A DNA stretch of 64,000 nt from Labilibacter sediminis (GTDB lineage Bacteria > Bacteroidota > Bacteroidia > Bacteroidales > Marinilabiliaceae): positions 172,062-236,061 of the forward strand of contig NZ_VCHY01000008.1 of NCBI RefSeq assembly GCF_005877885.1. Reading direction: 5' to 3'. Below the pieces are notes generated by a model. It had not been told where the DNA came from. It saw only the letters and a list, made by a program, of their open reading frames with translations, and made no database searches. Positions 1 to 64,000 of this stretch are shown here, piece after piece. Within the stretch, counting starts at the first letter, position 1; each line of letters starts with the position of its first letter. The position numbers were made by a program, and so were the translations under genes.

Positions 1-31
1 ATACCTTATCAATAAATTCACTTATTATTTT

Positions 32-67
32 CACTCCATCAGTATTGTATCAATTACTGATGGAGTG
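32..67. promoter_or_regulatory. Perfect 13-bp stem-loop upstream of the amylase gene
   Basis: Bases 32-44 pair perfectly with 55-67 (CACTCCATCAGTA against TACTGATGGAGTG) around a 10-base loop. There is no clear T-tract on either side, so it is not a textbook terminator. It ends 26 bases before the preferred ATG of the GH13 gene and overlaps the sequence just before the alternative ATG at 70. It may end an upstream transcript that lies outside the window, or form a 5' leader structure of the amylase mRNA. Confidence 0.55.
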
Positions 68-93
68 TTATGCCCATTACCCAAATAAATACA

Positions 94-1863
94 ATGAAAA
101 AAACACAAATCTTTAGAACTTGTATTGCCATTTATCTTTGCTTGATAAGCACATCTTGCATAAATACAGGTAAACCTATTACACATGATAATATATTCAG
201 CTGGGATAACGCCAGCCTTTACTTTGTTTATATCGACCGGTTTTATAACGGCAATCATCATAATGACATCAACTATGGCAGAAAAATCGACTATGGAAAT
301 CCTACCAAAAATATTGCTACTTTCCATGGGGGTGATATAGTCGGGTTAACGCAAAAACTAAACGAAGGCTACTTTGATAAACTGGGAGTTGATGTACTTT
401 GGATTACCGGTATATACGAGCAAATTCACGGATGGGTTGGTGGAGGAAGTACAAATGATTTTCCACATTATGCATATCATGGTTACTACCCCATGGATTT
501 TACACAAATGGATAAAAACTTTGGTACCATCGAAGAATTTAGAACATTTGTTGATGCGGCCCACGCCAGGAACATACGCATAGTTATGGATGCCGGCATT
601 AACCACCCGGGCTATCAAACCCTGCTTGATGCTGTTCAGTATAACTTTGGTGGTGTCGACATGACTGAAGCACAAGCCACAAAGCACACTGAAGGCTTAA
701 TCAGCAATAGCCTTTCCGGAGAACATTACAATGCCTATGATTATTTAAGTCACTTTAATTTTGAATGCGACTCGGTGTGGGAAAACTGGTGGGGAAATGC
801 ATGGATTAGAAGTAAAGATGAAGTTGATAAAGATGTTTTAACGGAAAGTATTTTCGGATTACCTGATTTCAGAACAGAATCAAATACACCTGTTGATTTA
901 CCGCCTTTATATAAAAACAAATGGAATGCTGAAGCAGATTCAAATACAGCATGGATAAATTCTTCCGCTGTAAAATACAGAACAAATTTAAATATACCAC
1001 CTGCTGAATATATCATTAAATGGTTGGCCGCGTGGGTTGAAGAATTTGGCATCGACGGCTTCAGGTGTGATGTACTGGATAATGTGGATACCTATCGATG
1101 GAAAGAATTAAACACAGCTTGTAATCAAGCCCTGGACACATGGAGACAAAACAACAAAATTAAACCATGCGCAAAATGGACAAGTGATTTTTGGATGACA
1201 GGCGACATCTGGGATGCCGGTATTGAATACTACCCTAACTATGCCTCTTCAGGTTTTGCTTCGGTAGTAAATTTTACATTTCCTAAAAACGGGAACCTGG
1301 ACAGCATTGGCATTACCTGGCAACAATATGCCAATGAACTTAACCAAAGAAATAATTGGTCGACCGTAAGCTTTTTAAACAATACCTACAAAAGAGACAC
1401 ACAAAGCCAAAATATGATTAACTGCGGAACCTGCTTACTCCTGGCACCCGGAGCCATACAAATATTTTATGGTGATGAAGTTGGCCGCCAATCGGTTAAA
1501 AACAATGCTTCGGATCCTACCCATGGATATAGGGGAGATTATATATGGGAACAAGAAACAAAGACTTTAGATCACTGGCAAAAATTGGGAAGTTTTAGAA
1601 AAAAACATATTTCTGTTGGTGCAGGCAGACAAATAACAATTGACAAAAATACCTTTGCCCGAATATACGAAAGTGATAACATTAAAGACCGGGTAATTCT
1701 TAAAACTTCTGCTCAAAAAAAAGACTTTGTTAATGTTGGGGATATATTTAAAGACGGCGTAGAATTAAGAAACGCATACACTAACGAAACATCAATTGTA
1801 AAAGATTCAAAAGTAGAATTTAATGTTTTAAACAACATTATACTGGTAGAAATAGCTCAATAA
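94..1863 (+). CDS. GH13 alpha-amylase-family lipoprotein
   Basis: Secreted glycoside hydrolase of the alpha-amylase clan, expected to act on alpha-glucans at the cell envelope. The ATG at 94 is preferred over the one at 70 because it gives a compact lipoprotein signal peptide, MKKTQIF... with lipobox ISTSC (Cys22). The TIM-barrel signatures are visible: region I VMDAGINH, region II GFRCDV with nucleophile Asp326, and a FYGDEVG segment near the C-terminal end of the barrel. Two signatures depart from the family rule. Region III reads TGDIWDAG, so Asp371 sits where the general acid/base Glu is expected. Region IV reads NNTYKRDT, so Arg434 precedes Asp435 where His-Asp is usual. The overall layout resembles periplasmic MalS-like GH13 enzymes. 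The fold assignment is secure; activity and exact substrate are not. A strong hairpin lies upstream and a terminator follows. Confidence 0.9.
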   Translation: MKKTQIFRTCIAIYLCLISTSCINTGKPITHDNIFSWDNASLYFVYIDRFYNGNHHNDINYGRKIDYGNPTKNIATFHGGDIVGLTQKLNEGYFDKLGVDVLWITGIYEQIHGWVGGGSTNDFPHYAYHGYYPMDFTQMDKNFGTIEEFRTFVDAAHARNIRIVMDAGINHPGYQTLLDAVQYNFGGVDMTEAQATKHTEGLISNSLSGEHYNAYDYLSHFNFECDSVWENWWGNAWIRSKDEVDKDVLTESIFGLPDFRTESNTPVDLPPLYKNKWNAEADSNTAWINSSAVKYRTNLNIPPAEYIIKWLAAWVEEFGIDGFRCDVLDNVDTYRWKELNTACNQALDTWRQNNKIKPCAKWTSDFWMTGDIWDAGIEYYPNYASSGFASVVNFTFPKNGNLDSIGITWQQYANELNQRNNWSTVSFLNNTYKRDTQSQNMINCGTCLLLAPGAIQIFYGDEVGRQSVKNNASDPTHGYRGDYIWEQETKTLDHWQKLGSFRKKHISVGAGRQITIDKNTFARIYESDNIKDRVILKTSAQKKDFVNVGDIFKDGVELRNAYTNETSIVKDSKVEFNVLNNIILVEIAQ

Positions 1864-1878
1864 TTTAGCGATAATAAA

Positions 1879-1933
1879 AAAGAGGATTTCAATAGAATTG
1901 TATGTACAATTGCAAACAAATGAAATCCTCTTT
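1879..1933 (+). terminator. Hairpin after the GH13 gene
   Basis: AAAGAGGATTTCA at 1879-1891 pairs with TGAAATCCTCTTT at 1921-1933. An inner palindrome (GAATTGTATGTACAATTGC) fills the loop, and the hairpin is followed by CAAACAA rather than a long T run. It starts 16 bases after the stop codon, so a transcript end is likely, although the tail is not a classical one. Confidence 0.55.
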
Positions 1934-2031
1934 CAAACAACTAAATAAATATCAAATTATCTTTTCAACCGTCATCATTAAATGCTCAGATATTCATCTG
2001 ACCTATGAACTATGGCAGATTGTTTTTGCGA

Positions 2032-2121
2032 CTAAATGATGACGAGTATAAGCAGGAGCATAAATGTAATTGCTCCGGCCACCAATACTTTTTGCATGGC
2101 CAATGTTACTTCTTTTTCCAT
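2032..2121 (-). CDS. Possible 29-residue single-span membrane peptide
   Basis: An ATG at 2121 opens a 29-residue frame: MEKEVTLAMQKVLVAG followed by an unbroken hydrophobic run to the end (AITFMLLLILVII). The first half is an amphipathic, charged head and the second would span a membrane once. Nothing in the sequence proves expression. A competing frame (ATG at 2146, stop at 2003, 47 residues beginning MSEDKIQRYG) overlaps it out of phase, and both could be noise. I do not recognise a family. It is listed because a TM-like stretch of this purity in a short frame is unusual for random intergenic DNA. Confidence 0.25.
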   Translation of the reverse strand: MEKEVTLAMQKVLVAGAITFMLLLILVII

Positions 2122-2224
2122 AACGCTGAATTTTATCTTCAGACATAACAGAAGCAAGAGTAGTACCAAAAATGAATTAAGGATGTATAATTAACGAACA
2201 TTAACAAAGGAAGCTTAGCACTCT

Positions 2225-2399
2225 TTAACCCGCTTTATGCATTAGAAAATCTATTACACATTGATATCACTTCAAATCAAGACACTTTGTTGCTTCACTT
2301 CAACTCACCAGAACGATGCTATGCCTCGTCTCAGTAAAGCCTTGTTTTATCGTGCTTTCAATGTTCATGACGAAGTTCTAATACATAATGCGGGTTTAA
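2225..2399. repeat. 175-bp palindromic repeat, copy 1 (subtype A)
   Basis: Begins TTAACCCGC and ends GCGGGTTTAA, with inner arms TATGCATTAGAAAATC on the left and a degenerate mirror on the right. The inner part contains a left arm like TTGATATCACTTCAAATCAAG and a right arm CTTGTTTTATCGTGCTTTCAA that pair to form a long imperfect hairpin. Near-copies lie at 45454-45628 and 63179-63354, and more diverged ones at 55596-55770 and 58730-58904. The right end supplies the TAA stop of the neighbouring barrel-protein gene. Confidence 0.85.
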
Positions 2400-3577
2400 A
2401 ATGCTTCACTAAAGGTGATATAAAAGGCTTGATTATCTTTAGCTATTCCGTAATCAATCCTCACATTCATACGGGGTTGAATCTCGAGCCTAAACCCTAC
2501 CCCTGCATTAAACAACCAGTCATTCATTTTATTATAAGCCGGAGCCACAGAGCCTGTTCCGGCCCACAACACAAAACCGGCAGGACTGGTATAATTACCA
2601 TTTTTATTGGGAGTTTTCCGATTAAACATATGACGATACTCCACCAATCCAAACAAAGCTGTTTTATCTCTATATCGTCCCCACTGGTAACCTCTTAAAT
2701 CAAAAGGTGTACCTAATTGTGGCAGATCAGACCAGGGCACATCGCCATCTGCAAATTGCGTTTTCACTTGGATGGCTAATGTTTTTCTATCGTGCAGAGG
2801 AAAATATTTTCTGGCATCAAAAGTTAACTTGGCAAACTCGTTATTTGATGATGTAATGATTTTATTATACTCAGTTAATGCCAGGCTTAAAAGATAACCA
2901 TTGTAGGCATTTTGAGCATTATCTCTATGATCAAGTTCTATAACTAAGCCCAGTCCAACATTGGAAATATCTTTTCCATATTCCTTGATATACTTATCCT
3001 CCTTCATATAAGAATTAAGATTCCCCGCTTTGGTTTGATTAATGTCGTAACTTATTCCAATAAAGAAACCTTTAGAGATTTTTTTTACAATCTTACCTTC
3101 AACCGACCACCATAAACGATGATAATTTGTTGTGGAATCCGGCTGAGATACCCTGTCTCCTGCCTCAAAACCAACCCCCCAATAATTATCTGGCATATCC
3201 TTAAAGTAAAACTGGGTTAATATCCGATAACTATCATTTTTACCATAAATATATGGCAGAATAGATATAGCTGTTGATCCATTGGAGCTATAGCCCACCG
3301 AAAATGGTATACTCGACCTCTCCACAATTGGATTGTCAGGTTGCACTTTAAAGGACATTAACCCACCAGCCGAAAATAAAAACTGTAATTCAGGAGAATA
3401 CGAAGGTGCCACGTAAGGGGTAAACATAAAATTTTTAGACTTTGGTGCACTTTGTAGCGTGGAGTCTGCTTTTTCAATGTCTTCTTTTGTAGGATTACCA
3501 ACCTGAGGTATCTGAGCCCAAATATCAATGGCACAAAATAACAAAAGAGTAAGTATGAAGCACTTAAATTTCAACAT
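2396..3577 (-). CDS. BamA/TamA-type outer-membrane barrel protein (surface antigen D15 family)
   Basis: Predicted outer-membrane beta-barrel of about 393 residues. The ATG at 3577 is chosen because MLKFKCFILTLLLFCAIDIWAQ is a clean signal peptide; the 18 codons upstream of it look non-coding. The C-terminal half carries the segment LGTPFDLRGYQWGRYRDK, the LRGY...RD pattern typical of the last strands and lid loop of the BamA/TamA/Omp85 barrel. The protein ends in Phe (ITFSEAF), as expected for a barrel inserted by BAM. No POTRA domains are apparent, so this is a short barrel-only member of the kind often annotated as BamA/TamA family or surface antigen in Bacteroidota. The stop codon coincides with the end of a palindromic repeat. 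Confidence 0.8.
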   Translation of the reverse strand: MLKFKCFILTLLLFCAIDIWAQIPQVGNPTKEDIEKADSTLQSAPKSKNFMFTPYVAPSYSPELQFLFSAGGLMSFKVQPDNPIVERSSIPFSVGYSSNGSTAISILPYIYGKNDSYRILTQFYFKDMPDNYWGVGFEAGDRVSQPDSTTNYHRLWWSVEGKIVKKISKGFFIGISYDINQTKAGNLNSYMKEDKYIKEYGKDISNVGLGLVIELDHRDNAQNAYNGYLLSLALTEYNKIITSSNNEFAKLTFDARKYFPLHDRKTLAIQVKTQFADGDVPWSDLPQLGTPFDLRGYQWGRYRDKTALFGLVEYRHMFNRKTPNKNGNYTSPAGFVLWAGTGSVAPAYNKMNDWLFNAGVGFRLEIQPRMNVRIDYGIAKDNQAFYITFSEAF

Positions 3578-3797
3578 CAACAGATAAGTATAAACCGGTT
3601 TGTCCTCGCAATATAAGCAAATCATAATCACTGCAAAACAAATGATTGTGACATTTTACTAAAAATGCAAAATTGAACTTTTGTTCGAAAAACATATAAA
3701 ATGAAACTAACCTGACAATTGCTTATGATACAACGCATTGATTTTATGCAAAAAACTAATTATCTTAAATAATCATTTTCACTTAAAATCTTGTACT

Positions 3798-4256
3798 ATG
3801 TATACTAATCTGGCTTCAACCAATGTTACTTTCGATTTCTTAAGAGGCTCAAATGAATTTTTAACTCTTGTGCTCAATAATATTAACAGCTGTATATTGC
3901 TCTTAAATACGCGTATGGAGCTTGTTTCGTTTAATGATGCCATTACTTCATTATTTCCACATAGTACCAAATCAAATTTAAACTACATAAAATGTGGAGA
4001 GGCTATTGGTTGTGCTTACCAAATAGAAGAAACCAAGGAATGTGGTAAAACTTCCAGGTGTTTTTCATGTGAAATACGGATGAGTGCAATCTCCTCGTAT
4101 TTAGAAAACACCCCAACTGTCAACAAAGAAATTACACGTCCTTTTTATAATGAAATGGGTAAAAAAGAAAATAAAATTTTACGCTACTCCACCCGACATT
4201 TCACCTTCCAGGGAGAGAGATATGTCATCTTAATATTAGAACTAAAAGAATCTTAA
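3798..4256 (+). CDS. PAS-like protein with conserved cysteine cluster
   Basis: A 152-residue soluble protein. The ATG at 3798 (MYTNLASTNV) is preferred; the longer frame from 3738 adds a low-complexity stretch. The first third (LNNINSCILLLNTRMELVSFND) looks like the start of a PAS fold. The middle has closely spaced cysteines in the pattern KCGEAIGC-x8-ECGKTSRCFSCEIR, which I know from stand-alone and kinase-linked PAS domains with a G(D/E)AxGC...CG...C..C arrangement. Those residues suggest a metal, Fe-S or redox switch. The protein has no output domain, so it may act through a partner. It lies 62 bases upstream of the TPR/MORN gene on the same strand. Confidence 0.6.
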   Translation: MYTNLASTNVTFDFLRGSNEFLTLVLNNINSCILLLNTRMELVSFNDAITSLFPHSTKSNLNYIKCGEAIGCAYQIEETKECGKTSRCFSCEIRMSAISSYLENTPTVNKEITRPFYNEMGKKENKILRYSTRHFTFQGERYVILILELKES

Positions 4257-4318
4257 CTTTACATATTAGATTTTCCATTGTTATTTATATTTTTAAGGCG
4301 AATCAAAAATAACCCGTC

Positions 4319-6277
4319 ATGCTTAATTATTCTATTCGCCTTGCCGCTGCAGCGGCAATAATCTGCATCTCAAATACAATATTTGCTCAAACAGTAATTT
4401 CGCCCGAAGTGGCACCTGGAGACACATACAACAAGGCCAGCGAATTATTTAACGAAAAAAAATATGCTGAAGCCGAACAATTATTTAGTGAAATCATTGA
4501 ACAGGGAACTGAAGAACACAACACCTATTTCAGGCGAAGCTATTGTTATTATTATTTGGGACAGTATAATAAATCCTTAACTGATATAGAACGAGCTTTT
4601 GAATTGGCTCCTAAAGATCATCGCTACTTTTATCTAAAAGCTCAGTCATATGACAAACTAAAAAATACAGACATGGCCAATTATTATTTAGATATGGCCA
4701 TTTTATTTGAGCCCGGAAAACTATACTATTACAAATACCGTTCTGCTTTTCTGCTTGAAACCGGTGATTACAAAAAAGCGGAATATGATTTTAATGTTTT
4801 GATTGGTGAAAATCCAATGGACTACAATAGCTATTACGGCAGAGGTTTAGCCAGGTATAACCAAAAAAGAAAAACAGAAGCCTGCCTCGATTGGCAATAT
4901 GCCAAAGAAAAAAACAAATCAAGTAATCGATTTTTCTTTTATAAGTGTACCGACCTCAACCTTAATGGCAAAACTACTGCTCCAACCTCTAAAACTCTTC
5001 CTATTCCACCAGTTTTTAAAAGTGAGTACCATTCCAACTTTAACGAATATCTTACCAAAAAAATTAAATATAGCATAGATGCTTATAATCAGGAATTGGA
5101 ATGCTATTGCATGGCTAAATTTATAGTATCTGCAAATAAAACAATCGAAGACATTCAAATTATATCATCTACCAACCTTAATTTTAACAACTCCATTGCA
5201 GAAGCTATTAAATCTTCTCAAAAATATTGGATTGAAAGCGCAACAATTTACAACACACCCGTTGCCTATACCTTTTATGTGCCGGTAAGGTTTAAACTTA
5301 AACTCAAAACAGCTTCTATTCATCAGTTGCAAGATTCACTGAAACTGTATCAAAAGGAAGGGAACTTACAAAATACTTATTCCGTTGCAAATAAGATATT
5401 AAACCAAAATCCTTTTTTACCTAAGGTGGCAGCTATACATACCAAGGCAACAAAAGAACTTGGAAAAAATGAACGCTCATACCTTATCAATGATCTTAAA
5501 TACCTAAAAAACAACAAGAGTGAAATACTTGATGAAATCTGGATATCACCACATTTTCACAAAACTTACTACAATGCACTATGGCAAATAAGTTCTAAAA
5601 ACAGTTCTGAGTACACTAGAATTAGTAATTGGAGAGTATTTGTAAATAACAGATCAAACGACAATACTTCAGCTCCTTTCACCATAATTGATTACAGAAA
5701 AGGGCCATTCTGGGATTATAATAAATCGGGTAATTTATACTGTAGCGGCAGATACAAACAGGACAAAAAGTATGGAAAATTTAATTTTTACTTTGCCAAT
5801 GGAAATCTGCAATCGCGTATGTACTTTAAGGAAGATCAAATAGTTGATTCTGTACTATACTTCCATAAAAGCGGCTTACCTAATCAAACAATTACCATTA
5901 ATAATGGCAATTTTAATATCGTTAAATATTACGACGAAAATGGCAATGATTTATTAACCAACGGAAATGGATTCTGGGAATTTTCTAAACCTGACTTCAG
6001 TAACGCAAACAACTTAGACATAAAAGGTTATTACAAAGACTACAAACGAGATGGTGAATGGATTCTGTACTTTGGAGGCGATATATTTGTTGAAGAAAAA
6101 TATAAGAACGGAAAGTTTGTAAACGGAAAATACTATAAAGATGGAAAAAGTAAAAGTACTGCAATAAAAGCAGACAAATCATATATTGGTTCCTGGATTT
6201 TCATGCCTGTTTCTTTAACAAGAGCAGAAAAACCTGAAATAGCAAGCGATTATACAGCTAGCAAAAGAACTAACTAA
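4319..6277 (+). CDS. Exported TPR and MORN-like repeat protein
   Basis: A 652-residue protein with a signal peptide (MLNYSIRLAAAAAIICISNTIFAQ). Residues about 35-200 form tetratricopeptide repeats (YNKASELFNEKKYAEAEQLF; later YYLGQYNKSLTDIERAFELA). Residues about 240-330 look like a TonB C-terminal-type fold (KTIEDIQIISSTNLNFNNSI followed by YTFYVPVRFKLK). The last 200 residues contain MORN-like units (GRYKQDKKYGKFNFYFANGN; GYYKDYKRDGEWILYFGGD). TPR plus TonB-like plus MORN modules recur in Bacteroidota periplasmic or surface scaffold proteins. The partner is unknown. It is followed directly by a strong hairpin shared with the convergent xth gene. Confidence 0.75.
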   Translation: MLNYSIRLAAAAAIICISNTIFAQTVISPEVAPGDTYNKASELFNEKKYAEAEQLFSEIIEQGTEEHNTYFRRSYCYYYLGQYNKSLTDIERAFELAPKDHRYFYLKAQSYDKLKNTDMANYYLDMAILFEPGKLYYYKYRSAFLLETGDYKKAEYDFNVLIGENPMDYNSYYGRGLARYNQKRKTEACLDWQYAKEKNKSSNRFFFYKCTDLNLNGKTTAPTSKTLPIPPVFKSEYHSNFNEYLTKKIKYSIDAYNQELECYCMAKFIVSANKTIEDIQIISSTNLNFNNSIAEAIKSSQKYWIESATIYNTPVAYTFYVPVRFKLKLKTASIHQLQDSLKLYQKEGNLQNTYSVANKILNQNPFLPKVAAIHTKATKELGKNERSYLINDLKYLKNNKSEILDEIWISPHFHKTYYNALWQISSKNSSEYTRISNWRVFVNNRSNDNTSAPFTIIDYRKGPFWDYNKSGNLYCSGRYKQDKKYGKFNFYFANGNLQSRMYFKEDQIVDSVLYFHKSGLPNQTITINNGNFNIVKYYDENGNDLLTNGNGFWEFSKPDFSNANNLDIKGYYKDYKRDGEWILYFGGDIFVEEKYKNGKFVNGKYYKDGKSKSTAIKADKSYIGSWIFMPVSLTRAEKPEIASDYTASKRTN

Positions 6278-6303
6278 TAATCTATAAAACCTCCTAAAAT
6301 ATG

Positions 6304-6337
6304 AAGTCCGGCAATAGAAAGCCGGACTTTTATTTTT
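6304..6337. terminator. Convergent terminator between TPR/MORN gene and xth
   Basis: AAGTCCGGC (6304-6312) pairs with GCCGGACTT (6321-6329), followed by TTATTTTT on the plus strand. It sits between two converging stop codons and can serve the plus-strand gene well and the minus-strand gene partly. Confidence 0.8.
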
Positions 6338-7105
6338 CTACTTCTCTAATAAAACACCCACAGGACAATGGTCGGAACCCATTACCTCGTTCATGATAAA
6401 AGCATCTTTAATAGATGGAAGAAATGATTCACTGGATAAAAAGTAGTCGATTCTCCAGCCTACATTCTTACCTCTTGCCCCTGCACGATAACTCCACCAC
6501 GAATAAATATCTGCCTGCTCAGGATAAAAATGACGGAAGGTATCTTTTAGTCCGCCTTGAGTAAAACGGTCCATGCCATCAATTTCTTCCTGCATAAAAC
6601 CAGCCGATTTATTATAATTTGGTTTTGGACGCGCCAGGTCAATTTCTTTATGGGCCACATTAAAATCGCCACAAGCAATTACAGGCTTTGATTTTTCCAA
6701 ACTTTTCAGGTAATCAAAAAAAGCCTTGTCCCACTTTTGCCGATAATCCAAACGCTTTAAATCACTTCCTGAATTAGGCACGTATACATTGACCAGATAA
6801 AACTTATCATACTCCAAACACAATACGCGTCCTTCGGTATCATGCTCATCAATACCCATATCACGTATTACATTTATAGGTTCTGTTTTCGACAAAATTG
6901 CAGTTCCCGAATAACCTTTCTTTTTAGCAGAATTTGAATATACATGATAACCTTCAACATCTTGCAACACCTCGACTACCTGACCACATTGTGCTTTAGT
7001 TTCCTGTAAACACAAAACATCAGCATCCATCTTCTCAAAATCACTAAAAAAATCTTTTTTGGCTACAGCTCTTATGCCGTTCACATTCCATGATATTATC
7101 TTCAT
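6338..7105 (-). CDS. xth: Exodeoxyribonuclease III / AP endonuclease
   Basis: DNA repair enzyme of the ExoIII/APE1 family: 3'-to-5' exonuclease and AP endonuclease in base excision repair. At 255 residues it has the usual length. All family blocks are present: N-terminal MKIISWNVNGIRA, metal-binding LCLQETKAQ, YVPNSG, catalytic ACGDFNVAH, and C-terminal GSDHCPVGV with the Asp-His pair. The start at 7105 fits because the conserved block begins at residue 1. It converges on the TPR/MORN gene across a shared terminator. Confidence 0.95.
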   Translation of the reverse strand: MKIISWNVNGIRAVAKKDFFSDFEKMDADVLCLQETKAQCGQVVEVLQDVEGYHVYSNSAKKKGYSGTAILSKTEPINVIRDMGIDEHDTEGRVLCLEYDKFYLVNVYVPNSGSDLKRLDYRQKWDKAFFDYLKSLEKSKPVIACGDFNVAHKEIDLARPKPNYNKSAGFMQEEIDGMDRFTQGGLKDTFRHFYPEQADIYSWWSYRAGARGKNVGWRIDYFLSSESFLPSIKDAFIMNEVMGSDHCPVGVLLEK

Positions 7106-7187
7106 TCTTTATTTTTTGAAGGCAATATAAAGAAAGTTTTTGTGAAGCTTGAACCTGCCCTCATTGAATTTAGAGATTGTTGTTTTA

Positions 7188-7580
7188 TTAATGCTGCAAC
7201 CGGCTTAACTTTTGTTTTTTAAAATGACCAACAATAAACAATACACCTACCAATACAAAAGGAAGTGTAATCATGGATATTATACTCAAACTCATCCAGA
7301 TGGAATTATTCATTCTATAATTCAGCATAAAAACAAACGGAGTTAATCCTAAACCTAACAGGCAAAAAATAACACCTCCTGCAAACTCCCACTTCCATGC
7401 TATTAGTAAAACAATAAGCAATACAAATGAAGGAATTAAATGAATAATAAAATCCCTAATCTGAATCCAGAAACCTTGCCCTGAAGCAAACACATCAAGG
7501 GCAAACAAGCTTATAAACAGTATTGCTGCTATACAGATACAACGCGGCAACCAATACAATATTTTTAATGATTTTTTCAT
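7188..7580 (-). CDS. Small four-helix membrane protein
   Basis: A 130-residue inner-membrane protein. The ATG at 7580 (MKKSLKILYWLPR) is chosen because the preceding 19 codons of the longer frame do not look like a leader. Four hydrophobic segments are visible: CICIAAILFISLFALDVF, IIHLIPSFVLLIVLLIAW, GGVIFCLLGLGLTPFVFML and SLSIISMITLPFVLVGVLFI. The FISLFALDVF stretch is familiar from a group of short uncharacterised Bacteroidota membrane proteins. No function can be assigned. Confidence 0.65.
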   Translation of the reverse strand: MKKSLKILYWLPRCICIAAILFISLFALDVFASGQGFWIQIRDFIIHLIPSFVLLIVLLIAWKWEFAGGVIFCLLGLGLTPFVFMLNYRMNNSIWMSLSIISMITLPFVLVGVLFIVGHFKKQKLSRLQH

Positions 7581-7850
7581 GTGTTTAAATTTTCTATCAG
7601 TTGTCACATGGAACTCACAAGAAATTTTATTATTCACTAAATATTACACTTTAAGGTGTTCATGAATACTTCGTATTTCCTTACTCTGTGTGTAATTTTT
7701 ATGATTAAAATTTACATGTTCGTTTCATCTGCACTAATTAATCATTATTGTCTGGCAAATTTCTCTGTTTCAAAGGCCAGCTATATTTTCACCTTCAACT
7801 ACAGTAACAAAAAAAACAGATACAGTAATAGTTCTACCTATCAAACAATG

Positions 7851-8288
7851 CTAAAACACTAAATGCTCCAATTGGTGCTCTTTAAGCACATCTGTTTTTA
7901 GATTCCAGAAATGCGCATCTCCATGAGCGATTCTAAATACCTCCATATATTTACGAATGGGTTGACCAGCCAAATCTTCCAGGTATTCTCTATTTTTAAA
8001 AGCTTTATCCAACACCTCTTTGTCTTCTACAAACTCAATATTACCAGACACTCTTAATTCTTTTGCATCCAGCACATCTTCAGGCTGATTATAAAAACAC
8101 ACCTCCACCTGGGGATTCATATGTATTTGCTTGCTCATTTCTTTGGGCGAAAGGGTTTCGAAATAAAAACCTGTTTCGTCTGCATACCACATTAACATGG
8201 CCCGAACATGAGGTTTATTTTCCTCTATAGTTGCCAAATAACACACCGGATTATTGTTGGCAAACTCAATGATCTCTTGCTTATTCAT
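7851..8288 (-). CDS. Pyridoxamine 5'-phosphate oxidase-like flavin protein
   Basis: A 145-residue split-barrel flavin-binding protein of the PNPOx-like/general stress protein 26 group. Recognisable features are the N-terminal helix then NPVCYLATIEENKPHVRAM, the MSKQIHMNPQVEVCFYNQ strand-helix block, and LRVSGNIEFVEDKE. It is shorter than true PdxH and lacks its C-terminal PLP residues, so a pyridoxal synthesis role is unlikely; F420/FMN-dependent reductase or stress roles are known in the family. The start MNKQEIIEF is the only sensible one. Confidence 0.85.
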   Translation of the reverse strand: MNKQEIIEFANNNPVCYLATIEENKPHVRAMLMWYADETGFYFETLSPKEMSKQIHMNPQVEVCFYNQPEDVLDAKELRVSGNIEFVEDKEVLDKAFKNREYLEDLAGQPIRKYMEVFRIAHGDAHFWNLKTDVLKEHQLEHLVF

Positions 8289-8377
8289 ATCCTATCCTCC
8301 TCTAAAAATATTATACCAAATATTAAAGTTACAATGGAAAGCTATAAACTGTCAACGGTAAGAAGGCCTAAAAAACA

Positions 8378-8410
8378 AAAGCGCCTAAAACCTGATGTTT
8401 TAAGCGCTTT
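8378..8410 (-). terminator. Intrinsic terminator of the 8433-8726 gene
   Basis: On the minus strand, AAAGCGCTTAAAAC and GTTTTAGGCGCTTT form a stem around ATCAG, followed by TGTTTTTT. It lies 22 bases after the stop codon at 8433. Confidence 0.75.
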
Positions 8411-8432
8411 AATATGACTCTTTATTATACTA

Positions 8433-8726
8433 TCAATCAATACAAGAGAGCATCTCTTTCTCTACTTGTTTTAACTTATCTTTATCGATGACTCCTTCTA
8501 TGTGGCTACAAAGTACCCGCACGGCTTCTCGCTGAACATGTGCATCACCTGATAACAAATTAAAATATGAGGTGACCACAGCATCCGGAAAATCTATTTC
8601 GCCACGTCGTCCCCATTCAAGCAAATACTTAACAGCGACTTTTTCTGCTTTTGAGAAATCTTTCATCGGCTTTTCTTTTGTGATTACAAAGGTTTCTTTC
8701 ACAAACGGCATGCCAACATTTTTCAC
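8433..8726 (-). CDS. Hypothetical 97-residue soluble protein
   Basis: A small, mostly helical, acidic protein (KAEKVAVKYLLEWGRRGEID; LKQVEKEMLSCID at the end). There is no signal peptide and no membrane segment. I do not recognise the family. The start at 8726 lies 10 bases after the stop of the VOC gene, so the two are probably co-transcribed; an internal ATG at 8666 (MKDFSKAEK) is an alternative start. A good terminator follows. Confidence 0.6.
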   Translation of the reverse strand: MKNVGMPFVKETFVITKEKPMKDFSKAEKVAVKYLLEWGRRGEIDFPDAVVTSYFNLLSGDAHVQREAVRVLCSHIEGVIDKDKLKQVEKEMLSCID

Positions 8727-8736
8727 AGATCTTTTC

Positions 8737-9171
8737 TTATTCAGAATTTTGGTCGAAAGAAATCATCCAATTAATGCCATACTTATCGGTAAGCATCCCA
8801 AAATAAGAGCCCCAAAAGGTTTTGTCCATGGGCATTAGGGCAACTCCTTCCGCAGAGAGTTTTTCGAAGTACAGATCGGCATCCTGCATGCTATCTGCGC
8901 TCACCGAAACAGAAAAATTATTCCCATGTTTGTATCCTTTTGCCCATTCTCCGCCGGCATCGCTACCCATTAAAACTGTTTCTTTACCTACCGGTAAACT
9001 CACATGCATAATTTTTTCAAGATCCTCTTCCGGCAATTTCTTACAGTCGTCAGGCGGCATCTCTTTAAACCTGCTCAACATTTGTAACTCACCACCCAAA
9101 ACCGATTTATAATAATTAAAGGCTTCTTCGCAATTCCCGTTAAACGTTAAATAAATATTTACTGAAGGCAT
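8737..9171 (-). CDS. VOC-superfamily protein, PhnB-like
   Basis: A 144-residue member of the glyoxalase/bleomycin-resistance/dioxygenase fold, PhnB (3-demethylubiquinone methyltransferase-like) subgroup. Diagnostic parts are MPSVNIYLTFNGNCEEAFNY at the start, a YYKSVLGGEL stretch, then a LMGSDAGGEWAKG loop and the ending FWGSYFGMLTDKYGINWMI. Family members of this kind are usually cytosolic with no proven substrate. It is first in a two-gene unit with the hypothetical gene at 8433-8726. Confidence 0.88.
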   Translation of the reverse strand: MPSVNIYLTFNGNCEEAFNYYKSVLGGELQMLSRFKEMPPDDCKKLPEEDLEKIMHVSLPVGKETVLMGSDAGGEWAKGYKHGNNFSVSVSADSMQDADLYFEKLSAEGVALMPMDKTFWGSYFGMLTDKYGINWMISFDQNSE

Positions 9172-9729
9172 AATATAGGTTTTAATGGTTATATGATAGT
9201 CAACAAGTTAAAGTGATTTTGGTTTACTTGTTATGACATATAAACTCTTTATTTATTTTTCACTATTGTCAGATAAAACTATCAATATGTAATGAATTAA
9301 ATATTTGTCTTTAAGCCAGGCTGGCTTTTACTTTTAGCTCACTTATGTTTTCTTTTTGTGTTCGTGATTATCGCTTTGCTCTAATTCTCCTACAGCAGAG
9401 AAAAGTAAACACAAATTGCACTGCAATTTGCGCCGCCGCTGATGATAAAATTGCTAAAAACCAAATCAATACACTAAAATCAAAGAACTCCTTCTTCGAA
9501 CAGCTTTGATTTCTTTACGTTTATTGATTTACTTTTTTTAACGCATTTTGTCAAAGGCAGAAAAACAAAGTCTTTAATTGAAAAAATTATATAATATCCT
9601 ACTAATTTTTAATGTGTAGCATTATTTTAAAATTAATCAGACACCAATAATTAATTTAGCCACTTTTTATTTTCACAGATTTAGTATCTTGAATTCAATT
9701 TTAGAATCTTAATTATTAAAGCTTAAATC
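9172..9729. other. Gene-free stretch with a decayed repeat-like block
   Basis: 558 bases with no convincing gene. Positions about 9345-9545 are repeat-like: a GCGCCGCCGCT core, TTGCTAAAA, and CTCCTTCTTCGAACAGCTTT resemble in order the GCGCCCGCTTTGC ... CTTCTTCCTTCGTCAGAAGC parts of the 283-bp repeat at 12547 and 37741. It may be a diverged relative. No promoter consensus stands out before the gene at 9730. Confidence 0.4.
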
Positions 9730-10290
9730 ATGAGAAATTTAAATTACTTAACCATCCTCATTGCCATAGCTATGGCTTCCTGCTCTTCAGTTAAAGTTGT
9801 TACCGATCAGGATAAATCAGTTGATTTTACCCAATATAAAACGTATAACTTTTTAGGTTGGCAAGACGATAGCGACAAGATGCTTAGTTCGTTCGACAAA
9901 AAAAGAATAAAAGAGTCCTTCAAAAAAGAAATGGATGCCAGGGGGATGACTTATGCAGAAGAAAACGGTGACATTGCTATTACACTATTTGTGGTAGTTG
10001 ACCAACAAACATCTACTACTGCATACACTGATTATTATGGTCGCAGTTACCGCGGTTATAGACGATACAGGGGCGGATGGGGACATGGTTATGCCACCAC
10101 AACCTACACCGAAGAAGATTACCTACAAGGGACATTAGTTGTTGATGTTTTTGACGGGGACTCAAAAGATCAGGTTTGGCAGGGTATTGCTAAATCAACC
10201 ATTGACGAAAATCCTTCGAGACGCGAAAAAACTATACCGAAAAAAATTAATGCCCTGATGAAGAAATTCCCTGTCAGCCCAGTAAAATAA
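9730..10290 (+). CDS. DUF4136-type lipoprotein
   Basis: A 186-residue lipoprotein with signal MRNLNYLTILIAIAMASCSS (Cys18). The mature protein matches the DUF4136 layout: VDFTQYKTYNFLGWQDD near the start, a middle Gly/Tyr/Arg-rich linker (YRGYRRYRGGWGHGYATTTY), and the closing block VDVFDGDSKDQVWQG followed by PKKINALMKKFP. Members are envelope-anchored and of unknown function. It lies 92 bases upstream of a small barrel-like gene on the same strand and may share its transcript, since the next terminator is after that gene. Confidence 0.88.
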   Translation: MRNLNYLTILIAIAMASCSSVKVVTDQDKSVDFTQYKTYNFLGWQDDSDKMLSSFDKKRIKESFKKEMDARGMTYAEENGDIAITLFVVVDQQTSTTAYTDYYGRSYRGYRRYRGGWGHGYATTTYTEEDYLQGTLVVDVFDGDSKDQVWQGIAKSTIDENPSRREKTIPKKINALMKKFPVSPVK

Positions 10291-10382
10291 ACTAAGCTGA
10301 AGGATTGACTTTAAACAAAAAAGTCATTTCTTTGTTCTGTAATTCATTCAAGCAACCTAATTAACAATCAAACTCATTACTT

Positions 10383-10814
10383 ATGAAGAAACTAATAATT
10401 ATTGCAGTCCTGTTTATGGGAATCGGAACCTTGTCTAATGCCCAGGAGGTTGGTATTCGTTTTGGAAGTTTTGGCGATAACAATGTAGCCATAGATGGTA
10501 TTTTCAGTCTTGGAGAATTCAGTAGAATCCATGCCGATGTATCTTTTGGCGATGGTGTAGGCATTGATGCTCTTTGGGATTTCATCTATAAACCATTGGG
10601 CGACGTTCAGGGATTAAACTGGTACACTGGTGCCGGTGCCACCACTTACATTGGTAGTAATTTTAACCTTGGTGTTGCAGGTGAGGTTGGTTTGGAGTAT
10701 CGTTTTGATTTTCCAATGGCCATAGGACTCGACTGGCGTCCATACCTTAATATTATTGAGGATACCGATTTTATTGCTGACAGCTTTGGTTTAAATATCA
10801 GGTATGTTTTTTAA
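10383..10814 (+). CDS. Small exported beta-barrel-like protein
   Basis: A 143-residue protein with a signal peptide (MKKLIIIAVLFMGIGTLSNAQ). The mature part consists of alternating short strands rich in Gly and aromatic residues (VGIRFGSFGDNN; LNWYTGAGATTYIGSNFNLG; GLEYRFDF) and ends in IRYVF, a C-terminal Phe typical of outer-membrane barrels. Eight strands would fit the length, so an OmpW/OmpX-sized barrel is plausible. No exact family is recognised. It is followed by an intrinsic terminator. Confidence 0.7.
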   Translation: MKKLIIIAVLFMGIGTLSNAQEVGIRFGSFGDNNVAIDGIFSLGEFSRIHADVSFGDGVGIDALWDFIYKPLGDVQGLNWYTGAGATTYIGSNFNLGVAGEVGLEYRFDFPMAIGLDWRPYLNIIEDTDFIADSFGLNIRYVF

Positions 10815-10838
10815 AGAAAGACAAATTGAATAATACAC

Positions 10839-10867
10839 AAAAGGCTTCTCAAACGGGAAGCCTTTTT
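10839..10867 (+). terminator. Intrinsic terminator after the small barrel gene
   Basis: AAGGCTTC at 10841-10848 pairs with GAAGCCTT at 10857-10864 and is followed by a run of T. It closes the 9730-10814 unit. Confidence 0.85.
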
Positions 10868-10961
10868 TATTCTTCTATTCAGATATAAAATAATACCAAA
10901 AAACCATCCTTTTTGCTCAACATACTTTCCTTTACATTTCAAAAGATAGAGCATACATTTA

Positions 10962-12350
10962 TCATTCCTCTGGCCTGATATTCTGATTTACTTTAAATAA
11001 ATTATGAGGATCATATTGCTTTTTAATCCGGGCTAAACGAGTATAATTGTGTTTATAACAAGCTTGCACCCGCTCCTGACCTTCATCCATCATAAAGTTA
11101 CTATAGGCTCCTCCTGCCGAATGTGGATGCAATGCCTCCCAATATGCTTTACACCAATCTGTAATCTTTTTGGCATTTGCAGGATCAGGATCTACCCCTA
11201 CAATTACCCCGGCATACTTTGCATCTCTGTAAGCCCATGGGGTATCTTCTGAGCCAACCCTTCCGGCTGCACCACTAATCGGATATAAATGCATTTGCGA
11301 TAGAGGTGTAGGTATAGCAGAACCATATTTAAAATGTGTAGCTTTTACTTCCTCATTTAATTCATTAAAAAAATCAGCTCGCCAATACCATTGCATCCCT
11401 GCAGGCATTAGCTGATCAAATAAAGTTTGAATAGAAGGATATGGCATTTCACCCACATGTTCAAATATTGGATTTTTATCCATAACGGGTTTAAAGGTTT
11501 CTTCTGCTTGCTCCATAGTTCCGGTGTAGCACCAAATTATTGCGCAAAATGGCTTATTATGAAGATGCTCAGGGAAAGGATCTCCGGGAATTACCAAAGT
11601 AGCTATAAAACCATTAAGATCATCAGGGGCATTATGAATAAACTCATGATACCACTCCATTATTTCACCTGTTTTTTCAATTGGCCAAAGAGTTGGTCCT
11701 CCGTATACTGTTTTAACCGCATGTGCTTGAAATTTAAATGAAGTAACAACTCCAAAATTACCACCACCTCCACGTATAGCCCAAAAAAGATCACTATGAT
11801 TATCAACATTAACTGTAACAACTGAACCATCAGCCAACACCATATCAGCTTCTAAAAGATTATCAATCGTTAAGCCAAACCTGCGAGACAGATGACCTAC
11901 CCCGCCTCCAAGTGTTAATCCTCCAACACCTGTTGTGGAAATTATACCTGCCGGTACTGCTAGTCCAAACGGATGGGTTGCATGGTCTACTTCGCCCCAA
12001 ACATTTCCTCCGCCTACTCTCACTGTATTGTCGGAGGTATCGACTCTAACAAACTTAAGTCCTGATAAATCTATCACCAATCCATCATCACAAACACCCA
12101 ATCCTCCGGCATTATGGCCTCCACCTCTAACAGCCACAAGTAAGTTGTGATTACGTCCAAAGTTAACTGCATGTATTACATCAGCCACATCAACACACAT
12201 TGCAATTAATCCGGGATATTTATCTATCATCCCATTATACACTTGACGACTTGCATGGTATTTTTCATCACCTGATAAAATTACCTCACCTCTTAACTGA
12301 CCTTTTAAAACCTCAATACTCTCCAACGAAATATCTGTTATCTTATTCAT
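10962..12350 (-). CDS. FAD-linked oxidase, berberine-bridge type
   Basis: A 462-residue flavoprotein of the PCMH/VAO superfamily with a C-terminal BBE segment. The FAD-binding domain shows VRGGGHNAGGLG, whose His is the usual covalent FAD attachment residue, then TTGVGGLTLGGGVGHLSRRF and WAIRGGGGNFGVVTSF. In bicovalent enzymes a Cys occurs just before the GVGGLTLGGG block; here the residues are GIIST, so only His linkage is expected. The end (YTRLARIKKQYDPHNLFKVN) is the BBE motif. Family members oxidise sugars or alcohols with O2; the substrate is unknown. It has no signal peptide and stands as a single gene. Confidence 0.92.
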   Translation of the reverse strand: MNKITDISLESIEVLKGQLRGEVILSGDEKYHASRQVYNGMIDKYPGLIAMCVDVADVIHAVNFGRNHNLLVAVRGGGHNAGGLGVCDDGLVIDLSGLKFVRVDTSDNTVRVGGGNVWGEVDHATHPFGLAVPAGIISTTGVGGLTLGGGVGHLSRRFGLTIDNLLEADMVLADGSVVTVNVDNHSDLFWAIRGGGGNFGVVTSFKFQAHAVKTVYGGPTLWPIEKTGEIMEWYHEFIHNAPDDLNGFIATLVIPGDPFPEHLHNKPFCAIIWCYTGTMEQAEETFKPVMDKNPIFEHVGEMPYPSIQTLFDQLMPAGMQWYWRADFFNELNEEVKATHFKYGSAIPTPLSQMHLYPISGAAGRVGSEDTPWAYRDAKYAGVIVGVDPDPANAKKITDWCKAYWEALHPHSAGGAYSNFMMDEGQERVQACYKHNYTRLARIKKQYDPHNLFKVNQNIRPEE

Positions 12351-12546
12351 ACCAAATGAATTTTAGTTTTTTAATTCATAAGGTAAGACCGATATGTTCT
12401 TATGGGAAGTGATTTTGTGTTAAAAAACATTAACGGATGTCATTATCTTTTATATGCTCATTTTTTTTATAACAAGAGAGGATTATATGTAATCACAATT
12501 AACTCGAATCAAGGGTTAAAACTTCGACAACAAAAGCATTATGCTC

Positions 12547-12829
12547 AGGGATTTTACGACATAAATAGTTATTCCTTTTTTTGAATGTCATAGATTTTCA
12601 ATTCATCCCTAAAACCCTGACTTCCTTTCCTTTTCTTGATAAAAGAAAGGAAGCAAAGAAAATCAAGACTGCGCCCGCTTTGCTATAAAAACTTACAGTT
12701 GTTTTGTCTAAATCGCTATAACTCGCTTCTTCCTTCGTCAGAAGCTCAAACAAATCGCAATTTTACGACAAACAACCTTGTTTTTATGCTCACCGGACGA
12801 GGTCAGGGTGAAGACACGCTGGCTTTGCT
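12547..12829. repeat. 283-bp interspersed repeat, copy 1
   Basis: From AGGGATTTTACGACATAA to GCTGGCTTTGCT the sequence is nearly identical to 37741-38022 (282 bases; the differences are scattered substitutions and one T-tract indel). It contains a hairpin (CTTCCTTTCCTTTTC against AAAAGAAAGGAAG), a GCGCCCGCTTTGC block, and CTTCTTCCTTCGTCAGAAGC. No transposase frame is present. It fills the gap between the FAD oxidase and the U32 gene; 12351-12546 shows nothing else I can name. Confidence 0.85.
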
Positions 12830-12942
12830 TCTTCAACTATTGATTCACACAATTAACTTATTCCTGTATAAGAATGTTGCAAAACGAGAGATAATTCAAA
12901 CAAATAATACATAATGTCATTCGCTGCTTTATTCAGATAAGA

Positions 12943-15180
12943 TTATATCCCCTTTTTATATTGCACAGCGCTTGTTGGTTTTATTTGTTGGTGTATGATT
13001 TCGGCTGTATCCTTCTGATCAGTCAACAGTTTTTTAAAACTTTTAACGAGCTCTACCTTATCCTCCTTAATATGGGTTGATGTTTTTATATCGCTTAAAT
13101 CAACTAAAAAAGCATCAAACTTATAAGGCAACTCCTTAACAATAGCTGTATTTAAAAAATTAAAATTGTTATACACCATATGGTAATGCCCTTTTGTTTT
13201 GGAGATGATATATTCAGTACCATTCTGCTTTTTTATGGCAGCTGATTTGCTACAATGCGAAATACAAGTATCATCTACCTGATGCTTTTTACAACCTGTT
13301 ACTGTATGAAACAAGCACTGCCTGCTGGTCATAAGCACATTGGGATGGTAAATGCTATAATACAGCTCAAAGTCATTGGGCTTTTGAATATTTTTAATCT
13401 GCAACCTGCTTAATTCGTTTGACACAAATGCCCCCGCACAATTAAATTCTTCTTTTAAACATTGTAAACTATAAGAGTTTGTGATATTTAAAAATGGTCC
13501 AGCCACCCACTCTATTCCTTTTTCACAGGCCAGATAAGCAATACCGGTATTGTTTGTGACTATCTCCTTTGGCTTAACCCTTTGTAAAAATTCATTGGCC
13601 GCATCATAATCATCACCAATAATTACTGATGGAAACCAAGGTACCAATTTCCTGTTCTTCAAGAATAAATCTACCAGCTCATCCATGTTTGCTTCAATGG
13701 AAGCTGGCATTTGGAAATACACCTTTACATCTTCAATATCGGCTAAAGCCACATCTTTATGATTTGAGATGAGCACCAACAAGTGCGGCTTTACTTTTGG
13801 AGGCTCAACTTCTTTTGTGGAAAGAACCACTGGTGCAATGATTTCCTTACCTACGTTGAGCTTCACCAATATCTGATTTCTTAATTCTGCCAACTCCTGA
13901 AACGGAAGATGCAACTCACGCTCCAAATCATTCACATCCAAATGATCAATTACAAAGGCCGTTTTATTAATGGTTTTAAACCTTTTATAAATAGCACTAT
14001 AAGTTAAAGGATTGGCTTTATTGATGCTCAAATTTTGTTTCGAGTGCACTACAAATCTACTATCTGGTGCATCTACAGTAACTGATAAAAGCTCTCCCTT
14101 CTTTCCCGAAACTAAAATACGTAATGGCTCTTTATCGATGCTGAGCTTATCAATTTTAGTTTTAACAGATACCTTGACTTTATCCTTCTCTGCATAAAAC
14201 TGCAGCTCTTTTGCTTCCCTCTCTTCTGCCGATGCATAGTTGTTTTGTTTGGCCAGATGTATCACTGAATAATCCCGAGGATTATCAATAAACATATCCT
14301 TATGAATATCGCCTTTTAAAAAAGTATTGGAGAAATCGCGGTTAAAAACCTTATACAAAACTCCGTCATCAAGGTTTTCTTTACCTTGAAACATATTATC
14401 CAGCTGCCTCCTGTATGCATCCACCACAGTGTATATGTAATCGTATTTTTTAATTCGTCCCTCTATTTTTAGAGAAGTCACCCCGGCATCGTACATCTCA
14501 TTTAAATGATGATAGGCCGAATTATCCTTTAGGTTTAGCGGATAATCTTTTCCCTGCGCTGTTGTTATATACTTATCGCGACATGGCTGACTGCAGCGCC
14601 CCCTGTTACCTGAATTGCCGCTTTGTACCGAACTCATGTAACAAATACCCGAAAATGAAATACAATTGGAACCGTGCACAAATGCTTCTGTTAGCATGTC
14701 ATTATCTGCAGCTATGGCCGACAGGTATTTTATTTCCTTAAGATTAAGTTCGCGCGATAAATTAACCCTGGTGGCTCCCAGCTGACGTAGAAATTGAATT
14801 TGTCCGGCATTATGGGTAGTGAGTTGGGTAGAAGCATGCACCGACAGGCTGCCAAAATATTTCTTCAGCAAATAAAACATACCTAAATCCTGAAGTATAA
14901 CCCCGTCAACACCTGAATTAATCAGCTGATTGAGTACTTCAACAAATAAGGATACTTCCTTTTCGGTGATAATTATGTTGAGGGTAATAAAAATTTGGCA
15001 GTCATTTTTATGCGCCAGACGCACAATACCATGCAAATTATCCATGCTGATATTGGTGGCCCTGTTTCGTGCATTAAACTTATCTAACCCGCAATAAACA
15101 GCATTTGCCCCGGCTGCAATGGCCGCTTTTATGGCATCTACATCTCCCCCCGGAGCCAGTAACTCAATTTCTCTTTTCAC
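12943..15180 (-). CDS. U32 family peptidase-like protein (RlhA/YhbU type)
   Basis: A 745-residue member of the collagenase-like U32 family. In E. coli these proteins are involved in hydroxylation of 23S rRNA C2501 (RlhA) or tRNA uridines (TrhP). The N-terminal ELLAPGGDVDAIKAAIAAGA and YCGLDKFNARN match the TIM-barrel start. The cysteine motif SFSGICYMSSVQSGNSGNRG followed by RCSQPCRDKY is typical. A long C-terminal extension (DUF3656-like) ends with a second cysteine set, SRQCLFHTVTGCKKH and ISHCSK. The length and extension favour the RlhA-like subgroup. The start codon is GTG at 15180, supported by family conservation from residue 2. A TATATTTG box lies only 5 bases upstream of that GTG. Confidence 0.88.
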   Translation of the reverse strand: MKREIELLAPGGDVDAIKAAIAAGANAVYCGLDKFNARNRATNISMDNLHGIVRLAHKNDCQIFITLNIIITEKEVSLFVEVLNQLINSGVDGVILQDLGMFYLLKKYFGSLSVHASTQLTTHNAGQIQFLRQLGATRVNLSRELNLKEIKYLSAIAADNDMLTEAFVHGSNCISFSGICYMSSVQSGNSGNRGRCSQPCRDKYITTAQGKDYPLNLKDNSAYHHLNEMYDAGVTSLKIEGRIKKYDYIYTVVDAYRRQLDNMFQGKENLDDGVLYKVFNRDFSNTFLKGDIHKDMFIDNPRDYSVIHLAKQNNYASAEEREAKELQFYAEKDKVKVSVKTKIDKLSIDKEPLRILVSGKKGELLSVTVDAPDSRFVVHSKQNLSINKANPLTYSAIYKRFKTINKTAFVIDHLDVNDLERELHLPFQELAELRNQILVKLNVGKEIIAPVVLSTKEVEPPKVKPHLLVLISNHKDVALADIEDVKVYFQMPASIEANMDELVDLFLKNRKLVPWFPSVIIGDDYDAANEFLQRVKPKEIVTNNTGIAYLACEKGIEWVAGPFLNITNSYSLQCLKEEFNCAGAFVSNELSRLQIKNIQKPNDFELYYSIYHPNVLMTSRQCLFHTVTGCKKHQVDDTCISHCSKSAAIKKQNGTEYIISKTKGHYHMVYNNFNFLNTAIVKELPYKFDAFLVDLSDIKTSTHIKEDKVELVKSFKKLLTDQKDTAEIIHQQIKPTSAVQYKKGI

Positions 15181-15185
15181 GTGGG

Positions 15186-15193
15186 CAAATATA
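15186..15193 (-). promoter_or_regulatory. TATATTTG -7-like box directly before the U32 GTG
   Basis: The minus strand reads TATATTTGCCCACGTG. The box fits the Bacteroidota -7 consensus TAnnTTTG, but it is so close to the start that a transcript from it would be almost leaderless. No clear TTTG lies 18-21 bases upstream, so it could be a chance match. Confidence 0.3.
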
Positions 15194-15441
15194 GGGGATA
15201 TTTACCATCCTCTATAGCATCTTTGAGTTAATATCCGGTGCTCTATAAAAATCAATCGACTATATTTCTATGCATGGACTCCAATACGAAAACCATGAAA
15301 AGATTGATCCATGCCCTTTCTTTTACAATCTAAAGTATATACCAGAATTATGCTTCTATTTTTTGTTCCATGCATTAACTCAAAACACCATAACTTACTT
15401 ATTAAATCATGATACATTTAATAATGCAAACAACATTTCTA

Positions 15442-15472
15442 AAAAAAAGGAGACAGTTGCTACTGCCTCCTT
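15442..15472 (-). terminator. Intrinsic terminator of the polysaccharide utilisation operon
   Basis: On the minus strand AAGGAGGCAG pairs with CTGTCTCCTT (one mismatch) around TAGCAA, followed by eight T. It lies 25 bases after the GH30 stop. The rest of 15181-15496 holds no gene that I can support. Confidence 0.85.
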
Positions 15473-15496
15473 AAATAAAATCAAATAAAACAATGT

Positions 15497-17083
15497 TTAT
15501 GGTTGGTTGGTAAATGTTACTACTGAACGAGGAGGGATATCGACTATATCTCCTTGATTAATAAATTTCTTGAAAGCCAAATTATTTTCATTTTTCCCGT
15601 CGGTTAAATACATTTTAAATCCTGTTGCATTGGGAAGGTTATTAAGTGTAAATTTTACAGGCATAGTGCTTTCTCTATAATTTACAATAACCATTGTTGC
15701 CTTCCTTTTATCATCAGCTACAAAAGCACACGCCATCGTATTATCAAGGGATTGCTCATCCGTTTTCATATCGCTACGAGAAACAGATACTCTTTGCATA
15801 CCAGCTTTAATAAATCGCGAGAAATTCCCCATAGCCCAAAGCATCTTTGAATCGTATATGTTGCCATCATATTTACTATGATCCGTATATACAAGACCGT
15901 CTTTATAGTCATAAGGACTTATTGCAATCCACCACTGCCATGACGCCGCATTTCCAATGGCTAGATCTGTGAATATTACCCTTGAATTATACAATGCTGA
16001 TTTCATTGTTAAATCACGACCATTACCTTCTATTTCACTGTTATTTTCTAACAAACAATACTCACTCATCCAAAATTCAACGGGTTTTGGATTTGCATCA
16101 ATGGCTTCTTTTGCCTTCCTTCTGGTTTCTGCCAAATTACTCAAGGGCCATGTAGTATAATAGCTGTGAGCTGCAACTTTATGGGCTACATGAGATAAAT
16201 CACCCAAATATTCAGGTGATGAAGGGTCAAAAAAAGAATAAACTTGATGTCCTCGTCCAGTTTTGCCACCGTTTTCATACAAAAAATTAAGCTGAGCCGA
16301 TTCCGGGATCTCTAATTGTGTATCCAAATTGTTATCTGAAAATGTTTGATTGATGATTTTTGTAATCTCAAAAATCTCGCTATTCTGAGCAGGAGATCCC
16401 TCCTGACCAGCATCAGTCCAGTCCCATTGCGGTTCATTAAAAGGGCTGATATAGGCAAAAGATATACCTTCTTTATCTTTTAAGTTCTTTACAATCTCAG
16501 CAAGATAATTGGCATAAGCCTGATAGTTTTCAACAGGCAAATTATAACTACTCTTATTGGAAGAATATGCTCTATTATTCCTTGTTAAACTAACAGGAGG
16601 AGAATTTGTAAATCCTATAAAATCTTCTACCCCTCTTTGTTTAGCTGCTTGTAAAAACCATCTTTGACCTTGCTGTTTGGTCCAATCGTAATTGTCTTTG
16701 CTAATTAAAAAAGATTCTGCTCTTCGCCATTCATCTCCAATATCACTGCCTGCACCCTGCTCTGCACTTCCTGCACCAATATTAAACCTCCAGGTGTTTA
16801 ATCCAATACCTTTCGGATTATCTTCCTCATCCATTTCTGTACTAAACAACCAATCTGCTATTTGACTCTTCTTATCCTCAGGCCAGTTTTTTCCGATAAA
16901 CTGGCAACTCCATGCATCAGAAGCTCCAAAACTATGTATCGTTTGCTCCGTTTCGTTTCCATTTACCGTTAGTTCAAGGTAACTTGAGCCTCCCTTACCG
17001 GGGTTATCATCCTTATTACAGCTACCTATAGAGACAGCCAGTGTAATTATCCATAAGAAATTCATTATTTTCACTTTTCTCAT
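15497..17083 (-). CDS. GH30 family glycoside hydrolase lipoprotein (endo-beta-1,6-galactanase-like)
   Basis: A 528-residue secreted lipoprotein; the signal MRKVKIMNFLWIITLAVSIG precedes lipobox Cys22. It has a clan GH-A (beta/alpha)8 barrel plus a beta-sandwich end, as in GH30. The opening IHSFGASDAWSCQFIGKNWP is the family entry motif. The acid/base is Glu217 in SPFNEPQWDW and the nucleophile is Glu341 in FWMSEYCLLEN, both at the expected strand ends. The closest subgroup from memory is the endo-beta-1,6-galactanase-like GH30; xylanase or glucosylceramidase activity is less likely. Last gene of the susC-susD-GH2-GH30 operon, 36 bases after the GH2 gene, and followed by a strong terminator. 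Confidence 0.88.
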   Translation of the reverse strand: MRKVKIMNFLWIITLAVSIGSCNKDDNPGKGGSSYLELTVNGNETEQTIHSFGASDAWSCQFIGKNWPEDKKSQIADWLFSTEMDEEDNPKGIGLNTWRFNIGAGSAEQGAGSDIGDEWRRAESFLISKDNYDWTKQQGQRWFLQAAKQRGVEDFIGFTNSPPVSLTRNNRAYSSNKSSYNLPVENYQAYANYLAEIVKNLKDKEGISFAYISPFNEPQWDWTDAGQEGSPAQNSEIFEITKIINQTFSDNNLDTQLEIPESAQLNFLYENGGKTGRGHQVYSFFDPSSPEYLGDLSHVAHKVAAHSYYTTWPLSNLAETRRKAKEAIDANPKPVEFWMSEYCLLENNSEIEGNGRDLTMKSALYNSRVIFTDLAIGNAASWQWWIAISPYDYKDGLVYTDHSKYDGNIYDSKMLWAMGNFSRFIKAGMQRVSVSRSDMKTDEQSLDNTMACAFVADDKRKATMVIVNYRESTMPVKFTLNNLPNATGFKMYLTDGKNENNLAFKKFINQGDIVDIPPRSVVTFTNQP

Positions 17084-17119
17084 ATCGTTTAACTTCTTTT
17101 ATTTCGCATCCGTTAAACC

Positions 17120-20209
<3,090 letters not shown>

Positions 20210-20210
20210 T

Positions 20211-20241
20211 TAAAAAGGGGCAAGTAAAAATTCTTGCCCCT
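20211..20241 (-). terminator. Terminator-like hairpin between susD and the GH2 gene
   Basis: On the minus strand AGGGGCAAG pairs perfectly with CTTGCCCCT around eight bases (AATTTTTA), followed by TTTTA. It lies 22 bases after the susD stop and ends 10 bases before the GH2 ATG. It has the form of an intrinsic terminator inside an operon, so partial read-through is the natural reading. Confidence 0.8.
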
Positions 20242-20262
20242 ATAATTACTATTCTAATTATT

Positions 20263-21801
20263 TTAATATCCGGGGTTCTGGCTAATAGATCCTTGTGACA
20301 GATCTATTTCTGATTGAGGAATCGGAAGTAGGGTATGTACCTTAATGTCAAAAAGTATGCCTTTATCATTTCCCTTGTCATAATCATTATTACTTCCTAA
20401 ATTATAACTAACAAATCCCTCCATAACTTCCTTAATTCGAGGATGGTTTGGCTGACTAATTCCCTGTTGTCGTTTTAGGTCATAATACCGATGACCTTCC
20501 ATGGCTAGCTCCATTCTTCGCTCATTGTAAATATCAATAAGTAATTGCTCACCAGAAGAAGAAATTGACCCCAACCCAACTCGAAGACGCACTGCATTTA
20601 AAGAGGAAATAGCTTCACTTTCGTGAGAATTATGCCATGCTGCCTCGGCATGAAGTAATAGTAGGTCGGCATATCTAAACAAGATATGATTTAAAGGTGA
20701 TCTTTTGTGTTCATCTTGAGCAGCCCTATCGTTCATGGCCAAATAATATTTTCTATTGATCCGCCCTGTTTCATTTTCAGATAAGGAAGTGTCATATTCA
20801 GGATGATCCTCATCTACATATTCTCCATGCTTAATAATGGTACTGTTTCTTCGAGGATCCCCGGTCATGAAATTATCAAGATGGCTTGAAGGCGTGCAGA
20901 AACCCCATCCTCCATCTTCTCTGCTTCTAGTTACTGCAGGCAAGGCACTTCCGGCATCCCATGTTTCATCATAAGTATTCTGTATTTCAAAGATAGAACC
21001 ATTACCGTTAGGGTTATTTACACTCCATACCCTATCAAATGGATCATTTAAATTATACTCTCCCGTACTTGCAATTTGTTTTGCCAAAGGTTCCGCTTCA
21101 CTCCATTTAGATTGATAGGCATAAGCTTTCACAAGGTAAGCAAGCGCAGCGCCTTTTGTTGCTCTACCCATATCTGCTGCATCCTGCTCTGACTTCATCG
21201 GTAACTCATCCGCTGCATCAGATAAATCCTCTTCAATGCGTTTCCATACATCAGATTCAGACGCCCTGGTCTGAGGAGGATCATCAGCAGTAAGTGGTTC
21301 TAACAGAATAGGAACTCCTCCAAAGTTTTTCACCAGCTCAAAATAAGCAAAGCCCCTTAAGAATTTAGCCTCTGCTATTATTCTTGTTTTTAAAGCATCA
21401 GAAATAGGAGCACTTGGTACATTCTCCAGAACTAAATTGATACGATATATCTGTTCGTAACTATAACGCCACTTGTATTCAATCCATTCATTTTGTGGAT
21501 TAATGTTAAAACGTGCCAGATCACCAAAGTCTCGTTGGTCATTTTCAATAGAATTACCTTTAAACGCATCATCGGAGCAAATATCTCCAACAAGATAAAA
21601 GAAATCATTTTCCCACCAATCTTCCGGGCTTAAGGATGCATAACAGCTTGTTAAGGCTTTTAAGCATTCATCTTCATTTGAAAAGTAATTACTGAGCGCC
21701 TGACTTCCTTGAACAGGCTGGTCTAAAAAATCCTTACATCCAGATAAAGAGGCAAATATTACCAGTAAGGCTATAAATTGTATCTTATATATTTTTTTCA
21801 T
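20263..21801 (-). CDS. SusD/RagB-family glycan-binding lipoprotein
   Basis: Outer-membrane surface lipoprotein of 512 residues that caps the SusC channel and binds the glycan. Signal MKKIYKIQFIALLVIFASLS with lipobox Cys22 (SGCKDFL). Typical SusD parts are the N-terminal CKDFLDQPVQG, TPR-like helices (AEAKFLRGFAYFELVKNFGG), HILFRYADLLLLHAEAAW, AVRLRVGL, and the ending LLPIPQSEIDLSQGSISQNPG. It is 21 bases downstream of susC. Confidence 0.96.
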   Translation of the reverse strand: MKKIYKIQFIALLVIFASLSGCKDFLDQPVQGSQALSNYFSNEDECLKALTSCYASLSPEDWWENDFFYLVGDICSDDAFKGNSIENDQRDFGDLARFNINPQNEWIEYKWRYSYEQIYRINLVLENVPSAPISDALKTRIIAEAKFLRGFAYFELVKNFGGVPILLEPLTADDPPQTRASESDVWKRIEEDLSDAADELPMKSEQDAADMGRATKGAALAYLVKAYAYQSKWSEAEPLAKQIASTGEYNLNDPFDRVWSVNNPNGNGSIFEIQNTYDETWDAGSALPAVTRSREDGGWGFCTPSSHLDNFMTGDPRRNSTIIKHGEYVDEDHPEYDTSLSENETGRINRKYYLAMNDRAAQDEHKRSPLNHILFRYADLLLLHAEAAWHNSHESEAISSLNAVRLRVGLGSISSSGEQLLIDIYNERRMELAMEGHRYYDLKRQQGISQPNHPRIKEVMEGFVSYNLGSNNDYDKGNDKGILFDIKVHTLLPIPQSEIDLSQGSISQNPGY

Positions 21802-21822
21802 GATTCTTAATGTTGAATTAGT

Positions 21823-24800
21823 TTAGAATGTAATATTAGCTCCAATCATAAAAATACGAGGCAGTGGATATTGACCCCAATCAATACCCCTCTCAAGAGC
21901 ACTACCTCCCAAATCAGGATCCAAACCACTAAAATTGGTAACGGTAAATAGGTTTTCTCCACCTACAAAAAATCGTGCTCTATTCATATGTATCATCTGA
22001 CATATTGATGATGGTAGGTTATATCCGATTTGAGCAGACCTTAATCTTATGTATGATCCATCTTCTATAAAAAAATCAGAATATCTAAAATTGTTATTAC
22101 CATCAATAGTAGCTAACCGGGGTTGAGAGTTCGATGACCCTTCTCCATCCCAGGCATCATTAAGTAAACCTGCATAAGAGTTAGTTCCTCCGTTTCCTAC
22201 ATGGGTATATGGCTTAACAGCATTTAAAACATCATTACCATACGTTCCGTTGAATAACATACTTAAATCAAAATTTTTGTATTCAAGATTGATGTTAACA
22301 CCAAAGCTAAAATCTGGCTCTGGGTTTCCAATAACTTTTCGATCCTCATCGGTTATAGTACCGTCACCATTTAAATCTTTAAACCTCATGTCACCAGGTT
22401 GAGCAAGTGGCTGAATCACATTTCCAAATTCATCAGTATAGTTTATCACTTCAGATTCATTCTGGAATATACCATCTGTAACCCATCCATAAAAAGAACC
22501 TGCCACATCACCTTCAGTTGTTCTTGTTAAATCATTCAATCTTTGGTGATTACCACTCCATATAGCTTCACCGGCAGCTACCTGTGTTATCTTGCTTCTT
22601 GCCTGTGACAAATTGATGGATGCATTTAGCTTAAGGTCGGTGCTTAAGTTCTTGCGAATACCAGCCACAATTTCAAATCCTTTTGTATTTAATGTACCCA
22701 CATTAGCATAAGGGCGATTGAATGCTCCTCCCAGATAAAAAGGAATGGCCATTTCCATTAGCATGTCCTTGGATTTCTTTTCAAAATAGTCAAATGAAAG
22801 TGTTAACTCCTGATTAAAGAATCCCAGGTCCGTTCCCACATTAAAGTCCTCAACGGTCTCCCAAATCAGATCGGAGTTCCCAATTGTTGAAGGAGCCATA
22901 CCTATGTTTACATTTCTTTCTGCACCATACACATAAATTGTTCTATCAATAAATGTTAATAAAGCATTATTTTCAATGTTCTGGTTTCCTACTTGTCCCC
23001 AACCCCCTCTTAGTTTAAGTTGTGACATCCAACCAATATTCGACATAAAAGGTTCTTCTTTCACATTCCAAGCTCCGGCAACAGCAGGAAAATAACCCCA
23101 CCTGTTTTCTTCTGCAAATCTGGATGATCCATCAGCTCTAAAAGAAGCTGTAATTAAGTATTTATCTTTATAGGAATAGTTAACTCTTGCAAGAAATGAT
23201 TGTAGCGTATTTCGTTCGTCTGTGCCCTCTGGAAGGAATCCTTCAGTGGCAGTATCTAAATATCTTAGGTCAGGATTGTTGTTAGGTAGATTAGAGCCAT
23301 ATCCATATAACTTTCTATGCTCATAACTTTCCATGGTAAAACCTGCAGTGGCCTTAATATCATGATTAGCAATCTTTTTATTGTAATGAATGAGGTTATT
23401 CCACGTATAGTTCGTTCTGTTGTTATGCTCTCTACTAACTTGGTTTACCAAAGCAAAGTCTGTAGGCCCAATATAATAGTCAGGACTAAACCAGTTGTTC
23501 TCCCATAAGCTTAAGAAGAATGCAAACTTAGTTTCTGCACTGAATCCATAACCAACATCTAATTTTAAAAATAGGTTACCTATTGTTCTTAAATAATCTG
23601 TTTCATCAAAGTTACGCGCTAAATTACCCATTGGATTGCCAACATCAGTTCTTAAGGAACGTTGAAAGATACTGAACTCATTTTTGCCTTCCCATTCATA
23701 TTCTGGCAAATAAACAGGGATGGTTGGTTCAATGCGTTGCACATCCCAAACAAGATCAGGCCCATTTTGTGTTTTATCTTTACTCACGTTAAGATTCTGC
23801 CCAACTGTTATCCAGTCATTTAATTTATATTCTGTATTCAATCTCAATGTAAGACGTTCATATTCGCCGCCTTTAGCGACTCCTTCTTGTTTAAAATAAG
23901 ATAGTCCTGAAGATATTTTCAAGTCTTTAGTTCCTTTATTTATAGTAACAGAATAATTTTGAATAGGTGCAGCATGAGTAGCCTGATCCCACCAATCTGT
24001 TCCTTTTTTTAGCGATTCAGGATCAGGAAAAGGTTGATCCTGGCCAGAGTTTAAGGCAGCCTTGTTGGCAATATGAGCATACTCTGTAGCATCAGCCAAT
24101 GAAGGTTTTTTCGCCGCATTCTGAACACTGAATGTTGCATCAACAGTTACAATTGTTTTTCCTTCCACAGCCTGCTTGGTTTGAATAATCACCACGCCAT
24201 TTGAAGCTCTGGAACCAAATATCGCACTGGAAGAAGCATCTTTTAATACCTGAACATTTTCAATGTCTTTAGGATTTAACCAGCTGATGTCATCTAACGG
24301 AATATCGTCTACCACATATAATGGTTTGTTGTCATTAATTGTTGCCACACCCCTAATTAATATACCGGCTTCCTCTCCGGGAGCACCTCCATTAGAAGAT
24401 ACCTGAACACCTGCCAACTGACCTTGCAGTGCCTGGGCTACATCAGAAACATTTCTTTTTGATAATTCATCACCTTTAACTGTAGAAATAGCTCCTGTTA
24501 AATCCTTTTTTCTTACAGATCCATAACCTATGGCAATAACTTCATCCAGTTCCATCAGGTCTTCCTCAAGCAGAACATCTATAACAGAACGGTTATTGAC
24601 AACTTCCATAACCGTTTTAAAACCGATAAAATTATAAACCAGCGTATCGTTAGGCTGTGTTGTGATGACGTAATTCCCGTCAAAATCAGTGATAGTTCCT
24701 GTGGTTGCACCTTTTATACTAATGGAAACTCCAGGCAAAGCCTCTGTATCCGATTTCACATTACCGGAGACTGTTATCGCATTTTGAGCATACATGGTAG

Positions 24801-24870
24801 TTATTCCCACCGCGGTAAATAGTAAAACTATTGACATCGTCAATCGAATGCGCCAAATTGTTTTTTTCAT
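21823..24870 (-). CDS. SusC/RagA TonB-dependent receptor
   Basis: Outer-membrane TonB-dependent oligosaccharide importer of 1015 residues. Order of parts: signal peptide (residues 1-28, ending MYAQ), carboxypeptidase-D-like domain (VSGNVKSDTEALPGVSISIK), a VIAIGYGSVRKKDLTGAIS linker, plug domain with the SusC signature (LYVVDDIPLDDISWLNPKDI followed by KDASSSAIFGSRASNGVVII), then a 22-strand barrel. It ends in IGANITF with the usual terminal Phe. First gene of the PUL operon. A well-formed promoter is 49 bases upstream, and the gene is divergent from the hybrid sensor that is expected to control it. Confidence 0.97.
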   Translation of the reverse strand: MKKTIWRIRLTMSIVLLFTAVGITTMYAQNAITVSGNVKSDTEALPGVSISIKGATTGTITDFDGNYVITTQPNDTLVYNFIGFKTVMEVVNNRSVIDVLLEEDLMELDEVIAIGYGSVRKKDLTGAISTVKGDELSKRNVSDVAQALQGQLAGVQVSSNGGAPGEEAGILIRGVATINDNKPLYVVDDIPLDDISWLNPKDIENVQVLKDASSSAIFGSRASNGVVIIQTKQAVEGKTIVTVDATFSVQNAAKKPSLADATEYAHIANKAALNSGQDQPFPDPESLKKGTDWWDQATHAAPIQNYSVTINKGTKDLKISSGLSYFKQEGVAKGGEYERLTLRLNTEYKLNDWITVGQNLNVSKDKTQNGPDLVWDVQRIEPTIPVYLPEYEWEGKNEFSIFQRSLRTDVGNPMGNLARNFDETDYLRTIGNLFLKLDVGYGFSAETKFAFFLSLWENNWFSPDYYIGPTDFALVNQVSREHNNRTNYTWNNLIHYNKKIANHDIKATAGFTMESYEHRKLYGYGSNLPNNNPDLRYLDTATEGFLPEGTDERNTLQSFLARVNYSYKDKYLITASFRADGSSRFAEENRWGYFPAVAGAWNVKEEPFMSNIGWMSQLKLRGGWGQVGNQNIENNALLTFIDRTIYVYGAERNVNIGMAPSTIGNSDLIWETVEDFNVGTDLGFFNQELTLSFDYFEKKSKDMLMEMAIPFYLGGAFNRPYANVGTLNTKGFEIVAGIRKNLSTDLKLNASINLSQARSKITQVAAGEAIWSGNHQRLNDLTRTTEGDVAGSFYGWVTDGIFQNESEVINYTDEFGNVIQPLAQPGDMRFKDLNGDGTITDEDRKVIGNPEPDFSFGVNINLEYKNFDLSMLFNGTYGNDVLNAVKPYTHVGNGGTNSYAGLLNDAWDGEGSSNSQPRLATIDGNNNFRYSDFFIEDGSYIRLRSAQIGYNLPSSICQMIHMNRARFFVGGENLFTVTNFSGLDPDLGGSALERGIDWGQYPLPRIFMIGANITF

Positions 24871-24918
24871 AGTTCACTTTATTAGAATTATAAAATCTGT
24901 AGATTAAAACTGATTTAA

Positions 24919-24948
24919 CAAACGTATCTATTCATATACAAATCCAAA
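24919..24948 (-). promoter_or_regulatory. susC promoter (TTTG-N18-TACGTTTG)
   Basis: On the minus strand TTTG at 24948-24945 is followed after 18 bases by TACGTTTG at 24926-24919, matching the Bacteroidota consensus TTTG / TAnnTTTG. Transcription would start about 42 bases before the susC ATG. The sensor gene promoter lies about 110 bases away on the other strand, so regulator sites are expected between them. Confidence 0.65.
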
Positions 24949-25036
24949 AGAGGTATATTGTCCATCAGCCACCATCAATTGTTCATTTTGCAGAGAAAAC
25001 ATTAGCATGAACAAATTGACCACCTACAAAACCCAA

Positions 25037-25066
25037 TTTCACCTACATTAGATTTTGTTAGCTTTG
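25037..25066 (+). promoter_or_regulatory. Promoter of the hybrid sensor gene
   Basis: TTTC at 25037-25040, 18 bases, then TAGCTTTG at 25059-25066. The -7 box is a full TAnnTTTG match and the -33 box has one mismatch. It overlaps the longer reading frame beginning at 25055, which supports translation from the ATG at 25109. Confidence 0.5.
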
Positions 25067-25108
25067 GTCACCTCTTTTGTGTTTTTGGTTATTTTTGAAA
25101 TAAAAAAG

Positions 25109-28100
25109 ATGATTATACGATTTTTGCTCATTATTAATATTCTATTTCTCTTTTTAGGAGGGGCCAGAGCTCATGTATCAAAAGATAGTCTTTTTTTTCG
25201 TGCCATAAAGCCTCAGGATGGTCTTCCTGGAAGCACTGTATCAACTTTTACTCAGGATTCATTAAACTTTATGTGGATCGGCACCAACGATGGCCTTTGT
25301 CGATATGATGGTTCTCATTTTAGGATATATCGTAATCAACCCAATAACCTTAATAGTCTTATTGACAATGATGTTCAGAAAATACACCTTGATAGCAAGA
25401 GTAATTTATGGATCATGACTGCTGAGGGATTACACTATTTTGATTTAAAGAAAAGTATCATTGAGCGTATTCATGCCAATGGATCAGTGGGCGCTATCGC
25501 CGACGATTCACCTATTGACATTGTAGAGTCTAAAGATGGAGATATCTATATTGCCTCCTATTATTCAGGAATTAGCTACAGGAGAAGTCATGAGCGTCAA
25601 TTTAAATACCTAAATACCTCAATGGAGGATGAATCCAGACTATCGTCAGATAACATTAAATGCCTTACCCTTTCAGGAGACTCCCTTTTGTTTATTGGTT
25701 TTCAGGATAAAGGTATTGATATCTACAATACTAAAACAAAACAAACCAATTCATTGGTTTCTATTACCGGAACACACTTATTGTCGGAGCAGATAAATGA
25801 CATTTGCAAAAATGGAGACAAAGGAATCTGGATTGGAACAAAAGCAGGTATCTCGTATTACGATATTGAAAGCAACCGGTTGGTAAACTACAATTATTCG
25901 GGAGCTGATTATTTCCTTAGCGATCATGACATTGCATCTATTTTTCTGGATCGAGATGGATATTTGTGGATAGGCACCCAAAATAAAGGCTTGTCTGTTG
26001 TGCATCAGGAAGATGTTTTTTTAAATGGCAGAGCATCTTCCATAACCCATTATTATCCTGCGTTGATAGACGGAAGCTTATCCTACCGTACGGTATTAAC
26101 TGTTTTTCAGGATGACGAAAATCAAATATGGATAGGAACGCATGGTGGGGGAATTAACTATGTTGAAAACAAATTTCACAGATTCAGCCATTTAAAACAC
26201 AACCCGGGAGTAAAAACATCACTTAGCTATAATAAAGTTTGGGGACTTGCTGAAGATACGGAAGGAAATGTATGGGTAGGAACAGATGGTGACGGTATCA
26301 ACATCTGGAATGAGAGCAATAGAGTTATAAAGCGGTTTAGACATAATCCCAAAGATTCAAATTCACTAAGTGACAATGCTATTATATGTGCCAAGCGAGA
26401 TTTCAAAGGCAACATGTGGATTGGCACCTATGAAGGAGGTTTAAACAGATATGATGGCAAAACCCATAAATTTATCCGTTACCAGGCCCCTAATGATTTA
26501 CCAAGAAACGACATTAGGTGTATTTATGAAGATCCCGATCACAGGCTATGGGTAGGAATGAATAGAGGCGGTGTTGCTTTATATGATCCGGAAAAGGATG
26601 TTTTTAAGGTCATTGAGGAATTATCCTTTTATGATGTAAGGAGTATACTTGTGGATAATGATATATTATGGCTTGGAACTTATGGAGATGGATTTGTAAA
26701 GTATAATTTGAAGAACAAAGAAGTAGTGGTATACTATTCGGACTCAGATCAAACTGACCTACCAATATTAAAAACCGTTTATACCATATATAATTCTAAC
26801 GATAACTTTTTGTGGCTGGGAACTAAGGATGCTGGCCTGTTAAAGATGAATGCGGAAACCGGGCAGTTTGAAAATTTCTCTGAGGCTGATGGCCTTCCCA
26901 ATAACAATGTACATTGCATTTTACCAGACCCAAAGGGAAACTTGTGGTTATCCACCAATTCAGGCATTTCTCAATTTAATTTGAATGATCAACGAATCAC
27001 TAATTTTAACTGGACCAAAGGAGTCCAAAACGAAGAGTTTCATGATGGTTCCGGATTAATTACTCGAAACGGTTTATACTGCTTTGGAGGCATCAATGGA
27101 ATGAATTACTTTAGACCTGTTAACTTCAGAGCTAATATCTCATCCCCAATCATTCGATTCACAAACCTGAAAATACTTAACCAGGAGATCTTTCCTGATG
27201 AAAATGAAATCATAACAAAAGGAGTAGAATATAGTCCGGTTATAAAACTAAATCATAACCATTCTGTTTTCACCATTGACTTTCAATCTCTACACTATCC
27301 ATTTTCTGAAGATGCAAAATACAAGTACATTTTACAAGGCTATGATACCGAATGGAATAATGCAGGAAAGTTAAATAGTGCTACTTATAGAAACTTACCT
27401 GCAGGAGATTATACCTTCAAAGTTAGATCATATGGAGATGACTCCAATATTCAAACAGATGAAGCTTCATTACAAATAGAGATGGCTCCTGCTTTTTACA
27501 AAACAAAAATTGCTTATACTCTATATATCTTAATCGCTATTTTTAATGTGATTGCTATTTTTAGATTTCGAGTAAATCAATATAAAATCAAGAATAAGTT
27601 GGTATACGAGAAAAAGCTTCGAAACAAAGAAAAGAATTTGCATGATGAGCGACTGGAGTTTTTTACAAATATTTCACATGAATTACGCACACCTATAACT
27701 ATTATCGGCGTTGCTTTGGATGATATAGCCGCAATGAAAACAGGTCACCCAAAGATCAGAAAATCCATTGATGCTGCCTTAAAAAACTCAAACCGTTTAA
27801 TGGAGTTAATCAATAAATTACTTGAGTTCAGGCAAGTTGAAACAGGGGTATCCAGCTTATCTGTAAGTGAATTTAATTTAAACAATTATTTAAAAGATTT
27901 TTTACAAGGTTTCCGTGAAATGGCCAAGCATAACAATATACACTTGCGTCTATCATTGCCCATTAATGATTTATTTATTTGGCTAGATCAGGATAAGTTT
28001 TCAATGATATTAAATAACATTTTATCCAATGCATTTAAACATACACCAACAGGGGGAAGTATATCATTAAGTGTTGATGAAAACGAAAATAACATAACAG

Positions 28101-29167
28101 TAAAAGTTAGAGATACAGGAACAGGGATTTCAAAACATATTCAATCAAAAATATTTAATAGATATTTTAAGCAGGATAATGCCTCAACAAGCACAGGCAT
28201 TGGATTGGCTTTAACAAAATCATTGATAGATCTGCTTCATGGTGAAATTACGGTAGAAAGTTCAAGCGGAAAGGGCTGTACATTTATAATGAAGTTTCTC
28301 AAAGGGAAAAGTCATTTTGCAGCCAATCAAATTATGGATCAGAATGAAATTGTTGATATGACAGGTGCGGAAAAAGAACCGGACATGGTTGAGGATGATA
28401 TCTTGAAAAGAAAAGATCAGGAAATATTACTCTTGGTCGATGATAACCAAGAGATTATAGATTTGCTGTACGATAAATTTTGTGATGATTATAGTATTTT
28501 AAAGGCTTTTGATGGTGATGAGGGAGTAAAGTTGGCTAAAATGTACTTGCCTGATTTGATTATTTCAGATATTATGATGCCGAATAAAAGCGGGATCGAG
28601 CTATGTGACGACTTAAAAAATGATGCTACCACCAGTCATATTCCAATCATATTACTTACAGCAAAGGGAACAGAAGAAGATGAGATTAGAGGCTTGGATA
28701 TTGGTGCCGATGATTATATCTCAAAACCTTTTAAGATATCTATTTTAAAAGCCCGAATTAATGCAATACTCGAAAATAGAATTAAGATTTATAATTACTT
28801 CAATAAAAACAATCATCACGAAATTGTTGAAGAAGCAGAGTCTCCAGAGACCAATAAAGAAATGGAATTTTTAAACAAAGTAGAAAACTACATCTTGACA
28901 AAATGTCTTAATTCGGAAGTTTCGGTATTTGAACTGGCATCTGATCTGGGATTTAGCAGAACCACCTTATACCGAAAGATTAAGAACCTGACCGGAATGT
29001 CAATCAATGCCTTTGTTCGATCTGTGAAACTTAAAAAAAGTGCTGAACTAATTACAGCCGGTATGAATGTGTCAGAAGCTGCATACTCTACAGGCTTTAA
29101 CGACTTAAAATACTTTCGCGAAAGCTTTAAGAAATTATTTAAAAAGAATCCATCAGAATTTAAATGA
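25109..29167 (+). CDS. Hybrid two-component system sensor/regulator (HTCS)
   Basis: A 1352-residue one-protein two-component system that senses glycan in the periplasm and activates PUL transcription. Order: signal anchor (MIIRFLLIINILFLFLGG), a 14-bladed periplasmic propeller of repeats such as IWIGTHGGGINYVENKFHRF, a Y_Y_Y domain (YKYILQGYDTEWNNAGKL), a membrane span (IAYTLYILIAIFNVIAIF), HisKA with His857 (NISHELRTP), HATPase (NNILSNAFKHTPTGG; DTGTGI), a receiver domain with Asp1154 (ISDIMMPNKSG), and a C-terminal AraC HTH (FELASDLGFSRTTLYRKIKN; AAYSTGFNDLKYFRESFKKL). The start at 25109 is favoured over 25055 by the signal anchor and the promoter position. It is divergent from susC. Confidence 0.96.
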   Translation: MIIRFLLIINILFLFLGGARAHVSKDSLFFRAIKPQDGLPGSTVSTFTQDSLNFMWIGTNDGLCRYDGSHFRIYRNQPNNLNSLIDNDVQKIHLDSKSNLWIMTAEGLHYFDLKKSIIERIHANGSVGAIADDSPIDIVESKDGDIYIASYYSGISYRRSHERQFKYLNTSMEDESRLSSDNIKCLTLSGDSLLFIGFQDKGIDIYNTKTKQTNSLVSITGTHLLSEQINDICKNGDKGIWIGTKAGISYYDIESNRLVNYNYSGADYFLSDHDIASIFLDRDGYLWIGTQNKGLSVVHQEDVFLNGRASSITHYYPALIDGSLSYRTVLTVFQDDENQIWIGTHGGGINYVENKFHRFSHLKHNPGVKTSLSYNKVWGLAEDTEGNVWVGTDGDGINIWNESNRVIKRFRHNPKDSNSLSDNAIICAKRDFKGNMWIGTYEGGLNRYDGKTHKFIRYQAPNDLPRNDIRCIYEDPDHRLWVGMNRGGVALYDPEKDVFKVIEELSFYDVRSILVDNDILWLGTYGDGFVKYNLKNKEVVVYYSDSDQTDLPILKTVYTIYNSNDNFLWLGTKDAGLLKMNAETGQFENFSEADGLPNNNVHCILPDPKGNLWLSTNSGISQFNLNDQRITNFNWTKGVQNEEFHDGSGLITRNGLYCFGGINGMNYFRPVNFRANISSPIIRFTNLKILNQEIFPDENEIITKGVEYSPVIKLNHNHSVFTIDFQSLHYPFSEDAKYKYILQGYDTEWNNAGKLNSATYRNLPAGDYTFKVRSYGDDSNIQTDEASLQIEMAPAFYKTKIAYTLYILIAIFNVIAIFRFRVNQYKIKNKLVYEKKLRNKEKNLHDERLEFFTNISHELRTPITIIGVALDDIAAMKTGHPKIRKSIDAALKNSNRLMELINKLLEFRQVETGVSSLSVSEFNLNNYLKDFLQGFREMAKHNNIHLRLSLPINDLFIWLDQDKFSMILNNILSNAFKHTPTGGSISLSVDENENNITVKVRDTGTGISKHIQSKIFNRYFKQDNASTSTGIGLALTKSLIDLLHGEITVESSSGKGCTFIMKFLKGKSHFAANQIMDQNEIVDMTGAEKEPDMVEDDILKRKDQEILLLVDDNQEIIDLLYDKFCDDYSILKAFDGDEGVKLAKMYLPDLIISDIMMPNKSGIELCDDLKNDATTSHIPIILLTAKGTEEDEIRGLDIGADDYISKPFKISILKARINAILENRIKIYNYFNKNNHHEIVEEAESPETNKEMEFLNKVENYILTKCLNSEVSVFELASDLGFSRTTLYRKIKNLTGMSINAFVRSVKLKKSAELITAGMNVSEAAYSTGFNDLKYFRESFKKLFKKNPSEFK

Positions 29168-29341
29168 TCCGTTTCAAACATGGGCGAATTGTTCCTTGGG
29201 AGGGGGCCTTTCTGTTCCAATTTAATTTATCGGTTGTATTTCACCTTGCGCACCCACTGATGCACCTGTATTTCACATATAAGAACAAATTCTCCCTGTT
29301 AATTGGACAGTAACCAACCAATTAATAAACACATACTAACC

Positions 29342-29349
29342 TATCTTTG
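29342..29349 (+). promoter_or_regulatory. TATCTTTG -7 box upstream of the SusE/F-like gene
   Basis: A full match to TAnnTTTG lies 51 bases before the ATG at 29401. No good TTTG is found 18-21 bases further up, as is usual for activator-dependent promoters. The upstream region (AGTAACCAACCAATTAAT) could hold a regulator site, but this cannot be shown from one copy. Confidence 0.4.
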
Positions 29350-29400
29350 ATTTAAATATTACGATTTTAAAATGTCAGTTTAATTTAAAAGTAAAGATCT

Positions 29401-30780
29401 ATGAAATCAATTTTAAGAATTACACTGTTATTGTCGTTATCCCTTATGTTATTTGTAGCATGTAACGACGATGATAAGCCCTCAGGAGCTCCTCCAACAG
29501 GTGATAATATTTCCGATGTAATCATTGCAGCTCAAGGCGAAACAATTGTCATTAAAGGAACTTTTGAATCAGAAAGCGGATTTGCAAAAATTAGTCTTAC
29601 AAATGACGAACTTTTGCTGGATAAGCAAATTGTATTTGCCAACCATGTAACCAAGTATTTCTTAGATTATTCATTTGCAATACCCGAAGGCGCTTCATCC
29701 AAAGATTATGAGGTAATGATTAAGGCCGAAAGTCTTTCGGGTAAAACGGAAGACTTTACAACAACTCTAGATATTGCTTCGCCTCCTGAGAGCGGTAATA
29801 TTGTGCTAAGCTTTAATGGCAACCCCGGTGACGAAATAGTATTTACCGGAACTATTACAGATATCCAAGGGCTTTCCTTGATAGTACTGTTAAATGAGGG
29901 TATTGGTTTAGATCATACCATAGATTTACCTGATCATCCTACTAGCTATGAATTAAATTATGCATATACCATACCTGGTGATGCTGAAAAAGCCTTACAC
30001 AACGGAACCATTGTGATTGAGAATATATCTGATCGCTCTACTTCTTTTGCAATAGGCGTCAACTTAACTGGTGAGGATGTTGTTTATGAAACCATGTACG
30101 CTGCCGGAGGTTTTCAATGGTATGGTTGGGATGCTGGCTTGGCTTATCAAATGTATCCAGACCCAGATGACGATCGTTGGTTTGAAGTGCCTCTGCATTG
30201 TTGGGATGATTATGATGAGGTGAAATTCTTAGGTCAGTTGGATTGGAATCCGAATAATTGGGGTCTGGTTGATCAAAGTGATCCATCAAAAGGCATGGTC
30301 AATGATGAAAGTAGTGCTGCTATTCTAATGGGAGCAAATGGAGGTAATCCTGCATATAAGATGGTGAGATTTAATCCTTATGACATGCAATATACCGTGG
30401 AAGATATTACAGATGCAAAAACTCCTCGTACAGAAATGTATATCGTAGGAGGAGGATTCCCAGGATACCCTGACCTGAATTGGAACCCGGAGGAAGCTAT
30501 CCCTATGCAAGCAAATCCGGATGGATATGGAGAGCATATATTTGTGATATATGGCCTTGAATTTTCTGATGATGTTAGTATGAAATTCATTGGACAAAAT
30601 ACCGGCTGGGATTATGATGCTGGATTCGATGTTGACGTTCAAGAAGTAACGGCTCCGGTTTCCTGGGTTAAAATAAAGGAAGGTAGTGGAACCAAAGATC
30701 TTAAGTTTAAAGATCAAGCAGGCACATACACAGTATTATTTGATTATTATATCGGACGTGCCTTAATTTGGAAAGAATAA
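29401..30780 (+). CDS. SusE/SusF-like surface glycan-binding lipoprotein
   Basis: A 459-residue lipoprotein with signal MKSILRITLLLSLSLMLFVA and Cys21. The mature start CNDDDKPSG is acidic, as expected for Bacteroidota surface-lipoprotein export. The N-terminal half looks like two Ig-like beta-sandwich repeats (GETIVIKGTFESESGFAKIS; GDEIVFTGTITDIQGLSLIV). The C-terminal half carries two SusF/SusE-type carbohydrate-binding units (MYAAGGFQWYGWDAGLAYQM; MYIVGGGFPGYPDLNWNPEE). It lies 233 bases after the sensor gene on the plus strand, outside the susCD operon, so its level may be set separately by the same regulator. A terminator follows. Confidence 0.85.
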   Translation: MKSILRITLLLSLSLMLFVACNDDDKPSGAPPTGDNISDVIIAAQGETIVIKGTFESESGFAKISLTNDELLLDKQIVFANHVTKYFLDYSFAIPEGASSKDYEVMIKAESLSGKTEDFTTTLDIASPPESGNIVLSFNGNPGDEIVFTGTITDIQGLSLIVLLNEGIGLDHTIDLPDHPTSYELNYAYTIPGDAEKALHNGTIVIENISDRSTSFAIGVNLTGEDVVYETMYAAGGFQWYGWDAGLAYQMYPDPDDDRWFEVPLHCWDDYDEVKFLGQLDWNPNNWGLVDQSDPSKGMVNDESSAAILMGANGGNPAYKMVRFNPYDMQYTVEDITDAKTPRTEMYIVGGGFPGYPDLNWNPEEAIPMQANPDGYGEHIFVIYGLEFSDDVSMKFIGQNTGWDYDAGFDVDVQEVTAPVSWVKIKEGSGTKDLKFKDQAGTYTVLFDYYIGRALIWKE

Positions 30781-30828
30781 TCTGAATCAAAAATTTATGC
30801 CGAACTCAGGTTAATACATATTTTACTA

Positions 30829-30862
30829 AAGTCCACCTTTTATCAACAAAGGTGGACTTCTT
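30829..30862 (+). terminator. Terminator after the SusE/F-like gene
   Basis: AAGTCCACCTTTT at 30829-30841 pairs with AAAGGTGGACTT at 30848-30859, followed by CTTAT. It separates the PUL from the serine hydrolase gene and lies just before its ATG, so it excludes the upstream start at 30852. Confidence 0.75.
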
Positions 30863-30875
30863 ATATCCATCCATC

Positions 30876-32105
30876 ATGAAAATTAATTTCCATCTGATTT
30901 CTATTGTCATCATTACATCTTTCCTTTTGGGTTGCAACAACCCTCAATCAACTGACGCAAAAACTTATGGTAAGGTTGATTCTTTGTTTATTTCAGCAGT
31001 TAACAACCTTGAAATAGCAGGTGCTGTTGCTCTAATCGCTCATCATGATAGTATTATTTACAACAAAGCATTTGGCTACAGAAACATCGAGGCAGGCACC
31101 AAAATAGAAGAAAATGATATTTTCCGTTTGGCCTCTATGACCAAAGCCTTAACAGCAGTGGCAATACTTCAATTACAAGAACAGGGTAAACTGAGGGTAA
31201 GTGACTATGTTTATGAATATTTGCCCGAATTTAAAAATCCTCAAATATTAGAGAAGGTATTGCCCGATTCGTCTTTTTCCGCAAAACCTGCCGAAGCGGA
31301 TATCACCATTCATCAGTTATTAACACACACTTCAGGCATTGGCTATGGTTTTCAGGACGATAGATATAACGCCTTAATCCTAAAAAACAATGTCAGCGAA
31401 GGTTTTGGTTACGACACGAGAACAGCACGTGAAAACATTCGTAAAATAGCCGCCTTGCCTCTTTTGCACGAACCAGGTGAGGCATACACATACAGCTTAA
31501 GTTTTGATGTGCTGGGTGTTATTATTGAAGAAGTTTCAGGCCTACGGTACGATAAGTATATAACAGAGAATATCCTGAGACCTTGCAACATGAACGACAG
31601 CTATTTCATTATACCAGATGAACAACGTCACCGCCTACCCAATGTTTATGAACCCACTGAAGACGGTGGCATTCAACTATCAAGCTACCCTGACACAACC
31701 TACCCATGCCTCAACAATAGACGTTTTTTCTCCGGAGGTGCTGATTTATGCTCTACAGCCAAGGACTATTACCTCTTCTTAAAGATGCTAAAGAACAAAG
31801 GGCAGATTAATGGTCATCCTGTACTTCAAGAAGAATCAGTCAAGGCAATACTAAGCAAACAATCAGCATTAAACGAAGGAGAATCCTATCAAGGCTATGC
31901 AGCTTGGATTACCAATGAGCTGGGGGCACAAAAAGGAGAAAACAATGAAGGCAGCTATGGCTTTGGTGGCTTTTTTGACACCTACAGCTGGACAGATCCT
32001 AAAGCTGACTTTTCAGCGGTACTCTTATTACAAATGTATCCGAACAACAACAAAAAAATACACGAAAAATTTCAAACACTAACCTACGATCTTTTTCAAC
32101 AATAA
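30876..32105 (+). CDS. Serine hydrolase, class C beta-lactamase family lipoprotein
   Basis: A 409-residue lipoprotein with signal MKINFHLISIVIITSFLLG and lipobox Cys. It has the catalytic motif SMTK in FRLASMTKALTAVAIL (Ser-x-x-Lys). The second motif region is YSLSFDVLGVIIEEVSG, so Tyr is present but the usual YxN reads Y-S-L; this form is seen in esterase-like members of the family. The ending FGGFFDTYSWTDP covers the HxG/KTG-like strand (GGF). Family activities include D-peptide hydrolysis, esterase and transglycosylation. Beta-lactam resistance is not implied. The ATG at 30876 is set by the signal peptide. Confidence 0.88.
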   Translation: MKINFHLISIVIITSFLLGCNNPQSTDAKTYGKVDSLFISAVNNLEIAGAVALIAHHDSIIYNKAFGYRNIEAGTKIEENDIFRLASMTKALTAVAILQLQEQGKLRVSDYVYEYLPEFKNPQILEKVLPDSSFSAKPAEADITIHQLLTHTSGIGYGFQDDRYNALILKNNVSEGFGYDTRTARENIRKIAALPLLHEPGEAYTYSLSFDVLGVIIEEVSGLRYDKYITENILRPCNMNDSYFIIPDEQRHRLPNVYEPTEDGGIQLSSYPDTTYPCLNNRRFFSGGADLCSTAKDYYLFLKMLKNKGQINGHPVLQEESVKAILSKQSALNEGESYQGYAAWITNELGAQKGENNEGSYGFGGFFDTYSWTDPKADFSAVLLLQMYPNNNKKIHEKFQTLTYDLFQQ

Positions 32106-32306
32106 ACCATTATTGTATTCATCCGCTTGCCTTGGAATATGTTTTCAGGGCAATTACGGATGAATGTAATCCTTAAAACTTTTGATGCTTCTCCAAGGTG
32201 TCTCAATGTGGATAACAGCATTTATTGAATGTGACGGGCTGCTAGCGATAAAACTACCAACCCCATATTAATATCGAAATCAGATTATTAAAAACTTGTT
32301 CTATTT

Positions 32307-33197
32307 ATGAAATCAAGGATTTTAAAGCTAAAAATCATCATGATTACAGGTCTGTTGCTAAACTGCTCTACTGAAAATAAACCTGTTTATGACACATACA
32401 CACATCATGGACTTCAACGTGAATACATTTACTACAGCCCTAAATCCTTAAAGAAAAAATCTCCGTTGGTAGTTGTTTTACACGGTTTTACCAGTAGTGC
32501 AGAAAAAATCATGAACTACTCAAAAATGAACGATATCGCTTCCTCAAATGGTTTTGCTGTCTTATACCCTCAGGGAACCAGCGATAATACTTCAAATACC
32601 TTTTGGAATGTTGGTTATGATTTTCATAAACATGTTACTATTGATGATGTTGATTTCATTGTTCAGCTCACCCAATTTATTAGTCAAAAATTCCACCATA
32701 ACCCTAATAATATATTCTTAACAGGCATGTCAAATGGTGCCGAAATGTGTTATAAAATAGCCTGTGAGAAACCACATTCTTTTAAGGCTATAGCTCCGGT
32801 TGCAGGAATGATGCTCAACACATTCCTTACCAATGCACAAAACATATCCATTCCTGTTTTTTCAGTGTTTGGTACGGCCGATGACATTACTCGTTTTGAT
32901 GGCGATTCCACCAACAGTGATGGTTGGGGGGCATACCCAGGTATTCCCTCTACAATCGAATATTGGGCGCTAACAAACAATTGTAAAGAACTTAAAATCG
33001 ACACCTTGAAAAACGTTTCTTTAAACGATAGCAGCTATATTATCCGCCAACATCGATACAGCAATTCTAACTCAAATGATGTTTTGTTCTATAAAGTAGT
33101 TAACGGAGGGCACGATTGGCCCGGAGCATGGGGAAATATGGACGTAAATATCAGTGAGGAAATTTGGCATTTCTTTATGCAAAAAACGATACCGTAG
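32307..33197 (+). CDS. CE1-like / PHB depolymerase-family esterase lipoprotein
   Basis: A 296-residue alpha/beta-hydrolase related to LpqC, feruloyl esterases and extracellular PHB depolymerases. Signal MKSRILKLKIIMITGLLLNC gives a lipoprotein with Cys20. The fold markers in order are YYSPKSLKKKSPLVVVLHGF (oxyanion strand), the nucleophile Ser in TGMSNGAEM, acid Asp in FGTADDITRFDG, and His in NGGHDWPG. De-esterification of plant or algal polysaccharide would suit the nearby PUL, but there is no operon link: 201 bases separate it from the serine hydrolase gene. Substrate unknown. Confidence 0.87.
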   Translation: MKSRILKLKIIMITGLLLNCSTENKPVYDTYTHHGLQREYIYYSPKSLKKKSPLVVVLHGFTSSAEKIMNYSKMNDIASSNGFAVLYPQGTSDNTSNTFWNVGYDFHKHVTIDDVDFIVQLTQFISQKFHHNPNNIFLTGMSNGAEMCYKIACEKPHSFKAIAPVAGMMLNTFLTNAQNISIPVFSVFGTADDITRFDGDSTNSDGWGAYPGIPSTIEYWALTNNCKELKIDTLKNVSLNDSSYIIRQHRYSNSNSNDVLFYKVVNGGHDWPGAWGNMDVNISEEIWHFFMQKTIP

Positions 33198-33559
33198 GTT
33201 TAAATAAACTCACATATTCACCACTATTTATACTTTAAACAAACTATTGAGTTGCCCTTTATCCTTTTAAAGCATCACTGGCGGGGATGGATGCTTAATT
33301 ATTAACCAACTCCTTTTCAACTTATCTCTTTTTTCGAAAACACTGCTTCATTCGGCCTCTTTTCTAATAGCTTATGTTTTATTGAAAGTCATAGTAAGAC
33401 CGGGTAGTTGGAGTGTAAGTTTACTCTCATATGATTACTTCCAAATCTATCTTGTAATCTAATGTAAAAACAGTGGCATTTCATTGAAAAATGATAAATT
33501 TGAATAAAACACAAACAACAGAATTTATATCAGTATAGAGTAATCTAAAAATATAACCC
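33198..33559. other. Gene-free stretch with a weak hairpin and a candidate promoter
   Basis: 362 bases. AAGCATC at 33271-33277 pairs with GATGCTT further on (ending near 33293), with no T-tract. TAAATTTG at 33495-33502 matches the -7 consensus about 58 bases before the NYN gene, but no good -33 box precedes it. No coding frame is convincing. Confidence 0.35.
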
Positions 33560-34318
33560 ATGAACATAAATTTAGCTGTATTAATTGATGGTGATAATAT
33601 ACCATCTGCATATGTAAAAGAAATGATGGAGGAAATTGCCAAGTATGGAAATCCAACCATTAAAAGGATTTATGGAGATTGGACGAAGCCTAATTTGTCG
33701 AAATGGAAAAATATACTTTTAGAAAACGCCATTACTCCCGTTCAGCAATACGGATATACCACAGGAAAGAATGCTACTGATTCAGCTATGATCATTGATG
33801 CCATGGATATTTTGTATTCAGAAAAAGTAAATGGATTCTGCATCGTATCTAGTGACAGTGATTTTACCAGGTTGGCAACTCGTTTAAGAGAAGCCGGTAT
33901 GCAAGTGATTGGAATTGGAGAAAAGAAGACTCCAAATCCGTTTATTGTGGCGTGTGATAAATTTATTTACATCGAAATTCTGAAAACAAAATCTAAAGAG
34001 AAGGGATCTGAAGATGAAAAGGAATTGGACAAGGAAACATTTGATAAAATTAGTGCAAAAGAAATAAAGTTAATTGCCACTACAATTACAGACTTATCTG
34101 ATGATGAAGGATGGGCATTTTTAGGAGACGTGGGAGGTCTATTACAAAAAAAGCAACCGAACTTTGATCCCCGAAACTATGGCTTTCAGAAGTTGACACC
34201 ATTGATAAAGTCAACCGGCAAATTTGATATAGAGCAACGAGAAAGCCAAAAAGGCCGGAATAAATTAATCTTTGTAAAAAATAAAGAAAAGCGCAGCCCA
34301 AGCCGACATAAGGCCTAG
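33560..34318 (+). CDS. NYN-domain nuclease with LOTUS (OST-HTH) domain
   Basis: A 252-residue cytosolic protein. Residues 1-145 form a PIN-like NYN domain (LabA/DUF88 type) with acidic active-site positions in AVLIDGDNIPS, KNATDSAMIIDAMDIL and VSSDSDFTRLATRLREAG. Residues about 165-240 form an OST-HTH/LOTUS RNA-binding domain (GWAFLGDVGGLLQKKQPNFD; YGFQKLTPLIKS). This pairing is known across bacteria as a predicted RNase that recognises RNA through LOTUS. The C-terminus is basic (EKRSPSRHKA). It stands alone, with a possible promoter at 33495. Confidence 0.92.
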   Translation: MNINLAVLIDGDNIPSAYVKEMMEEIAKYGNPTIKRIYGDWTKPNLSKWKNILLENAITPVQQYGYTTGKNATDSAMIIDAMDILYSEKVNGFCIVSSDSDFTRLATRLREAGMQVIGIGEKKTPNPFIVACDKFIYIEILKTKSKEKGSEDEKELDKETFDKISAKEIKLIATTITDLSDDEGWAFLGDVGGLLQKKQPNFDPRNYGFQKLTPLIKSTGKFDIEQRESQKGRNKLIFVKNKEKRSPSRHKA

Positions 34319-34469
34319 ACAGGTTTTTTGCGCTTAAGAAAATCATAAGGATTTTGCTGCCTTATCTAAACTATAAAGGATAGGATGTGGCAGTAGGTTA
34401 ATGTAGGTAATTTTCTCTTTACCCCTGCCCTCAGCAATTAAATATAATAGCTCCCTAAATTCGCAATTA

Positions 34470-35618
34470 TTAACTTTTTATAAAATGATGCGGATAATTG
34501 GGCATACGGTTCTGAAAAGTTAAAACCGATTCTTTTTTTATTACTCCATTATCAATATTAATGGCCTTTTGAATGGTGCTATTTTTCATCCAACCTTTAG
34601 GTCCTTCTAGAATCGTAGGTAAATGCACAATTAATGCGCCCGAAATTGACCTTGAAGCACTTTCCCAAAAATAACTTGGAGTATGGTCAACGGCATAATA
34701 GTCTACATTATCGACATTAAACATAGGGTTTTTAAAAGTTGTAGGCTTAGCAAAATAAAATCCCATACCTTCATCGCAACTAACATCAATGATTAAAGCT
34801 CCTGATTTTAAAATTCCTTTCTCTTGTTCTGTTACAAAATTAACAGGCTGATCGGTATTTTGGTAAATACCATTAATTATAATATCTGATTCACCAATTA
34901 AATCAGATAAAGAACGTACTTCACCATCATGTTCCTCAATGACTAACCTCGCTTCATTCTTTTTACCTTCGCGAATACGTACATAGTGGACATCCAAAAT
35001 TTCTTCGCGAACTTCATGATCAGGCCTTTGAACGCAAATGGTAATATCCCTGAAACCATGAGCCTTAAGGGCGTAAATAGCTCCACGACTAACGGCTCCA
35101 AAACTAAAAACAGTTACTTTACGCTGGTTACCATAATGACCATCAATGCCCCTTAATTGTAATGCATGAATAACTGCACAATAGCCTGCCATTTCATTAT
35201 TCTTATAAAATGTATGTCGACCAGCCTGACCATTGGGAAGCCAAACAAACATATCCTCAAAGGCAATAAGGGTTAATTTTCGATCTATTGCAGTTTGTGT
35301 AATATCGCCTTGCTGTGCACAATGCGGATAACCCCAAATAAATCCTCCTTCGCGTATTTCTTGTAAATCGGCCAATACTGGCTTAGCAATAATCACTGAA
35401 CCTATTTCAGTTAACAACTCTTGACGAGAAGCAACTCCTCCTGTTTGGGAAATAAAAAAACTATCGTCTAAACCAAAAGGGGCACCATATCCTTTTTCAA
35501 AGATTAATTGTTTCCTAATATTATTGGGTAAACGTGATATATGCTCCGGATGAATAGGTACCCGCTTTTCATCTTCTTTTCTTGAAGTTCCAATAACTCC
35601 TAAAGTGTTTTTTTCCAT
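34470..35618 (-). CDS. N5-(carboxyethyl)ornithine synthase-like dehydrogenase
   Basis: A 382-residue enzyme of the alanine dehydrogenase/PNT superfamily that best matches N5-(1-carboxyethyl)ornithine synthase. That enzyme reductively condenses ornithine (or lysine) with pyruvate using NADPH. Visible features are the N-terminal GVIGTSRKEDEKRVPIHPEH, the substrate-side KPVLADLQEI and GYPHCAQQ, the Rossmann segment VTVFSFGAVSRGAIYALKAH, and the C-terminal NVDYYAVDHTPSYFW. The ATG at 35618 is chosen because AAAGGAG lies 6 bases before it, a strong Shine-Dalgarno for this group; the longer frame from 35651 lacks one. Saccharopine-like or alanine dehydrogenase activities are the alternatives. Confidence 0.8.
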   Translation of the reverse strand: MEKNTLGVIGTSRKEDEKRVPIHPEHISRLPNNIRKQLIFEKGYGAPFGLDDSFFISQTGGVASRQELLTEIGSVIIAKPVLADLQEIREGGFIWGYPHCAQQGDITQTAIDRKLTLIAFEDMFVWLPNGQAGRHTFYKNNEMAGYCAVIHALQLRGIDGHYGNQRKVTVFSFGAVSRGAIYALKAHGFRDITICVQRPDHEVREEILDVHYVRIREGKKNEARLVIEEHDGEVRSLSDLIGESDIIINGIYQNTDQPVNFVTEQEKGILKSGALIIDVSCDEGMGFYFAKPTTFKNPMFNVDNVDYYAVDHTPSYFWESASRSISGALIVHLPTILEGPKGWMKNSTIQKAINIDNGVIKKESVLTFQNRMPNYPHHFIKS

Positions 35619-35969
35619 GAATTCTCCTTTGATAGTTTTGTTATAAAACAAATTAATGTCGGTTCGATAATCCCTAATTCAATGAGAAATCATTTGCTGA
35701 AGTGATAGAGGACGCTATTAAAGTAGCAAAGTGTAGTAATGACTGATTAAAATCAAAAATAGTATAAACCTGTCGTAAAGGTACTCTATTTTTTAAGAGA
35801 TCCTTGAATTATATTGATTTTAAAGTAATTAATAAAAAACCCAGCCTGTAAACTTGATATAAAGATTGGCTTGGTTGTCGGTCAGTTTTACTACTTTTAC
35901 TCAAAATAAAAGCCTCCATAACATCATAAACTTGTGAGTTAATAATCACATAAACAATTACAACAGAAA
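35619..35969. other. Divergent intergenic region without identified sites
   Basis: 351 bases between the diverging synthase and EF-hand lipoprotein genes. Both promoters must lie here. I see no full TAnnTTTG with a matching -33 box, no repeat and no convincing hairpin. Confidence 0.4.
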
Positions 35970-36755
35970 ATGAAAAAACTTTTACCAATACTTATTTTAG
36001 CCCTTTCAACCTATAACTGTTCCGAAAAAAAGATTGAGAAAAAAGGATTTCAGGTTAGTGAAATTACCGAGGATAAAGACGGACAAAAAGTTGTTGGTCT
36101 TCAGATGGACTCTTTAAAACTGGAAACCAAACCCAGGAATGTTTTATTAACCAATAATCCAAACCACAGGCTCACGCCTATTTACAAAGTCAATTACGAC
36201 AAAAACACAGGCAAACCCTTTACTGGATCTAATTATTACCACACCACATGGGAGCACGATTATGACGAAGGGAATAATTGGAACAATAATTTTATGCCTG
36301 GATTTGAAGCAGTTTATGGATACAATTTCATCAATATCGCCCACTACAACAATAAAACCAATACACAAAATGAGTTCTTTGAGGAGCCTGTTTTAATCAA
36401 AACACTATACTATCCTGCTTTTTCAAAAGACACCTTGAATCACAAACCGATAAAAAGAGATTACTATATGGTTTCGGTTTATGATGAAGACACCAATAAT
36501 GATGGATTTATCAGCACAAAAGACCTGCGACGCTTCTACCTTTTTGATATAAATGGGAACCTGGTAAAACCTTTGGTGCCTAAAAACTATTCGGTAATGA
36601 GTTCGGAATATGATTCGGCCAACGATTTTATGTATGTATTTGCCAGAGTTGACCAGAATAAGAATGGACAAATGGAATATGAAGAGGAAACCCATATCTT
36701 TTGGATTGACCTAAAAAATCCCGAAAATAACGGGGTTCAATATAAGAACCAATAA
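35970..36755 (+). CDS. Lipoprotein with two EF-hand-like calcium loops
   Basis: A 261-residue lipoprotein with signal MKKLLPILILALSTYNC (Cys17). No known family is recognised for the bulk. Two acidic loops near residues 170 and 230 match the EF-hand rule: DTNNDGFISTKDL (D1, N3, D5, S9, D12) and DQNKNGQMEYEEE (D1, N3, N5, E9, E12). The protein is rich in Tyr, Asn and Trp (HTTWEHDYDEGNNWNNNF), as in envelope beta-rich proteins. Calcium binding is inferred from the loops only. It stands next to the tRNA-linked duplication, whose left copy begins 18 bases after its stop. Confidence 0.7.
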   Translation: MKKLLPILILALSTYNCSEKKIEKKGFQVSEITEDKDGQKVVGLQMDSLKLETKPRNVLLTNNPNHRLTPIYKVNYDKNTGKPFTGSNYYHTTWEHDYDEGNNWNNNFMPGFEAVYGYNFINIAHYNNKTNTQNEFFEEPVLIKTLYYPAFSKDTLNHKPIKRDYYMVSVYDEDTNNDGFISTKDLRRFYLFDINGNLVKPLVPKNYSVMSSEYDSANDFMYVFARVDQNKNGQMEYEEETHIFWIDLKNPENNGVQYKNQ

Positions 36756-36773
36756 CAGGAAGAAAACAATTTA

Positions 36774-36831
36774 CGTGTGAGTTTTTTACTCTTGCTCAAA
36801 ACTCACACTCCAAACTGTTTTGTGACCTCAA
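36774..36831. repeat. Left copy of the tRNA-end direct repeat
   Basis: Bases 36789-36831 (43 bases, from CTCTTGCTCAAAACTC to TGTGACCTCAA) are identical to 37261-37303. A less exact part (CGTGTGAGTTT) extends it leftward. Its last nine bases, TGACCTCAA, are the complement of the 3' end of tRNA-Arg. An inner inverted repeat (GTGTGAGTTTT against AAAACTCACAC) can form a hairpin. Confidence 0.85.
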
Positions 36832-36850
36832 GCGACAAATTGTTCTGCTC

Positions 36851-37195
36851 TTAACTTAAGCCCTTTATCATAGCAAAGAGCATCTTCGAAATTTCTTCAA
36901 GAAACTGATAATACCTTCTAAAGTCCTTTTCTTCTATTTGATCTATTTCAAGCAAATAATCCAATATCGCAACGCATTCAAAAGTCGAGCCTCTTGAAAT
37001 AACATAAAAATTACGCTTATCCTTATTGGTAAACCGCCCTGCTCCTTCTGCAATATTAAGCATTATACTGAATGCCGCACGCCTTAGCTGATCATGGGTT
37101 ACTCTATCAACCTTAGTATGAACCAGGAAAGAGGTAATTGATTTGTTAAAAACTTTAGCCTTCTTATAAACTTCCAGTTTTTCAAAATCAAACAT
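36851..37195 (-). CDS. Four-helix bundle protein (23S rRNA intervening-sequence family)
   Basis: A 114-residue all-helical protein of the S23/TIGR02436 four-helix bundle family, the same fold as Avd of diversity-generating retroelements. Typical parts are the N-terminal FEKLEVYKKAKVFNKSI, DQLRRAAFSIMLNIAEGAGR (the family signature SIxxNIAEGxGR) and FYVISRGSTFECVAILDYL. Members were first found inside rRNA-gene intervening sequences of Leptospira and Coxiella; their role is unknown. No reverse transcriptase or variable repeat is nearby, so a retroelement is not supported. The gene is bracketed by two copies of a 43-bp repeat that includes the 3' end of tRNA-Arg, which suggests it came in as a small mobile unit. 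Confidence 0.9.
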   Translation of the reverse strand: MFDFEKLEVYKKAKVFNKSITSFLVHTKVDRVTHDQLRRAAFSIMLNIAEGAGRFTNKDKRNFYVISRGSTFECVAILDYLLEIDQIEEKDFRRYYQFLEEISKMLFAMIKGLS

Positions 37196-37244
37196 GATGG
37201 ATAGTTTGAGTTAGAGTGTGAGTAAAGAGAAACAAAACATTTTT

Positions 37245-37303
37245 TCGTGTGAGTTTATCGCTCTTGCTCAAAACTCACACTCCAAACTGTTTTGTGACCT
37301 CAA
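37245..37303. repeat. Right copy of the tRNA-end direct repeat
   Basis: The right copy of the 43-bp identity (37261-37303) overlaps the last nine bases of the tRNA-Arg gene. The core unit between the two copies, about 472 bases from one repeat end to the other, contains only the four-helix bundle gene. Confidence 0.85.
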
Positions 37304-37366
37304 TGGGATTCGAACCCATATCGCTGGAACCGGAATCCAGTATTCTATCCGTTGAACTATGAAGCC
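37295..37366 (-). tRNA. tRNA-Arg (anticodon CCG)
   Basis: The minus strand folds as a full cloverleaf. Acceptor GGCTTCA pairs with TGAGGTC with two G-U pairs; D-stem GTTC/GAAT; anticodon stem CTGGA/TCCAG with loop TTCCGGT, anticodon CCG; T-stem ATGGG/CCCAT with loop TTCGAAT; discriminator A. It reads the CGG arginine codon. The CCA is not encoded. The 3' end is duplicated 472 bases downstream. Confidence 0.95.
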
Positions 37367-37501
37367 AAAATTTGATGGCAACAAATATAATAATTGGATT
37401 GAAATATCTGTAACTTTTTTACAAGTAGCTGCAATTATAAAATCTATATACAAATTAAGATCACCTAATCCCTCCTTTACTAGGAAATTTCTTATGAAAT
37501 T

Positions 37502-37681
37502 CAACCACTTTGTGGTTGTTAATAATATACTTAATCATATACCCTGCACTTTGTACAGGGCTATTTATATTAATCCTTTCAGGATTATGCCCTTAAAAAC
37601 CACTAAGGTGGTTTAATACGAATAACCTCGGATGTAATCCGGGGCATATTAAAATATAACTCTAGAATCCTAAAGGGATTC
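37502..37681. repeat. Array of six short hairpins
   Basis: Six separate mini-hairpins in 180 bases, each with about a 7-8-bp stem and a loop of mostly 3-5 bases: 37502-37518 (CAACCAC/GTGGTTG), 37542-37560 (CCCTGCA/TACAGGG), 37571-37587 (TAATCCT/AGGATTA), 37597-37614 (AAACCAC/GTGGTTT), 37626-37644 (CCTCGGAT/ATCCGGGG) and 37665-37681 (GAATCCT/GGGATTC). The first and fourth share the CCAC/GTGG core, and the third and sixth share ATCC/GGAT. The loops carry TTT, TTC, TAAG or AAA. It resembles intergenic hairpin arrays seen in Bacteroidota near REP-associated transposase sites; no transposase is present here. Confidence 0.8.
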
Positions 37682-37740
37682 AATTTTTAAACTAACTTAA
37701 AATGCATTACCTGGTCCTTCTTCCAAAGAAATATTTTAGT

Positions 37741-38022
37741 AGGGATTTTACGACATAAATAGTTATTCTTTTTTTGAATGTCATAGATTTTCAATTCATC
37801 CCTAAAACCCTGACTTCCTTTTCTTTTCTTGATAAAAGAAAGGAAGCAAAGAAAATCAAGACTGCGCCCGCTTTACTATAAAAACATACGGTTGACTCGT
37901 CTAAATTGCTAAAACTCGCTTCTTCCTTCGTCAGAAGCTCAAACAAATCGCAATTTTACGACAATCAACCTTGTTTTTATGCTCACCGGACGAGGTCAGG
38001 GTGAAGACAAGCTGGTTTTGCT
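37741..38022. repeat. 283-bp interspersed repeat, copy 2
   Basis: Matches 12547-12829 over its whole length with about one to two dozen substitutions. It keeps the CTTCCTTTTCTTTTC hairpin, the GCGCCCGCTT block and the CACCGGACGAGGTCAGGGTG end. It begins directly after the hairpin array region. 38023-38291 before leuS shows a short stem AATCTTA/TAAGATT (38239-38259) and nothing else clear. Confidence 0.85.
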
Positions 38023-38291
38023 AATGAAACACCTTTTTTAACTCTTAATTGGCATATAAAGTCAATAGGTATCCCAAAAAAGAAGGCCAACATTAGCAGT
38101 TTAAAATACAACCCCTCCCCTTCTACAGTAATTATCCATCCCAGTGGTAGTGATTCCCCATTCATATTACCCTAAATCTCCTGATGCAATATCCCCACTT
38201 ATTCTAAAAGATTTTTTAATTTCGCAGTTTCATTCATTAATCTTAGCTCAGTTAAGATTTTTTCATTTGAATATTTGATATACAATATAAT

Positions 38292-41078
38292 ATGGATTAC
38301 AATTTTAAAGCCATTGAAACCAAATGGCAGAAGCAATGGGTAGACAGTAAACTTTACAAAGTAGATATTGACAAAAACCGTCCTAAGTTTTATGTGCTGG
38401 ATATGTTTCCTTATCCGTCAGGAGCCGGACTGCATGTTGGTCACCCGCTCGGATATATTGCCTCTGACATTTACAGTCGTTTTAAACGATTAAATGGTTT
38501 TAACGTATTGCACCCAATGGGTTACGATGCTTATGGTTTGCCGGCTGAACAATATGCCATTCAAACCGGTCAGCACCCTGCCATTACAACTGAAAAAAAC
38601 CTGGAGCGATACAGAGAACAGTTAGATAAAATTGGTTTCTGCTACGACTGGGATCGTGAAATTAAAACCTGTGATCCATCCTACTATCACTGGACACAGT
38701 GGGCTTTTATTCAAATGTTTAACCACTACTACAACAATGTAAGCCAAAAGGCAGAAAGCATTGAGTCGTTGGTTGAAGAGTTAAAACAAAACGGAACAAA
38801 AAATATTGATTCGGCATGCACCGAAAAGCTTGAGCTTACTGCTGACGAGTGGAATGCCAAATCAGAGAAAGAACAGGAAGAAATTCTATTAAACTATCGC
38901 CTGGCTTATCTTGCCGACACTATGGTAAACTGGTGTCCTGCCTTAGGTACTGTTTTAGCCAACGACGAAGTAAAAGAAGGACTTTCTGTGCGCGGAGGTC
39001 ACCCTGTAGAGCAAAAAGTAATGCGCCAGTGGTTATTGCGTGTTTCTGCCTACTCGGAGCGTTTATTAAACGGTCTGGATCAGGTAGACTGGACCGACTC
39101 ATTAAAAGAAATTCAGCGTAACTGGATTGGTAAGAGTGAAGGTGCCGAAATGAAGTTTAAGGTAAAAGATTCTGATATTGAAATGGACATCTTTACCACG
39201 CGTGCAGATACTGTGTTTGGCGTTACCTTTATGGTATTGGCTCCCGAAAGTGAATTAACACCTTTATTAACTAAGCCGGAACACAAAGAAGAAGTAGAAG
39301 CTTACCTTCAGGAAACCAAAAAACGTACCGAGCGTGAGCGTCAGGCTGAGGTAGATAAGGTTACCGGAGTATTTACCGGTTCTTACGCCATCAACCCGCT
39401 TTCTGGTGAAGAGATTCCGATTTGGGTGGGTGATTATGTATTGGCCGGTTATGGTACCGGAGCTGTAATGGCTGTACCGGGGCACGATACCCGTGACTTT
39501 AAGTTTGCGCGTCATTTTAACCTGCCTATCATTCAGGTGGTAGTACCGGAAGGTGAAGAAGCTACAGATCCTGCCACATGGGAAGACTCAAAGGATTCAA
39601 AAGCCGGAACCATGATTAACTCCGACTTTTTAAATGGATTAAGCGTTCCTGAAGCTATTGCCAAAACCAAAGAATATATTAGAGAGAAAAAGGTAGGTGA
39701 TGTACAGGTAAACTACCGCTTACGAGATGCTATTTTTAGTCGTCAGCGTTATTGGGGAGAGCCTTTCCCTGTATATTACAAAGACAATATGCCTCAAATG
39801 GTAAGCGAATCAGACTTACCTCTTGAGCTTCCCGATATTGATAAGTTTTTACCTACAGAACAAGGTGAGCCTCCGTTGGGTAGAGCCAAAAACTGGGTTT
39901 ATAAAGATGCTTATCCGTTGGAGTTAAATACCATGCCTGGTTTTGCCGGATCATCGGCGTACTACTTACGTTATATGGATCCTAAAAACGACACGGCGCT
40001 TGTAGGTAAAGAGGCCAACGAATACTGGCAGGATGTTGATTTATACATTGGAGGTACCGAGCATGCTACAGGTCACCTGATATACTCTCGTTTCTGGAAT
40101 AAGTTTTTATTCGATACCGGTCATGTCATTAAAGATGAGCCTTACAAAAAGCTGATTAACCAGGGAATGATTCAGGGTCGATCTAATTTTGTATACAGAA
40201 TTAACGGCACCAACAAATTTGTATCGTTAAAGCAAAAAGATCAGTACGAAACTACAGCCATTCACGTGGATGTAAATATTGTAAGCAATGATGTTCTGGA
40301 TATTGAGAAGTTTAAAAACTGGAATCCGGAGTACAAAGATGCCGAGTTTGAACTGGAAGATGGAAAATATATTTGCGGATGGGCCATCGAAAAAATGTCG
40401 AAATCGATGTTTAACGTGGTAAATCCTGATGATATTATTGAAGATTACGGTGCAGATACTTTACGTTTATACGAGATGTTCCTTGGACCACTTGAACAAA
40501 GCAAACCATGGAATACCAATGGTATCGACGGTGTTCATAAGTTTTTACGTAAAACTTGGCGTTTATTCTTTGATAAGGACAACAACATTAGCATCTCTGA
40601 CGAAAAGCCATCTAAAGAAGAGTTAAAAGCATTACACAAAACCATTAAAAAGATATCTGACGATATTGAGCACTTCTCATTTAACACCTGCGTAAGTGCC
40701 TTTATGATTTGCGTAAATGAGTTAACTGATCTAAAATGTAACAAGCGCGAGATATTAGAAGGACTAACCTCTTTACTTGCTCCTTTTGCACCGCATATAG
40801 CAGAAGAGCTTTGGAGCAAATTAGGTCATTCTACTTCAGTATGTGATGCACAATGGCCGGTGTTTGAAGCTTCACACCTGGTAGAATCCACGTTTAGCTA
40901 CCCGGTATCATTCAACGGTAAAATGCGTTTTAAAATAGATATGCCTGTTGATGCATCAAACAGCGAAATTGAAGAAGCTGTTAAGAGTCACGAAAGTGCA
41001 CAAAAATGGTTGGAAGGTAAAAAAGTTAGAAAGATGATTATCGTTCCTAAAAAGATTATCAATGTGGTAGTGGGATAA
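38292..41078 (+). CDS. leuS: Leucyl-tRNA synthetase
   Basis: Class I aminoacyl-tRNA synthetase charging tRNA-Leu, 928 residues, the usual size in Bacteroidota. The HIGH-type motif is in [20 protein letters not shown]. The CP1 editing domain has [18 protein letters not shown] and [15 protein letters not shown] with the conserved Asp. The KMSKS loop is at residues 701-705, and the anticodon-binding domain has [17 protein letters not shown]. The start [16 protein letters not shown] is the family start. No T-box or leader peptide is visible upstream. Confidence 0.98.
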
Positions 41079-41277
41079 AACCAGCAACTGTTCAGTCGTA
41101 AGACGAAAGTATAAAGACATAAGACTTAAATATTTAACAAACCTGATAATCTCAATTAACAGGAAAAATATTCAATAAATAATCTTTTACTTCTTGTTTT
41201 GCAATTTTATGCAAAAGTTAAGATAGCTGATATCTTTATTCTTTATACTAAATAATTACAATTGTCATATAAAAACG

Positions 41278-41308
41278 AAGGCTAGCTTTAACAGTTAGCC
41301 TTTTTTTT
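41278..41308 (+). terminator. Terminator downstream of leuS
   Basis: AAGGCTAGCT pairs with AGTTAGCCTT (one mismatch) around TTAAC, followed by eight T. It lies 200 bases after the leuS stop. The rest of 41079-41444 contains no gene that I can support. Confidence 0.8.
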
Positions 41309-41444
41309 ATACATTTTTTTTATGAGAAAAATCATTACCTATATGGCTTAAAACATGACAATTGTATCGTTTTTGTCTCAACTCCTTTTCCTTACTTTGC
41401 CGAAAATTCAAACAGTTACAATTACAACTAATTATTCTGGCAAA

Positions 41445-42305
41445 ATGAACAGGCAAAAAATTTTACAAGAAACTAAATCCTACATCATTCTTACTTTTGC
41501 ATTATTCATGTCGTGCATTGGCTGGGCAGGTTTTATTATTCCATCAGGTATTGTAGGCGGAGGAATCACCGGCCTGGGAAGTACCCTCCATTTTCTTTGG
41601 GGGTGGGATGTTGGTATTACTGTATTAATTATTAACACCATATTGGTGCTGCTGGCCATTAAAATACTTGGTTTTTCATTCGGTATAAAGAGTATTTATG
41701 GCATTACGGTTTTTGCTGCATTTCTATCCTTATTAATGAACCAGTTTGAAGGCCCTGTAGTAAGCGATGCCTTTATGGCCACCCTTATTGGAGCTTCTTT
41801 GGCGGGTACCGGTGCCGGCATCATTTTTATCAACGGAGGAAGTACAGGCGGTACAGATATTATTGCCATGATCATTAATAAATACCGCAACATCAGTCTG
41901 GGCAGGCTTTTACTTATGCTCGATGTAGTAATCATACTATCCGCATACTTTATCTTTCACGATATAGAAAAAGTCATGTATGGATTTATTACTATGGCCA
42001 TATTTGGTTATTGTATCGATATGGTAATCTCTGGTAACAAATCAACTGTACAGCTATTTATCATCAGCGAAAAGTACAAGGAACTGTCTGATAAAATTAT
42101 TCAAACGGCGGAAAAGGGAGTAACCATACTCGATGGTGTAGGTGGTTATACCGGCGAACAAAAAAAGGTGCTCATGGTCATCTCTAAAAAACGCACTTCT
42201 TCGGTTCTCTTCAGAATTATTAAAGACATTGACCCGGAGGCTTTTGTGACCATGGGAACTGTATCTGGTGTTTATGGCAGAGGCTTTGATCAGATTAAGG
42301 TTTAA
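41445..42305 (+). CDS. YitT-family membrane protein, paralog 1
   Basis: A 286-residue integral membrane protein: an N-terminal YitT (DUF161) part with five to six spans and a C-terminal cytosolic DUF2179 domain. Visible parts are SYIILTFALFMSCIGWAGFI, GGGITGLGSTLHFLWGWDVG, SLAGTGAGIIFINGGSTGGT (the conserved GGSTGGTDI motif) and the end ILDGVGGYTGEQKKVLMVIS. The ATG at 41445 is preferred because the homologous second copy at 44583 starts at the same residue and the 30 codons upstream are not conserved. Role unknown in the family. Its stop lies at the start of a palindromic-repeat fragment. Confidence 0.9.
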   Translation: MNRQKILQETKSYIILTFALFMSCIGWAGFIIPSGIVGGGITGLGSTLHFLWGWDVGITVLIINTILVLLAIKILGFSFGIKSIYGITVFAAFLSLLMNQFEGPVVSDAFMATLIGASLAGTGAGIIFINGGSTGGTDIIAMIINKYRNISLGRLLLMLDVVIILSAYFIFHDIEKVMYGFITMAIFGYCIDMVISGNKSTVQLFIISEKYKELSDKIIQTAEKGVTILDGVGGYTGEQKKVLMVISKKRTSSVLFRIIKDIDPEAFVTMGTVSGVYGRGFDQIKV

Positions 42306-42690
42306 CTCGCAATATCAATGTCGTTCAGTTAAGGATATCATAGCTGTTTATAACATTTTAACTCACGATAGTAAAGGGGCGCGTAGGCCCGTCGAGGAGT
42401 TGAAGGCCAATGGAGGCAGTGCATTTCCGATTGTTATATAATTCATAGAAGGGGCTTGTCCTTGTGTTTGAAAGAACACTTACTTCTATAGAATTATAAA
42501 CAATCGGGAAGAGCGGGTTGGCATTCTCCTCGACTAGACATTTTTGCTTCCGTTTTTGTGGCAATGACAAAAAGGAAGTAGGGTATGGGACAAAGTCCCA
42601 TTCTTAAGAAATTCATGAAATGAATTTCTTAACTAAACGACATTGCCCACTTAATGCATTAGAATATCTATTACGTATTGAAATTCCCCA
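42302..42690. repeat. Palindromic-repeat fragment split by a nested element
   Basis: The ends are parts of the 175-bp family: TTAACTCGCAATAT at 42302-42315 and GCATTAGAATATCTATTACG from 42656 on, with the rest missing after about 42690. Together they read like the left end at 63925. The split is filled by the 330-bp element 42316-42645. Confidence 0.7.
42316..42645. mobile_element. 330-bp palindromic element (MITE-like) inside the repeat
   Basis: Ends are inverted repeats of 17 bases with one mismatch: CAATGTCGTTCAGTTAA at 42316-42332 and TTAACTAAACGACATTG at 42629-42645. The interior is strongly palindromic: GTCGAGGAG... against ...CTCCTCGAC, CCGATTGTTATATAATTCAT against an ATTATAAACAATCGG arm, and near the right end GGGACAAAGTCCC and CTTAAGAAATTCAT/ATGAATTTCTTAA. 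There is no frame of useful length. It looks like a non-autonomous element moved by an enzyme coded elsewhere. Confidence 0.7.
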
Positions 42691-42692
42691 TG

Positions 42693-43664
42693 CTATCTGA
42701 CCAATACCTTTTTTAATATCTTCTCTTCTTCTAACAGAACAGTCACATAATATACACCTGGCGGTAAATCACTGACTTTAAAAACATACGCCTCTTTACC
42801 TGTCTGACTTTGAAGCCCTTTCACCAATACACCATCACTACTGTATAAACCAATCATTCCTTCGCAATCCGGTTTAATATCAATATGTATTACCGAGTGT
42901 GCCGGATTAGGGTAAACTGCAACATCCGGATTCTCAACATCTTGTAAACCTGTTGAAACATCCACCTGAAACTCACAAGGATCATTGCTATAGTCAAAAG
43001 GTATATCGTTATCAAACAACCAATTATCCACATCGTTTATTGCATTCAGCAAGGCCGCTTTATTACCGGATAACACGCTACAGTCATACCTTGCATTATC
43101 CTGCTCAATAAGTAAAATCGTATGGTAAATATGAATGGCATCTACTCCTAAAGTTAAGCCCGCCGGCATAGCTGTTGTAGAATTGGAGTATGAATCTTCA
43201 TCAAAATCTGATCCCGGAGCACCTTCTATATTATGATTAAAGCTTATGGCCGCAATAAATTGCGGCGAGCTTTTATCTCCCTGATAGGCCAGCAGTTGAT
43301 CTCCCGCTACAGAAACCGTCATCTTATCTCCAACAACCACTCCTTCAGACGAAATGGCATTCTCCACACCATTAAACGTGTAAATATTTACCACTGTTCC
43401 GGCCTCTAGCGCAGAATTGGTTGTCCAGGTAAAATGACTTTCCGGGTAATGCTGATTAAATACATCACTAGCTGTCCATCCATTATCTGTAAAATGAATC
43501 GTTGTACCACTCTCCACATCCGCAAGCAACAAAAATGAAAAAACATCTTCATGTTGATCGCTATTTATGCTTACAAATGCAATATCTCCAGGGGTAAGAC
43601 TTGTTTGGGCACAAACACTCCCAACAAGCATACTCCAAACCATTATGCACAAAGCCCTTTTCAT
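42693..43664 (-). CDS. Secreted protein with type IX sorting domain
   Basis: About 323 residues from the ATG at 43664 (MKRALCIMVWSMLVGSVCAQ, a signal peptide). The first domain (GDIAFVSINSDQHEDVFSFL; IHFTDNGWTASDVF) is a beta-rich domain known from secreted Bacteroidota proteins of unknown role, often next to tail-collar-type proteins. The last 85 residues form a T9SS type A C-terminal signal: VENPDVAVYPNPAHSVIHID followed by SDLPPGVYYVTVLLEEEKIL and KKVLVR. It is therefore predicted to cross the outer membrane by type IX secretion and be anchored at the surface. It starts 12 bases after the collar gene stop, so the two form an operon. Confidence 0.85.
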   Translation of the reverse strand: MKRALCIMVWSMLVGSVCAQTSLTPGDIAFVSINSDQHEDVFSFLLLADVESGTTIHFTDNGWTASDVFNQHYPESHFTWTTNSALEAGTVVNIYTFNGVENAISSEGVVVGDKMTVSVAGDQLLAYQGDKSSPQFIAAISFNHNIEGAPGSDFDEDSYSNSTTAMPAGLTLGVDAIHIYHTILLIEQDNARYDCSVLSGNKAALLNAINDVDNWLFDNDIPFDYSNDPCEFQVDVSTGLQDVENPDVAVYPNPAHSVIHIDIKPDCEGMIGLYSSDGVLVKGLQSQTGKEAYVFKVSDLPPGVYYVTVLLEEEKILKKVLVR

Positions 43665-43675
43665 AGTCATGCCGT

Positions 43676-44260
43676 TTAATCTCGTGATGGATAATACCCC
43701 TGTAATGCTATAATATATCGTACAACTAAATACGGCTGCATATTATTTACAGGCTGAGAACCACCTGCATTTTGTATCGTAATCTGGGGCAAAGCTCCAT
43801 TTCCCGATGTTTGGTCGGAGTACATATTTTCACCAGATACTGCAGGGTACTTTCCTGTTGGATCATCGGTATTGGCTTCATCATTATAAACAGGATTGTT
43901 AATTTGCACCCCGTGATTATGCGATGGCAGATGATTTGCATTTAACACATTGGTTTCCGTTCCACTTTTTGCACCCTGAATCCTTGATGATAAGCCCGGT
44001 CCGGTACCAGCATGCATCGGAACTCTTCCTCTAAGATCAGGCAAACCAAATGTTGTTCGTCCATCACCACCATACATAGTACCTAATAATGAAAACAAAG
44101 CAGAATGTTGATTTATAGCCAAAAGCTGACCATCGCAAAACGCCCATCCCCTTGGAGCAAAATTACCTGCAAACAATTTAATTTCTCCTAACATCGGGTC
44201 CTGAGCAAAAAGGCCGGTCCCGAGTAGTATTATAACAAACATTGTAAAAATCTTTTTCAT
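43676..44260 (-). CDS. Exported phage-tail-collar-domain protein
   Basis: A 194-residue protein with a signal peptide (MKKIFTMFVIILLGTGLFAQ); the ATG at 44260 is set by it. The mature part is a tail-collar domain of the microcystin-dependent protein (MdpB) type: GEIKLFAGNFAPRGWAFCDG, ALFSLLGTMYGGDGRTTFGL, PDLRGRVPMHAG, and the ending NMQPYLVVRYIIALQG. In phages this domain is a fibre or baseplate part. Here it stands alone with a Sec signal and no phage genes around, and is co-transcribed with a T9SS cargo, so a surface adhesin or secreted scaffold is more plausible than a prophage remnant. Confidence 0.88.
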   Translation of the reverse strand: MKKIFTMFVIILLGTGLFAQDPMLGEIKLFAGNFAPRGWAFCDGQLLAINQHSALFSLLGTMYGGDGRTTFGLPDLRGRVPMHAGTGPGLSSRIQGAKSGTETNVLNANHLPSHNHGVQINNPVYNDEANTDDPTGKYPAVSGENMYSDQTSGNGALPQITIQNAGGSQPVNNMQPYLVVRYIIALQGYYPSRD

Positions 44261-44582
44261 AATATTGAAGTTTAGAAGTTTAATAGATATTAAAAAAGGT
44301 ACGGATTTCACAAGCATTTTAAATACAACTACATACCCTATATTTAAACTATTTTATTAGTGTATTGCTTTATGGGAGGAATATTTATCCATAATCCACA
44401 AAATTCTTCTTTAAAAGGTCCCCGAATTAATTACACTATCAGATGTTACCCATGATTCTTATCTCCTTCACGTCATTATTCAAATAATTAATGATAATGA
44501 TCAAAGAAGTTTCAAAGTGAATCATATATTTTTGCGCCACTATTTTGTAGTTTAGTATTTCTCATCAAGAAAAAACCGACAT
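44261..44582. other. Divergent region with a candidate -7 box
   Basis: 322 bases between the collar operon and the second YitT gene. TATTTTTG at 44527-44534 is a full TAnnTTTG match 49 bases before the YitT ATG; the -33 position is poor. No coding frame or repeat is seen. Confidence 0.4.
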
Positions 44583-45443
44583 ATGAACACAAATAAAATC
44601 TTACAGGAAATAAAATCTTACGCCATACTCAGTATTGCCGTTTTAATTGCGTGCGTCGGATGGACAGGTTTTTTAATCCCTTCAGATATTATTGGTGGTG
44701 GAGTTACAGGAATGTCCACTTCTTTTTATTTTTTATGGGGATGGGATGTTGGTATTACCTCTTTAATCATCAATATCTTTTTAATATTGTTAGCCATAAG
44801 AGTACTGGGCCTATCGTACGGTGTAAAAACCATTTACTGCATTGTGCTTTTCTCTACATTTTTAACTCTTCTTACAAAACACTTTACCGAGCCTCTGGTA
44901 AGTGATGTTTTTATGGCCACCTTAATCGGAGCTTCCCTGGCAGGTGCCGGAATTGGAATTTTATTTACCAACGGAGGAAGTACAGGCGGTACCGAGATTA
45001 TTGCCATGCTTGTAAATAAGTATAAAAACATCAGCCTGGGCCGTCTGCTTCTCATGTTTGATATTGTCATTATTTCTTCATCATACATGGTATTTCAGGA
45101 CATAGAAAAAATCATGTATGGCCTTATCTCCATGGCCATTATGACTTACTGCGTAGATATGGTGATTACCGGAAACAGACAGACCGTGCAACTATTTATT
45201 ATCAGCGAAAAATACGAGGAACTGGCCGATAAAATCCTAACCGTTGGAAACAAAGGCGTTACCATTATTGATGGCATTGGAGGCTATACGCGTGAGCACC
45301 GAAAAATATTAATGGTCATATCTAAAAAGCGCACTTCATCTATTCTTTTTAAAATTATTAAAGAAATAGATCCTAAGGCTTTTATTACCATGGGCAGCGT
45401 GTCTGGTGTATATGGCCAGGGTTTCGATAAGATTAAAACCTAA
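44583..45443 (+). CDS. YitT-family membrane protein, paralog 2
   Basis: A 286-residue paralog of the 41445-42305 protein and very similar along its length: the same MNxxKILQEIKSY start, FLWGWDVGITSLIINI, SLAGAGIGILFTNGGSTGGT, and end SSILFKIIKEIDPKAFITMG. It has DUF161 spans followed by a DUF2179 domain. Two near-equal copies 2.3 kb apart point to a local duplication, later separated by the collar/T9SS operon. A palindromic repeat follows 10 bases after its stop. Confidence 0.9.
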   Translation: MNTNKILQEIKSYAILSIAVLIACVGWTGFLIPSDIIGGGVTGMSTSFYFLWGWDVGITSLIINIFLILLAIRVLGLSYGVKTIYCIVLFSTFLTLLTKHFTEPLVSDVFMATLIGASLAGAGIGILFTNGGSTGGTEIIAMLVNKYKNISLGRLLLMFDIVIISSSYMVFQDIEKIMYGLISMAIMTYCVDMVITGNRQTVQLFIISEKYEELADKILTVGNKGVTIIDGIGGYTREHRKILMVISKKRTSSILFKIIKEIDPKAFITMGSVSGVYGQGFDKIKT

Positions 45444-45453
45444 CCGCGAACCT

Positions 45454-45628
45454 TTAAACCCGCATTATGTATTAGAACTTCGTCATGAACATTGAAAGCA
45501 CGATAAAACAAGGCTTTACTGAAATGAGGCATAGCATCGTTCTGGTGAGTTGAAGTGAAGCAACAAAGTGTCTTGTTTTGAAGTGATTTCAATGTGTCAT
45601 AGATTTTCAAATGCATAATGCGGGTTAA
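45454..45628. repeat. 175-bp palindromic repeat, copy 2 (subtype A, inverted)
   Basis: Runs from TTAAACCCGC to GCGGGTTAA. It is the reverse complement of copies 1 and 5 with few changes, for example TTGAAAGCACGATAAAACAAG as one arm and CTTGTTTTGAAGTGATTTCAA as the other. It fills most of the gap to the M23 gene. Confidence 0.88.
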
Positions 45629-45755
45629 ATATCCACTCAAACATCATTGGGGTAAAACATTTTTTAATATTTACCCCTTTTTTATGATGGAATTATCAGG
45701 TGGTTGTAATAACTTGCAGCTTTAACACAGAGCACAACAAATTATTTAACACACC

Positions 45756-47033
45756 ATGCAAAAATTCTCTTATTTATTTACTCTTTCTTTATTAGCTGTT
45801 ATTTGCACAAACCTTTTCTTATCAAGTTGTAATTCCGGAAAGAAAAAACAAGATCAATCCGCTCATTCCGACACCCTGTCCGTTGCAGAGCCGGTAAAAC
45901 CAATTGATCTAATGTTTGGTTTACCTGTTGATTCTTTTGTAATTGAAAACAGCAAAGTAAAAAGAAATGAATTTTTGGCTTCTATCTTATTACGATATGA
46001 TATCCCTTACAAACAAATAGACCAGCTGGCCTCAAAAAGCAAAGACACTTTTGATGTGCGAAAAATTAAAGTCGGGAATCCATACTATATTTTTTTAGAT
46101 AACGACAGCCTTCACACCGCAAGGTATTTTGTATACGAAATTGATAAAATCAACTACATCGTATATAACCTTTCCGACTCTATCACCATAACTCCTGGGC
46201 AAAAAGAAGTACGTAAAGTGCAAAAAACAGCTTCCGGTGTAATTACCTCTTCATTATGGAATGCCATGACAGAAAATAACGCCAGCCCGGTACTAGCATT
46301 GGAACTCTCGGATATTTATGCCTGGACTGTTGATTTCTTTGGTATTGAGAAAGGTGATTTTTTTAAAGTGATGTACACCGAAGACTATGTCGACTCAACC
46401 TCTGTTGGAATTTCATCAATTGAGGCCGCATTATTTCATCACAGAGGCGATGATTTTTATGCTTTTAACTTTCAGGAAGACAGCGTTACTTTAAACTACT
46501 TTGATGAAAAGGGTAAAAGTTTAAGAAAGGCATTCTTAAAGGCACCTCTTAAATTTTCCAGAATTAGTAGTCGCTTTTCAAATAGCAGATATCACCCTGT
46601 TTTAAAAATTCGTCGCCCCCACCATGGCATTGATTACGCAGCCCCTAAAGGCACATACGTCTATTCTATTGGGGATGGCCGGGTTATTGCCAAAGGATAT
46701 CAGGCCAAAGGCGGTGGAAATTACTTAAAGATAAAGCACAACAGCGTTTATACCACAGTTTATATGCACCTCAATGGTTTTGCCAAAGGTATTTCCAAAG
46801 GATCAAAAGTAAAACAAGGTGAATTAATTGCTTATGTTGGTTCCTCTGGCTTATCCACAGGTCCACACCTTGATTTTCGCGTATTTAAAAATGGTAAACC
46901 CATCGATCCTTTAAAGGTGAAAGCTCCTCCTGTTGAACCTGTAAAAAAGAAAGACATGAAGCGTTATAAAAAGTTTTATAAACCGCTAAAAAAATCACTG
47001 GATGCTATGCTCCTTCCGGAAACTATTCATTAA
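45756..47033 (+). CDS. M23-family metallopeptidase lipoprotein
   Basis: A 425-residue envelope protein with signal MQKFSYLFTLSLLAVICTNL and lipobox SSCNSG. After a long N-terminal region, the LytM-type endopeptidase domain lies at about residues 285-400. It shows HHGIDYAAPKGTYVYSIGDG (His and Asp zinc ligands), then YTTVYMHLNGFAKG, then STGPHLDFRVFKNGKPIDPL. The usual closing HxH reads His-Leu-Asp; this form is frequent in Bacteroidota M23 proteins, but the second residue is still a change from the classical enzyme. Peptidoglycan cross-link cleavage is the expected role. Confidence 0.9.
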   Translation: MQKFSYLFTLSLLAVICTNLFLSSCNSGKKKQDQSAHSDTLSVAEPVKPIDLMFGLPVDSFVIENSKVKRNEFLASILLRYDIPYKQIDQLASKSKDTFDVRKIKVGNPYYIFLDNDSLHTARYFVYEIDKINYIVYNLSDSITITPGQKEVRKVQKTASGVITSSLWNAMTENNASPVLALELSDIYAWTVDFFGIEKGDFFKVMYTEDYVDSTSVGISSIEAALFHHRGDDFYAFNFQEDSVTLNYFDEKGKSLRKAFLKAPLKFSRISSRFSNSRYHPVLKIRRPHHGIDYAAPKGTYVYSIGDGRVIAKGYQAKGGGNYLKIKHNSVYTTVYMHLNGFAKGISKGSKVKQGELIAYVGSSGLSTGPHLDFRVFKNGKPIDPLKVKAPPVEPVKKKDMKRYKKFYKPLKKSLDAMLLPETIH

Positions 47034-47062
47034 CAGGAACAGAATATTATAAGGTATATAAT

Positions 47063-47101
47063 AAAGCGGCGACTCTTTTCGAATGAAAGAGCCGCCGCTT
47101 T
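47063..47101. terminator. Convergent terminator after the M23 gene
   Basis: AAAGCGGCG...CTCTTT pairs with AAAGAG...CGCCGCTTT around TCGAATG, a long stem with one bulge. It lies between converging genes. Confidence 0.8.
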
Positions 47102-47126
47102 GTCATATTATATATATGTCAACTTC

Positions 47127-47855
47127 TTACTTAGATGATTTTCTAAATTCGATTAGATCATTTAAAAATGGTTTATCAATAAAACTATCACGATCAAGCG
47201 AGCATAATTGATCAAACATTTTTGGATTAACTGTAAAAGCCATGATATCCTTTGGTAAATACTTACGCATGGCTAAATCCGTTGACCCTATAATCGCTCT
47301 GGGCTTATCATTATCCGGCAAAAGTGATAGTAACTGCATACAACCAGAACCAAAAGGAACTTGCACCGGGTTTTCTCCTAAACCATCATTAAAATAATTG
47401 GCACCAATTATTAATGCACTTAATTGATCCGGATTAACGTAAAAGGTTACAGATTTTAAATACTCTGACATTGTATTTTTAACTGGCCCTATATATAAAC
47501 ACTTATGCTTAGAAGCATATGGCAGTGTCACATCAAGCCAATTATTCATTACTTCATCGGAACATTTTAACCCTTCGTCATTCACCAAAAAATCTACAAA
47601 CTCTTTCCTCTCTCTGTTTTCCTTACCAAACAACCAATATCCGCTACCCTGACATCCATAATTTAAAGATGTTAGTTTTAGCGTTTGCCCACGCATCCAT
47701 GCATTATAATAAGCAAAAACACAGGTTCTTCTATGGGATAAAGGCTCAATTACTCTTTCAAAATCTGCATTATGAGGAGCATCATAAACCGCAACCAATG
47801 GTAAGTCTATCCTTAACTTATCCGTTATAAAGTTTGCATCTAAAAGTGTAGACAT
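47127..47855 (-). CDS. DUF169 protein
   Basis: A 242-residue cytosolic protein of the DUF169 (COG2043) family. The ATG at 47855 (MSTLLDANFITDKLRIDLPL) is preferred over the one at 47915. Recognisable features are LPLVAVYDAPHNADFERV, CVFAYYNAWMRGQTLKLTS, the conserved Cys/Gly segment NYGCQGSGYWLFG, and the closing GSGCMQLLSLLPDNDKPRAI. The conserved cysteines suggest metal or cofactor binding. The family has no confirmed function. It precedes purN's position on the same strand but with its own spacing of 110 bases. Confidence 0.85.
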   Translation of the reverse strand: MSTLLDANFITDKLRIDLPLVAVYDAPHNADFERVIEPLSHRRTCVFAYYNAWMRGQTLKLTSLNYGCQGSGYWLFGKENRERKEFVDFLVNDEGLKCSDEVMNNWLDVTLPYASKHKCLYIGPVKNTMSEYLKSVTFYVNPDQLSALIIGANYFNDGLGENPVQVPFGSGCMQLLSLLPDNDKPRAIIGSTDLAMRKYLPKDIMAFTVNPKMFDQLCSLDRDSFIDKPFLNDLIEFRKSSK

Positions 47856-47966
47856 TTTTTTTTCTAATATAAATATTAATCTCGGCTTATTAATAGAATA
47901 TCCATAAAAGCACACATCTTTATAAAGTCATTTTAATCAGGTGTACCTTTATAATATATATAGCCT

Positions 47967-48533
47967 CTATATATTTAATAACTTCTCCACTACCTCAGGG
48001 TAATGCTTATATTCTAATGCATGAATTTTACTTTCTACATCTGCAGCAGTATCTGTAGGTAATACATCACACTTCACCTGGTGAATAATCTTTCCTTCAT
48101 CATAATTTTCATCAACATAATGAATAGTAATTCCGGTTTCCGTTTCTCCGTTTGCAACCACCGCCTCATGTATTTTGCTACCATACATACCTTTACCCCC
48201 ATATTTAGGAAGTAGTGCGGGATGTATATTTATTATTTTACCCTTAAAAGCATTAATGATATTTTCCGGAACCAGCCATAAAAAACCTGCCAAAACGATT
48301 AACTCACAACCTTCGTCCTGTAATTTTTCAACAATTGCATCACTATTATAAAACTCTTCACGATTAAATAATGTACACTTTACATTTAATTTACGCGCTC
48401 TTTCAATAACAAATGCCTTTTTATTATTCGTCAAAAAGTGAAAATCTGCCGAAAAAAGCCTTCCTTCAAAATATTTCACAATATTTTCTGCATTAGATCC
48501 GGAACCGGACGCAAACACCGCAACACTACTCAT
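47967..48533 (-). CDS. purN: Phosphoribosylglycinamide formyltransferase
   Basis: Third step of de novo purine synthesis: transfers formyl from 10-formyl-THF to GAR. 188 residues, the normal length. The motifs are VFASGSGSNAENIVKYF at the N-terminus, LAGFLWLVPENIINAFKGKI, the catalytic INIHPALLPKYGGKGMYG with Asn-His, and THF-site TGITIHYVDENYDEGKII with Asp. The start at 48533 is clear. It is divergent from acpP. Confidence 0.95.
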   Translation of the reverse strand: MSSVAVFASGSGSNAENIVKYFEGRLFSADFHFLTNNKKAFVIERARKLNVKCTLFNREEFYNSDAIVEKLQDEGCELIVLAGFLWLVPENIINAFKGKIINIHPALLPKYGGKGMYGSKIHEAVVANGETETGITIHYVDENYDEGKIIHQVKCDVLPTDTAADVESKIHALEYKHYPEVVEKLLNI

Positions 48534-48622
48534 TATCTGATATTTAAAGTTAGTTAACTATGTATGTTTCAGCCCTCAAAATTAGAAAAAAAACGACCTA
48601 AAATGATTTTATTTAAATATTA

Positions 48623-48654
48623 TTTGAATAATTATCCTGATTTTTTTTCCTTTG
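48623..48654 (+). promoter_or_regulatory. acpP promoter
   Basis: TTTG at 48623-48626 (first T included), 20 bases, then TTCCTTTG at 48647-48654. The -7 box has one mismatch from TAnnTTTG. A start site near 48661 gives a leader of about 46 bases. Confidence 0.5.
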
Positions 48655-48706
48655 CAAAGTTATTTTAATCAATAAATTTTAATTATTAACTTAAAATTAG
48701 AAAGCT

Positions 48707-48943
48707 ATGTCTGACATTGCATCAAGAGTAAAAGCTATCATCGTAGACAAACTAGGAGTAGACGAAACTGAAGTTACAACTGAAGCAAGCTTCACAAATG
48801 ATTTAGGAGCTGATTCTCTTGACACTGTTGAGTTGATCATGGAGTTTGAAAAGGAATTCAATATCGCTATTCCTGATGATCAAGCCGAAAACATTGGCAC
48901 AGTTGGTGATGCCGTCTCTTATATAGAGGAAAACGCTAAATAA
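48707..48943 (+). CDS. acpP: Acyl carrier protein
   Basis: A 78-residue acidic helical carrier for fatty acid synthesis. The phosphopantetheine Ser is in [16 protein letters not shown], the family motif DSL. The rest ([32 protein letters not shown]) is standard. First gene of acpP-fabF-rnc, 31 bases before fabF. Confidence 0.98.
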
Positions 48944-48974
48944 GTAAACGAAGTATTATACTTTAAAAGAAGTT

Positions 48975-50222
48975 ATGGAGTTAAAAAGAGTAGTAGTTAC
49001 GGGGCTGGGGGCCATTACTCCGCTAGGTAACTCGGTCGAAGAGTTCTGGAAAAACCTGGTGAACGGAGAGAGTGGTTGCGCACCCATTACTCGTTTTGAC
49101 AACACCAATTTCAAGACTAAATTTGCTTGTGAAGTAAAAAATTATGCCCCTAACGATCATTTTGATCGTAAAGAGGCAAGAAAACTTGATATGTTTGCTC
49201 AGTTCGCACTTATTGCAGCTGAGCAAGCTGTTCAAGATTCTGGCATTAACGCCGAAGATATCGATAGCGATGAAGTTGGTGTAATATGGGGTGCCGGAAT
49301 TGGTGGGATTCAAACATTTTCAGAAGAAATTACAAAATATGTAGAAGGTGACGGAACGCCACGTTTCAATCCTTTCTTCATACCAAAAATGATCGCAGAT
49401 ATTGCTGCTGGTCATATATCAATGAAGTATGGCTTTAGAGGCCCCAACTTCAATACTGTTTCTGCTTGTGCTTCTTCTACCAACGCCATTGGCGATGCCT
49501 TTAACCTAATTCGTTTAGGAAAAGCTAAAGCCTTTGTAACAGGTGGTTCTGAAGCTGCAATCTGCGAAGCCGGTATTGCTGGTTTTAACGCTATGCAAGC
49601 CTTATCAACCAGAAATGATGATCCTAAAACGGCATCTCGTCCTTTCGACAAAGGAAGAGACGGATTTGTAATGGGAGAAGGTGGTGCTTCACTTATTCTT
49701 GAAGAATATGAGCACGCGGTTAAACGTGGTGCTACAATCTATTGCGAGGTTGTTGGTTCTGGTATGACTGCTGATGCACATCACCTTACTGCACCACATC
49801 CGGAAGGATTAGGAGCAAAAAATGTAATGCTTAGTGCATTAAAAGATAACGATATTAAACCTGAGGAAGTTGATTATATCAATGTACATGGTACTTCAAC
49901 ACCTAGGGGTGATATTGCTGAAACTTTAGCTATTAAAGAAGTATTTGGAGAGCATGCTTATAACTTAAATATCAGCTCAACAAAATCAATGACTGGTCAC
50001 CTTTTAGGAGCAGCCGGTGCTGTTGAATCTATTGCTTGTATCTTAGCTATTAAAAACAATATTGTTCCTCCAACAATCAATCATTTCGAAGATGATCCTG
50101 AGATTGATCAAAAGTTAAACATGACTTACGATAAAGCTCAAGAGCGTGAAGTGAATGTTGCTTTAAGCAACACTTTTGGATTTGGTGGACATAATGCATC
50201 TGTTATATTTAAAGCAATTTAA
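48975..50222 (+). CDS. fabF: 3-oxoacyl-ACP synthase II
   Basis: Beta-ketoacyl-ACP synthase II that elongates acyl-ACP with malonyl-ACP. 415 residues. The thiolase-fold active site is complete: nucleophile Cys in NTVSACASSTNAIGDAF, first His in VHGTSTPRGD, second His in STKSMTGHLLGAAGAVESIA, and the GFGGHNASVIF end. Conserved order with acpP and rnc. Confidence 0.98.
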   Translation: MELKRVVVTGLGAITPLGNSVEEFWKNLVNGESGCAPITRFDNTNFKTKFACEVKNYAPNDHFDRKEARKLDMFAQFALIAAEQAVQDSGINAEDIDSDEVGVIWGAGIGGIQTFSEEITKYVEGDGTPRFNPFFIPKMIADIAAGHISMKYGFRGPNFNTVSACASSTNAIGDAFNLIRLGKAKAFVTGGSEAAICEAGIAGFNAMQALSTRNDDPKTASRPFDKGRDGFVMGEGGASLILEEYEHAVKRGATIYCEVVGSGMTADAHHLTAPHPEGLGAKNVMLSALKDNDIKPEEVDYINVHGTSTPRGDIAETLAIKEVFGEHAYNLNISSTKSMTGHLLGAAGAVESIACILAIKNNIVPPTINHFEDDPEIDQKLNMTYDKAQEREVNVALSNTFGFGGHNASVIFKAI

Positions 50223-50228
50223 TCAATT

Positions 50229-50966
50229 GTGATAAAAATATTAATTCAAAGAATAAAGCTTTCTTCAGAACGAAGAAGGCTTTATTTTTTATTAAAATCT
50301 ATACTTGGCTTTTACCCAGGTGATCTTTCGGTTTACGAACTATCATTGGTTCATAAATCTGCAATGATCAAAAAACCCGATGGCCAAATTTTAAACAACG
50401 AACGTCTTGAATTCTTAGGAGACGCCTTACTGGGTGCTATCGTCGCTCAGGAATTATACCTCAAGTATCCTGATGTTAACGAAGGCTTTTTAACTAAGAC
50501 CCGTTCAAAAATTGTTAATCGTTCATTCCTGAATGATACTGCACTAAAATTAGGCATCAAACCCATTATTAATTCTCAGTCCAAAATTGCACTGGAGAAA
50601 ACCAACATTATGGGAGATGCTCTGGAAGCTTTAATAGGTGCTATCTTCGTAGATAAAGGATACAAAAAATGCCGACAATTTATCCTAAACAAAATCCTGA
50701 ATCCTTTTGTTAATCTTAATGAAATTACTCAATTAGATAACAACTTTAAGTCAATGCTCATTGAGTGGGGACAAAAAAACAAAAAAGAAATACATTTTGT
50801 TACTGATGAAATTCCGGGCACTTTAGATCATGCGCCTGTATTTGTTTCATCCGTTGAGATTAATAATATTGTTTCGGGAAGAGGTGAAGGAAGTAGCAAA
50901 AAAGAAGCGCAGCAAAATGCGGCTATGGAAGCTCTTCAAAATGCCTCCTTAAAAAAGGAAGATTGA
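50229..50966 (+). CDS. rnc: Ribonuclease III
   Basis: Double-strand RNA endonuclease for rRNA and mRNA processing, 245 residues. The start codon is GTG at 50229, six bases after the fabF stop; no ATG near it keeps the N-terminus. The signature NNERLEFLGDALLGAIVAQE with acidic residues and MGDALEALIGAIFVDKGYKK form the endonuclease domain. The C-terminal dsRNA-binding domain is NFKSMLIEWGQKNKKEIHFV ... GRGEGSSKKEAQQNAAMEAL. Confidence 0.97.
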   Translation: MIKILIQRIKLSSERRRLYFLLKSILGFYPGDLSVYELSLVHKSAMIKKPDGQILNNERLEFLGDALLGAIVAQELYLKYPDVNEGFLTKTRSKIVNRSFLNDTALKLGIKPIINSQSKIALEKTNIMGDALEALIGAIFVDKGYKKCRQFILNKILNPFVNLNEITQLDNNFKSMLIEWGQKNKKEIHFVTDEIPGTLDHAPVFVSSVEINNIVSGRGEGSSKKEAQQNAAMEALQNASLKKED

Positions 50967-51253
50967 TCATTTTCTTTCCCAAAGAAATAATAAGTTGATT
51001 GTATTATTAATTTGCAATTGAGTATATTGCAATTTCTTTTATTTTGTATCATTCTTAAGCCTAAGTTCCACCCCTCTAAACCCAACATTTTCAGTTAATA
51101 AAATGGTGTAAATTAGAGGAAAGAAGATTGATACAAAAATTTAATACTGTAGAAAGCAATTTCAAATGCTCTTCTACTAAAGCGCAACTTATTAACAATA
51201 CATGAAAGTTTTTTTAAAGACTCTCATAGAAAGTAATAAATTCGAATTAAAGC

Positions 51254-52864
51254 ATGAATAAAAAGTACATTTACCTTTTATCGTTTATAATAGCTGCAAG
51301 TATTGGTGGTATTATTTACATTCAAACACTATGGATGCAAAATGCCAGCGATAGAAAAGAGAAGGATTTTGATAAGCTGGTTAAGCAAGCAATGAGTTAT
51401 GTGATTAACAAGCTTGAACGAGATGAAACTACCGAACAGGCTTCTCTCATTAAATCTCAAATCAAAAAACACGCCTCTAAAAATCTACCCAAAGAGTTAC
51501 AACGTGATCCAAAATATTTCGACAACAAAGAAAGACTGTTAAATGCACTAAAAGAAGAAGAAAGTCTTGATATTTCCTTAAGATTTCAACTTCAGGATCA
51601 GTACATCAGTACAACCATGCTTACCTATAATGAAGATTCATTAATTTTTAGCCTGGATAACAGATCTCCTGTTTCTGTTCGCACAAGTAAGTTTGGCCCT
51701 TTAACCAGTGCTTTTCTGAGTATTCAGGATGAATTAAGCGCCAAGGTTGAAGATAAAAGTGAAATGCTGTTAAATGCATTATTCCCCAAAAGATCTATTT
51801 CTGAACGTATCGACAGAGAAAAGGTAGATGTTTTATTGATGAAGCAAATGGAAGACAGAGGTATTACGCTTCAATTTGAATTTGCCATATTTGATGCTAA
51901 AGGAAAAATGGCTATGGCTACCACTGGTTTTATACCCAATGGTTCTAAAACCATTTACCAAAAATATCTTTTCCCAAATGATCCGCACCCGGAAGCTCAC
52001 AGTATAAACCTGTACTTTCCTAAACGTCCCAATTTTATCATGCAGTCCTTTGGCATGGTTATCCCTTCTGCAATATTCACTTTAGTAATGATACTAACAT
52101 CTATCATTACCATTATGATTATTTTCAGACAAAAACGACTTGATGAAATTAAGAATGATTTCATTAACAATATGACGCACGAATTTAAAACGCCCATATC
52201 TACCATTTCACTAGCCTCACAAATGCTTAAGGATGCCAGTGTTGCTAAAACGCCTAAAACACTTCAGCACATTTCCGGAGTCATCCAGGATGAAAGTAAA
52301 AGGTTAAGCTTTCAGGTAGAAAAAGTGCTTCAAATGGCTATCTTTGACAAAGGAAAAGCTGGGTTAAAAATAAAAAAACTGGATATAAATCAATTAATTC
52401 ACAATGTTTCTACTAACTTTAAGCTAAAAGTAGAAAACAAAAAAGGTAAAATCATTGAAAGCTTAGACGCAAAAAACAATACTGTTTACGTTGATGAGGT
52501 TCATTTTACCAATGTGATTTACAATTTATTTGATAACGCTTTTAAGTATAGAAAAGGAACTCCTATCTTACAGGTAAAAACCTGGAACAAAAATAACGGA
52601 GTGGTTATTTCTGTAAAAGATAATGGAATGGGAATCTCAAAGGAGAACCTAAATCGTATCTTTGAAAAGTTTTATCGCGTACCAACCGGGAATTTACACA
52701 ACGTAAAAGGCTTTGGTTTAGGTCTCGCTTACGTAAAAAAGATAGTTGATGACCACGGTGGCACGATATATGCAGAAAGCGAACTGAATGTAGGAACAAA
52801 ATTTGAAATCTTTTTACCGATAAAAAGCACTAAAGAATGGAAAAGGAATACAAACTTCTTTTAG
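51254..52864 (+). CDS. Membrane sensor histidine kinase
   Basis: A 536-residue two-span kinase. The first span (IYLLSFIIAASIGGIIYIQT) and the second (FTLVMILTSIITIMIIF) enclose a sensor of about 250 residues of unknown fold. The transmitter has HisKA with His309 in INNMTHEFKTPISTISLASQ and HATPase boxes VIYNLFDNAFKYRKG, VKDNGMGISKENLNRIFEKF and GFGLGLAYVKKIVDDHGG. The last 28 bases overlap the response-regulator gene in another frame, so the pair is translationally linked. Confidence 0.95.
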   Translation: MNKKYIYLLSFIIAASIGGIIYIQTLWMQNASDRKEKDFDKLVKQAMSYVINKLERDETTEQASLIKSQIKKHASKNLPKELQRDPKYFDNKERLLNALKEEESLDISLRFQLQDQYISTTMLTYNEDSLIFSLDNRSPVSVRTSKFGPLTSAFLSIQDELSAKVEDKSEMLLNALFPKRSISERIDREKVDVLLMKQMEDRGITLQFEFAIFDAKGKMAMATTGFIPNGSKTIYQKYLFPNDPHPEAHSINLYFPKRPNFIMQSFGMVIPSAIFTLVMILTSIITIMIIFRQKRLDEIKNDFINNMTHEFKTPISTISLASQMLKDASVAKTPKTLQHISGVIQDESKRLSFQVEKVLQMAIFDKGKAGLKIKKLDINQLIHNVSTNFKLKVENKKGKIIESLDAKNNTVYVDEVHFTNVIYNLFDNAFKYRKGTPILQVKTWNKNNGVVISVKDNGMGISKENLNRIFEKFYRVPTGNLHNVKGFGLGLAYVKKIVDDHGGTIYAESELNVGTKFEIFLPIKSTKEWKRNTNFF

Positions 52865-53520
52865 CCGAAGACGATGAAAACCTGGGTATGCTATTACGCG
52901 AATACCTGGAAGCCAAAGGATATGAAACAGACCTTTGTCCTGATGGAGAAGAGGCATATAAAGCATTTACAAGTAACACATATGATCTTTGTGTGTTAGA
53001 TGTAATGATGCCTAAGAAGGACGGATTTACTCTTGCTAAAGATATTCGTTTAATAAATGCTGATATTCCAATCATTTTCCTTACTGCAAAATCGATGAAG
53101 GAAGATGTTTTTCAAGGCTTTAAAATTGGCGCGGATGATTATATTACCAAGCCTTTTAGTATGGAAGAGTTACTTTTTAGGCTGGAAGCTATTATACGAA
53201 GAACGAAAGGTGCAAATGCCATTCAGGATGTATACCAGCTTGGGAAATATAAATTTGATACGCAAAAGCAGCAGCTAAATGATGGCGAGAATGTAGTTAA
53301 ATTAACAACTAAAGAGTCTGAGCTTTTAAAATTACTTTGTAACAATGCAAATAAAGTGTTGGAGCGTAACTTTGCTTTAAAAACTATCTGGGTTGATGAT
53401 AACTATTTTAATGCACGAAGCATGGATGTTTATATTACTAAACTAAGAAAGCATCTTAAAGAAGAATCTTCTGTTGAGATCATTAATGTACACGGTAAAG
53501 GTTACAAATTAGTTATGTAA
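52837..53520 (+). CDS. OmpR/PhoB-type response regulator
   Basis: A 227-residue response regulator. The receiver has acidic pocket EYKLLLAEDDENLGMLLREY and phosphoacceptor Asp55 in LCVLDVMMPKKDGFTLA, then FLTAKSMKEDVFQGFKIGAD and KPFSMEELLFRLEAI. The C-terminal winged helix reads VVKLTTKESELLKLLCNN and SMDVYITKLRKHLKEE. The start overlaps the kinase gene by 28 bases. Partner of the kinase at 51254; the target genes are not evident from the sequence. Confidence 0.96.
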   Translation: MEKEYKLLLAEDDENLGMLLREYLEAKGYETDLCPDGEEAYKAFTSNTYDLCVLDVMMPKKDGFTLAKDIRLINADIPIIFLTAKSMKEDVFQGFKIGADDYITKPFSMEELLFRLEAIIRRTKGANAIQDVYQLGKYKFDTQKQQLNDGENVVKLTTKESELLKLLCNNANKVLERNFALKTIWVDDNYFNARSMDVYITKLRKHLKEESSVEIINVHGKGYKLVM

Positions 53521-53543
53521 GTTCATCATAGGTAAAAAAATAA

Positions 53544-53581
53544 GAAAGGTCTGAAGTTACATTACTTCAGACCTTTTTTTT
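53544..53581 (+). terminator. Terminator after the response regulator
   Basis: GAAAGGTCTGAAGT pairs with ACTTCAGACCTTT around TACATT, followed by a run of T. A perfect intrinsic terminator, 24 bases after the stop. Confidence 0.9.
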
Positions 53582-53597
53582 ATAACTATTGATAAAA

Positions 53598-53624
53598 AAG
53601 GTTCAACCCAAAAGATTGAACCTT
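53598..53624 (-). terminator. Terminator of lepA
   Basis: AAGGTTCAA pairs with TTGAACCTT. On the minus strand the stem is followed by TTTTTTATC. It lies 20 bases after the lepA stop. Confidence 0.88.
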
Positions 53625-53643
53625 CAATATATTGTTAAATAAA

Positions 53644-55431
53644 TTAATCCAGCTTCAAAACGGCTAAAAAGGCTTTTTGTGGAACTTCTACATTCCCGAC
53701 TTGCTTCATTCGCTTCTTACCCTTCTTTTGCTTCTCTAAAAGCTTTCTTTTACGGCTTATATCACCACCATAACATTTTGCCGTTACATCTTTACGTACA
53801 GCTTTAACTGTTTCCCTGGCAATAATCTTAGCTCCTATGGCTGCCTGTATAGCAATATCAAATTGTTGGCGAGGAATAAGCTCTTTCAGCTTTTCACACA
53901 TTCTACGCCCTAAAGTATATGCATTATCAAAGTGGATTAAAGTAGATAAAGCATCTACACTTTCTCCGTTTAATAAAATATCCAATTTAATTAGCTTGGC
54001 AGGCTTAAATCCTGTAGAATAATAGTCAAACGAGGCGTAACCTTTCGATATACTTTTTAATTTATCATAGAAATCAAAAACAATCTCAGCCAAAGGCATA
54101 TTATAATTCAACTCAACCCTGTCTGCCGTTAGGTAATCCTGTTTCATCAACTCACCTCTCTTACCTAAACAAAGGGTCATTATCTGACCAATAAACTCTG
54201 ACTTGGTAATGATTTGCGCATGAATATAAGGTTCATCAATTCTATCAACAACAGTTGGTTCTGGAAGTCCAGACGGATTATGAACCTCTAATTCTTCTCC
54301 CTGTTTTGTGTGAACAATATAAGGTACGTTAGGAACTGTTGTAATCACATTCATGTCAAACTCACGATCCAATCGCTCCTGAACAATCTCCATGTGTAAC
54401 ATTCCAAGGAAACCACATCTAAAACCAAAACCTAAAGCCGCCGATGACTCCGGCTCAAAGGTTAGTGATGCATCATTTAATTGAAGCTTTTCCATTGAAG
54501 CTCTTAAGTCTTCGTAATCATCACTGTCAATAGGATATACTCCTGCAAATACCATTGGTTTTACTTCCTCAAATCCTTCAATTTGACTTGTACACCCTCC
54601 TTTAACCTGAGTAATGGTATCTCCGACTTTAACTTCTTTACTTGTTTTAATTCCTGAAATAATATAACCTACATCACCAGTCTTTAAAACTTTTCTGGGT
54701 TCCATATCAAGTCTTAAAACACCAATCTCATCAGCATAATACTCCTTACCGGTAGCCATAAATTTAACATGGTCACCTTTGCGTATTTCACCGTTTACTA
54801 CTTTAAAGTAGGCAATAATTCCCCTAAAAGAATTAAATACTGAATCAAAGATCAGGCACTGCAATGGCTCCTTTGACTCTCCAACCGGAGGGGGAACCTT
54901 ATCTACAATTGCTTTCAAAATATCATCAACACCCTGACCGGTCTTACCACTTGCCCGGATAATATCTTCACGCTCACCTCCAATTAAATCAATAATCTGA
55001 TCTTCTACCTCATCCGGCATGGCATTGGGTAAATCCATCTTATTCATCACGGGAATAATATGCAAGTCATGCTCTATTGCCTGATAAAGGTTTGAAATTG
55101 TTTGCGCCTGAATACCCTGTGTTGAATCAACAATTAACAAAGCACCTTCACAAGCAGCTATGGATCGGGAAACTTCATACGAAAAATCAACGTGCCCAGG
55201 GGTATCGATAAGGTTTAACACATAAGGCTCTCCATCTAATTCATAATCCATTTGAATCGCATGACTCTTTATGGTTATCCCTCTCTCTCTTTCAATATCC
55301 ATATCGTCCAAAACCTGCTCCTGTGCTTCTCTTTCAGAAACAGTAGAGGTAAACTCTAATAGTCTATCTGCCAAAGTACTTTTACCGTGATCGATATGTG
55401 CTATAATACAAAAGTTCCTTATATTCTTCAT
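53644..55431 (-). CDS. lepA: Elongation factor 4
   Basis: Ribosome-associated back-translocase GTPase, 595 residues. G-domain boxes: [51 protein letters not shown] and PVMNKMDLP. The LepA-specific C-terminal domain has [40 protein letters not shown], and [20 protein letters not shown]. The start is fixed by [16 protein letters not shown]. Confidence 0.98.
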
Positions 55432-55481
55432 AATATACTTATTCCCGTTGCCGTATAATTATCAAATTCAAAAATAACATT

Positions 55482-55511
55482 CAAATTTACGCCCTTGAAT
55501 GAATCTGCAAA
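55482..55511 (-). promoter_or_regulatory. lepA promoter (TTTG-N18-TAAATTTG)
   Basis: On the minus strand TTTG at 55511-55508 is followed after 18 bases by TAAATTTG at 55489-55482. Same geometry as the susC promoter. A second box TATCTTTG overlaps the -33 element. The start codon is about 50 bases downstream. Confidence 0.6.
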
Positions 55512-55595
55512 GATATTTAATTACTTGTAATATAAATTGTTTTTCTGATAGCAAATTAGGTATCAAAAGCAATATGCTACATTTTTGTATTCATT

Positions 55596-55770
55596 TTAAC
55601 CCGGTTTATGCATTTAAATTTCGTAGCGAGATTTAAAAATGCTATAAAACAAGAACTTATTGAAACGACACATAGCACCGCTATGATGAGTTGAAGTAAG
55701 TTAGTGATACGACTTGTTTTGACGTAGTTTTAAATTGTAATAGACTTTTTAATGCATATACCGGGTTTAA
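55596..55770. repeat. 175-bp palindromic repeat, copy 3 (subtype B)
   Basis: Runs from TTAACCCGG to CCGGGTTTAA, with arms TTTATGCATTTAAATTTC and an AGACTTTTTAATGCATA mirror. The centre has CATAGCACCGCTATG, a short palindrome. Reverse complement of the copy at 58730-58904 with few changes. It lies in the divergent gap between lepA and the epimerase, upstream of both. Confidence 0.88.
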
Positions 55771-55872
55771 GCATCAATAGACATGATTCATCCTATTTTT
55801 ATGAGAGTTTATTGAGAAAATGAATTTGTATCATGGCTTATATACCTATCTTTATCGCAAAATTTAAAGTTC

Positions 55873-56847
55873 ATGAGCAAGATTTTAGTAACGGGCTGTG
55901 CCGGTTTTATTGGATCGCACCTGAGCCAATCTCTTTTAAATAATAATTACAAAGTAGTTGGTATTGATAACTTTGATCCCTACTATAACCGAGAATTAAA
56001 GGAAAGTAACCTGGGTGAGTTTATAAACCACCCTAATTTTACCTTTCATGAGTTAAATCTCTGCAATGAATCCGATGTACGAGAAAAACTTTCGGATACA
56101 TTCGACTGTATTGTACATCTTGCTGCAAAAGCCGGCGTTCGTCCTTCTATTGAAAATCCTCAAAGCTACATTGATTACAATATCAGTGCGACAAGAAATT
56201 TGCTTGATTTAATGAAAGATACGGATTCTAAAAAAATGGTTTTTGCCAGTTCGTCTTCGGTATATGGTAATATTCCTCAAACTCCATGGAATGAAGAGCT
56301 TGATGTTTCAATGCCAATTTCTCCATATGCTTTCACAAAGAAATCTTGTGAGTTAATGAATCATACCTATCACCATTTGTATAATCTTGACTTCATTAAT
56401 GTAAGATTCTTTACTGTTTTTGGTCCCAGACAACGTCCTGATTTAGCCATTAATAAATTCACCCGACTATTATTTGAAGGCAAAGCTATTCCAATGTTTG
56501 GTGATGGTTCAACGGCCAGAGATTACACTTTTGTAAAAGATATTGTTTCTGGAATTATTAAATCTATTGAATATATCACCTCTCACGACAAGGTTTTTGA
56601 AAATATGAATCTAGGCAATAATTCTCCGGTTAAACTAATTGACTTAATTAACTCCATTGCCGAGGTGACTGATCAGAAATTAGAAATAGAACAATTGCCC
56701 ATGCAACCCGGCGATGTAGATATTACGTACGCCGACATTAGCAAAGCGCAACAAATGCTAAATTACAAGCCTCAAACCTCATTAAAAGAAGGCTTAAAGG
56801 AGTTTGTTGACTGGTATTTAAAACACAAAGAAATTATTAAAGCATAA
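55873..56847 (+). CDS. NAD-dependent epimerase (UDP-glucuronate 4-epimerase-like)
   Basis: A 324-residue extended short-chain dehydrogenase. N-terminal NAD site VTGCAGFIGSHLSQSLL, then VHLAAKAGVRPSIENPQSYI, catalytic Ser in FASSSSVYGN and the Tyr-x3-Lys pair in SPYAFTKKSCE, and RFFTVFGPRQRPDLAINKFT. These fit the UDP-glucuronate 4-epimerase/CapI group used for surface polysaccharide sugars. No glycosyltransferase neighbour confirms the pathway. It begins 102 bases after the repeat and ends in a terminator. Confidence 0.88.
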   Translation: MSKILVTGCAGFIGSHLSQSLLNNNYKVVGIDNFDPYYNRELKESNLGEFINHPNFTFHELNLCNESDVREKLSDTFDCIVHLAAKAGVRPSIENPQSYIDYNISATRNLLDLMKDTDSKKMVFASSSSVYGNIPQTPWNEELDVSMPISPYAFTKKSCELMNHTYHHLYNLDFINVRFFTVFGPRQRPDLAINKFTRLLFEGKAIPMFGDGSTARDYTFVKDIVSGIIKSIEYITSHDKVFENMNLGNNSPVKLIDLINSIAEVTDQKLEIEQLPMQPGDVDITYADISKAQQMLNYKPQTSLKEGLKEFVDWYLKHKEIIKA

Positions 56848-56871
56848 AAAAAGGGGCCTAAGCCCCTTTTT
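56848..56871. terminator. Bidirectional terminator
   Basis: AAAAGGGGC and GCCCCTTTT pair around CTAA, with A before and T after the stem, so it works for the epimerase gene and for converging sucC. Confidence 0.88.
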
Positions 56872-56890
56872 ACATTTTATATCTCTAATT

Positions 56891-58081
56891 TTAACCTACC
56901 AATTCCTGAACCAAATCTGAAGCTTCTTTTAAGGTAATTGCAGAATAAACTTTAAGACCTGATTCATCAATAATCTTCTTCCCTCCTTCGGCATTGGTAC
57001 CTTGAAGACGTACGATAATTGGAATATTTATTTCTCCAATTTTTTTGTAGGCTTCCACAACACCATTGGCTACTCTATCGCAGCGCACAATACCACCAAA
57101 AATATTAATCAAAATTGCCTTAACATTGGGGTCGGCTAAAATAATTTTTAACCCTGCTTCAACTGTTTGCGCATTTGCTCCTCCTCCAACATCTAAAAAG
57201 TTTGCAGGTTCACCTCCTGACAATTTTATAATATCCATTGTTGCCATGGCCAATCCTGCTCCATTCACCATACAGCCAACATTACCATCTAATTTTACAA
57301 AATTCAGGTTGTGTTTTGATGCTTCAATTTCAGCAGGATCCTCTTCATCCAAATCTCTCATTTCTGCAAAATCAGGATGTCTGTATAAAGCATTATCATC
57401 CAGGTTTAATTTTGCATCAATGGCCATAATTAAATCATCAGATGTTTTTAAAACAGGGTTTATTTCAACCAAGGAAGCATCCGCTCCTTCATAAGCCTTA
57501 TACAATGCGGTAACAAACTTTACCATTTCTTTAAAAGCCTTACCAGATAATCCAAGGTTAAAAGCAATTCTTCGCGCCTGAAAAGGTAATACTCCTGTTG
57601 AAGGATCAATCTCCTCTTTAAATATAAGATGCGGCGTTTTTTCGGCTACTGTTTCAATATCCATCCCTCCTTCTGTGGAGTACATAATAATATTGCGCCC
57701 TGTATCTCTGTTAAGCAATACACTCATGTAATACTCCTTTGGCTCCGATGGCCCCGGATAGAATACATTTTGTGCTATTAAAACTTTATTTACTTTTTTC
57801 CCCTCAGGTCCTGTTTGGTGCGTAACCAGTTGCATTCCTAAAATTTGCTCGGACAATTGTTTAACCTCATCAATGGTTTTAGCCACCTTTACACCACCGC
57901 CTTTTCCTCTACCTCCTGCATGAATTTGAGCTTTTATAACCCACTTATCAGTTCCTGTTTGCCTTTGTAACAACTTAGCTGCGCTTACTGCTTTATCAGA
58001 AGCATCTGCTACAATTCCTTCGGAAACACGAACGCCATATCTTTTAAGAATTTCCTGACCTTGATATTCATGTATATTCAT
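56891..58081 (-). CDS. sucC: Succinyl-CoA synthetase beta subunit
   Basis: TCA-cycle enzyme subunit, 396 residues: ATP-grasp domain at the N-terminus (MNIHEYQGQEILKRYGVRVS; VIKAQIHAGGRGKGGGVKVA) and CoA-ligase domain at the C-terminus (NFLDVGGGANAQTVEAGLKI; ILINIFGGIVRCDRVANGVV; RLQGTNAEGGKKIIDES). The sucD partner is not adjacent in this window, unlike in many bacteria where the two lie side by side; in Bacteroidota they are often separate. Confidence 0.97.
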   Translation of the reverse strand: MNIHEYQGQEILKRYGVRVSEGIVADASDKAVSAAKLLQRQTGTDKWVIKAQIHAGGRGKGGGVKVAKTIDEVKQLSEQILGMQLVTHQTGPEGKKVNKVLIAQNVFYPGPSEPKEYYMSVLLNRDTGRNIIMYSTEGGMDIETVAEKTPHLIFKEEIDPSTGVLPFQARRIAFNLGLSGKAFKEMVKFVTALYKAYEGADASLVEINPVLKTSDDLIMAIDAKLNLDDNALYRHPDFAEMRDLDEEDPAEIEASKHNLNFVKLDGNVGCMVNGAGLAMATMDIIKLSGGEPANFLDVGGGANAQTVEAGLKIILADPNVKAILINIFGGIVRCDRVANGVVEAYKKIGEINIPIIVRLQGTNAEGGKKIIDESGLKVYSAITLKEASDLVQELVG

Positions 58082-58164
58082 GGTAGACTTTTTAAATGAT
58101 TACATATAAAACTATATATTCGAAATGTACTATTTTGAACTCAGATTTAAAAGATGAAAATGTT

Positions 58165-58172
58165 TATTTTTG
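58165..58172 (+). promoter_or_regulatory. TATTTTTG -7 box before the SpoU methylase gene
   Basis: A full match to TAnnTTTG, 16 bases before the ATG at 58188. The -33 position is poor. The leader would be only about ten bases long. Confidence 0.35.
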
Positions 58173-58187
58173 TCGCATAATATTTAA

Positions 58188-58724
58188 ATGATGAGAAAAT
58201 TACGAAACAAAGAACTAAACAGATTAAGTGTAGAAGAGTTCAAAGAAATTGAAAAAACACCTATAATTGCCATATTAGACAACATTAGGAGTTTAAACAA
58301 TGTGGGATCGGTATTTCGCACTTCCGACGCTTTATGTATAGAAGAAATATACTTATGCGGTATTACACCTACCCCTCCCCATAATGACATTCATAAAACA
58401 GCCTTAGGAGCCGAAGATTCAATGAACTGGAGTTATCATGAAGATACCGTTAACGCCATTAAAAAACTGCAGCAAAAAGGCTACAAAGTATATTGTGTAG
58501 AACAAGCAGAAGGCAGCACCTCTTTATTGAATTTTAAACCTGTAAAAAACGAATCTATAGCCTTGGTATTTGGTAACGAAGTAAAAGGTGTTCAGCAAAA
58601 AGTTATTGATATTTCAGATGGATGTGTGGAAATACCTCAATTTGGAACCAAACATTCATTAAACATTAGTGTTAGTGCAGGCATTGTTTTGTGGGAAGCC
58701 TCTAAACACATACTAGGTTTATAA
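58188..58724 (+). CDS. SpoU/TrmH-family RNA methyltransferase
   Basis: A 178-residue SPOUT-fold 2'-O-methyltransferase without the N-terminal L30-like domain. Motif 1 is IAILDNIRSLNNVGSVFRTS, motif 2 is SIALVFGNEVKGVQQK, and motif 3 is SLNISVSAGIVLWEA. The Arg and Glu of the active site are in place. It methylates a tRNA or rRNA ribose; the target is not decidable from sequence. It is divergent from sucC, and a palindromic repeat begins six bases after its stop. Confidence 0.93.
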   Translation: MMRKLRNKELNRLSVEEFKEIEKTPIIAILDNIRSLNNVGSVFRTSDALCIEEIYLCGITPTPPHNDIHKTALGAEDSMNWSYHEDTVNAIKKLQQKGYKVYCVEQAEGSTSLLNFKPVKNESIALVFGNEVKGVQQKVIDISDGCVEIPQFGTKHSLNISVSAGIVLWEASKHILGL

Positions 58725-58729
58725 TCCAA

Positions 58730-58904
58730 TTAAACCCGGAATATGCATTAAAAAGTCTATTACAATTTGAAACTACGTCAAAACAAGTCGTTTCACTAAC
58801 TTACCTCAACTCACCATAGCGGTGCTATGCATCGTTTCAATAAGTTCTTGTTTTATAGCATTTTCAAATCTCATTACGAAATTTTAATGCATAAACCGGG
58901 TTAA
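58730..58904. repeat. 175-bp palindromic repeat, copy 4 (subtype B)
   Basis: Runs from TTAAACCCGG to CCGGGTTAA. It contains TTGAAACTACGTCAAAACAAG as one arm and CTTGTTTTATAGCATTTTCAA as the other, and CATAGCGGTGCTATG in the centre. It begins six bases after the methylase stop. Confidence 0.9.
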
Positions 58905-58920
58905 AAAAACTTTAGAAAGC

Positions 58921-58953
58921 AAAAAAGGCCGATCATTACTGATCGGCCTTTTT
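58921..58953. terminator. Terminator between the repeat and the TPR lipoprotein gene
   Basis: AAAGGCCGATCA pairs with TGATCGGCCTTT around TTAC, with A before the stem and T after it. It can serve the minus-strand gene ending at 58974. Confidence 0.9.
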
Positions 58954-58973
58954 GTATAATGTATCAATGACAA

Positions 58974-60695
58974 TTACTGTACGATTGATTTGAATGTAGC
59001 ATCTTCAAGGAATTTACCGAATTCCATATCTTTTAATGCAACAGCTTTTAAAGAAGAGTCAAGCTCAACTGCTTTACGAAGGCTGTCAAATAATAAATCG
59101 TTATCAGCAGTGCGAGCACCAACGATAGCTTTTAAGTAATATTTGAATCCTGCTTCTTTAGTATTAGCATTTAAAGTAGATAAAGCAGCGTCATATTTTC
59201 CAGCTAAGATTTTAGCTAAACCAGCATTACAAGAAGTGCTGTTTCCGAAATAACGCATTGCTGCATCATAGTCTCCTTTGTGGATAGAAACAATACCTAA
59301 GTTGTTATCCAACTCTGGACCAACACCAGCAGCAGCTCCGAAATACTCTTCTGCCTTAGCTAAGTCACCCTGACGTAAAGCAACAACACCTAGGTTATTA
59401 TTTACAACAGCATTTGAAGAACTTAACTCATTAGCTTTATCAAGAGCTACTTTAGCGTCATCAAGCTTATCTTGTTGAACTAAGATGTAAGCAACATCAT
59501 TGTGACCTCTCCAACATTTAGGATAAACAGTGTTTACACTTTTGTAGATAGCTAATTTCTCATCCAAATCTTCTGTTAAAGTTGCAGCATAAAGAAGCTC
59601 TTCAACGTTTAATTCACTAGGATTAGATGCAGCTAATTTAGCAATCTCTTCGTCTGTTTTACCAATTACATCAACATTAACGGCAATTTTAGAACGACGT
59701 AATTGTGGTAAAATATCGTCAGCAATTACTTTAAATGTTTCTGACATGTTTTTGATTTCTTTTTCACGTACTTCAGGATCTGAGTACATAGAAAGAACTC
59801 TTAAGATTAATTCTTTGTCCTGGATGCTTGAAGCTTCCATTAAAGCTTTAAAACCTTCCCAGTCTTCAGGAGTATTTTTAAGATCGAAAAATCCTTCAGC
59901 AGAACCATCAACTTTAGCTCTTTTTAACTCTTTTGAGATATACTTTTCTGTTACTTTTTCCCTTTTCTCAGCTAAAGAAGTGTTTAAGTCAGTAGGACCA
60001 TCAGGAGATGCGTAAGCAGAAATGCTAACACCTTTGAATTCTTTGTTCTCAGTAGCTTCAGCTTCTTCGATATACTCTTTAAGTGCACTGATCTCTTCTT
60101 TTCTTAATTCAGTACCACGTAAAGCAGCTTGCTGAATAAGGAAATAAATATCAGCACCTTTGCTTTCAGGAATAATTCTTTGGAAGTTATCTTTTCCTAA
60201 TGCAACAGCAGCACCTTTATCTTTTACAAGATCAGAAGTAGCAATTACACCATCAGCAATTTTAAAATCATCAAAATCAAGCGTTTGAGAACCTTTAGTT
60301 GCTTTAATTCTAACAACAAGATCAGATACCTTCATGTTTTCGTTGTAAGGAACAGATCCTGTATATGTATATTGTCCACCGTTTAAGTAAGAAATAACCT
60401 GGTTATTACCTTCGGCACTTTCTCCTTGAACTGTTTTTGAAGGGAAAGCTGTTTCGCCACCTTCATACTTTAATACAGGAGTAAGCTCAACGATAGATTT
60501 CTTATCCATGTATTTTTCTGGCACCTTAACCTTAACTGTAATGTCTACTTTACCAGCGTGTGCTTCTAATACTTCCGGAGTAACAGTATATGCTACATCA
60601 GTTGCTCCACTTTTCATTTTATTTAGCCCGGCACAACTCGCTAAAAGCGCAGCAAGAGCTATTGAAGCAAAAACATTGATTCTTGATTTTTTCAT
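58974..60695 (-). CDS. OmpA-like and TPR-containing lipoprotein
   Basis: A 573-residue lipoprotein with signal MKKSRINVFASIALAALLAS and lipobox Cys22. The first 190 residues are beta-rich and unrecognised. Residues about 200-330 contain an OmpA-C-like segment (FKGVSISAYASPDGPTDLNT followed by SLAEKREKVTEKYI), which in other proteins binds peptidoglycan. The last 200 residues hold TPR-type repeats (GHNDVAYILVQQDKLDDAKV; NNNLGVVALRQGDLAKAEEY; GIVSIHKGDYDAAMRYFGNS). It is an abundant-looking Bacteroidota envelope protein, with no exact family I can name. Candidate promoter TAAATTTG at 60751-60744 is about 50 bases upstream. Confidence 0.75.
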   Translation of the reverse strand: MKKSRINVFASIALAALLASCAGLNKMKSGATDVAYTVTPEVLEAHAGKVDITVKVKVPEKYMDKKSIVELTPVLKYEGGETAFPSKTVQGESAEGNNQVISYLNGGQYTYTGSVPYNENMKVSDLVVRIKATKGSQTLDFDDFKIADGVIATSDLVKDKGAAVALGKDNFQRIIPESKGADIYFLIQQAALRGTELRKEEISALKEYIEEAEATENKEFKGVSISAYASPDGPTDLNTSLAEKREKVTEKYISKELKRAKVDGSAEGFFDLKNTPEDWEGFKALMEASSIQDKELILRVLSMYSDPEVREKEIKNMSETFKVIADDILPQLRRSKIAVNVDVIGKTDEEIAKLAASNPSELNVEELLYAATLTEDLDEKLAIYKSVNTVYPKCWRGHNDVAYILVQQDKLDDAKVALDKANELSSSNAVVNNNLGVVALRQGDLAKAEEYFGAAAGVGPELDNNLGIVSIHKGDYDAAMRYFGNSTSCNAGLAKILAGKYDAALSTLNANTKEAGFKYYLKAIVGARTADNDLLFDSLRKAVELDSSLKAVALKDMEFGKFLEDATFKSIVQ

Positions 60696-61008
60696 AATAT
60701 TAACCTAATTATGTGTTTTCAATTAACTTTCGATAAGTAATTACAAATTTAAGAATGTTTTTAAAAAATAAAAGGTTCACATTCAATAATTGCAAATATA
60801 GATAATCTCTTAAAAATATAGCTATCCCTAGCAAATTTAATCATGTCTTCTGCAAATTTACTTTCTGACAACATAAATGGGATGGCACAATCTTAATATC
60901 TTTTGCTAACTTAATCATTCTTAACCTTAATCATATGTCATTCACCTGCAACAAACACATATTCAAAACAAGTAAATGAACTTATTAAAGTTGCATTTTA
61001 TTAACATC
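60696..61008. other. Intergenic region with a candidate -7 box
   Basis: 313 bases between two minus-strand genes. TAAATTTG on the minus strand at 60751-60744 may be the -7 box of the TPR lipoprotein gene, with a poor -33 box. No terminator is clear for the prolyl oligopeptidase gene and nothing else is seen. Confidence 0.35.
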
Positions 61009-63153
61009 TTATTTTGCATTTAAAGAATACTCCACTCCCATATTATGAAACATGAAAGACCAAATATCTGCAGCTTCTTCAATTTGCTTTGCAGTAGGCT
61101 TACCAGCACCATGACCAGCCTTGCTTTCTATACGAATAAGTACCGGATTTTCTCCTTTATATTTACTTTGTAGCTCTGCTATATATTTAAAAGAATGCGC
61201 AGGTACAACTCTGTCATCATGATCAGCAGTTAATACCATTACTGCAGGATAATTATCTTCTGTACTAATATTGTGTACCGGCGAATATCCCAACAGGTAA
61301 TCAAACATTTCTTTATCATCCTCGGAAGTTCCATAGTCAACAGCCCAAAACTTACCTATGGTAAACTTATGATATCGCAACATATCCATTACGCCAACAG
61401 CTGGAAAGGCCACTTTAAAAAGATCTGGTCTTTGATTTGTTACAGCACCTACAAGCAGTCCTCCATTTGAACCTCCTAAAATCGCAAGCTTATCGTTTGA
61501 CGTATACTTCTCTTCAATTAAATACTCTGCTGCTGCAATAAAATCATCAAATACATTTTGCTTATCTAACTTTGTTCCGGCTTTATGCCATACTTCACCG
61601 TACTCTCCTCCTCCACGAATATTGGCCATGGCAAAGACACCTCCATTTTCTAAAAGGATCATACGCGATATAGAAAATGTAGGCGTTAAACTAATATTGA
61701 AACCACCATATCCATACAACTGTGTAGGATTATTTCCATCCAGCTTTATACCTTTTTTGTGCACAATAAACATTGGCACTTTGGTTCCATCCTTACTTTC
61801 GTAAAATACCTGCTTGGTTATATACTGGTCAAAGTCGATATCCAGTTCCGGTTTCCAAAAAAGCGATGAGGTATTTGTTTTAATATCATATTTATATACG
61901 GCAGAAGGATAAACAAATGAAGTAAATGTAAAATAAGTTTCTTCATCTTCAATATCTCCGCTAAAACCATACACAGATCCCAGTGCCGGCAAATTAATAT
62001 CATGTGAAAATTCACCTTTTAAGTCATACACCTTTACCACATCATGCGCATCTTTCATATATTGGGCAAAACACTTACCTCCTACAATAGAGACTGAAGC
62101 CAATACTTCATCTTGTTCCGGAATGAAATCTATCCAGGCATCTTTGTCTTTATCCTTTGGACCAAATTTAATGACCCTGGTCTTTGGTGCCTTATAATTT
62201 GTTGATACAATAAACTCTCCATCGATATGATCAATCACATTATAATCATTGTCGAAATCAGTGACAATTTTTTGAATAGCTCCGTCTTTTACCTGAAGAT
62301 CTTTTATATATAAAGCATTACCACTTGTTGACTCTGTAACACTAATCACCAGATACTTTTCATCCTCGGTAGCATAACCACTCATATTCCATTCAGGATG
62401 ATCAGGATCTTCATATATTACCTTATCCAACTCCGGATTATCCCCCAGATTATGATAGTAAATTTTTTGATTTGTATTCTCCCCTTTTAACTCATCGCCT
62501 TCTGCCGGAGCTTCAAAGCGCGAATAGAAAAAACCATTTTTATACCATGAAATTCCGGAAAACTTTACCCATTTAATATGATCTTGCAATAGTTTACCAG
62601 TTTCAATCTCCTTCACATAGACTTCCCTCCAATCGGAACCACCTCTTGATATGGCATAAGCCAGGTACTTTCCATCCTTTGAAATACTAAAAGTACTTAA
62701 AGCTACTGTTCCGTCTTCTGATAATTTATTGGGATCGATAAGTACTTTTTCCTCTGCATCTTCACTTTCCTTATAAAAGTATACTGATTGATTTTGTAAA
62801 CCATCATTTTTAGCATAAATCAAAAGACCCGACTTAGTAAACGGCGTAGACATCTTGGCATAATCCCAGATTTGTGTAAGCCTGTTTTCAATATCCTTTT
62901 TAAAAGGAATCTGTGCCAGGAAAGAATCAGTTACTTTGTTTTGTTCTATAACCCAACTCTTGGTTTCTTCCGAGTTATCATCCTCGAGCCATCGATAAGG
63001 ATCTGGCACTTTAGTACCAAAATATTCATCAACAGTATCCACTGTTTTTGTTTGAGGATAATTAAGTTTACTCATGTTACTTTTACTATTACACGCCCAA
63101 AAGAAAAGGCACAAGGAAAAACAAATAATGTTGTTGATTAATTTAGACTTCAT
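61009..63153 (-). CDS. Prolyl oligopeptidase, S9 family
   Basis: A 714-residue exported serine peptidase that cleaves after proline in short peptides. The signal region MKSKLINNIICFSLCLFFWA ends in Cys21, so it is likely a lipoprotein. A seven-bladed propeller spans residues about 60-430 (DPYRWLEDDNSEETKSWV; DPDHPEWNMSGYATEDEKYL). The catalytic alpha/beta-hydrolase domain has nucleophile Ser in AILGGSNGGLLVGAV, Asp in LTADHDDRVVPAHS, and His in ESKAGHGAGKPTAKQ. All three catalytic residues are present. Confidence 0.96.
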   Translation of the reverse strand: MKSKLINNIICFSLCLFFWACNSKSNMSKLNYPQTKTVDTVDEYFGTKVPDPYRWLEDDNSEETKSWVIEQNKVTDSFLAQIPFKKDIENRLTQIWDYAKMSTPFTKSGLLIYAKNDGLQNQSVYFYKESEDAEEKVLIDPNKLSEDGTVALSTFSISKDGKYLAYAISRGGSDWREVYVKEIETGKLLQDHIKWVKFSGISWYKNGFFYSRFEAPAEGDELKGENTNQKIYYHNLGDNPELDKVIYEDPDHPEWNMSGYATEDEKYLVISVTESTSGNALYIKDLQVKDGAIQKIVTDFDNDYNVIDHIDGEFIVSTNYKAPKTRVIKFGPKDKDKDAWIDFIPEQDEVLASVSIVGGKCFAQYMKDAHDVVKVYDLKGEFSHDINLPALGSVYGFSGDIEDEETYFTFTSFVYPSAVYKYDIKTNTSSLFWKPELDIDFDQYITKQVFYESKDGTKVPMFIVHKKGIKLDGNNPTQLYGYGGFNISLTPTFSISRMILLENGGVFAMANIRGGGEYGEVWHKAGTKLDKQNVFDDFIAAAEYLIEEKYTSNDKLAILGGSNGGLLVGAVTNQRPDLFKVAFPAVGVMDMLRYHKFTIGKFWAVDYGTSEDDKEMFDYLLGYSPVHNISTEDNYPAVMVLTADHDDRVVPAHSFKYIAELQSKYKGENPVLIRIESKAGHGAGKPTAKQIEEAADIWSFMFHNMGVEYSLNAK

Positions 63154-63178
63154 CTCTTAAATGTTTTTGTTGATATGA

Positions 63179-63354
63179 TTAAACCAGCAATATGCATTAG
63201 AAAATCTATTACACATTGAAATCACTTCAAAACAAGACACATTGTTGCTTCACTTCAACTCACCAGAACGATGCTATGCCTCGTTTCAGTAAAACCTTGT
63301 TTTATTGTGCATTCAATGCTCATGACGAAGTTCTAATACGATAATCCGGGTTAA
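63179..63354. repeat. 175-bp palindromic repeat, copy 5 (subtype A)
   Basis: Runs from TTAAACCAGC to CCGGGTTAA. It is near-identical to copy 1 over the middle (for example TTGCTTCACTTCAACTCACC and GAACGATGCTATGCCTCGTT). It lies 25 bases upstream of the prolyl oligopeptidase start and 57 bases after the end of the gene at 63412. Confidence 0.88.
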
Positions 63355-63411
63355 ATTAAGATTTCTTTTTGACTTTTAGGGGGAAGGAAAGTCATATATT
63401 CTAACAAAATA

Positions 63412-63903
63412 CTAGAACAACAAATGTTGCTTACGCATTTTTTCTTCTTTTACTTTACCCATAAACCAACCAATCATCATACCCAGCAACCATCCTAAAA
63501 CAATACCTCCTTTTAAAACCCCGTCAAAAAACAGGTACCCAATTAACACACCCAACAAAACTCCCAGCACCATCCCTGAAAGTGCAAACATGGATAATAT
63601 AAAACCTTTGGGTCGAATTTGATGATGATCCTTCAGGTGGTTAAAAATTTCCTTTACCAGAAGATCAAAATCCCTTGAATATGTGTTACCATCATCAAAA
63701 AACTTATCCAGATGTTCAGTTGCTACCTGAATCTTTGACCAATACATCTTACACTCAGTACATGTTTTTGATTTTATAGATAACAGCTTTCCTAACCTGG
63801 GTAACACTTCAAAATTGGAAAACCTGGCCTGATATTTAGGCAATCCCTCAGCCTTTTCTTCCAAAATTGCTATCCACTCATTATAATCTAATGCTTCCTG
63901 CAT
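63412..63903 (-). CDS. Membrane protein with GxxxG-rich double span
   Basis: A 163-residue protein from the ATG at 63903 (MQEALDYNEW); a TTG at 63915 would add four residues. A soluble N-terminal part of about 100 residues has a cysteine pair in SKTCTECKMYW, followed by a helical region. Two glycine-zipper spans close the protein: GMVLGVLLGVLIGYLFF and GGIVLGWLLGMMIGWFMG, joined by a short loop. GxxxG repeats of this density usually drive helix packing or oligomers. I do not recognise the family. No partner gene is evident. Confidence 0.7.
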   Translation of the reverse strand: MQEALDYNEWIAILEEKAEGLPKYQARFSNFEVLPRLGKLLSIKSKTCTECKMYWSKIQVATEHLDKFFDDGNTYSRDFDLLVKEIFNHLKDHHQIRPKGFILSMFALSGMVLGVLLGVLIGYLFFDGVLKGGIVLGWLLGMMIGWFMGKVKEEKMRKQHLLF

Positions 63904-63924
63904 ATTATTTAACAATTAAGTAAT

Positions 63925-64000
63925 TTAACCCGCAATATGCGTTAGAAAACCTATTACGTAATGAAACTACTGCCAATCAAGGCGTAAACTAACTTGTTTC
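63925..64000. repeat. Partial 175-bp palindromic repeat, copy 6 (runs off window)
   Basis: Begins TTAACCCGCAATATGCGTTAG and continues as AAACCTATTACGTAATG, the left end of the family. It is cut by the window end. It starts 22 bases upstream of the ATG at 63903, so it lies in the leader or promoter of that gene. Confidence 0.75.

Follow-up and report, generated by a model that had tools for sequence, protein, structure and literature searches.

An S23 gene between two hairpins behind tRNA-Arg(CCG) of Labilibacter sediminis: a probable member of a family of tRNA- and tmRNA-linked hairpin modules in Bacteroidota

In the window, which denotes the whole stretch of 64,000 nucleotides analyzed here, a short unit with a single S23 (four-helix-bundle) gene follows tRNA-Arg(CCG). 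We consider it probable that this unit is one of a family of hairpin modules found behind Bacteroidota tRNA and tmRNA genes, with or without S23, and that it arrived as a miniature mobile element, S23 being the predicted insertion helper. Our comparisons, all of which are between sequences, indicate that the module begins at the tRNA 3′ end, that the window's site carries no S23 unit in the congeners where it was found, that an S23 subfamily is tied to the tails of many kinds of tRNA and tmRNA, and that modules without S23 stand behind other tRNAs of the S23-carrying genomes. The genomes compared were one per species and included many MAGs.

Results

Layout of the unit

The features of the locus are as follows, with the method or supporting match in parentheses.

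37294..37366 (ARAGORN) or 37295-37366 (Rfam RF00005), minus strand: tRNA-Arg(CCG), the gene preceding the element (ARAGORN, Rfam)
37226..37293, minus strand: proximal module, a hairpin from the tRNA 3′ end, AAAACAG ... TGTTTTGT (fold -25.9 kcal/mol, z -6.4; aligns with 34 leaders of other loci)
37196..37228, minus strand: second arm ACTCACACTCTAACTCAAACT, from the hairpin to the S23 start (inverted repeats I3 and I4, 22 nt, 77%; own- versus mismatched-locus test)
36851..37195, minus strand: S23 / four-helix-bundle gene, 114 aa plus stop (PF05635 8e-26, TIGR02436 3e-23, PDB relatives 2gsc and 2rld)
36822..36831, minus strand: distal copy of the final 10 nt of tRNA-Arg, TTGAGGTCAC (repeat comparison)
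36755..36821, minus strand: distal hairpin module copy (fold -25.0 kcal/mol, z -5.0; matched by model R1)
36770..36831, no strand assigned: 62-nt direct repeat, left copy (43 nt exact at 36789-36831) (repeat comparison)
37242..37303, no strand assigned: 62-nt direct repeat, right copy (43 nt exact at 37261-37303) (repeat comparison)

On the minus strand, tRNA-Arg is followed first by a hairpin and a short second arm, then by the S23 gene, and last by a 10-nt duplicate of the tRNA tail with the second hairpin behind it; S23 shares the strand of the tRNA and lies downstream of it. A sequence-only reading of this DNA had reported a 43-bp repeat present twice without a difference. We found that this repeat is real and forms the core of the 62-nt direct repeat, whose copies are 94% identical and lie head to tail at a spacing of 472. 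In a gapped alignment, the similarity of the two copies spans the complete hairpin, about 75 nt, and each copy consists of the tRNA 3′ tail plus a complete predicted hairpin. The right copy includes, as reported, the tail of tRNA-Arg(CCG), namely its last 10 bases according to ARAGORN or 9 according to Rfam. The description of the 472-bp unit as holding one gene was likewise borne out, since S23 is the sole ORF between the copies that reaches 80 aa. By eye, none of the 15 ORFs at 32-42 kb that are 80 aa or longer was recognized as an integrase, transposase or reverse transcriptase, in agreement with the same reading.

None of 200 shuffled sequences was as stable as the predicted fold, for either the proximal or the distal hairpin. 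A simple terminator scan flagged neither module copy, so a terminator role is suggested by the structure. The whole unit folded with a z of -2.3, and its best structure has the ends as two separate hairpins. Complementarity of the unit ends extends over 22 nt at 77% (inverted repeat I3), and the second arm shows partial complementarity both to the proximal hairpin, in its first arm, and to the distal copy. When the left repeat copy was used as a DNA query against the whole genome, no place besides the window locus was found. An Rfam search over 36500-37700 returned the tRNA and one sub-threshold sRNA match, with no rRNA. Elsewhere in the window, a run of short near-perfect palindromes (AACCACTTTGTGGTT, CCCTGCACTTTGTACAGGG, AATCCTTTCAGGATT and others) was seen by eye at 37480-37680, between tRNA-Arg and leuS, and an NYN nuclease-like protein with an OST-HTH/LOTUS domain is encoded at 33560-34318.

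The S23 protein and its relatives

The window protein matched PF05635 at 90.7 bits (cut-off 33.8) and TIGR02436, the family to which the gene had been assigned from the sequence alone, at 81.9 bits (cut-off 24). Pfam detected no catalytic domain in it. Ten S23-family hits were found at nine places in the same genome, L009 and L010 being two adjoining pieces. The window copy is the only one of these with a tRNA within 1.5 kb and the only one flanked by a long direct repeat; the runner-up, L006, has 14 nt. As judged by eye, the other S23 genes of the genome mostly occupy intergenic positions between low-complexity arrays, and the array on the downstream side is similar to the reverse complement of that on the upstream side. 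Among such other-branch loci of this genome and its family, the arrays of one locus scored 22.5 with each other as compared with 12.4 for mismatched pairs, and the own partner was best or tied in 12 of 30 loci; these 30 were taken from the 36 control loci and include orthologous ones that are not independent. Loci of this kind, in locus-specific arrays, are L001-L007 and L044-L072. At L001, L044-L046, L049, L051, L052, L054, L059 and L069, one common spacer holds S23 while the repeat words differ by genome; the genes flanking that spacer look, by eye, like methylmalonyl-CoA mutase subunits.

The database search returned 3427 homologs of the window protein, and the best 120 listed, apart from the query, were 64-88% identical to it. 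Within the window's family (71 genomes), the identity of every other hit at E <= 1e-10 stayed at or below 42%. The rows nearest to the window protein by tree path are tmRNA-linked and come from Crocinitomix and Cytophagales, with up to 74% identity among the best 80 of 192 stretches. Because these nearest rows lie in Crocinitomix and Cytophagales whereas the window's own family reaches 42% at most, we infer a horizontal arrival of the window S23.

The tRNA-Arg site in relatives

A tRNA-Arg gene with a divergent leuS was found in 14 relatives, seven of them congeners (15 leuS loci with the window, which is L013). No S23 was detected by tblastn in 17 tRNA-Arg loci, including all 14 that are leuS-linked; 12 of the 14 sites, six of them from congeners, are informative, L030 being without sequence behind the tRNA and L022, a congener site, having 160 nt only. 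The tRNA-Arg of an eighth congener (G001) lies elsewhere and is also without S23. Where sequence behind tRNA-Arg was available, it was mostly an ordinary hairpin terminator, as judged by eye. The gene distal to the window unit has no close match in most congeners. In the congener G006, Pfam identified an integrase gene after tRNA-Arg(CCG), and integrase-like sequence was seen by eye after the same tRNA in the congener G002; the two sites are L018 and L034.

S23 genes behind tRNA and tmRNA genes

The best 80 of 192 related stretches, with one genome scanned per species, gave a set of 79 S23 loci, of which 64 had at least 1000 nt available upstream and were eligible for counting. Among these 64, a same-strand tRNA or tmRNA gene ended within 750 nt upstream of S23 in 49 and within 250 nt in 39, as compared with a single opposite-strand one upstream and, within 750 nt downstream, two on the same strand and one on the opposite strand. 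In the control, 36 other S23 loci of the window's genome and family, none had a tRNA or tmRNA within 1.5 kb. The targets, assigned for 51 of the 79 loci from the best 80 stretches, were tmRNA and tRNA-Leu (17 each), Arg (9), Phe (3), Met (2), and Lys, Asn and His (1 each).

No intact tRNA lay within 750 nt upstream at 15 of the 64 eligible loci, or at 28 of the 79 overall, in the same best 80 of 192 stretches. Twenty of the 28 were scanned, and no rRNA family reached its gathering score. The idea that the gene might also be found beside other RNA genes thus stood for tRNA and tmRNA (49/64), but not for rRNA in the loci scanned. In five of the 28 (L083, L084, L094, L118 and L125), the module is immediately preceded by 9-15 nt from the end of a tRNA or tmRNA, and in three (L093, L105 and L111) the RNA gene is interrupted by the contig start. 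We did not take these displaced ends to prove that a module brings its tail along, nor did we count them as evidence of mobility. In the genome of L083 an integrase gene lies between the tmRNA and the module, and in that of L084 the tmRNA is followed by an integrase gene. L148 shows, by eye, perhaps a decayed tRNA, and at L106 the S23 gene lies just upstream of tmRNA instead of downstream. The bins of L131, L134, L093, L105, L107 and L123 are labeled Falkowbacteria, Patescibacteria, Deltaproteobacteria, Atribacteria, Dojkabacteria and Actinomyces; several of these contigs are short, and misbinning is possible. At 12 of the 79 loci of the best 80 stretches, additional copies or fragments of S23 were found close by, and L114 is a head-to-tail array with a 545-bp period.

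On the S23 protein tree, again from the best 80 of 192 stretches, 14 target changes were counted among 56 labeled rows, the minimum for the 8 states being 7. Target kind is clustered on the tree, with 29 changes over all 9 groups as compared with a shuffled mean of 43.4, and 0 of 200 shuffles as low. The tree has 75 rows but a small number of columns; of its 71 inner branches, 29 are open, and the group that includes the window protein is not starred. L098, L136, L141, L147, L149 and L150 are outside it, and nine labels were assigned manually on the basis of tRNA fragments or incomplete RNA genes. Because target kind clusters, change of target is not free, and we read it as repeated but infrequent, with horizontal transfer.

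Structure of the leader and distal copies

The leaders found behind different kinds of tRNA are alike, with AAAACAG or AAATCAG, a GAG-rich arm, a loop, CTGTTTT or CTGATTT, and a CTCACACTC-rich second arm. In a pairing test of 53 of the 64 leaders (11 odd or duplicate ones excluded), the outer stem scored 10.26 with its own partner as compared with 7.02 for those of other loci, and the weaker pairing of the second arm 11.87 as compared with 9.74, with 0 of 5000 permutations in either case. RNAalifold gave no consensus pair for an alignment of 35 leaders, which we think is caused by stems lying out of register in the alignment. The order of the leader, arm1-arm2-arm1′-arm2′, would allow two exclusive pairings or a pseudoknot, with possible consequences for read-through into S23.

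A distal copy of the module start was found after S23 at 16 of 52 loci, five of them with 4-18 nt of tRNA tail; isolated tail matches of 9 nt at 0.9 kb distance (L074) and of 8 nt (L127) were counted as chance. In three cases, namely the window, L075 and L089, each end of the unit has a tRNA tail of 10-18 nt, the 17-nt tail of L089 having no module behind it. An accepted distal copy carrying at least 4 nt of tRNA tail is thus lacking at 46 of the 52 loci. These counts bear on the single-gene mobile cassette that the sequence-only reading had proposed: the S23-free site in relatives and the gene behind other tRNA and tmRNA genes favor such a cassette, but a long flanking repeat (16 of 52 loci) is not a constant part of it. 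At L075 and L089 we also saw, by eye, that the duplicated tail is preceded by its own reverse complement (GCGGGAG/CTCCCGC and GGAGAGGC/GCCTCTCC) and that both tails begin within the T-loop.

Modules without S23 and turnover at tRNA sites

Since RNAalifold gave no consensus pair, the search model R1 was built from sequence only, with 35 leaders, of which six came from genomes that were also searched (one each: L073, L077, L078, L080, L083 and L116). All R1 counts are lower bounds, covering the best 150 of the 334-1497 first-look candidates per genome. Within this limit, R1 had at least two matches in the window's genome, which are its two hairpins, matches in 10 of the 11 further carriers of S23 that were searched (none in G101), and no match in any of the 8 congeners. 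The zero score of the eight congener genomes argues that R1 does not simply recognize tRNA terminators.

In six carrier genomes, 70 R1 matches were analyzed out of 75 (four opposite-strand duplicates in G108 and one without DNA were excluded; eight matches in G087, G088, G092 and G093 are outside this number). Thirty of the 70 lie within 300 nt behind a same-strand tRNA or tmRNA gene, and 28 within 60 nt, as compared with a rough expectation of 0.0004 per match if 45 tRNA genes in 4.4 Mb are assumed. S23 is missing from 24 of these 30. No tRNA lies within 300 nt upstream of the remaining 40 matches, some of which are further copies in tandem arrays. In the Fluviicola genome G106, similar modules follow tmRNA and the tRNAs for Met (two genes), Lys, Leu, Gln and His; their identity is 74-89% over aligned pairs, with many gaps, and the tails of the target tRNAs share, by eye, little beyond the last AC or CC. 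A module that appears by eye to sit between tRNA-Ile and tRNA-Ala, in an apparent rRNA operon spacer, was seen at L257 (G095). Truncated S23 pieces follow the modules at L204 (residues 1-42), L219 (residues 1-23) and, by eye, L211.

Two sites allowed comparison between genomes. At tRNA-Lys of two Fluviicola, 93% identity over 172 nt stops at the tRNA 3′ end, past which one genome has a module and the other an apparent plain terminator. At tRNA-His, the downstream gene is common to 6 of the 40 genomes searched, and the spacer, from the DNA of 10 of the 40 and with module types assigned by eye, is of type A (single-hairpin) in G096, G117 and G118, and of type B (double-hairpin) in G106, G120 and G123; in G118 the spacer also includes 1.8 kb of unrelated-looking DNA besides the module. 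In G124, tRNA-His is followed by a type-B module (89% to that of G106) and then by one of type A (97% over 31 nt to that of G118), and the shared downstream gene is not in the stretch examined. The simplest reading is that a module was inserted at the tRNA 3′ end and the older module was pushed outward. The type-B modules are unlike the window type; we suggest that they belong with S23 in one family because of the shared placement, the shared second arm and the S23 genes seen by eye behind type-B-like modules in Fluviicola.

Candidate helper enzymes

Two enzymes were not supported as a constant helper. For reverse transcriptase, RVT_1 was absent from 2 of 10 carrier genomes (G090 and G095) and below the cut-off in a third, and for the Y1 transposase, Y1_Tnp was absent from 1 of 10 (G096); incomplete MAGs limit both results, G096 being the genome of a named strain. 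RVT_1 is present in the window's own genome, elsewhere than at this locus. Genes for tyrosine recombinases use or adjoin the same tRNA and tmRNA sites as the modules, and mobilization in trans is, for this reason, the main rival explanation of the data.

Discussion

In that rival explanation, the module is a minimal attachment cassette moved by the tyrosine recombinases of ordinary islands that share the tRNA and tmRNA 3′ ends. The units of the window, L075 and L089, with their tRNA tails at both ends, would fit such a cassette, as would the integrase genes at tmRNA in the genomes of L083 and L084 and after tRNA-Arg in G006. However, tRNA-island integrases usually serve one tRNA, whereas G106 alone has similar modules behind six kinds of target whose tails share little, and most of the 52 loci have no accepted distal copy with a tail of at least 4 nt; we regard this explanation as rather unlikely.

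Two further explanations do without mobility of the module. The unit may be a host regulatory pair, in which S23, transcribed together with the tRNA or tmRNA, would have a role in RNA maturation and the hairpins would be no more than terminators kept alike by gene conversion. The same strand, the short distance and the recognizable leader agree with this, as does the clustering of target kind on the protein tree, and the S23-related Avd may bind nucleic acid. A host function is difficult to reconcile with the patchy distribution, nothing above 42% being found elsewhere in the window's family, with the 14 target changes, with the truncated S23 pieces behind modules and with the differing modules at one orthologous tRNA, that for His, so that we consider it improbable. 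Slightly less credible still, in our view, is a plain duplication, by slippage or unequal exchange, that copied the tRNA end and its terminator and left a stray S23 between the copies by chance. The near-identity of the two hairpins, head to tail, is what a duplication would produce, and further S23 copies or pieces do occur nearby at 12 of the 79 loci (best 80 of 192 stretches); but a duplication leaves unexplained why 49 of 64 S23 loci lie behind a tRNA or tmRNA with a recognizable leader, and why modules without S23 occur elsewhere. Replication slippage, which the sequence-only reading had offered as its alternative, is ruled out as the whole story by the recurrence behind tRNAs, and is a possible origin of the window's distal copy alone.

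We prefer the hypothesis of a miniature mobile element. The window unit fits the proposed element, as its leader aligns with the family directly behind the tRNA and is absent in relatives. A new module would enter exactly behind the mature tRNA end and supply a terminator-like hairpin, so that the tRNA would stay intact and the insertion would be nearly neutral. Read-through from the tRNA promoter would express S23, the S23 ring may bind the hairpin or the arms of the module, and strand transfer would be carried out by an enzyme provided in trans. If modules landed at one tRNA more than once, tandem copies would result, of which the two hairpins of the window may be a short case. A wider hypothesis, which we hold as a tentative possibility, is that S23 and the tRNA-tail hairpin form a self-contained miniature mobile system without a recombinase, transposase or reverse transcriptase of its own, in which the S23 ring recognizes the hairpin and places copies at mature tRNA and tmRNA 3′ ends. 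The copies with S23 would then be autonomous and those without it the more numerous passengers, and the rRNA IVSs and the operon-gene S23 in complementary arrays would be further branches.

Integration at tRNA 3′ ends normally involves a tyrosine recombinase, and the islands integrating into tRNA and tmRNA genes carry such an enzyme and have their site at the 3′ end of the RNA gene. The window unit shares this site, and a few loci, the window's among them with 10 nt, have a tRNA tail at the far end; in contrast to these islands, it is about 0.5 kb long and has no tyrosine recombinase of its own, and similar modules stand behind many kinds of tRNA in one genome. REP/RAYT systems (TnpA_REP) and MITEs consist of short, dispersed, gene-free palindromes and rarer gene-bearing copies flanked by palindromes, and the combination of gene-free palindromic units with rarer gene-bearing copies is common to them and the modules. 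Placement behind tRNA 3′ ends distinguishes the modules from both. As for REP/RAYT, the window unit has no Y1 transposase, S23 alone lying between the hairpins, and Y1_Tnp is absent from G096, which has the most R1 matches of the 20 genomes searched (best 150 candidates each). Avd forms four-helix bundles arranged in a pentameric ring. One report describes the Avd of diversity-generating retroelements as homologous to PF05635, the family of the window S23 (PMC10053308), but the window unit has no reverse transcriptase.

The closest likeness in protein family is to rRNA intervening sequences, which RNase III removes from the transcript. In one source, the 23S rRNA IVS of Coxiella burnetii is described as an S23 ORF within hairpins, preceded by short tandem repeats, is discussed as possibly mobile and is called selfish, and a Xanthomonas S23 protein is described as four-helix bundles in a pentameric ring (PMC4990558). 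Another reports S23 ORFs in insertions of CPR 16S and 23S rRNA genes (PMC11270868). The unit resembles the 23S rRNA IVS in its protein family, its short length with one S23 ORF, its hairpin or inverted-repeat ends and its place in a stable-RNA transcription unit, and the Coxiella IVS also in short tandem repeats upstream of the ORF. Unlike an IVS, the window element lies behind an intact tRNA, and its relatives behind tRNA or tmRNA, and not inside a mature-RNA gene, no rRNA being present; and S23-less copies of the module lie behind many tRNAs. Among the papers listed in a literature search, largely without subscription journals and preprints, none dealt with an S23 or four-helix-bundle gene linked to a tRNA or tmRNA. 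We file the tRNA/tmRNA-linked unit as a new variant of the S23 hairpin elements.

A large S23 subfamily tied to tRNA and tmRNA tails, with S23-less hairpins behind further tRNAs in its carrier genomes, gives the question of what S23 proteins do a concrete, testable setting. The unit would be a small element that lives behind the most constant genes of the cell without breaking them, and, if S23 alone drives its movement, it would be a new kind of element. The carriers include the named isolates Crocinitomix catalasitica ATCC 23190 and Fluviicola chungangensis MAH-3, which allow direct tests of the role of S23 and of IVS-like mobility.
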